The notes beneath the pieces were generated by a model. The model made no database searches. It was not told where the DNA came from and saw nothing but the letters and a program-made list of their open reading frames with translations. 35,137 bases of DNA, from positions 1-35,137 of the forward strand of contig JAVUPY010000063.1 of NCBI GenBank assembly GCA_032252755.1, given 5' to 3'. Source of the stretch: Terriglobia bacterium. Its GTDB lineage: Bacteria; Acidobacteriota; Terriglobia; Terriglobales; Acidobacteriaceae. Shown one piece after another: positions 1 to 35,137 of this stretch. The translations under genes were made by a program, and so were the position numbers. Numbering within the stretch: position 1 is the stretch's first letter; the number at the start of each line of letters is the position of its first letter.

Positions 1-2
1 CT

Positions 3-140
3 TCTGATCACCGCAACGCTCACCTGTCTCTCTGGCTTCGTCACTACAACTTCCACCGCCCACATGCTAGCCTCAATAACGCTCCGCCAATCTCCCGCTC
101 CCCGCTTCCGGGGTACAACCTCCTGACACACCACAGATAA
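3..140 (+). CDS. IS481-type transposase, C-terminal end only (cut by window edge)
   Basis: The frame starting at base 3 is open from the window edge to a TAA at 138-140 and gives about 45 residues. They include WLRHYNFHRPHASLN followed by PPISR, the characteristic end of the DDE integrase core in IS481/IS3-like transposases (YN..RPH.sL...PPisR). The enzyme would cut and join DNA at the ends of its insertion sequence. Only the last part of the catalytic domain lies in the window, so the catalytic acidic residues cannot be checked. No convincing terminal inverted repeat was recognised in the following 140 bases, although a 7-bp stem (232-238 with 248-254) is present. It could be the end of an intact element or a relic. 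IS481 is favoured over IS3 from the spacing of the motif, but this is an inference. Confidence 0.72.
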   Translation, partial: SDHRNAHLSLWLRHYNFHRPHASLNNAPPISRSPLPGYNLLTHHR

Positions 141-279
141 CACGCAGCGAAAAACACATTTTCCCGGCGCAAAATCCTGGAAACAAACGCCATCGAGACA
201 TTTTCAGATCTAAGTTCCTTCTTTCCAGCGGCTTACGGCGAAAATTTCCGTAAGTCACTGAAAACAGGCGAGAGCAAAA

Positions 280-310
280 CAGGGGGGTGGGTCTTCGCTC
301 GACCCCCCTG
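280..310 (-). terminator. GC-rich hairpin behind the Sel1-repeat gene
   Basis: Bases 280-288 (CAGGGGGGT) pair perfectly with 302-310. On the minus strand the hairpin starts 11 bases after the Sel1-gene stop and is followed by GTTTTGC, a short U-run, so it fits an intrinsic terminator for that gene. It could also act on + strand transcripts leaving the transposase. Confidence 0.55.
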
Positions 311-321
311 CAAACTCAAAC

Positions 322-1268
322 TCAGTGACGAATTCCGGCGAGCACCAGGTTCTCGGGATTGTTCGGCACCAGCTCCGCTGCCTGCTTGCGCGCCGTCGCT
401 ATCTGTTCGTCCGTCAGTTCGTCATCCAGGCCGTTGAGGAGCGCGCTGGCGGACTTGTCGCCGCCGAGTTCGGCTGCCTTGAGCCAGACGTAAGCGGTCT
501 GCGGATCCCTGGGTGTTCCGAGACCCTTGAGGTACATATACCCGAAGTTGACGCGGGCGCGGATGTCGCCCTGGATGGCGGCGTCGTGGAACCAGCGGAA
601 GGCCTTGCTGGCGTCCTGGCGAACGCCTCGCCCGTGAGCGTAGAGTTGGGCAAGGTTGCACTGGGCGGAAGCGTGTCCCTGCCTGGCGGCCTTGCGGTAC
701 CACCGGGCCGCAACGGCGGGGTCGCGAGCGACGCCGAAGCCGAGATCGTAGGAAAGGCCGACTGCGGCCTGACCGCCGGGATCTCCCTCGGCGGCGCTGG
801 CTGGAAGTACTTGAAGGCCATATCGTAGTCGCGGCGGACACCGTGTCCCTGGAAGAACATGAGCCCGAGATCGTAGTTGGCGGCAGGATAACCGGAGTCG
901 GCGGCGAGCGTGAAGTAGTGCAGCGCGACTGCGTACTGTCGCGCGATGCCCCAGCCGTTGAAGTACATCAGTCCAAGGTTGACCTCCGCAGGTGCGAAGT
1001 TCTGGCGCGCGGCCCGCTGGAACCAGGACAAAGCCTGGTCGAAGCCGACCCGAGTGTTGCCAAGGAGCGCAGCAATCCCCATCTGGTTCTGCTCGAAAGC
1101 ATGGCCGGCTAGGGCCCTGCTGAGAACCTCGGCGTCAGTGCAGATGTGACCTTCGTGACTGACAGTGTCGTGCACGGACCGGAGCGCGCAGTTGTGCCCG
1201 CGGGCGTAGAGTGCAAGAGGATTGAGGACACAAAGAGCGGCAAGGAACACGAGCGGCGAAACAGACAA
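322..1268 (-). pseudogene. Sel1-like repeat (TPR-like) secreted protein, frameshifted
   Basis: The frame opens at a TTG at 1268 with a GGGGGG Shine-Dalgarno-like run 6 bases upstream. It begins with a hydrophobic signal-like segment (FLAALCVLNPLALYA) and then shows Sel1 repeats (for example NLGLMYFNGWGIA, YDLGLMFFQGHGV). Near 797-805 the repeat phase is lost: the original frame becomes Pro/Arg/Ser-rich, while the next frame resumes perfect Sel1 repeats (YDLGFGVARDP, NLAQLYAHGRGV, NFGYMYLKGLG) and runs to a stop at 322. One missing base in the CTGG-CTGG stretch explains both halves. Sel1 proteins are alpha-solenoid scaffolds, here probably periplasmic. Either the gene is recently inactivated or this is a sequencing or assembly error. 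The downstream frame being intact argues for a very recent event or an error. Confidence 0.8.
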
Positions 1269-1576
1269 GGCAACCCCCCAATGGCGTAACGAGGGAACCC
1301 GAGGCCCAGATGATTCCTGCTGGTGCTATGAAGGTGTCCGAAAAGCGGAAAGTAAGTTGCGGGACAGTATCACGTTGAGAAGGACGTCACAAGGGGTTGT
1401 GATGTGGAAAACGCGGTCCGTAGTTCGGTTCGTTGTTTCGGTCCTGGTGGTGCGCGCCTCAACTCGCCCCCCTCGCGCCGAACTGCGCATGACCAAGGGT
1501 AGGCACCGCTGCTTTGGGTCGAGTGAAACTCTTATACGTTCATCGAAATTTCACTGTAGAAATCGGCCATGGTGGT
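1269..1576. other. Intergenic region between Sel1 gene and rpsA promoter
   Basis: No convincing gene is seen here. The short frames crossing it have no family features and no consistent codon bias. The one notable element is a perfect 6-bp inverted repeat with a 4-base spacer (TCACAA GGGG TTGTGA, 1387-1402), which could be an operator or a chance palindrome. Confidence 0.5.
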
Positions 1577-1606
1577 TTGACTTCCGTTCTGGCGCGTTGC
1601 TATAGT
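1577..1606 (+). promoter_or_regulatory. Sigma70-like promoter for rpsA
   Basis: TTGACT at 1577-1582 and TATAGT at 1601-1606 are separated by 18 bases (17 if the -10 is read as CTATAG). This matches a housekeeping -35/-10 pair and lies about 145 bases upstream of the rpsA start, leaving a leader of roughly 138 nt. No competing promoter of this quality was noticed in the spacer. Confidence 0.6.
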
Positions 1607-1710
1607 TTTGGAGTCCCGTTCGCGTACTTCGCAAGTGGGATCCGACCGCTGGAACGTCCCTTCACCTGTCCTGATTCGACTCCCACCAGCAGTCTGCAAT
1701 TTAATTGGCC

Positions 1711-1737
1711 CCCATTCGTCTCCCCTTTGCGAATGGG
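1711..1737 (+). promoter_or_regulatory. Leader hairpin next to the rpsA ribosome-binding site
   Basis: CCCATTCG (1711-1718) pairs perfectly with CGAATGGG (1730-1737) across an 11-base loop, ending 13 bases before the rpsA ATG. The only Shine-Dalgarno-like bases, GGGA (1735-1738), lie mostly in the 3' arm, so the structure could gate translation. S1 is known to repress its own mRNA in Escherichia coli through leader structure; a similar role here is an inference. Confidence 0.5.
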
Positions 1738-1750
1738 ATGATGCAAACCG

Positions 1751-3673
1751 ATGGCTTTCGAAGAAACCCGTAACGACTCTCTGCCCTCTAACGCTCCTGA
1801 ACAGTCACATAGCAGCACGCCCGTGGATACTGCGCAAGAGCACGCCGAAACACCAGAACAGACAGAACCAGCGCACGCTGAAGCACCGCAAACGGCTTCA
1901 GACGGCGCGCCTCAGCCAGTAGCGGGGACCGACAGCACTCATACCCAGGAGCCGCCCAGCGCGGGCGCGCCGAAACGTGAAGAAACCAAAATGACGGAAG
2001 ATTTCGCAACCGCACTCGAAACATTCGAACAAGAACAGACGGAGGCTGCGCAGCACGAGGATCGCGTGATCCACGGGACTGTGATCAGCGTCGTCCCCGG
2101 CAAGCACCTGGTGGTCGACATTGGGACCAAGAGCGAAGGCGTAGTGCCGATCGCCGAGGTCACGGACCACGAAGGCAACGTGAAGTTCAATCCCGGCGAC
2201 CCGATCGACGTGATGACGGAGAAGGGTCACACCGAGGAAGGCTACGTGAACCTCTCGTTCCAGAAGGCGCAGAGGATTCACGCGTGGGACGAGATCGAGA
2301 AGGCGTATAACGAGAAATCTCCGATCAAGGTGCACGTTATTGACCGTATTAAAGGCGGTCTGACGGTGGACATCCTGGGCGCGCGGGCGTTCCTGCCCGG
2401 GTCGCAGGTGGACGTACGGCCAGTGCGCAACCTGGAAGGCTACAAGAACCAGGAAATGGAAGTCCGCGTAATTAAGCTGAACAAGAAGCGCGGGAACATC
2501 GTGGTGAGCCGCAAGGCGATTTTGGACGAAGAGATTTCGGCGAAGCGCGGACAAACACTGCAGCACCTGGAAGAGGGCGCGGTGCTGACGGGAACCGTCA
2601 AGAACCTGACTGACTACGGCGCGTTCGTGGACCTCGGCGGGATCGATGGGCTGCTGCATATCACCGACATGTCGTGGGGGCGCCTGACGCATCCGCGCGA
2701 CCTGGTGCAGGTGGGCGACCAGATCCAGGTGAAGGTTCTGAAGTTCGATAAGGACAAGCAGCGGGTTTCGCTGGGCTTTAAGCAGTTGACGCCGGACCCG
2801 TGGCTGGATGCAGCGGAGCGGTATCCGATTGGCGCGCATGTGAAGGGACGCGTGATCTCTGTGACCGACTACGGCGCGTTTATCGAGCTGGAACAGGGCA
2901 TCGAAGGTCTGGTGCACGTCAGCGAGATGACGTGGTCGAAGCGGATGAAGCATCCGTCGAAGATCGTGAACGTCGGCGATACGGTGGAGACGGTAGTGCT
3001 GAACGTGAACCCTGGAGAGCGCAGGATTTCGCTGGGCATGAAGCAGCTGGAGACGAATCCGTGGGAGTCGCTGCATGAGAAGTTCCCAGTCGGATCGACG
3101 GTCGAAGGTAAGGTTCGGAACCTGACGGACTTCGGCGCGTTCATCGAGATCGAAGATGGGATCGATGGGCTGGTGCACGTCAGCAACTTGAGCTGGACGA
3201 AACGGGTGAAGCATCCGTCGGAAGTACTGAAGAAGGGCGACAAGGTGAAGGCCGTGGTGCTGGCGATCGAGCCGGATAACCGTCGGCTAAGCCTCGGCGT
3301 GAAGCAGCTGCAGCCGGATGTTTGGGACACCTTCTTCGATCAGCATCGGGTGGGCGACGTGGTTCATGGCAAGGTTCTGCGGCTGGCGAGCTTTGGAGCA
3401 TTCGTTGAGATCGCCGATGGCGTCGAGGGTCTGTGCCATAACAGCGAAGCGACGGACGCGAACGAGCAACCGGTGAAGCTCGAGCCGAACCAGGAGTTCG
3501 ACTTCAAGATCATCAAGATGAACCAGGCGGAAAAGAAGGTCGGGTTGAGCCTGCGCGCCGCGGGCGAAGAGCCGACACGACAGGAGGTCGAGAGCTATAA
3601 GCACTCGAGCGCAACGCCGGGGACTTCGACGATTGGGGAACTGATTGATTGGGGACGGAAAGATAGAGAATAG
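1751..3673 (+). CDS. rpsA: 30S ribosomal protein S1
   Basis: A 640-residue protein with six consecutive S1 (OB-fold) domains, at roughly residues 105-172, 190-255, 276-345, 362-432, 448-518 and 535-602. Domains 3 to 6 show the typical pattern (TDYGAFV..GG.DGLLH.....W and repeats of it ending in ..SLG.KQL). S1 sits on the 30S subunit and holds mRNA for initiation; the last repeats bind RNA. The first 80 residues are an extra Pro/Glu/Ala/Thr-rich, probably disordered tail. A second in-frame ATG at 1991 (residue 81, MTEDFATALETFE) matches the usual S1 N-terminus and has GAAGAAA upstream, so it is a possible alternative start. The gene stands alone behind its own promoter and leader hairpin and ends at a strong terminator. 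Confidence 0.97.
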   Translation: MAFEETRNDSLPSNAPEQSHSSTPVDTAQEHAETPEQTEPAHAEAPQTASDGAPQPVAGTDSTHTQEPPSAGAPKREETKMTEDFATALETFEQEQTEAAQHEDRVIHGTVISVVPGKHLVVDIGTKSEGVVPIAEVTDHEGNVKFNPGDPIDVMTEKGHTEEGYVNLSFQKAQRIHAWDEIEKAYNEKSPIKVHVIDRIKGGLTVDILGARAFLPGSQVDVRPVRNLEGYKNQEMEVRVIKLNKKRGNIVVSRKAILDEEISAKRGQTLQHLEEGAVLTGTVKNLTDYGAFVDLGGIDGLLHITDMSWGRLTHPRDLVQVGDQIQVKVLKFDKDKQRVSLGFKQLTPDPWLDAAERYPIGAHVKGRVISVTDYGAFIELEQGIEGLVHVSEMTWSKRMKHPSKIVNVGDTVETVVLNVNPGERRISLGMKQLETNPWESLHEKFPVGSTVEGKVRNLTDFGAFIEIEDGIDGLVHVSNLSWTKRVKHPSEVLKKGDKVKAVVLAIEPDNRRLSLGVKQLQPDVWDTFFDQHRVGDVVHGKVLRLASFGAFVEIADGVEGLCHNSEATDANEQPVKLEPNQEFDFKIIKMNQAEKKVGLSLRAAGEEPTRQEVESYKHSSATPGTSTIGELIDWGRKDRE

Positions 3674-3714
3674 TTCTCAGTTCCGGTACCCAGTTTTCAG
3701 TTAAATTCAAAAGC

Positions 3715-3744
3715 AAAGGCCACTCCGGAATGGGTGGCCTTTTT
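3715..3744 (+). terminator. Intrinsic terminator of rpsA
   Basis: AAAGGCCAC (3715-3723) pairs perfectly with GTGGCCTTT (3734-3742), followed by more T to 3744. It lies 41 bases past the rpsA stop codon. The A-run on the 5' side lets it work also for the minus-strand gene at 3818. Confidence 0.9.
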
Positions 3745-3784
3745 CAGGTTCGGTGGAGCGAATATACGCGAGCTTCGCTCGGGC

Positions 3785-3804
3785 GCCCAGCCGGGCGGCT
3801 GGGC
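3785..3804. repeat. Intergenic hairpin repeat ending in CTACATC
   Basis: GCCCAGCC and GGCTGGGC form an 8-bp stem with a GGGC loop, directly followed by CTACATC. A sister copy with the same layout (CCCAGC...GCTGGG-CTACATC) is at 10039-10058, so the two look like members of one dispersed spacer repeat. Confidence 0.55.
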
Positions 3805-3817
3805 CTACATCAAACAG

Positions 3818-4171
3818 CTATTTTGTGTTTACTCTGAGGTTGATGTGGGATTGGGGTCGGCTGTCGAAGGAGCTTACGGTCTTGGTGTCGCTCTTGGCGC
3901 CCTGGAACTCGGCCCAGAGCTCATAGTCAACATTGGGTGAGAGCGCCGTGAAGCGATAGGCGGCATCTTTGCCCACGATGAAGGTCTTCACGCTCAGCGT
4001 CTTGGTATTCTTCAGGTAGACGATTGCATCGGACAGCGGTTGATCCGCTTTGTTGAAGACGAATCCTACCACGGTTTTTCCGCCAGCCTGTGCCTGGGCG
4101 GCTGGCGCAAACATTGTTGCCGCGACGGCGAGTGCCAGAGCAAGAAGCGATAGCGTCAGTGTACGTTTCAC
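3818..4171 (-). CDS. Secreted carboxypeptidase-regulatory-like single-domain protein
   Basis: A 117-residue protein with a clear Sec signal peptide (MKRTLTLSLLALALAV..., cleavage expected after AQA near residue 28). The mature part is one beta-sandwich of the carboxypeptidase regulatory-like type: a VVGFVFNKADQPL turn, then AIVYLKN and YRFTALSPNVDYELWAEF, ending in NLRVNTK. Such domains usually act as binding or structural modules at the cell surface; here it stands alone with no catalytic domain, so its role is unknown. The next gene on the same strand (4374-4787) codes a similar secreted single domain, so the two look like tandem paralogues. No Cys lipobox is seen. It may share the rpsA terminator, read from the other side. 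Confidence 0.75.
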   Translation of the reverse strand: MKRTLTLSLLALALAVAATMFAPAAQAQAGGKTVVGFVFNKADQPLSDAIVYLKNTKTLSVKTFIVGKDAAYRFTALSPNVDYELWAEFQGAKSDTKTVSSFDSRPQSHINLRVNTK

Positions 4172-4373
4172 GAAGCCTCCGACAAGCGGTTCTCAGTTCA
4201 GAAAAAGCAGTTCTCAGTTCTCATTTTGCAGGGCCCATAGTTAACGCCAGTACTGACCTCAGCGGCCAGAACCGCCGCTGAAACGAGGCCCTTAACGCGG
4301 CGCTGAAGCGCTGCTCCACCCAAAGCCGAGCCCTCCCCAGCATTGTACAGAACCTATCTATGTAGCTGGTCAG

Positions 4374-4787
4374 CTACCTGGTTAGATGCAGGCTGATGTC
4401 GCGACGCTCATCGTATTCGATATGTACTTTGGTTTCAGGCTTTTGCTGGCCCTTGGGGACCTTGATATCGGCCCAAACGATGTAGTCGGCCTTGCCCACG
4501 GGAACGCGCTGAGCGAACTCGCCCTGGTGGTCCGACATGAGTTCCCATTTGGCCTTTTTCTGATCGGCGCGGCGGATCTTGATGGGGACGCCATAGACGG
4601 GGCGGTCGCCCTTGTCCCAGACGGTTCCGTAAATCAGGGCGTAATCGTGCTTGGCTTTTTTCTGATCGGTCCGATTCTTTTGTTCGGTTTGTGGCGCGGG
4701 CGTTTCCTGTACTACGGCGAGCACAGAGGAGGCGAACGAAAGCGCGAAGGCGAGGGCCAGCGCAGCGCTGAGCGGCTTAGCCCTCAT
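4374..4787 (-). CDS. Secreted carboxypeptidase-regulatory-like single-domain protein (paralogue)
   Basis: The start is taken as the ATG at 4787 (MRAKPLSAALALAFALS), which gives 137 residues with a good signal peptide (cleavage after VLA). ATGs at 4793 and 4796 are equally possible; the frame stays open up to 4862, but that longer start would put 25 non-signal residues in front. The mature part has a Lys/Gln-rich stretch and then one beta-sandwich (YALIYGTVWDKGDRPVYGV, ...DYIVWADIKVPKG, ending in DISLHLTR), similar in layout to the protein at 3818. Its start overlaps the stop of the LysW-like gene (ATGAGGGCTAA holds both), so the two are probably translated in sequence. Function is unknown; an export-linked or surface-binding role is only a guess. 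Confidence 0.72.
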   Translation of the reverse strand: MRAKPLSAALALAFALSFASSVLAVVQETPAPQTEQKNRTDQKKAKHDYALIYGTVWDKGDRPVYGVPIKIRRADQKKAKWELMSDHQGEFAQRVPVGKADYIVWADIKVPKGQQKPETKVHIEYDERRDISLHLTR

Positions 4788-4971
4788 CTTCATCATCTTC
4801 GCCAAGGTCGTCGTCCTCATCGTCTTCTTCGGAGATGCGAGCGAGTTCGAGGGGTTCGACACCTACGACCTCGAAGTCGGTACCGCATTCTGTGCAGGAG
4901 ACGATTTCGCCTTCATCGAGTTCATCTTCTTCGATGTCGAGATCGGTCTCGCATTCTGGGCATAAAACCAT
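4777..4971 (-). CDS. LysW-like zinc-ribbon protein, orphan
   Basis: A 64-residue, very acidic protein with two zinc knuckles, CPEC (residues 4-7) and CTEC (residues 26-29), followed by FEVVGVEPLEL and a run of Asp/Glu. This layout is that of LysW, the amino-group carrier of the alpha-aminoadipate lysine and related arginine pathways, in which the C-terminal Glu carries the substrate. True LysW ends in EDWGE or similar; this one ends in EDEG, and no lysX, lysZ or lysY partner is seen nearby. It may therefore be a related zinc ribbon with another role. It overlaps the following secreted-protein gene by 11 bases and is divergent from the M28 peptidase gene. Confidence 0.75.
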   Translation of the reverse strand: MVLCPECETDLDIEEDELDEGEIVSCTECGTDFEVVGVEPLELARISEEDDEDDDLGEDDEDEG

Positions 4972-5129
4972 GACTGCGTTCCTCCAGGGGATTGGTGCCT
5001 TTGCCTGTGAAAAAGATGCAGGCGATCTAGGCGGCGTCGCGCTTTTATCTATAGAATTTCCAGCAGCAAAGCGTCAAGAGCGGAAATGCAAGACTCCACT
5101 CAATTCCTGATGAATGAGAGCGGAAATTT

Positions 5130-6554
5130 ATGATGAGCGCAAGCAAAATCGTCGCCAAGTTTGCGGTAGTGATGATGCTGGGGTCCCTGATGGTTGCTCA
5201 AGAACATGCGGACACGAAGAACAAAGACACACGTCTGCAAAAAGCGGCAGATGTGGGGCACCGGATGAAGGTTGATCCGCAGATCGTTGCGGCGATGAAG
5301 AAAGTCTCTGCTGAGAAGCTGAAAGCGAATAACGAGAAGCTGGTTTCGTTTGGAACACGGCAGACGCTATCGGTAAAGCTTCCGACGGATTCTCCTCGTG
5401 GGATCGTCAAGGCTGCGGACTGGATCAAGTCGCAATTCGAGGAATACTCGAAGGCGTGCGGCGGGTGTCTCGAAGTAAAGACACAGACGGAAACGCAGCC
5501 AGTTTCCAGCCGGATTCCCGAGGCCACACCGATCACGAACGTTTACGCGATGCTGAAGGGGACCGACCCGGAGAGCGCGAAGCGAATTTTCGTGGTTTCC
5601 GGACATTATGATTCGCGGGATTCGGAGACTAACGATTACGAGAAGGACGCGCCGGGCGCGAACGACGACGGAAGCGGCACCGTACTGGTGTTGGAAGCGG
5701 CCCGGGTGCTGAGCCAGTACAAGTTCCCGGCGACGATCATCTTCCTTACGGTTGCAGGCGAGGAGCAGGGACTGTACGGCTCGAAGAACTTCGCGAAGAT
5801 GGCGAAGGCGGAGAGTTGGGACATTGAGGCGGACCTGAATAACGATATCGTGGGTGGCGATAAGTCGCCGGGGCAGGATCCGATGAAGGTACGCGTGTTC
5901 TCGGAGGGGATTCCAGTGGCGGCGACGCCACAGGAGATTCGCAGGATTCGGGCACTGGGGGAGGAGAACGATTCCATTTCTCGGCAGGTGGCACGATACG
6001 TCTACGAGATCGGACACGCGTATTCCGCGGGACCGGGATTCCATCCGGTGATGGAGTATCGGCCGGATCGCTACCTGCGCGGGGGCGATCAGAGTTCGTT
6101 CAATGAAGAAGGGTTCGCGGCCGTGCGATTTACGGAGTGGCGCGAGAACTACAATCACCAGCATCAGACCCCACGAACAGAGAACGGCATCGAATATGGG
6201 GACTGGCCGAAGTTCGTGGATTTTCCGTATGTGGCGAAGGTGACGAGGCTGGAAGTGGCAACGCTGATGTCGCTGGCCGAGGCTCCGGCGCCGCCGGCGA
6301 ATGTGAAGTTGCTGCTACGGCGACTGACGAACGATACGGACTTGGCGTGGGATCCCTCGCCGGGCGGGCGAGTGGCGTACTACGAGGTGGTGTGGCGTCC
6401 AACCGATGAACCAAATTGGACCGACAGCAAGAACGTGGGGACCGCCACGACAGCAACACTGCCGATTTCGAAGGATAATGTAGTGTTCGGGGTTCGAGCG
6501 GTGGACGCTAAGGGACATAAGAGTTTGGTGGTGGCACCCCAGCCGGGAAGGTAA
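5130..6554 (+). CDS. Secreted M28-family zinc aminopeptidase with C-terminal fibronectin-III-like domain
   Basis: A 474-residue protein with an N-terminal signal peptide (hydrophobic residues 8-23) and an M28 catalytic domain. Di-zinc ligands and catalytic residues are visible: H159 and D161 in SGHYDSR, D179 or D180 in PGANDDGSG, the E211-E212 pair in VAGEEQGLYGS, D239 in NNDIVGG, and a late His in YNHQHQ (343-345). The family removes amino acids from peptide N-termini outside the cytoplasm. Residues about 385-474 (ending VVFGVRAVDAKGHKSLV) look like a fibronectin type III beta-sandwich, a usual adhesion or spacer module. A paired MM start precedes the signal peptide; the first ATG is used, with GAGAGCGGAAA upstream. 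It is transcribed away from the LysW-like gene and is followed by a palindromic repeat. Confidence 0.9.
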   Translation: MMSASKIVAKFAVVMMLGSLMVAQEHADTKNKDTRLQKAADVGHRMKVDPQIVAAMKKVSAEKLKANNEKLVSFGTRQTLSVKLPTDSPRGIVKAADWIKSQFEEYSKACGGCLEVKTQTETQPVSSRIPEATPITNVYAMLKGTDPESAKRIFVVSGHYDSRDSETNDYEKDAPGANDDGSGTVLVLEAARVLSQYKFPATIIFLTVAGEEQGLYGSKNFAKMAKAESWDIEADLNNDIVGGDKSPGQDPMKVRVFSEGIPVAATPQEIRRIRALGEENDSISRQVARYVYEIGHAYSAGPGFHPVMEYRPDRYLRGGDQSSFNEEGFAAVRFTEWRENYNHQHQTPRTENGIEYGDWPKFVDFPYVAKVTRLEVATLMSLAEAPAPPANVKLLLRRLTNDTDLAWDPSPGGRVAYYEVVWRPTDEPNWTDSKNVGTATTATLPISKDNVVFGVRAVDAKGHKSLVVAPQPGR

Positions 6555-6590
6555 AGCGGTTGCTGGTTATTCGTGGCTGGTTGCTGGTAA

Positions 6591-6624
6591 GACCCACATC
6601 TGCTGACTGCGGCAGCTGTGGGTC
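6591..6624. repeat. CCCACATCTGC palindromic repeat, copy A
   Basis: GACCCACA-TCTGC (6591-6603) pairs with GCAGC-TGTGGGTC (6612-6624) with one internal mismatch. It starts 36 bases after the stop of the M28 gene. Same family as the copies at 20179, 21041, 30734 and 34951. There is no T-run behind it on the + strand, so it is not a canonical terminator. Confidence 0.8.
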
Positions 6625-6725
6625 ATGAGATGCAGGTCCCTCGACTACGCCGCGCAACTGAGGCGCGGCTCCGCTCGGGACGACGGTATATACGATGACG
6701 GAAACAACTTAAGATTGGGGACGGA

Positions 6726-7613
6726 ATGGCACGTAGGTCAAGCATGAGCAGCATGGGGTTTCCGCCGTTCACCTACATGGTGAAGTGGCTGATTGCCATT
6801 AACTGTGCGGTGTTCCTGCTGATGTTATTGGGGTCGGGGCTGAACTTTCTGAGCACGGGAGATGTGTACTTCGCGCTCGGGTTGGTTCCGAAGCTGATTG
6901 TCCACGGATGGATCTGGCAGTTGGTTACGTACTCGTTCATTCATGCCGGATTGTGGCACCTGTTGTTTAACATGCTGACGCTGTGGATGTTCGGCTCGCA
7001 GTTTGAGATGGACTGGGGGCGAAAGCAGTTCCTGGAGTTCTATTTATTCTGCGTGGTTGGCGCGGCGCTGACGAGCATCTTTGTTGGTTATGGCGCGCTT
7101 GCCATCTACCAGGGCTACCAGGCGCCGCTGATCCGCAGCATTGCGGGCCTGATTGTTACACCGACAATCGGCGCGAGCGGGGGCATCTTCGGCATCCTGC
7201 TGGCGTACGGAATTATTTACGGCAATCGCGAAATCCTGCTGTGGTTCGTCCTGCCGGTGAAAGCGAAGTACCTGGTCGCGGCATTCATCTTCATCGCGCT
7301 GGTGGGCGCGCTGGGTGAGACAGGCGGAGTGGCGAACTTTGCACATCTTGGCGGGGCGTTCTTCGGATGGGTTTACCTGCGATTCGTGCCGAGGCGAGGA
7401 TTGGGATTCGCGACAACGGAAGGGTACTTCGGGATTCGAAACCGCTATATCAAGTGGAGGAGACGACGCGCGGCGAGGAAATTCGAAGTCTATATGCGCA
7501 AGCAGAACCAGCCAACGAACTATAACGAGTACTTCGACGAGTACGGAAACTATCGGGACCCGAACGCGAAGAAAAAAGATAACGGCGAGGGTCGTGGTCC
7601 GTGGGTCAACTAA
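6726..7613 (+). CDS. Rhomboid-family intramembrane serine protease
   Basis: A 295-residue membrane protein with at least six hydrophobic segments. The catalytic dyad is visible: S151 in GASGGIFG and H207 in NFAHLGGAFFGW. The HxxxxHxxxN motif of the second membrane segment is at residues 73-82 (HAGLWHLLFN). Rhomboids cleave single-pass membrane proteins inside the bilayer. The C-terminal 65 residues are basic and then polar (RRRRAARKF..., NEYFDEYGNYRDPN), a soluble cytoplasmic tail longer than the minimal family. The start at 6726 is supported by GGGGACGG upstream. It follows the M28 gene but is separated by about 170 bases and a repeat, so it may be a separate transcript. Confidence 0.93.
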   Translation: MARRSSMSSMGFPPFTYMVKWLIAINCAVFLLMLLGSGLNFLSTGDVYFALGLVPKLIVHGWIWQLVTYSFIHAGLWHLLFNMLTLWMFGSQFEMDWGRKQFLEFYLFCVVGAALTSIFVGYGALAIYQGYQAPLIRSIAGLIVTPTIGASGGIFGILLAYGIIYGNREILLWFVLPVKAKYLVAAFIFIALVGALGETGGVANFAHLGGAFFGWVYLRFVPRRGLGFATTEGYFGIRNRYIKWRRRRAARKFEVYMRKQNQPTNYNEYFDEYGNYRDPNAKKKDNGEGRGPWVN

Positions 7614-7742
7614 ACGGCAAACCGGCTAAGGGAGAACCGGCAAAAGGATCTTCAACCTGGAGATTACATCGGGGTTAGCGGTTGGTTACCAAAGTACATT
7701 GACCCGGCTTTTGGGGGGCCTTATGCTCGCAGATGGACGAGC

Positions 7743-8057
7743 ATGGGGGAGTCTTTGAAGACGTTACAGGTTGGGGAGAAGCGCCGGAATAGTCGGGTTG
7801 CGGTAGGCTATCGTGCGGGAATCCGATGGTTTGGACAGATCGTCCAGGCGGAAGTGCTGAATGCGTCGCGGGCGGGGATTCGGATCACCACGAATTGCCG
7901 GCTGCGCCTGAACGGCTACGTCGATATTGCGGTACCTTACTGCAAAGAGGCGGAGAACCTGTGGCTGCCCGCGCGCGTGGCCTGGATGCGAGAGTCGGCT
8001 GACGGAAAGCACGAATACGGGCTGCAGCACTACAAACGCAAAGACCCTTCCGATTGA
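7743..8057 (+). CDS. PilZ-domain protein
   Basis: A 104-residue protein that is almost entirely one PilZ domain. The cyclic-di-GMP-binding motifs are present: RRNSR (RxxxR) near residues 14-18 and NASRAG (D/NxSxxG) near residues 40-45, followed by the expected beta strands (GYVDIAVPY, LPARVAWMRES, YGLQH). Such stand-alone domains sense cyclic di-GMP and act on partners in motility, secretion or polysaccharide production. No partner gene is adjacent, so the output is unknown. It faces the PP-loop ATPase gene and a small hairpin separates them. Confidence 0.85.
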   Translation: MGESLKTLQVGEKRRNSRVAVGYRAGIRWFGQIVQAEVLNASRAGIRITTNCRLRLNGYVDIAVPYCKEAENLWLPARVAWMRESADGKHEYGLQHYKRKDPSD

Positions 8058-8064
8058 GTTTTAA

Positions 8065-8082
8065 CTTCGTCCCACAACGAAG
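8065..8082 (+). terminator. Weak hairpin between convergent genes
   Basis: CTTCGT (8065-8070) and ACGAAG (8077-8082) pair across a 6-base loop, followed by GTTCTT, 7 bases after the PilZ stop. The stem is short, so it is only a possible terminator for the PilZ gene. Confidence 0.3.
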
Positions 8083-8154
8083 GTTCTTGGTGAGTTACAG
8101 GCAGGGCGGATTCCCTTACCGTCCTTTCCAGTCCTACTTCACTGGTTCATTTCA

Positions 8155-8811
8155 CTACTGAAAGTCGGCGTAGACAAAGCCGTCGCGGCGGACGATTTCG
8201 CCCGGGGTTAGCGTGATAGCGTGCGTGAACATCGGACCGGCGTGGACGCAGGTGTGGAACTCGCCGCGCTCGCCGCAGGGATCGGCTTCTTTTGGGAGAT
8301 CGCTTAGCAACGACGAGTCGAATTCGCGGGCGGCGAAGTCGGCGGAGAGTTGTTTTGTATCGACGCAGGTGAGGCGGGCACGCAGGCCGGCGGAGATCAT
8401 GTCGCGGGCGAGAGTGTCGGTTGGGATTTTCCAGAGCGGAAAAAGCGGTTTGAGGCCGGTGGGGGCGAGTTGCTTTTCGCGATAGGCGCGGATGTCCTGA
8501 AGAAAGAGGTCGCCGAAAGCTATGGCGTCGACGCGCTCGGCCAGGGCGCGATTGCAGGCTTCGGTCATGCGCTGCTCGTAGATTTCGTTGGGGCAGGGCC
8601 ATGGTAGCGGGACGATCCACAAGGGCAGTTGCGCGGCTTGGGCTTGGGCTTCGAGGATGGAGCGGCGGGTGCCGTGCATGGCTACGCGATCGAACTCGGA
8701 GTTGAGCGTGGTGAGCAGGCCGGCGATTTCGATGTCGGGTTGCTGGCGCAGGACGTGAAGCGTCCAGGCACTGTCTTTGCCGGTGGACCAGGAGAGAAGG
8801 ACGCGAGTCAT
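8155..8811 (-). CDS. Dph6-type PP-loop ATPase (diphthine-ammonia ligase family)
   Basis: A 218-residue protein with an N-terminal PP-loop (SWSTGKDSA, residues 8-16) that binds ATP for adenylation. Further family marks are GDLFLQDIRAYREKQL in the middle and GEFHTCVHAGPMF near the C-terminus, as in the DUF71/Dph6 family. In eukaryotes the family amidates diphthine on elongation factor 2; bacteria make no diphthamide, so the substrate of the bacterial members is unsettled. The length is normal for the short bacterial form. It is divergent from the DUF4431-like gene with only 29 bases between the starts, so they must share a very compact control region. Confidence 0.85.
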   Translation of the reverse strand: MTRVLLSWSTGKDSAWTLHVLRQQPDIEIAGLLTTLNSEFDRVAMHGTRRSILEAQAQAAQLPLWIVPLPWPCPNEIYEQRMTEACNRALAERVDAIAFGDLFLQDIRAYREKQLAPTGLKPLFPLWKIPTDTLARDMISAGLRARLTCVDTKQLSADFAAREFDSSLLSDLPKEADPCGERGEFHTCVHAGPMFTHAITLTPGEIVRRDGFVYADFQ

Positions 8812-8840
8812 GGAGCTATGATAGCGGGGAGCACCATTTC

Positions 8841-9304
8841 ATGGGACCGTGGATAATTATCCTTCTCGTGATCGTCACGATCACTCCGGGGACTGCGTCA
8901 GGGCAAGCGCCTCCCTCCGGCTGTCAATCATGCAAACCAGCGGTCATCGAACTGCATGGCACGATGGTCCGCAAGACATTTCCTGGACCGCCAAATTACG
9001 ATGACATTCACAAAGGTGACCGCGCTGAAACGTACTGGTTGCTGAAGTTGGACTCGCCGGTCTGCGTGGACGAGGGCAAGGTAAGTCCGGACTTAAACCC
9101 TGCGCAGAAGGATATTCACACTGTGCAGTTGGTACTCGACGAAGATGGGTACAAGAAATATCGCAGATTAGTTGGGAAGCGTGTTGTAACAACAGGCTCA
9201 CTCTTCGGGGAGATTACCGCGCACCATCACACACCAGTACTGCTGCAAGTCAAAAGTATCGAACCAGCAAAACGAGGTGTGCAAATGAGCACACCTCTTG
9301 TTTT
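8841..9304 (+). CDS. DUF4431-like secreted protein with no stop codon before its terminator
   Basis: The frame begins at an ATG with GGGGAG upstream and a signal peptide (IIILLVIVTITPGTASGQA). The mature part shows HGTMVRKTFPGPPNY, TYWLLKLDSPVCV, VQLVLDEDGYKKYRRLVGKRV and a closing HHHTPVLLQVKSIEP; I recognise this as the DUF4431-type domain, function unknown. The family normally ends just after this point. Here the codon at 9273-9275 is CGA and the frame stays open to 9881, antisense to the next gene. The end given is that of the hairpin at 9269-9304, where transcription should stop. A single T-to-C change (TGA to CGA) would explain the loss. A frameshift of one base would reach a TGA at 9286-9288. 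Confidence 0.6.
9269..9304. terminator. Bidirectional intrinsic terminator between convergent genes
   Basis: GAGGTGTGC (9274-9282) pairs with GCACACCTC (9289-9297). The stem continues as AAAAC (9269-9273) with GTTTT (9300-9304) across a two-base bulge. An A-run on one side and a T-run on the other make it usable in both directions, for the + gene at 8841 and the minus gene at 9318. Confidence 0.88.
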
Positions 9305-9317
9305 CAGATCAATTCGC

Positions 9318-9917
9318 CTACTTCTTGGTTGCGCCGCCCACGGGGATCATGGCGTGTTCGTAGGGGGTGCCGGCCCACATCATGTAGGGCTTGTTGGGGT
9401 CGGGGTCCTTGTCGCGGGTGAAGGTGAAGGTTTTGGTGGCCGGACCGAAGACCATGATGTGCGGGCCGGTGACGATCCAGTGGTTGTCGGCGGTTTTGCC
9501 GGTAGCGTAGGGGTCGGTATTGCTGGCGCCCTTGTCGCCGGCGAGCATGTAGGAGATGCCGAGTTTGTCCGGCGGCGGCTGGTGGTTCAGCATGGCGTGG
9601 ATGAATTCCATACTGTTGGCGTCGTTGCACATTCGGTCGGTACCGACAACCATGCAGGTGAATCCGTTCTTGCTCTCGCGCAGGGTGCGCATGGAGCCGT
9701 CGGCGTTCATTCGCATGATGCCGGCTTCCTTGGCGATGGCGGCGGGAGCTGCGGAGAGGGCTTGCGCGGTGTACTGGGCGTCGGAGATTTCAGCTTTGTG
9801 GGCGGTGGCGGGTTTCTTCGCAGAGCCTTTTGCGGTGGCTTTGGCGTTTTGTGCGAGAGATGCGGTTGCGAGTGCGAGTAGAGCGACAGTGAGGATCAGG
9901 GTGGCCCGTTGAAACAT
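9318..9917 (-). CDS. Conserved secreted protein of unknown function
   Basis: A 199-residue protein with a clear signal peptide (LILTVALLALATASLA, cleavage near residue 22) and then a Lys/Ala-rich stretch. The globular part shows AAPAAIAKEAGIMRM, NGFTCMVVG, CNDANSMEFIHAML, GISYMLAGD, SNTDPYATG, WIVTGPHIMVFGP and a closing YMMWAGTPYEHAMIPVGG. I recall similar proteins as widespread uncharacterised secreted proteins, but know no function. Two Cys residues in the CM and MCND segments could form a disulfide. The start has AGGAGGC a few bases upstream (GGCGCTCAGGAGGC..ATG). It converges on the DUF4431-like gene and shares its terminator. Confidence 0.8.
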   Translation of the reverse strand: MFQRATLILTVALLALATASLAQNAKATAKGSAKKPATAHKAEISDAQYTAQALSAAPAAIAKEAGIMRMNADGSMRTLRESKNGFTCMVVGTDRMCNDANSMEFIHAMLNHQPPPDKLGISYMLAGDKGASNTDPYATGKTADNHWIVTGPHIMVFGPATKTFTFTRDKDPDPNKPYMMWAGTPYEHAMIPVGGATKK

Positions 9918-10038
9918 ACATGCCTCCTGAGCGCCGAAGGTTCGTGTCGGGATCGGCGAATCGGGGAATTGTACAGGGAGGGGGGAATTGAATTCCAGTC
10001 GTCCCTGCGGGACTTTCGGGAGATATGCATATCGCTTT

Positions 10039-10058
10039 CCCAGCGCTGAAGCGCTGGG
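10039..10058. repeat. Intergenic hairpin repeat ending in CTACATC, second copy
   Basis: CCCAGCGCT and AGCGCTGGG form a perfect 9-bp stem with a two-base loop, followed by CTACATC as at 3785-3804. It lies between two minus-strand genes, about 87 bases beyond the stop of the transporter gene. Confidence 0.6.
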
Positions 10059-10144
10059 CTACATCCGAAATCAAAACACAAACTTCTCCGCTTGCTAGAG
10101 CGCGAGGCTGGACTTGGCGGCGCTCGACGCGAGCTAGTACCTCG

Positions 10145-11398
10145 CTATCGTACCCAGGCCAACCAGGCCCAGCCGACCGCAAGCGTGACCAGCGTTACGG
10201 GGATGCCGACGCGAGAGTAGTCCCAGAAGCCGATGTGGACTTCGTCGTGGGCGCGCTCGACGACGATGAGGTTGGCGACGGAACCAGTGATGGTGAGGTT
10301 TCCGGCGAGGGTGCTGGCCATGGCGAGAACGAGCCATCCGGTGTGCGGGTTAGAGAAGCCGGGGACGAGGGTTTTGAGGACCATGACGGCGGGAACGTTG
10401 CTGACGATGTTGGAGAGGATCGCGGTGGTGGCGGTGAAGATGCCGGCGTTCTGGAGATTGAAGCGGTTGGCGATCGAGAAAAGGTAGCGGGTGAGGCCGG
10501 CGTTTTCGGCGCCGCCGACGATGAGAAAGAGTCCGATGAAGAAGACGAGCAGGCCCCAATCGACCTCGTCGTAGACGAGGCGAGGGCTGCGGGTACGGGT
10601 GATGAGCATGATGGCGGCGCCGACGGCGGCCATCATGGCGGGCGGAACTCCGCCGATGAAGCCGATGAGCACGAGGGCGATGACGATGGCGGGTTTGCGG
10701 AGTTGCTGGGTTTCGATGTGGGGAGTGGCCGGCGAAGTGTCGGCGGGTTCTGTGGCGGCGAGTTGAGGAGCACAGAGCCAGCGGATGATGAGCCAGTCAA
10801 GCAGGAGTCCGATGAGCGCGACGGGACCGAGGTGGAAGAGGAACTGGCGGTAGGAGATTCCGGAGAAGGAGCCGATGAGCATGTTCTGCGGGTTCCCGGT
10901 GATGGTGGCGACGCTGCCGATATTCGCGGACGTTGCGACTGCGAGCAGGTAAGGCAGCGGCTTGAGTCCCATGCGGCGGGTGGCGAGCAGAACGAAGGGC
11001 ACGAGGACGAGGCAGACGATGTCATTGACGAAAAACGCCGAGAGAATGCCGGTCATGAATATGACGGCGGGCAGCAGGTGTCGGGGCTGGAGATTGGCGA
11101 TGACGTGCTCGGTGACCCACTCGAAGAATCCGGCGAGGTGGAGATAGCCGACGAGCAGCATCATGGAGAAGAGCAGGACGATGGTGCCGAAATCGATAAA
11201 CCGGAATGCTTCGCCGGCGGGGACGATGCGAAAGGCGACCATCAGGACGGCACCGATAATGGCCATGCCAGGGCGGTCGATTTTGAGGCCGGGAAATTTG
11301 CCTAAAGCGAAGACGAGATAGCTGGCGAGAAAGATGAGATAGGCGGCGGTAATGCGCCAGTCGGGAACATGGGCGAGGGGAAGAGCGGTCAAGGTCAT
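10145..11398 (-). CDS. IT-superfamily anion transporter (SLC13/ArsB/NhaD-like)
   Basis: A 417-residue protein with about ten to eleven membrane segments. Two pseudo-repeated helix-loop signatures of the ion-transporter superfamily are visible: FFVNDIVCLVLVPF with ATSANIGSVATITGNPQNM, and later LSNIVSNVPAVMVL with ASTLAGNLTITGSVANLIV. These SNxxTP/GNPQN-type loops build the substrate and cation site. Relatives move citrate, dicarboxylates, arsenite or Na+/H+. The substrate cannot be told from sequence alone; no ars or citrate genes are adjacent. The predicted start is the first ATG (MTLTALPLAHVPDW), just after a repeat-rich spacer. A hydrophilic loop about residues 215-235 separates the two halves. 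Confidence 0.88.
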   Translation of the reverse strand: MTLTALPLAHVPDWRITAAYLIFLASYLVFALGKFPGLKIDRPGMAIIGAVLMVAFRIVPAGEAFRFIDFGTIVLLFSMMLLVGYLHLAGFFEWVTEHVIANLQPRHLLPAVIFMTGILSAFFVNDIVCLVLVPFVLLATRRMGLKPLPYLLAVATSANIGSVATITGNPQNMLIGSFSGISYRQFLFHLGPVALIGLLLDWLIIRWLCAPQLAATEPADTSPATPHIETQQLRKPAIVIALVLIGFIGGVPPAMMAAVGAAIMLITRTRSPRLVYDEVDWGLLVFFIGLFLIVGGAENAGLTRYLFSIANRFNLQNAGIFTATTAILSNIVSNVPAVMVLKTLVPGFSNPHTGWLVLAMASTLAGNLTITGSVANLIVVERAHDEVHIGFWDYSRVGIPVTLVTLAVGWAWLAWVR

Positions 11399-11417
11399 CG
11401 ACAGGCTAGTGTATCGG

Positions 11418-11449
11418 ATTGACGATTGACGATTTTCTCATTGACGCTT
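11418..11449. repeat. TGACGATTTTCxCATTGA spacer repeat, copy i
   Basis: Direct copies of TTGACGA plus GATTTTCTCATTGACG. The same core recurs at 14437, 18702 and 20142, always in spacers. The following 80 bases also contain imperfect inverted copies of CGAATGACG (near 11467 and 11520). Confidence 0.6.
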
Positions 11450-11548
11450 GGAAAGCAAATGTCGAAATAACGAATGACGGAGTGCCGAATTGAAGACCGA
11501 ATGCAATTCGTCCTTTCGTTATTCGTCATTCAGCGAACTTGACGCAGC

Positions 11549-11887
11549 TTACGACGGAACGCCGGCGGAGTTTTCGTAAGTTGAGTAGAGTTCCTCGAGG
11601 CTTTCGTAGATTGTGGTGATGGTACAAACCTCGGGGAGGCGCATCCAGAATTTGTGGACGTCGGGATCCTGGGCTGCCTCGGCGCGGGTTTCGTCGGACG
11701 TCCAGATGCGCAGGTGCACGAGACGGTCCTTGGAGGAGTCGTCTTTCTTGGCTTCGCGGAAGAGGATGTCGCGGCTGTAGCCCTTCGCCTTCAACATGTC
11801 GTAGAACTCGTGTAGCAGGTCGAGACAGGCCTGTTCTTTGCCGGGGTGGGGTTCGAGCACTGCCAAGGCAAGAATCTGCTTGGACAT
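11549..11887 (-). CDS. ABM-like (antibiotic biosynthesis monooxygenase) dimeric alpha/beta-barrel protein
   Basis: A 112-residue protein beginning MSKQILALAVLEPHPGKEQACLDLLHEF. A beta strand, a P.PGKE turn and an amphipathic helix open the ferredoxin-like fold typical of ABM/putative quinol monooxygenases. A second half (DRLVHLRIWTSDETRAEAAQDPDVHKFW) fits the rest of the fold. Members act as small dimeric oxygenases or as stress-related proteins; the reaction cannot be deduced. The start has GGAGG 5 bases upstream (GGAGGAACCATG). It lies downstream of pyk on the same strand with about 120 bases between, so probably its own transcript. Confidence 0.7.
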   Translation of the reverse strand: MSKQILALAVLEPHPGKEQACLDLLHEFYDMLKAKGYSRDILFREAKKDDSSKDRLVHLRIWTSDETRAEAAQDPDVHKFWMRLPEVCTITTIYESLEELYSTYENSAGVPS

Positions 11888-12008
11888 GGTTCCTCCGAGG
11901 AAATCCGCCGGTTAAAAGGTATAGAGCAAAGGCTCGGGATGCAAGTAAAAGAGGGTTAAGAAGCAACAGAACAACGGAAGATCGGGTAAACCAAAGAACG
12001 GAGAGGCG

Positions 12009-13490
12009 CTATGATTTGCGGCGGACGACTCGGTGGAGGCGGATGAGGTTGGTAGAGCCGGAGCCGATGTGGGTTCCCGCGACGATGCCGACGATTTCGC
12101 CGGGAGCGACGACACCGGCCCGCAGCAGATGGCTATCGGCGAGTTCGACCATGGCCTCGACGGTACGCTTTTCCCGGGTCATGACCGGGCGCACACCCCA
12201 ATAGAGGTTCAGGCGATTGCAGACAGGGGCGTCGTGGGCGAAGGCGAAGATGGGGGCGCGGGGGCGGTATTTGGAGATGAGGCGGGCGGTGGTGCCGGAC
12301 TCGGTGTAAACGGCGATGGCGCGCATGTTGAGGTCTTCGGCAACGTGCGCGACCGACTCGCAGATGGCCTCGGCGATGGAGAGTTCGCGGCGCTCGCTGC
12401 GACGGCGCATCACGGGGTTCTGCAGGATATTGGCCTCAGTTTCAACGACGATGCGCGACATCATGCCGACGGCTTCGCACGGGTATTTGCCGCTGGCGGT
12501 CTCGCCGGAGAGCATGACGGCGTCAGTGCCGTCGAAGATGGCGTTGGCGACGTCGCTGGCTTCGGCGCGCGTGGGGCGCGGGTTTTCGATCATGGACTCG
12601 AGCATCTGGGTGGCGGTGATGACCGGTTTGCGCCAGAACTGGGCTCGGCGGATGACATGCTTCTGAATTATGGGAACTTTTTCCGGCGGCATCTCGACGC
12701 CGAGATCGCCGCGGGCAACCATGACGCCGTCGGCGACTTCCATGATCTGTTCGAGGTTGTCGATGGCCTGGGGCTTTTCGAGTTTCGCGATGACCGGAGT
12801 GCCGCTCTTGCGCTGCGCGATGAAACGTTTGACCTCAGCAACATCGTCGGCGCTGCGGACGAATGAGACGGCGACGATGTCGACGCCATGTTCGAGGCCG
12901 AAGCGCAAATCCTTGTAATCCTTTTCCGTCAGCGAGGGAACGCTGAGGACGGCTCCAGGGAGGTTGATTCCCTGGTGCTCGGCGAGCAGGCCGCCGTCGA
13001 GGACTTCACATTCGATGTCGTTGCCCTTAATGGAGCTAACCTTGAGCGAGAGTTTTCCGTCGGAGAGAAGAATGAGCGAGCCGTGCTCGACTTCGCGCGG
13101 AAGGGCCTGGAAGCTGGTCGAAATCAGAACGGCGGTGCCGGGGATGTCGCGGGTAGTGATGGTGACGCGTGAGCCGGTTTTGATCAGGACTGGCGTATGT
13201 CCGGCGAGTTTCCCGGTGCGCATCTTGGGGCCCTGCAGGTCCTGGAGGATGCAGATGGTGCGCCGCTCGGCACGGGCGACTTTGCGCAGGCGCTTGATGA
13301 TGCGTGCGTGCTCTTCGTGCGTACCGTGCGAGAAGTTGAGGCGCGCGACATCCATGCCGGAACGCATTAAATCGCGAATCATGGCTTCACTGCTGCTGGA
13401 TGGCCCGAGGGTGCAGACGACCTTGGCGCGCCGCTGAGCGGACGATTGCGCTGGCTTCGCCTTCAGGATGTTGACTGTCTTACCGGCCAT
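12009..13490 (-). CDS. pyk: Pyruvate kinase
   Basis: A 493-residue protein of normal length that makes pyruvate and ATP from phosphoenolpyruvate and ADP, the last step of glycolysis. Seen in order: KVVCTLGPSS near the N-terminus, ARLNFSHG for nucleotide binding, the catalytic Lys in IAKLEKPQAIDN, the Mg/substrate loop VMVARGDLGVEMP, and ATQMLESMIENPRPTRAE with the GTDAVMLSGETA motif. The last 120 residues form the C-terminal regulatory domain. The start is the ATG at 13490, not the open frame up to 13586, because the conserved part begins shortly after it and AGGGAAGAG lies just upstream. It overlaps the yihY-type stop by 11 bases, which suggests translational coupling. Confidence 0.97.
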   Translation of the reverse strand: MAGKTVNILKAKPAQSSAQRRAKVVCTLGPSSSSEAMIRDLMRSGMDVARLNFSHGTHEEHARIIKRLRKVARAERRTICILQDLQGPKMRTGKLAGHTPVLIKTGSRVTITTRDIPGTAVLISTSFQALPREVEHGSLILLSDGKLSLKVSSIKGNDIECEVLDGGLLAEHQGINLPGAVLSVPSLTEKDYKDLRFGLEHGVDIVAVSFVRSADDVAEVKRFIAQRKSGTPVIAKLEKPQAIDNLEQIMEVADGVMVARGDLGVEMPPEKVPIIQKHVIRRAQFWRKPVITATQMLESMIENPRPTRAEASDVANAIFDGTDAVMLSGETASGKYPCEAVGMMSRIVVETEANILQNPVMRRRSERRELSIAEAICESVAHVAEDLNMRAIAVYTESGTTARLISKYRPRAPIFAFAHDAPVCNRLNLYWGVRPVMTREKRTVEAMVELADSHLLRAGVVAPGEIVGIVAGTHIGSGSTNLIRLHRVVRRKS

Positions 13491-14361
13491 TCTCTTCCCT
13501 GGGCTCCGCGAAAGAAATCTCCGAGTGCGCACCGAACAGGTAGCGCGGGTAGCGCAAGGCGTTGAACTCGGCGCCCACGAGCACAACCAATGAGACGAGA
13601 TAGAGCCAGATCAGCAGGGCGATGGCGCTGGCAACAGACCCGTAAATCTCGTTGTAGTCAGCGAAGTGTCGCAGGTAGGTTCCAAAGAGGATGGTAGCCA
13701 CGAACCACATGACGGTCGCGAAGACGGCACCGGGGAGCACTCGATGCCAGGGTTGCGTTCTCGGCAGACCGTGATGGTAAATAAGCGAAATAACGGCGAT
13801 GCTGGTGAGGGTGGAGATTATCCAACGGACGGCGGTCCAGATGCCGAGTATGTAGCCGGCGAGCTCATGTCCGGCATGGAAGATCATCCAGCGTTCGATC
13901 TGGTTTCCGAAAGCGACAAGGAAGCTTGCAAAGCCCATGGGAACGCCGGCCATCACGACCAGCATGAAGGCGATCATACGTTCCCTCACCATTCCCCAGA
14001 TCTTGGGAAGGTGATAGGCCTTACGGAATCCTTCCATCCAGGAGATCATGACGCCGGATCCGGTCCATAGGGTGATGATGGCGGTGAAAATGATGCGTCC
14101 GATGGGACGCGGCTTATTTCCCTGGAAGTACTGCTGGACGGCCTGCTTGGTCCCGGCGGGAAGAATGCGGCCGAGAGCATAGGAGATTTCGTTGACGAAG
14201 GAGGCGGTGCTGTGGGAAGTGGTCAGGATGGACGCCACGAGCAGGACGGCGGGAAAGAGCGTAAGGATAGCGGAATAAGCGCCGCCTTTCGCTACTGCGA
14301 ATTGATCGTGTTCCAGAGCGCGGAAAAACGCGATCCGGACCAACCGGAAAAAAGTCTTCAT
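13480..14361 (-). CDS. YihY/BrkB-family inner-membrane protein
   Basis: A 293-residue protein with six membrane segments. Family marks are the N-terminal FFRLVRIAFF.....AKGGAYSAILTLFPAVL, then WTGSGVMISWMEGFRKAYH and RVLPGAVFATVMWFVATILFGTYLRHFADYNEIYGSVASAIALLIWLYL-like text towards the end (the NEIYGS..... signature). The family was once called ribonuclease BN, but that activity belongs to another gene; its role is unknown, possibly transport. The start at 14361 (MKTFFRLVR) is chosen over the longer open frame to 14520, whose extra 53 residues have no family likeness. The stop TAA lies inside the pyk start region. Confidence 0.88.
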   Translation of the reverse strand: MKTFFRLVRIAFFRALEHDQFAVAKGGAYSAILTLFPAVLLVASILTTSHSTASFVNEISYALGRILPAGTKQAVQQYFQGNKPRPIGRIIFTAIITLWTGSGVMISWMEGFRKAYHLPKIWGMVRERMIAFMLVVMAGVPMGFASFLVAFGNQIERWMIFHAGHELAGYILGIWTAVRWIISTLTSIAVISLIYHHGLPRTQPWHRVLPGAVFATVMWFVATILFGTYLRHFADYNEIYGSVASAIALLIWLYLVSLVVLVGAEFNALRYPRYLFGAHSEISFAEPREENGR

Positions 14362-14436
14362 GAATGAAGAAAGAGCTCTGGAGGGGATTGTAACTGACAG
14401 AGGACAAAAGGCGTAGTGGCGAGTGGGGGACCGAGA

Positions 14437-14468
14437 TTGACGTAACGATTTTCGCATTGACGATTGAG
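14437..14468. repeat. TGACGATTTTCxCATTGA spacer repeat, copy ii
   Basis: TTGACGTAACGATTTTCGCA followed by TTGACGATTGAGA, sharing the GATTTTCGCATTGA core with the copies at 11418 and 20142. Confidence 0.6.
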
Positions 14469-14491
14469 AAGTGGGCGAGCTTTCGCTACCC

Positions 14492-14513
14492 GGACAGGCG
14501 AGGTCGCCTGTCC
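14492..14513 (-). repeat. Perfect 10-bp hairpin behind the GNAT gene
   Basis: GGACAGGCGA and TCGCCTGTCC flank a GG loop with no mismatch, ending 20 bases beyond the GNAT stop codon. It may act as an mRNA 3' end or terminator on the minus strand, though no T-run follows. Only one copy was noticed in the window. Confidence 0.6.
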
Positions 14514-14532
14514 CCACCAAAACAGAGCCGTG

Positions 14533-15033
14533 TCAAGCCAGGGACTTTGACATTTTGACCAAGTGGCAGGGGACTTTGGAGCGGGCGCGCATGGGTTCCG
14601 GGGGTGGGAGTTCGCCGGAGATTTCGTAGCCGAAGCGCCGGTAATAGGGCGGGAGTTCGGTGCGCAAGTTGACGACAGTGATGTCCATGCCGATGCAGCC
14701 ATGTTTCCGGGCGTGATCTTCTACGGTTTCGATGAGTAGGCGACCAAGGCCGGTGCCCTTGAGGGCCGGTTCGACGGACAACATGCCGAAGTAGGCGCGG
14801 TCGTTCCGCTTTTCAAAATAAACACAACCGAGAAGCTGGCCTTCGGGAGACTCGGCGAGGAGGTACTCGCCAAGATCAAATCTCTGGGTGACGTCCGGCA
14901 AGTTGGTTCGGTCGCCGTCGAGGAAGAAGCTCTCGACCCGGAAGGCCTCATTTACGAGCGAGACGATGGCGGGGAGATCGGTGCGGGTGGCGCGGCGGAT
15001 GGAAACGTTGTGAGGGGGAGGAACTACGGACAT
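14533..15033 (-). CDS. GNAT-family N-acetyltransferase
   Basis: A 166-residue protein with the GNAT fold: VSIRRATRTDLPAIVSLVNEAF at the start, AYFGMLSVEPALKGTGLGRLLIE in the middle, where the KGTGLG segment is the Q/RxxGxG/A acetyl-CoA pyrophosphate loop, and YYRRFGYEISGELPP near the end. It transfers an acetyl group from acetyl-CoA to an amine that cannot be identified. Upstream of it on the same strand is the winged-helix regulator, about 75 bases away, but it need not be co-transcribed. Length is usual for the family. Confidence 0.88.
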   Translation of the reverse strand: MSVVPPPHNVSIRRATRTDLPAIVSLVNEAFRVESFFLDGDRTNLPDVTQRFDLGEYLLAESPEGQLLGCVYFEKRNDRAYFGMLSVEPALKGTGLGRLLIETVEDHARKHGCIGMDITVVNLRTELPPYYRRFGYEISGELPPPEPMRARSKVPCHLVKMSKSLA

Positions 15034-15107
15034 GGCTGGTATTGTCTCAAATTCCGAATGACGAAGACGAAACGTCTAAGGGATGGCAGGGCGCGGAGAT
15101 CTCCGGA

Positions 15108-16838
15108 TCAGGGCTCAAGACCCATTTTTCGTAGCAGGATTGCGAAACGGGGATCGCTGCGAATTGGATCGAGAAAACCATAGCTTTTGATGGGCATGAT
15201 GAGTTGGTCACACTCGTCGACGGCGCGGTCGAGCCACTGGAAGGCAGTATTGATTTGTCTGAGGCCTAAGTGGATCCACGCGAAGCAGGTTGGTGGGACA
15301 TATCCCGTCGTTGCTTTCTCGTGAAGACGGCGGAGCACCTCACGAGCTTCATTGGAATGGCCACAGCTCGTAAAGGTCAGCCCAAGCCATCCCAGCATCA
15401 TCGGGGCGTCGCAGGTCAGGTCGGCCGCTCTCCGCAGACTGGAAATGGCCTCATCACACCGATTGAGATAGCGCGCGGCAACTCCCACGACGAAGTTCCC
15501 CTGCCCGGAGGAGGGATCGATCTCGAGCAAGATGCGGCCCTGTTCTACTGCGCGCTCAAACTCTCGATTGAGGGTGAGCGTGATTCCGAGCCAGAGCCTC
15601 GCCCAGACTGACAAGGGATCAAACTCGAGAGCTCGCCTGAGCGTCTCGATGGCCTCTTTCAGACGACCATCAGGCATGAGTTCGCTGACCGCATATCTCG
15701 TAAGAACGACCGGCGAATTCGGGTCGAGGCGCAGAGCCAGCGCCATCTCGCGGTGGACTTCGGGCCAGTTGTAATCGATAGCCTTATGGAATTGGCCGAC
15801 GAGGGCATGTATCTCGGCGCGGGTATTGTCAATCTCCAAGGCTCGCATGGCATGCGCAAGTCCGATCGAGAAGGCCTTTCGGGGCGGCATGAAACCGAGA
15901 TACCCCTGGTACCAGTAGAGTTCGGCAATCGCGTCGAGGACGGGGGTGAAGTCGGGATCGCGAGCAATGGAGTTCTCAAAATGCCGCAGGGCAGCGGCAG
16001 TCCTCTCCGGGGTTCCCATCGCGATCGATCGGCCCTGGATGTATTCGCGATAGGCAATCAGATCGCGAGTTGGCATGTGGGAAGCGTTCAAGGTCAGCGC
16101 ACGCATTCCCATTCCGAGTTGAGCCGCGATGTCCGTGGCGGCCCTCAGCTGCAGCGCCAGAAGATCATTCCAGAGCGCTTCATACTTGCGCGCGAAAACG
16201 TGGGTTTCGTCTCGCGCGCGTACGACCTGGATGTTGAGTTCACCATTGTGACTGGAGCGGCGGATGGCGCCCTCAACGGCATAGTCGACGGCCAGTTCGC
16301 GTCCGATGCGGGCAACCTCCTTGCGAGTGGTCTTGTAGTGCATCGCTGTCGTACGGGCGATGACGGCGAGGCGCTCCGGGGCGAGGGATGCTAGCGCGGT
16401 AATGACCTCGTCGGTCATTGCATCGCACAGGTACTCCTGCGCCGGATCTCCGGTCATATTCACAAACGGCAGAACGACCAGGCGCAGCGGTTTTCCCGAC
16501 TGCGTTGTTGGTTCGGGAAACTCCTGCACATCGGCGATGAAGCGGTAACCGCGCTTGGGGAGAGTTTCGATAAAGGAAGGATGTTCCGCGGAGTCGCCGA
16601 GGGTTTCGCGCAGTTGCGCAATGGCGGTATTCAAGTTGTTTTCGAAATCGACGGACACCTCGTCGCTCCAGATGTGGCGCTGAAGGTCGTCGCGAGAGAT
16701 TACTTGACCGGGGTGTTCGAGGAGAAGATCGAGGATTTGGAAAAGTTGATATCGGAGCCTGATCTTCGCTCCGCATTTGCGGAGCTGACCGGAGTCCAGG
16801 TCGGCTTCATAGGAACCGAAGCGAACGACGTGGGGCAT
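15108..16838 (-). CDS. Winged-helix DNA-binding / TolB-like / TPR transcriptional regulator
   Basis: The start at 16838 has AGGAG 8 bases upstream; the frame is open to 16865 but the added 9 residues are unrelated. The 576-residue product begins with an OmpR/PhoB-type winged helix (about residues 1-95: RFGSYEADLDSGQLRKCG, then LLLEHPGQVISRDDL, NTAIAQLRETLGD and PKRGYRFIA). Residues about 115-235 resemble the TolB N-terminal-like region of adenylate-cyclase/CadC-like regulators (LVVLPFVNMTGDPAQEY). The rest is tetratricopeptide helices (REYIQGRSIAMGTPERTAA, EIHALVGQFHKAI, RRALEFDPLSVWARLWLG). No receiver domain and no clear membrane segment are seen, so the input is unclear. It is divergent from the 5'-nucleotidase gene and has a direct-repeat operator candidate between. 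Confidence 0.88.
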   Translation of the reverse strand: MPHVVRFGSYEADLDSGQLRKCGAKIRLRYQLFQILDLLLEHPGQVISRDDLQRHIWSDEVSVDFENNLNTAIAQLRETLGDSAEHPSFIETLPKRGYRFIADVQEFPEPTTQSGKPLRLVVLPFVNMTGDPAQEYLCDAMTDEVITALASLAPERLAVIARTTAMHYKTTRKEVARIGRELAVDYAVEGAIRRSSHNGELNIQVVRARDETHVFARKYEALWNDLLALQLRAATDIAAQLGMGMRALTLNASHMPTRDLIAYREYIQGRSIAMGTPERTAAALRHFENSIARDPDFTPVLDAIAELYWYQGYLGFMPPRKAFSIGLAHAMRALEIDNTRAEIHALVGQFHKAIDYNWPEVHREMALALRLDPNSPVVLTRYAVSELMPDGRLKEAIETLRRALEFDPLSVWARLWLGITLTLNREFERAVEQGRILLEIDPSSGQGNFVVGVAARYLNRCDEAISSLRRAADLTCDAPMMLGWLGLTFTSCGHSNEAREVLRRLHEKATTGYVPPTCFAWIHLGLRQINTAFQWLDRAVDECDQLIMPIKSYGFLDPIRSDPRFAILLRKMGLEP

Positions 16839-16937
16839 GATGGCGCTCCTGCCCTGATGCGGCAAAGCCTACGCCCAATCTAATCCGGGGTCAATGATTA
16901 AGCCCTGCGCTATCAACCGCCTGCGCTTTAAGGAAAA

Positions 16938-16958
16938 TTCAAGACGCTTTCAAGACGC
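16938..16958. promoter_or_regulatory. Tandem 11-bp-period direct repeat, candidate operator
   Basis: TTCAAGACGC occurs at 16938-16947 and again at 16949-16958, a period of 11 bases, which is the arrangement bound by tandem OmpR/PhoB-type winged helices. It sits about 100 bases upstream of the winged-helix regulator (minus) and about 112 bases upstream of the 5'-nucleotidase gene (+). Control of one or both genes by the regulator is an inference. Confidence 0.55.
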
Positions 16959-17070
16959 CCTCCATTCATTAACTCCACCGATCGCCGCAGAATGGCCCTC
17001 GATCCGGCTCCCAATGAGTTTCCTTCCCCCACAAGCCTGCCCCGTGAGCTAGCAGGCCAAGGAGCATGTA

Positions 17071-18696
17071 ATGAGAAATCACCAGAGACGATTCATCGCC
17101 CAACTTATTACGGCAGCGCTCGTGGCATTGGCACTATGCCTGACCGTCGTTCCGCCTGTCGCAGCCCAGTCTGCTCAAATAACGTTACTTCATATCAACG
17201 ATACTCACTCTCACCTCGACGCATGGGGACCAAAGGATGCAAACCTCGACGGAACGTTGGGTGGGCTGCCGAAGGCGGCAGCAATCATCAACGCGGAGAA
17301 GACCGCGGATCTTCAAGCGCTTTTTGTTTATGGCGGCGATTTCATGGAAGGCGATCTGTTCTTCCGCGACTACCTGGGCGTGCCGGAGCTGAGCTTGCTT
17401 AGATCGCTTGGCCTGGACGTGATGGTGCTCGGGAATCACGACTTCGTCGCTGGGCCGGATTTCCCGGCGAGTGTGTTTCAATCGGCCTGGCCGACCGGCG
17501 GCGTGCCGGTCGTGGGAACAAACCTCGTCGTTCCCACGAACTCTCCACTCTATCCGTGGGTCACGCCGTGGGTGATGAAAGAGGTGAACGGAGTGAAGGT
17601 CGGGATCATCGGTATCACGGTTCGAAACGCTCCGCGAGAGAACAATGCACCGCTAGGTCATCCCGCACCGGTGACCGTTCTGAAATATACGGTGGATCCG
17701 GTTCCGGGAACGGTAGCTGCGCTGCGCTCGGCAGGCGCACAAGTGATCATCTGCATCGCGCACATCGGGATGGTCTCGGCCCGCGACCTCGCAACGAAGG
17801 TTCCCGACATCGATGTCATCGTGAATGGGCATGATCATGCGGTATTGGAGCAACCGGAGAAGGTGGGCAAGACGCTCATTATTTCCGCTGGCGACCACTA
17901 CCGGTACGTCGGACGGTTGCGCCTGGCGGTGGCCGGTTCCCAAGTGAGCCTGGTTGACTACGCTCTCCTCAGCGTGGATGAGACCGTGACACCATTGGCA
18001 TCGGTGCAAGCGGAGATCGACAATTTGAAGGCGGGCATTGTTGCGCGCTACGGCGACGTGTATCACCAGAGGCTTGCGGTCGCGGACCCGGACCTCACCG
18101 CGCAGTTCAATCCGAATAAGGCAAAGCGCGATACCGCGCTGGGGAATCTGTATACAGACGCGTATCGAGGGTGGACGGGAACGGACGTTGCGATTGAGGC
18201 AACGGGCTGGCTGGGAGACGATTTTCCTGCTGGTCCGATTGTCGGCGCCGATGTTTTCCGCGGGATGAGCTACGCGGAACCTGCGCTTGGCAAGTCTACC
18301 GCGACGCCGTGGCGGCTCGTCACCTTCCGCACCAGCGGCGCCACATTACTGGCGGTTCTTGAAGCCACGATAGCGCTGGGAGGCGATTACTTCCCGCAGG
18401 TTTCAGGCATGCGGCTGGATTACGATTCCTCGGCTTCAGCCGGTAGCAAGATTCTGGCTGACACTGTGCACCTGGGCGGGAAGATCCTGGCTCCCGATCA
18501 GTTTTACAGCGTGACGGTTACCGAAGGCACCTATGGCGCGCTACTTTCCCTCAAGGTGCCGATGCAGGACGTACAGTTGGTACCGGTCTCCGCGTTCGAC
18601 GCCACGCGTCTGCTGGTTGCTTCGCGAGGCACGCTTGGATTGGCTACGTCGAACCGGATAAGGGATGTTGCGGGGAAGTTCAAGAATGACGAATGA
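17071..18696 (+). CDS. UshA-type periplasmic 5'-nucleotidase / metallophosphatase
   Basis: A 541-residue protein with a signal peptide (LITAALVALALCLTVVPPVAA) that cleaves near residue 33. The metallophosphoesterase domain has its metal ligands in place: LLHINDTHSH (D44, H46), YGGDF (D90), LGNHDF (N122, H123), CIAHIG and VNGHDHA. The second half (about residues 330-541) is the 5'-nucleotidase C-terminal substrate-binding domain, with NLYTDAYR, GATLLAVLEATI and SGMRLDYDSSA. Relatives free nucleosides and phosphate from extracellular nucleotides. The divergent neighbour is a winged-helix regulator that may control it. AAGGAG lies 7 bases before the start (GGCCAAGGAGCATGTAATG), so the ATG used is well supported. 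Confidence 0.93.
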   Translation: MRNHQRRFIAQLITAALVALALCLTVVPPVAAQSAQITLLHINDTHSHLDAWGPKDANLDGTLGGLPKAAAIINAEKTADLQALFVYGGDFMEGDLFFRDYLGVPELSLLRSLGLDVMVLGNHDFVAGPDFPASVFQSAWPTGGVPVVGTNLVVPTNSPLYPWVTPWVMKEVNGVKVGIIGITVRNAPRENNAPLGHPAPVTVLKYTVDPVPGTVAALRSAGAQVIICIAHIGMVSARDLATKVPDIDVIVNGHDHAVLEQPEKVGKTLIISAGDHYRYVGRLRLAVAGSQVSLVDYALLSVDETVTPLASVQAEIDNLKAGIVARYGDVYHQRLAVADPDLTAQFNPNKAKRDTALGNLYTDAYRGWTGTDVAIEATGWLGDDFPAGPIVGADVFRGMSYAEPALGKSTATPWRLVTFRTSGATLLAVLEATIALGGDYFPQVSGMRLDYDSSASAGSKILADTVHLGGKILAPDQFYSVTVTEGTYGALLSLKVPMQDVQLVPVSAFDATRLLVASRGTLGLATSNRIRDVAGKFKNDE

Positions 18697-18701
18697 AGAC
18701 C

Positions 18702-18726
18702 TGAATTGATGATTGACGATTTTCGA
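18702..18726. repeat. TGACGATTTTCxCATTGA spacer repeat, copy iii (partial)
   Basis: GAATTGATGATTGACGATTT followed by TCGAA, a shorter version of the repeat at 11418, 14437 and 20142. The rest of the 232-base spacer to 18928 shows no gene. Confidence 0.5.
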
Positions 18727-18928
18727 AGTGGCGACTGAAAACCACTGTTTACGATTGGCCGATCGGCTCAAAAACGCCCGCGGAACCGAAGGGCATGAAA
18801 TCGGAGGCCGATGAATTCTGCCCGGGTGCTTCTCTGGATTTCGAGAGTAGGTCTGTAAACGTCAGCGCACGATAGTGCTTCTGAACGAATAGCACGTTGT
18901 TTCTATTCATTTCAGGGGGTCTATCAGC

Positions 18929-20134
18929 GTGAGCGGGTGTCTACGTCGAACTCTGGCTGTCGTCTTAACTGTATTTTTGAGTGCTCTGCTTCTGGGGCTT
19001 GCAGCTTGCGGAAACAAGACCAGTTCTTCGTCCGGAAATAATAGTGGAACGAACGGGACTGACAATGGAAGCGGCACAAACGGCGGAAGTAGTAGCGGAT
19101 CGGGCAATGGTGGGGGCACAAGCGGCGGAGGAAGCGGGAGCGGCCAGGCGGCCGCAACTTACCTCTATGTTGCGAATGCGGGTCCGGACAACAACTACTT
19201 TACCGAGAGCAGCACGCCGGAGACGATCAGTATCCTCAAAGTCGATCCGAATACCAGCCAGATGACCCTGGTGGGCGGGTACGGCGACGAATCGAAGTGG
19301 ATCGCGAACCAGATCCTGGTAGCGGGCCAGTGGGTACTCGCGTCGCGCGGCACGGGCGCGGCTTTCTCCGAGATGAAGATCGATTCGTCGACCGGCGAAC
19401 TCAGCGATCAGAAGGATCTCACAACAGGCCAGCTATTCACAGTCAGTCCGGACGGAAAGTTCGTGGTACTGCTTGAAAATGGGAACTTCACTTCCTACTC
19501 GATTGACCAGAGTTCTGGCGCGCTAACGAAAGTAAGTTCGACCGCGGAAACGTGCTCGGCGGTGCCGGTGGTCTCGCAATGGGACCCGACCGGGCAGTAC
19601 TTTGCTCCGCTGAATTGTGATGGGACCGTGGTGAAAGTGTCGTCGACGGGACAGATCTCGGCGAATGCAACCAACGCTGATCAACTGGATGCGAGCGCGC
19701 AGCCCGTTGGGTTCAACACCAGCGGTACGCATTTCGTCGCGGTGAAGAAAGTTGACCAGGGCGGACAGGTTCTGATCTATGACTTCGATCCGAATACCGG
19801 CTCGTTGACGTTCTCGGGAAATGGACCGAGCTTCGGCGACGGGACTAGCTACGCGATTGGTGGTGATTATCTTTACGTGCGTGGCGGAACAGGGACGATC
19901 TACAAGATGGGTGGTACTCCGTTTGGGGTCACGGATACGGGGCAAACGTTCAACGCGGTCAGCGGATGGAGTCAGCCGTTCATCGTGGACCTGCAGAGCA
20001 ACACGGCGTTCATCGTTCAGCCGCAGTCAAACCAAGTCAGTTCTCTGCGAGTGGGATCAGACGGCGGATTGAAACTGGTGGATAGCAAACCGACCGGGAC
20101 CGCACCCTGGGTGATGGCGGTGGCACATTTCTAG
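18929..20134 (+). CDS. Lactonase-like beta-propeller lipoprotein with Ser/Gly linker
   Basis: The start is GTG, with CAGGGGGT 8 bases upstream. The 401-residue product has a lipobox (LLLGLAAC, Cys at about residue 27), so it should be lipid-anchored after processing by signal peptidase II. Residues about 30-73 are a low-complexity linker of Ser, Gly, Asn and Thr. After that come seven-bladed-propeller-like repeats (YLYVANAG, SILKVDPNTSQMTLVGG, KIDSSTGELSD, SIDQSSGALTKV, DFDPNTGSLTFSG, SLRVGSDGGLKLVDS), as in the 6-phosphogluconolactonase (cycloisomerase-2) family. Many such proteins are scaffolds and not enzymes, so no reaction is claimed. It faces away from the nucleotidase and ends in front of a repeat pair. 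Confidence 0.82.
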   Translation: MSGCLRRTLAVVLTVFLSALLLGLAACGNKTSSSSGNNSGTNGTDNGSGTNGGSSSGSGNGGGTSGGGSGSGQAAATYLYVANAGPDNNYFTESSTPETISILKVDPNTSQMTLVGGYGDESKWIANQILVAGQWVLASRGTGAAFSEMKIDSSTGELSDQKDLTTGQLFTVSPDGKFVVLLENGNFTSYSIDQSSGALTKVSSTAETCSAVPVVSQWDPTGQYFAPLNCDGTVVKVSSTGQISANATNADQLDASAQPVGFNTSGTHFVAVKKVDQGGQVLIYDFDPNTGSLTFSGNGPSFGDGTSYAIGGDYLYVRGGTGTIYKMGGTPFGVTDTGQTFNAVSGWSQPFIVDLQSNTAFIVQPQSNQVSSLRVGSDGGLKLVDSKPTGTAPWVMAVAHF

Positions 20135-20141
20135 AACAACA

Positions 20142-20176
20142 ATTGAGGAGTGACGATTTTCGCATTGAAGATTGAA
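20142..20176. repeat. TGACGATTTTCxCATTGA spacer repeat, copy iv
   Basis: TGACGATTTTCGCATTGA followed by AGATTGAAAA, in the spacer just behind the lactonase-like gene, directly next to the palindrome at 20179. Confidence 0.6.
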
Positions 20177-20178
20177 AA

Positions 20179-20212
20179 GACCCACATCTGTTGAATGCGG
20201 CAGATGTGGGTC
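20179..20212. repeat. CCCACATCTGC palindromic repeat, copy B
   Basis: GACCCACATCTG (20179-20190) pairs perfectly over 12 bases with CAGATGTGGGTC (20201-20212). It lies between two convergent genes (stops at 20134 and 20238), followed on the minus strand by TCTTTTC, so it may end transcription there. Confidence 0.85.
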
Positions 20213-20237
20213 AGAGAACGTGTTGATACGGTCTCGG

Positions 20238-20594
20238 TTATGCCGGGGCCGTTTTTTGTTGGCGGAAATAGGCGTTTGCGGCGGGGCGAAGAAGGACGTA
20301 GGCGAAGATCGCGAGTATGAGTGTATGCACCGCGACCTGGCTCCAGGAATTCCAGAAGCTGATGGTGAGGTGGAAAGCGATCCAGAGGAGGGCGACCCAG
20401 CGCGCCCAGTCGTGGCCACGGAGCACGTAGATGCCGGCGATGATGGCCAGGAGGCGGATGAGGAGGACGGCGATGTACTCGTATGGGAAGGGGTGCCAAG
20501 TTTTTGCGTCGGTGATGTGGTAGGCGATGCCGGCGGTTCCGGAAAGGATCAGCAGACAGGCGATCAGGGTGATGGAGAGAGGGCGTTTAAGCAT
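20238..20594 (-). CDS. Small integral membrane protein of unknown function
   Basis: A 118-residue protein with four likely membrane segments (ITLIACLLILSGTAGIAY, YIAVLLIRLLAIIAGIYVL, WVALLWIAFHLTISFW, VHTLILAIFAYVLL) and a polar C-terminal tail (FRQQKTAPA). I do not recognise a defined family beyond small four-helix membrane proteins. It lies 6 bases beyond the stop of the VOC-family gene on the same strand, so the two are probably one transcript; no functional link is obvious. Confidence 0.75.
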   Translation of the reverse strand: MLKRPLSITLIACLLILSGTAGIAYHITDAKTWHPFPYEYIAVLLIRLLAIIAGIYVLRGHDWARWVALLWIAFHLTISFWNSWSQVAVHTLILAIFAYVLLRPAANAYFRQQKTAPA

Positions 20595-20600
20595 GTCAAG

Positions 20601-21008
20601 CTACTCCAGGATTCTTCCGATCAACCATATGTGCCCGAAGGGGTCGATGACAGCTCCTTGAAGAATTCGACGGATGGGCCGTGGTCCACTCATCTCATAT
20701 GCATCCTCCGTCACGGGGCTGTGCTCTTTGGCTCCTGTGGCTAACGCTCGATGGTGCACGGCGACCGGATCGTCCACGAAAAGTTCAATCCGCACAGTTG
20801 TGAATTCTGCGGAGTCTGGGGAGCGGGTACCGTATTGTGGCGATTCGTGTGCGAGGAAAAATTTTGCGCCGGCGATTTCGAGACCTGCGACGCAATCGGC
20901 TCCGCTGCCGAGTTTCCATAGGAGGTCCGCACCGAAGGCACGCTGGTAGAACTCGATCGCGGCGCTGCCATCCCGTACGGCCAGCATGGGGGAGATCTGA
21001 ATTGGCAT
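20601..21008 (-). CDS. VOC-superfamily (glyoxalase/bleomycin-resistance-like) protein
   Basis: A 135-residue protein with two beta-alpha-beta-beta-beta modules typical of the vicinal oxygen chelate fold: MLAVRDGSAAIEFYQRAFGADLLW opens the first, IELFVDDPVAVHHRALATGA the second, which closes with VIDPFGHIWLIG. A first-module metal ligand is not obvious, as expected for PhnB-like members. Substrate is unknown; relatives bind or modify small molecules. It is followed by the small membrane-protein gene with a 6-base gap. The start is supported by GGAGGAGA-like bases upstream (TCCTCCGATGCC on the coding strand). Confidence 0.85.
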   Translation of the reverse strand: MPIQISPMLAVRDGSAAIEFYQRAFGADLLWKLGSGADCVAGLEIAGAKFFLAHESPQYGTRSPDSAEFTTVRIELFVDDPVAVHHRALATGAKEHSPVTEDAYEMSGPRPIRRILQGAVIDPFGHIWLIGRILE

Positions 21009-21040
21009 CGGAGGAGAATACCATCTCCTCTAATTAGAGG

Positions 21041-21070
21041 CCCACATCTGCTAACTGCGGCAGATGTGGG
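21041..21070. repeat. CCCACATCTGC palindromic repeat, copy C
   Basis: CCCACATCTGC (21041-21051) pairs perfectly with GCAGATGTGGG (21060-21070). It lies behind the rpoC stop and terminator and upstream of the VOC-family gene. Confidence 0.85.
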
Positions 21071-21098
21071 GCACGGATATCTCATTATTCGCCCAACG

Positions 21099-21120
21099 AA
21101 AAGCCCCGCCTAGCGGGGCT
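21099..21120 (-). terminator. Intrinsic terminator of the rplL-rpoBC end
   Basis: On the coding (minus) strand AGCCCCGC (21120-21113) pairs with GCGGGGCT (21109-21102) around a TAG loop, followed by TTTT. It is 28 bases behind the rpoC stop, the end of the whole ribosomal/RNA-polymerase transcript. Confidence 0.92.
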
Positions 21121-21147
21121 AGACGGGGCAGGCAGAACCAGAAACAA

Positions 21148-25353
<4,206 letters not shown>

Positions 25354-25558
25354 ATTGCCTCCTCCCTGGATGGCTGTGAGGGCCTCCAGGACTTGCAGCC
25401 TTTCGCGGCTGCACGGCGGATCCGAAATCAGTGGCCTGCTGCCAGTTGCTAGTTGCCGGTTGACAACCGATCGCTTGCAGTGGCCTCAATCTCCGCACAT
25501 CGTGTTTCGGAACCTCCACGATGGCGCTAATCCAAAACTCTTCGCGTCAGCGCCGGGG

Positions 25559-25589
25559 CAGTTGCCGTTCCGACTGGAAGCGGCAACTG
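25559..25589 (-). other. Stable hairpin in the rpoB-rpoC spacer
   Basis: CAGTTGCCG (25559-25567) pairs perfectly with CGGCAACTG (25581-25589); the loop adds TTCC/GGAA pairing with one bulged base, making about 13 bp. It begins 15 bases beyond the rpoB stop and has no T-run, so it looks like an RNA-processing or stabilising element more than a terminator. A second hairpin (GCAGCC/GGCTGC) lies at about 25395-25412, also in the spacer. Confidence 0.6.
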
Positions 25590-25603
25590 GAACCGGGAAC
25601 TGA

Positions 25604-30079
<4,476 letters not shown>

Positions 30080-30775
30080 TAGTAGAACTCCTGAGTTGTG
30101 CCGGAAGTGCCTTCCGCCCTTACCGGCCGCGCCGCTCGTTGACGACGCTTTGTCCTAACTTCGAATACTTGCTGCTGGCGCGAAAAACCGTTGACGGTGC
30201 GGCTCCTGCGCGGGTTCCGCATCCCGGAACATCTCGCAACGGAGCAAAAACGCGCTTAGCCCGCGAGGAACAAGATTCCCCGTGGGCGCCGTTCAATGCG
30301 TCCTTAGACCTTCCCTTTTGAAGGAAGAGATTTCGTTTGTGTCTTCCTGCGCCAGTTTGTGCTTGGCCTGTTCCCAGCCTGGTGGTGCCAGGCTGCCTGC
30401 CACTCTCAATTCGACCACGCAGTGTTGGGAGTTCCCACGTTCTGTCTCCCTTGGACAACTGCGCCTGCCTGCCAGGGAATTCCGCGATCCGGCGATGGGG
30501 GTCGCTCACTTCCCGGCGGCAGCAAAGTTCTGTAACGTCCACCAACGTCACAGCCACTTCGCGGCACCTCCACGCCCGGAATCTCCCTCACGGGAGTACC
30601 AACTGGGGAGGGCCGACCTGCTCACCGCACCGCCAAATCCGGGAGCAGGGTAAAACGGGATCCGCGGGCGCGAACCCGTGTATCTGCTTGGATTCACGCC
30701 AGCGGCATTTCGATTCAAAAGACTCGGTGAAAGCCCACATCTGCCGAAAACGGCAGACGCGGGGTACCGAGAGAA
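30080..30775 (-). other. Long rplL-rpoB spacer
   Basis: About 700 bases without a convincing gene; the one longer minus-strand frame (30120-30557) has no family features. Contents: the palindrome of the CCCACATCTGC family at 30734-30763, a 7-bp hairpin near 30374-30392 (AGCCTGG/CCAGGCT), a short hairpin CCTTC/GAAGG near 30308-30323, and the rpoB ribosome site (AGGAG). In E. coli the corresponding spacer holds a partial terminator and an RNase III site that lower rpoB expression relative to rplL; a similar role is likely but not shown. Confidence 0.6.
30734..30763. repeat. CCCACATCTGC palindromic repeat, copy D
   Basis: CCCACATCTGCCG and CGGCAGACGCGGG flank an AAAA loop, pairing with G-U type changes. 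It starts 13 bases beyond the rplL stop and is followed on the minus strand by CTTTCACC, so it may attenuate transcription into rpoB. Confidence 0.8.
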
Positions 30776-31159
30776 CTACTTAACTTCTACGGTCGCGCCA
30801 GCTTCCTGGAACTTCTTCTGGATGGTTGCTGCTTCGTCCTTCGACACGCCTTCCTTCACGGTCTTGGGAGCGCCATCCACCAGGTCCTTCGCTTCCTTCA
30901 GGCCAAGGCTGGTGACTTCGCGGACAGCCTTGATCACGTTGATCTTGTTGGCGCCGGCGGCGGTCAGAACGACGGTGAATTCCGTCTTCTCTTCCGCCGG
31001 GGCCGCGGCAGCCGCGCCGCCAGCCGCGCCGGCAACCATGACCGGGGCAGCGGCCGCAGCCGACACGCCAAGACGACCTTCCAACTTCTTCACCAGTTCA
31101 GCCGCTTCGAGCAGCGACAAACCAACAATCTGTTCTTCCAACTGCTGCAGATCCGCCAT
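30776..31159 (-). CDS. rplL: 50S ribosomal protein L7/L12
   Basis: A 127-residue acidic protein with the N-terminal dimerisation helix ([27 protein letters not shown]), an Ala/Gly/Pro-rich hinge ([20 protein letters not shown]), and the globular C-terminal domain that binds translation factors ([46 protein letters not shown]). It is the multi-copy stalk protein on the ribosome. The second ATG (31159) is chosen because GGAG is 7 bases upstream of it; the first ATG (31165) is only one base behind the same site. It follows rplJ after 258 bases that hold a small CTCTC/GAGAG hairpin and nothing else recognisable. Confidence 0.97.
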
Positions 31160-31423
31160 TTTCATTCTCCAATTCGAATTCGTTATTCGTTGTGTGTTTC
31201 GATTTCGTTACCGCCAGAGCCTATGCTCGAAGCCTGCGAGTGGCCGCCACGCAATCACTGCGTTGCTTGGACCCGCTCCGGTCAAGACCGAACCCTCTGC
31301 CGTCGCGCCAGACAGTCGCAACAGACGAAGCACGCCCCACAACGGATAACGGAAATCTTTGGACTGACTTTCATCAGCCCGAACTTGTTAAAGAGCAGGC
31401 ACTCTCGTGAGAGAGGCCGGAAG

Positions 31424-31960
31424 CTACTGCGCTTCCTTGAACTTCTTTTCCTGTACGCCCTGGTTTACGACGACCGCGAGGTCGCGTCCAGTCGCGTTCA
31501 TCACGGTGACCAGGCGCTGCGCCGGAGCGTTGAGCAGGAACAACAGCTTGCTGTAGAGCTCTTCCTTGGAAGGCAGGCTCGCCAGGGCGTTGATCTCTTT
31601 GGCCTCAATGACACGCCCTTCAACGACGCCGGATTTGAATGTGAGTTCCGGGTTGTCCTTGGCGTACTTGGTGAGGGCTTTGGCGAGCGCAACGATGTCG
31701 CCCTTGGTATATGCGATCGAGGTGCGACCGGCGAGGTCCTTCAGACTCTTCTCGAAAGCGGTGCCCTTCACGGCACGCTCTGCGAGAGTGTTCTTGACGA
31801 CGCGGTACTTGCCGCCGGCGTTACGAACCGCCTTGCGCAGCTCGAAATCCATTTCGACGGTCAACTTGCCGAACTCTGCAACGATGCCGCTGTTGACGTC
31901 CTTCAGCTCGCTGGTGAGTTGATCGACCTGTTCAATCTTTTTCGCTTTTGTGACAGCCAT
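31424..31960 (-). CDS. rplJ: 50S ribosomal protein L10
   Basis: A 178-residue protein beginning MAVTKAKKIEQVDQLTSEL with the usual ...NAGGKYRVVKNTLAERAVKG in the middle. The C-terminal helix (ERLVTV-like PAQRLVTVMNATGRDLAVVV) is the part to which L7/L12 dimers bind. It forms the base of the ribosomal stalk with L11 and is known to control its own operon in other bacteria. AAAGGA lies 7 bases before the ATG. Two competing hairpins fill the 51-base spacer to rplA. Confidence 0.97.
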   Translation of the reverse strand: MAVTKAKKIEQVDQLTSELKDVNSGIVAEFGKLTVEMDFELRKAVRNAGGKYRVVKNTLAERAVKGTAFEKSLKDLAGRTSIAYTKGDIVALAKALTKYAKDNPELTFKSGVVEGRVIEAKEINALASLPSKEELYSKLLFLLNAPAQRLVTVMNATGRDLAVVVNQGVQEKKFKEAQ

Positions 31961-31976
31961 GTCCGAATCCTTTGTT

Positions 31977-32011
31977 GCAGCCGTGGGCTGCGGAATCTGT
32001 TCTACGCAGCC
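31977..32011 (-). promoter_or_regulatory. Two mutually exclusive hairpins in the rplA-rplJ spacer
   Basis: Read on the coding strand from the rplA stop, GGCTGCG (32011-32005) can pair with CGCAGCC (31992-31986), or the same CGCAGCC can pair with the later GGCTGC (31982-31977) through a CAC loop. Both stems are perfect and GC-rich, and both cannot form at once. The rplJ ribosome site AAAGGA comes right behind. This is the layout of a translation or transcription switch, but function is an inference. Confidence 0.5.
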
Positions 32012-32722
32012 TTACGCCTTAGCGGCGGCCTCCTGGGCCGTTGTGTCCAGCTGGATGCCGGGGCCCATGGTGGAACTGATGTAGCAGGCCTTGATGTACT
32101 TACCTTTGGCGACAGCCGGCTTCGCCTTGATCACGCTGCTGATGACGGTGTTGGCGTTGTCGACCAGCTTGTCGGCGGTGAAGGAAATCTTGCCGACGGG
32201 GACGTGAACGAGTGCCGTCTTGTCGGTGCGGAACTCGACTTTACCGGCCTTCACTTCGGTGACGGCCTTGGCGATGTCCATGGTGACCGTACCGGTCTTC
32301 GGGTTTGGCATGAGGCCGCGGGGGCCAAGTACCTTACCGAGTTTACCGACGGAACGCATCATGTCGGGGGTCGCGACGACGGCATCGTAGTCGGTCCAGT
32401 TTTCCTTCTGGATCTTCTCGACCATGTCTTCGCCACCGACGAAATCGGCACCGGCCGCTTCGGCTTCGCGGAGTTTGTCGCCGGAAGCTATGACGAGCAC
32501 CTTCTTCGACTTGCCCAGTCCGTGCGGCAGAACCACGGTGCCGCGCACCATCTGGTCGGCGTGCTTCGGATCGACTCCGAGGCGAAGCGTGACCGAGATG
32601 GTCTCGTCGAACTTGGCGAACTTCACCTTCTGCAAGAGCTGTATCGCATCCTGCAGGACGTAAGGACGGGCTTCGACCTCCTTACGCGCCTTCTCGATAT
32701 TCTTTCCTGGTTTCCTTGCCAT
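32012..32722 (-). CDS. rplA: 50S ribosomal protein L1
   Basis: A 236-residue protein. Typical segments are [34 protein letters not shown] near the N-terminus (here broken into [24 protein letters not shown] and [13 protein letters not shown]), then [22 protein letters not shown] and the closing [15 protein letters not shown]1 binds 23S rRNA at the mobile stalk and can repress its own operon. The start at 32722 (MARKPGK) is chosen from the family and from AGGAG 6 bases upstream; the frame stays open to 32845 without resemblance to L1. It lies 106 bases behind rplK, with a TGTCGC/GCGACA hairpin between. Confidence 0.97.
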
Positions 32723-32828
32723 TTTGGCTCCTGTCTCCCACCGCGCGACGTTGGATTGCCGCGCCGTGGTGTTTTCGACTAACTGCTGACTACCCACCCT
32801 GTCGCTGCGCGACAAGGGGGCACAAACC

Positions 32829-33260
32829 TTACGCGGTGACCTCAATGCCCATGGAACGCGCGGTTCCCTTGACGCTCTTGATCGCGGATTCCAACGAGGC
32901 AGCGTTGAGGTCGGGCATCTTCTGCTTGGCGATGTCGGCGACCTGCTTTTCGGTCACGGTGCCGACCTTTGTCTTGTTGGGTTCGCCAGAACCCTTCGCC
33001 ACGGCGGCGGCGCGCTTCAAGAGGATCGAGGCGGGCGGCGTCTTCGTGATGAACGTGAACGAACGGTCACTGTAAACCGTTACGACGACCGGAATAATGA
33101 GTCCGGCCAATTCCTTGTTCTGCGTCTTTGCGTTGAACTGTTTGCAGAACTCCATGATGTTGATCTGCGCCTGACCGAGGGCGGGACCAACCGGCGGCGC
33201 CGGGGTAGCCTTGCCCGCTTCGATCTGCAGTTTTACGGAACCTGTGACCTTCTTTGCCAT
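32829..33260 (-). CDS. rplK: 50S ribosomal protein L11
   Basis: A 143-residue protein of normal length. The N-terminal domain shows [21 protein letters not shown] and [13 protein letters not shown]; the C-terminal rRNA-binding domain shows [13 protein letters not shown] and [27 protein letters not shown]11 lies at the GTPase centre next to the stalk. The AAAGGT site is about 13 bases before the ATG, a little far. The next gene upstream is nusG, with 102 bases between. Confidence 0.97.
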
Positions 33261-33362
33261 CGCTTCAATTACCTTTCGTATCCGGTTCCCGCTTCGCCTT
33301 TCGGTTCGGCCCCGAGTCTAGGATTTTCGGCCCGGGTCAGGTAGGAACCGTTTGTTAAATCC

Positions 33363-34055
33363 TTAACTGAGAACCTTTTCTACCTGGCCGAACTCGAGTT
33401 CGACAGGGGTACTGCGTCCGAAGATGGTGACCATGACTTTCAGGGTCTCGCGATCTTCGTTGACTTCGTCGACCACGCCGGTAAAGGTCGTAAAGGGACC
33501 GTCGGTTATGCGGACGGACTCGTTCTTCTCGTACTTGACCTTGAGCTTCGGCTTCTCCTTGCTGTCGGCGACGCGGTAAACGATGTGGTTGACTTCTTCC
33601 TCGCTGAGCGGCGTCGGATCGTTCGCGGTGCCAACGAAGCCGGTGACGCGGGGCGTCGATTTAACCACGTGCCACACGTGATCGCCTTCGCCGCCGGTAC
33701 GGAACCCTGTCAGATCCATTTCGACCAGCACGTAGCCGGGATAGAACATGCGCTCCGAGGTGTACTTCTTGCCGCCACGAACCTCGGTGACCGACTCGGT
33801 CGGGATCAGCACTTTGCCGATTTTTCCTTCGAGGCCGAAGGCGTGAATACGAGACTCCAGCGACTCACGAACCTTGCGCTCGAAGCCCGAATAGGTGTGG
33901 ACGATGTACCACTTCATGTTCGGGTTCTTGGGGGGCTCGGTAGCCGAAGTGGAACCTTCCGTTGGAGGCTGGGCGGGCGTATCGCCCGACCGTTCAGCCG
34001 CCTGCTCTTCGCGGGGTTCCTGCTCGTCGTGATTATTTTGATTAAGCTCTTCCAT
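33363..34055 (-). CDS. nusG: Transcription termination/antitermination factor NusG, with acidic N-terminal tail
   Basis: A 230-residue protein, longer than the common 180. Residues about 48-230 are NusG: the NGN domain ([24 protein letters not shown], here split as [12 protein letters not shown] and [10 protein letters not shown], then [12 protein letters not shown] and [16 protein letters not shown]) and the KOW domain ([29 protein letters not shown]). It binds the RNA polymerase clamp and couples it to Rho or the ribosome. The first 47 residues are a polar, Glu/Pro/Thr-rich tail of unknown role. A start at the inner Met (MKWY) would give the usual form; no strong ribosome site is seen there. 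It follows secE directly. Confidence 0.96.
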
Positions 34056-34107
34056 ACCTTCTCATTCCGTCCGCGGCGACAATCGATGGCGCGGAACAGA
34101 GTTCTCG

Positions 34108-34368
34108 TTATCGGTGTGCCAGGGTTCGGAACACCCAGTCCAGACCGTGTCCGATCACGCCGTCAACGACAAAGAAGTAAATCCCGAAGAGGAAGACGGC
34201 GATAATGACGACCGTCGTGGTCGACTGCACCTCTTTCATGGAGGGCGTGGTGACCTTCTTCATCTCATTGCGGGTGTCGTTGTAGAACGCCTTGATCCGC
34301 TGCGGCCAACTCTTTAACCGTCCGGCGAGACTGTTCTCTTCCATACTTGCCACTGCCGCCTTAGCCAT
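34108..34368 (-). CDS. secE: Preprotein translocase subunit SecE
   Basis: An 86-residue protein with the conserved amphipathic helix (FYNDTRNEMKKVTTPSMKEVQSTT, marked by NEMKKVTTP) and one membrane segment (VVIIAVFLFGIYFFVVDGVI), the minimal SecE that clamps SecY in the SecYEG channel. AAGGA lies upstream of the ATG at 34368. An internal Met (MEENSLAG) could be an alternative start. Upstream on the same strand is tRNA-Trp; nusG follows after 52 bases. Confidence 0.96.
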   Translation of the reverse strand: MAKAAVASMEENSLAGRLKSWPQRIKAFYNDTRNEMKKVTTPSMKEVQSTTTVVIIAVFLFGIYFFVVDGVIGHGLDWVFRTLAHR

Positions 34369-34472
34369 TTCAATCCTTCACGACCCGAGTTGCCGAGTCA
34401 CTCTGACTTTGGACCCCCAGGTCTACTTCTACTTCACTCACCGATCGTGCGTCCCACGATACCGAGAGTTGA

Positions 34473-34548
34473 TGGCAGGGGCGGAGGGATTCGAACCCCC
34501 AAGTCCGGTTTTGGAGACCGGCAGTTTAGCCGTTGAGCTTACGCCCCT
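34473..34548 (-). tRNA. tRNA-Trp (anticodon CCA)
   Basis: A 76-base cloverleaf on the minus strand, including an encoded CCA end. AGGGGCG pairs with CGCCCCT as the acceptor stem; the anticodon loop reads CTCCAAA; the T arm contains GGTTCGAATCC. It sits between rpmG and secE, the usual place of trpT in many bacteria. Confidence 0.97.
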
Positions 34549-34598
34549 GTGTCTCCCTGCTACCGCGCCGCACACAAGCAAACGGGATATCCGTCCGC

Positions 34599-34751
34599 TT
34601 ATTTCACTTCCTTGTGCGGGGTGTGCTTGCGGCACTTCCGGCAGAACTTGCTGAACTCAAGACGCTCGGTGGTCGTCTTGCGGTTCTTGGTCGTTGAATA
34701 ATTCTTGTCTTTGCACTCAGTGCACTGCAGCTGACAAATTTCGCGGGGCAT
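34599..34751 (-). CDS. rpmG: 50S ribosomal protein L33, zinc-binding form
   Basis: A 50-residue protein read on the minus strand: it begins [20 protein letters not shown] and ends HTPHKEVK. Four cysteines in two pairs (Cys 10 and 13 in CTEC, Cys 37 and 40 in CRKC) mark the zinc-containing C+ form, with an additional Cys at 6. It belongs to the large subunit near the E site. AGGAG stands upstream of the ATG (TTAAGAGGAGTAGCAATG). It lies between tRNA-Asn and tRNA-Trp, a common arrangement. Confidence 0.95.
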
Positions 34752-34772
34752 TGCTACTCCTCTTAAGTTTAC

Positions 34773-34836
34773 TTTGCAGGCTTCTGCAAAGCCTTGCCCG
34801 GGTCGAAGCCCGGGAATCGGCCGATACTCTGGCCGA
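34773..34836 (-). other. Three consecutive hairpins between tRNA-Asn and rpmG
   Basis: TTTGCAG/CTGCAAA (34773-34779, 34784-34790), CCCGGG/CCCGGG (34797-34802, 34809-34814) and TCGGCC/GGCCGA (34817-34822, 34831-34836) follow one another in the 93-base spacer. On the minus strand the middle one reads CCGGG-CTTCGAC-CCGGG, which looks like a tRNA T arm with a 7-base loop. No full cloverleaf can be drawn. Confidence 0.5.
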
Positions 34837-34844
34837 GCTACATC

Positions 34845-34920
34845 TGGCTGTGGCGGTAGGATTCGAACCTACGATAGCCGCATTAACAGTGCGGTGCCTT
34901 ACCAACTTGGCTACGCCACA
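34845..34920 (-). tRNA. tRNA-Asn (anticodon GTT)
   Basis: A 76-base cloverleaf on the minus strand with encoded CCA. TGTGGCG pairs with CGCCACA as the acceptor; the anticodon loop reads CTGTTAA; the T arm has GTAGGTTCGAATCCTAC. It stands between tuf and rpmG. Confidence 0.95.
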
Positions 34921-34950
34921 ATCAAATTCGTTAAACCAAACCTCTTGGTG

Positions 34951-34980
34951 CCCACATCTGCCGCGGTTGGCAGATGCGGG
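34951..34980. repeat. CCCACATCTGC palindromic repeat, copy E
   Basis: CCCACATCTGCC and GGCAGATGCGGG flank a short GCGGTT loop, pairing with one G-U-like change. It begins 18 bases beyond the tuf stop, between tuf and tRNA-Asn. Confidence 0.8.
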
Positions 34981-34997
34981 AGTCATCCGATTCTTAA

Positions 34998-35137
34998 CTA
35001 CGCGATGATCTCGGTGATGGTACCGGCGCCCACCGTTCGTCCGCCTTCGCGGATTGCGAACCTGAGCCCCTTTTCCATTGCCACCGGCGTGATCAACTCG
35101 ATCTCCAGCGTCACGTTGTCGCCAGGCATCACCATCT
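34998..35137 (-). CDS. tuf: Elongation factor Tu, C-terminal end only (cut by window edge)
   Basis: The last 46 codons are seen: [20 protein letters not shown], then [25 protein letters not shown] and a TAG stop, with the conserved MPGDN and the [14 protein letters not shown] segment of domain 3, the barrel that contacts aminoacyl-tRNA. The GTPase domain lies outside the window. Position in front of tRNA-Asn, rpmG and secE is orthodox. Confidence 0.96.

Follow-up and report, generated by a model that had tools for sequence, protein, structure and literature searches.

A putative three-unit operator with an 11-bp period between a winged-helix/TPR regulator gene and a divergent gene for an exported protein in a Terriglobia bacterium

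Results

The divergent gene pair and its regulator

The DNA analysed was a stretch of 35,137 nt from a Terriglobia bacterium (contig JAVUPY010000063.1), referred to below as the window. An intergenic region of 232 bp separates a divergent gene pair within it. The neighbours agree with the preliminary description of this DNA: a regulator of the OmpR/PhoB type with TPR repeats lies on one side (− strand) and a Metallophos and 5_nucleotid_C protein of the nucleotidase superfamily with a signal-like start on the other (+ strand). The features are listed below.

15108..16838, − strand: regulator gene, encoding an N-terminal winged helix (Trans_reg_C), a middle region with no Pfam name and TPR repeats; the listed ORF start is TTG 16865
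16846..16850, − strand: likely ribosome-binding site of the regulator gene, AGGAG (by eye)
16866..16871, − strand: putative −10 of the regulator gene, TAGGCT, 17 nt from the −35
16889..16894, − strand: putative −35 of the regulator gene, TTGACC, a recurring family pattern
16923..16966, − strand: match to the 45-column family profile on the regulator strand, 25.3 bits with the window in the training set
16927..16937, + strand: putative operator unit 1 (TTTAAGGAAAA), the one farthest from the nucleotidase gene; in the alignment it corresponds to unit three of the family element as read on the regulator strand
16938..16948, + strand: putative operator unit 2 (TTCAAGACGCT), whose hexamer 16938–16943 lies at the −35 position, 17 nt from 16961
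16949..16959, + strand: putative operator unit 3 (TTCAAGACGCC), promoter-proximal
16961..16966, + strand: putative −10 of the nucleotidase gene, TCCATT (family consensus TCTATT), placed by its alignment position; its match to TATAAT is weak
17059..17064, + strand: likely ribosome-binding site of the nucleotidase gene, AAGGAG (read from the sequence)
17071..18696, + strand: predicted exported 5′-nucleotidase-superfamily protein (Metallophos and 5_nucleotid_C domains, signal-like start)

Ten Pfam families were found in the regulator: Trans_reg_C at residues 33–109 (66.3 bits against a cut-off of 26.2), the rest all TPR models. Neither a receiver domain nor BTAD was among them, and the protein contained no transmembrane segment. 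The best NCBIfam match was HilA/EilA (NF009037), which ran from the winged helix into part of the repeat region and scored 99.7 bits, below the cut-off of 589; scores for the PhoB equivalog TIGR02154 (35.1 against 296.2 bits) and for CadC (52.1 against 400 bits) also fell below the cut-offs. The closest solved winged-helix chains were those of a ToxR-type activator and CadC. CadC and ToxR have a transmembrane segment, and in this the regulator is unlike them. The same genome held 34 Trans_reg_C matches, of which 25 were within open frames of more than 300 residues.

The listed start of the regulator, TTG at 16863–16865, directly abuts the putative −10 at 16866–16871. An ATG at 16838, preceded by AGGAG, appears to be the better start, and by eye several relatives begin at the place matching this ATG, with a similar leader.

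In the divergent protein, Metallophos (33.5 bits) and 5_nucleotid_C (68.6 bits) both scored above the Pfam cut-offs, and the motifs HINDTHSH, GNHD and NGHDH were recognised by eye in the alignment. These domains and motifs place the protein in the 5′-nucleotidase superfamily (UshA-like). Its scores against the NCBIfam equivalogs were below the respective cut-offs for SoxB (98.4 against 550 bits), NadN (73.4 against 436) and UshA (67.3 against 600).

The repeat and its chance level

The double repeat with a period of 11 bases that had been described earlier was present: TTCAAGACGC occurs twice on the + strand, at 16938–16947 and 16949–16958, with a start-to-start distance of 11. A third, weaker unit in the same 11-bp phase, TTTAAG at 16927–16932, was absent from the earlier description. 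Of 2000 shuffled versions of the 232-bp intergenic region, one contained a 10-mer repeated exactly at period 11. The whole window has one exact repeat of 10 nt or more at this period, and 7 of 200 dinucleotide shuffles of the window had one as well (mean 0.035). For all periods from 8 to 30, the window contained six exact repeats of at least 10 nt, compared with a shuffle mean of 1.04. Exact short repeats are therefore not rare in the window; the shuffle statistics of the TTCAAGACGC repeat alone are suggestive only, and the case for it rests on conservation.

Conservation of a three-unit element among homologs

Regulator homologs with E up to 1e-130 were collected from 398 genomes of the family together with the window's own genome. 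With three candidates scored per genome, this yielded at least 18 homologs beside the window's regulator, 44–58% identical to it, from 12 genomes including its own. L097 and L140, cut by the start of a contig, and L064, which lacked the N-terminus, were left out. The element was found upstream of the 18 closest homologs with upstream DNA, three of which are paralogs in the same genome. On the regulator strand, its consensus consists of AATAGAC followed by three CTT-headed units 11 bp apart, approximately CTTGAT, CTTAAA and CTTACC.

A Gibbs sampler (width 50, one site per sequence), given no information about repeats, returned one motif with a log-likelihood of 589.7 as the best of 12 starts, compared with 261.8–274.8 for 12 shuffled sets with four starts each; the sampler is forced to return a site per row, and common promoter ancestry also lifts the score. 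The AATAG block was exact in 13 of the 19 loci. CTT-N8-CTT, corresponding to a spacing of 11, was present in 13/19 loci and CTT pairs at a spacing of 22 in 10/19; the highest counts among 200 shuffles were 6 and 5, respectively. Pairs at a spacing of 18 were also raised (6/19 loci, a count reached in 3 of 200 shuffles). At L060 the first unit was not clean, and at L062 the element carried one extra base.

Seven homolog loci from other families of the phylum were used as a held-out test. Three of these (L136, L137 and L141) had the element. For L138, L139 and L142, where upstream DNA was present, the profile gave no match at that setting; L140 was without upstream DNA. With filters off, L138 produced a weak match (6.3 bits, E 0.0093 over 601 bases). 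The L142 protein resembles the query regulator from residue 126 on only. A lack of conservation in orthologous intergenic regions had been named earlier as what would refute the reading of the repeat; the repeat proved conserved in close homologs and also at some held-out loci. The element is thus an array conserved across genera and families, and a putative operator.

Specificity of the element

The 5.4-Mb genome was searched with a profile of 19 sites. Four matches had E below 1e-4, namely the window and the three paralogs, and the next match had E 0.5 (150 of 842 first-look candidates scored). All significant matches in this genome were thus located at paralogous regulator/exported-gene pairs. 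A profile constructed from the 15 sites of other genomes ranked the four sites of this genome 1, 2, 3 and 5, the window site being the one at rank 5, with 12.8 bits and E 0.7. This E value marks the window site as a divergent member.

TTCAAGA-N4-TTCAAGA occurred a single time in the genome, and TTCAAG-N5-TTCAAG with one mismatch matched 24 genome sites compared with 30 for the reversed control, indicating no enrichment. Profile matches beyond the four loci were at background (E 0.5 or worse, 150 of 842 candidates scored), and a genome-wide regulon of TTCAAG repeats was rejected.

The scan was extended to 25 genomes, 12 picked with a homolog and 13 without one at E 1e-60. At E up to 0.1, matches were obtained in 11 of the 12 homolog genomes and in 3 of the 13 others, these three being weak (E 0.003–0.047). 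The 22 matches comprised the 15 training sites, four new strong sites and the three weak ones. The new strong sites were a second site each in G048 (locus L057) and G298 (L120) and one each in G054 (L119) and G215 (L131); L131 was found through its site only and not by the homolog search. At L057, two copies of the element (1145–1189 and 1383–1424) lie 238 bp apart before one regulator/exported-gene pair, and the DNA after each copy appeared similar by eye.

Position of the element relative to the two genes

Three of the new strong sites were informative on which gene the element serves. The site in G215 lies between another regulator homolog and an exported cytochrome-c-like protein. The second site at L120 (1501–1543) precedes a second exported ORF, past the regulator and the first exported gene, with no regulator gene adjoining. 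The solo site at L119 (1501–1543) precedes an exported ORF without a Pfam family, and no homologous regulator was present in 3 kb.

The spacing from the element to AATAGAC was constant, and AATAGAC read on the opposite strand contains the −10-like TCTATT. The distance from the element to the aligned listed regulator start varied from 86 to 169 nt. On the strand of the exported gene, the middle unit occupies the place of a −35 with a 17-nt spacer (16938–16943 and 16961–16966 in the window), and a gap of 6 nt separates the proximal unit from the putative −10 of the nucleotidase gene. For the regulator, a separate promoter pattern, TTGAC-N17..19-TAnnnT, was seen at 12 of 23 loci, compared with no more than 2 in any of 500 mononucleotide shuffles, the pattern having been chosen post hoc. 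A strict sigma-70 scan of 16800–17120 reported no promoter. Taken together, the solo and second sites, the fixed spacing to the −10-like block and the separate pattern on the regulator side suggest that the element acts directly on the exported gene.

Exported partners and the nucleotidase

Using a simple hydrophobicity rule, a signal-like start was found in 22 of the 23 divergent genes, compared with 9 of 28 ORFs in the window. The divergent gene at L138 was signal-like by eye if begun at an inner ATG. Among the extra loci, L141 and L142 had a signal-like divergent ORF, and L139, where the element was absent, was without one. The 23 divergent genes fell into nine sequence groups: eight small exported proteins, five hydrolase-like proteins, three Ig-like lipoproteins, two nucleotidases and five singles, one of which is cytochrome-c-like. 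These names are loose, as the small proteins are without a Pfam family and the hydrolase and Ig matches were below curated cut-offs on truncated sequences.

The nucleotidase itself is rare: among 396 genomes of the family it was present in 2, and among 396 of the phylum in 10 (the window's own genome in both; 11 in total). The regulator was beside it in 2 of these 11 genomes, that of the window and G722 (L138/L144), a member of another family of the phylum whose nucleotidase is 57.6% identical to the window's; the pair therefore recurs once at phylum distance. In the other nine genomes the regulator was not within about 1.5 kb per side (more for G015). The element profile gave no matches on the 10 other nucleotidase loci, apart from the weak L138 match with filters off.

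In the window, a second exported lipoprotein-like gene with a match to beta-propeller lactonase lies 3′ of the nucleotidase gene on the same strand (18929–20134). It could share the control of the nucleotidase gene.

Covariation of the putative operator and the DNA-binding domain

Covariation was examined for 21 loci with a clean array. L060 (unit 1 not clean), L061 (DNA-binding domain partly out of frame) and L138, L139 and L142 (no profile site) were left out. After the distance between C-terminal parts had been removed, operator distance correlated with DNA-binding-domain distance with a partial r of 0.378 (0/5000 and 2/5000 permutations in two runs). The result was retained without the CTTTA group (3/5000) and without L131 (0/5000), and was weaker after close relatives had been thinned (93/5000). 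When operator distance was instead compared with C-terminal distance, after that of the DNA-binding domain had been removed, the correlation was weaker but still present (partial r 0.240; 29/5000).

All five loci whose recognition helix reads N[SG]LNI have T as the fourth base of both unit 1 and unit 2. None of the other 16 loci had T in both units, and L092 alone among them had T in unit 1. In a tree of the full-length regulators these five loci are split between two groups, and L062, which is of the other type, falls into one of the two as well. The residue that follows LN would match a position at which PhoB contacts bases. On the DNA, no more than about 0.5 kb separates the operator from the DNA-binding domain, so joint transfer or recombination offers an alternative cause of covariation that does not involve binding.

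Two other observations were made at these loci. At L061 the reading frame of the regulator is broken inside the DNA-binding domain (match from residue 42–43), by mutation or sequencing error. At L101 and L141, DNA-binding domain and operator are both of the L058 type (identity 0.78 and 0.80 for the domain, 0.89 for the operator); their C-terminal part is closest to that of L062 (0.70 and 0.75) and their cargo is of L062's kind (L101 by BLAST, L141 by eye), an apparent joint swap.

Discussion

Proposed operation of the element

The element is likely to be a private three-unit operator at which the neighbouring winged-helix/TPR regulator, a cytoplasmic protein, switches on the divergent exported gene. 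The regulator would bind the three units of 11-bp period head to tail, with one DNA-binding domain per unit and all on one face of the helix. With units at about −46, −35 and −24, the operator would cover the −35 and the spacer of the exported gene's promoter, and the bound regulator may stand in for the −35 and help RNA polymerase, as SARP/AfsR and PhoB do. From this overlap, activation is judged the most likely effect on the exported gene. The regulator would itself be made from the separate sigma-70-like promoter (TTGACC-17-TAGGCT) on the other side, and its TPR part may sense the signal. Conservation, spacing, placement relative to both putative promoters, confinement to regulator/exported-gene pairs in this genome and covariation with the DNA-binding domain come from the computed comparisons; binding, the two promoters and the direction of the effect are inferred from them. 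Against this reading, the window site is among the weaker members of the family and its −10, TCCATT, is poor.

Of what the preliminary description had suggested, a putative head-to-tail operator for the adjacent OmpR/PhoB-type protein is supported, and the proposed phosphate- or nucleotide-scavenging circuit is not. The finding that such a circuit can invoke is that a nucleotidase-superfamily protein is the partner both here and at L138/L144 of G722, where the two enzymes share the identity given above. At 21 of the 23 loci the partner is another protein, the regulator has no receiver domain, and in most genomes with the nucleotidase (9/11, within the flanks searched) the regulator is not near it. 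Since the partner in relatives is usually another protein, the element is probably not a phosphate switch, and the scavenging circuit is regarded as improbable.

The same operator and regulator could instead serve repression, in which the bound protein would hold the exported gene, and perhaps the regulator gene itself, silent until a signal releases it. The units do cover the putative promoter's −35 and spacer, a place from which a bound protein can obstruct polymerase, and the regulator's own promoter pattern looks constitutive. This arrangement appears unlikely, as the putative −35 and −10 hexamers are poor, which is expected of an activator-dependent promoter, and much the same placement activates in the SARP cases described in the cited passages (PMC10936776, PMC4393881). 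Very little probability is given to an operator that mainly autoregulates the regulator, with the nucleotidase as a bystander: the element does lie upstream of the regulator at the loci found by homology and the partner gene does vary, but the L119 solo site and the L120 second site precede exported ORFs where no regulator gene adjoins, and the element keeps a fixed spacing from the divergent gene's −10-like block (AATAG exact in 13/19) but a variable one (86–169 nt) from the aligned listed regulator start. A duplication by chance or slippage, to which the lack of genome-wide enrichment of TTCAAG repeats would be congenial, is contradicted by conservation across genera and families. A scan reported a terminator-like stem at 16961–16941 on the minus strand; with 3 G-C of 7 pairs, 0.4 such sites expected by chance and both genes pointing away, a terminator was ruled out. 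Chance, slippage or a terminator part can hardly be credited as the origin of the repeat.

Relation to known systems

The proposed activating operator resembles two described systems. In the cited passages on SARP promoters, repeats are 11 or 22 bp apart, the 5′ repeat lies over the −35 and the 3′ repeat is 8 bp from the −10; the afsS box has its centre at −29.5 and is paired with a suboptimal −10, and the SARP domain has been imaged in complex with RNA polymerase on the afsS promoter (PMC10936776, PMC4393881). As these sources describe the Streptomyces regulators AfsR and OtcR, the likeness lies in an OmpR-type DNA-binding domain without a receiver, in AfsR also with TPR, and in 11-bp direct repeats, one over the −35 and the last within the spacer, close to a −10 that is suboptimal (PMC10936776, PMC4393881); here both hexamers are putative. 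The window protein differs in being without BTAD, its element has three units rather than two, the putative −10 follows the last unit after 6 nt instead of 8, and its partner is an exported protein rather than an antibiotic cluster.

The Pho box is described as a pair of direct repeat units, each of 11 nt, that are occupied in tandem and head to tail (PMC4415409), and the same unit length and a putatively similar mode of binding are proposed here. Unlike PhoB, the regulator has no receiver and scores far below the PhoB equivalog cut-off, and the half-site is different and the partners have no phosphate theme. The window protein joins this type of DNA-binding domain to TPR repeats and lacks a receiver, a BTAD match and a membrane segment; its site would work like a SARP or PhoB site, while the protein, by the criteria applied here, belongs to neither family.

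Tentatively, and with more doubt than confidence, the loci may be viewed as a cassette family of three exchangeable parts: an operator with its matching DNA-binding domain, a TPR sensor and an exported cargo. Each regulator would have a private promoter serving one exported protein, and operator and domain would move jointly from cassette to cassette.

Period 11 at other large winged-helix genes

The search for 11-bp arrays was widened to other large winged-helix genes. Upstream of 17 such genes in the same genome, period 11 had the best mean three-unit score (11.47; next period 10.82), and the same held upstream of 21 distant homologs (11.48; next 10.38). Scores of at least 13 were reached at period 11 in 4/17 and 5/21 cases, and at any other period in at most 1/17 and 3/21. 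These rows are partly dependent, since L077 and L081 share one array and L022 and L029 the same stretch, and TPR repeats were tested in the window protein only. As period 11 came top in both sets, the same rule may hold for further large winged-helix regulators that use different half-sites.

In the open-licence literature, no paper was found that names binding sites of large winged-helix/TPR regulators in Acidobacteria. If the proposed rule is true, the binding site of a whole regulator class could be read from the sequence beside each gene, and the targets so named would be exported proteins, mostly of unknown role. The loci would also supply natural regulator/operator pairs with covarying recognition helices, on which the evolution of winged-helix specificity could be tested.

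Individual arrays at period 11 included CTGAAG/CTGGAG/CTGAAG (L077 and L081), TTCAGA/TCCTGA/TTCTGA (L018) and CCTGAC/CCTGAC/GCTGAT (L027). Across L018, L027, L077, L081 and L082, the DNA upstream of large winged-helix genes displayed other 11-bp triple arrays, with units of the CTGA- or CTGTAG-type.
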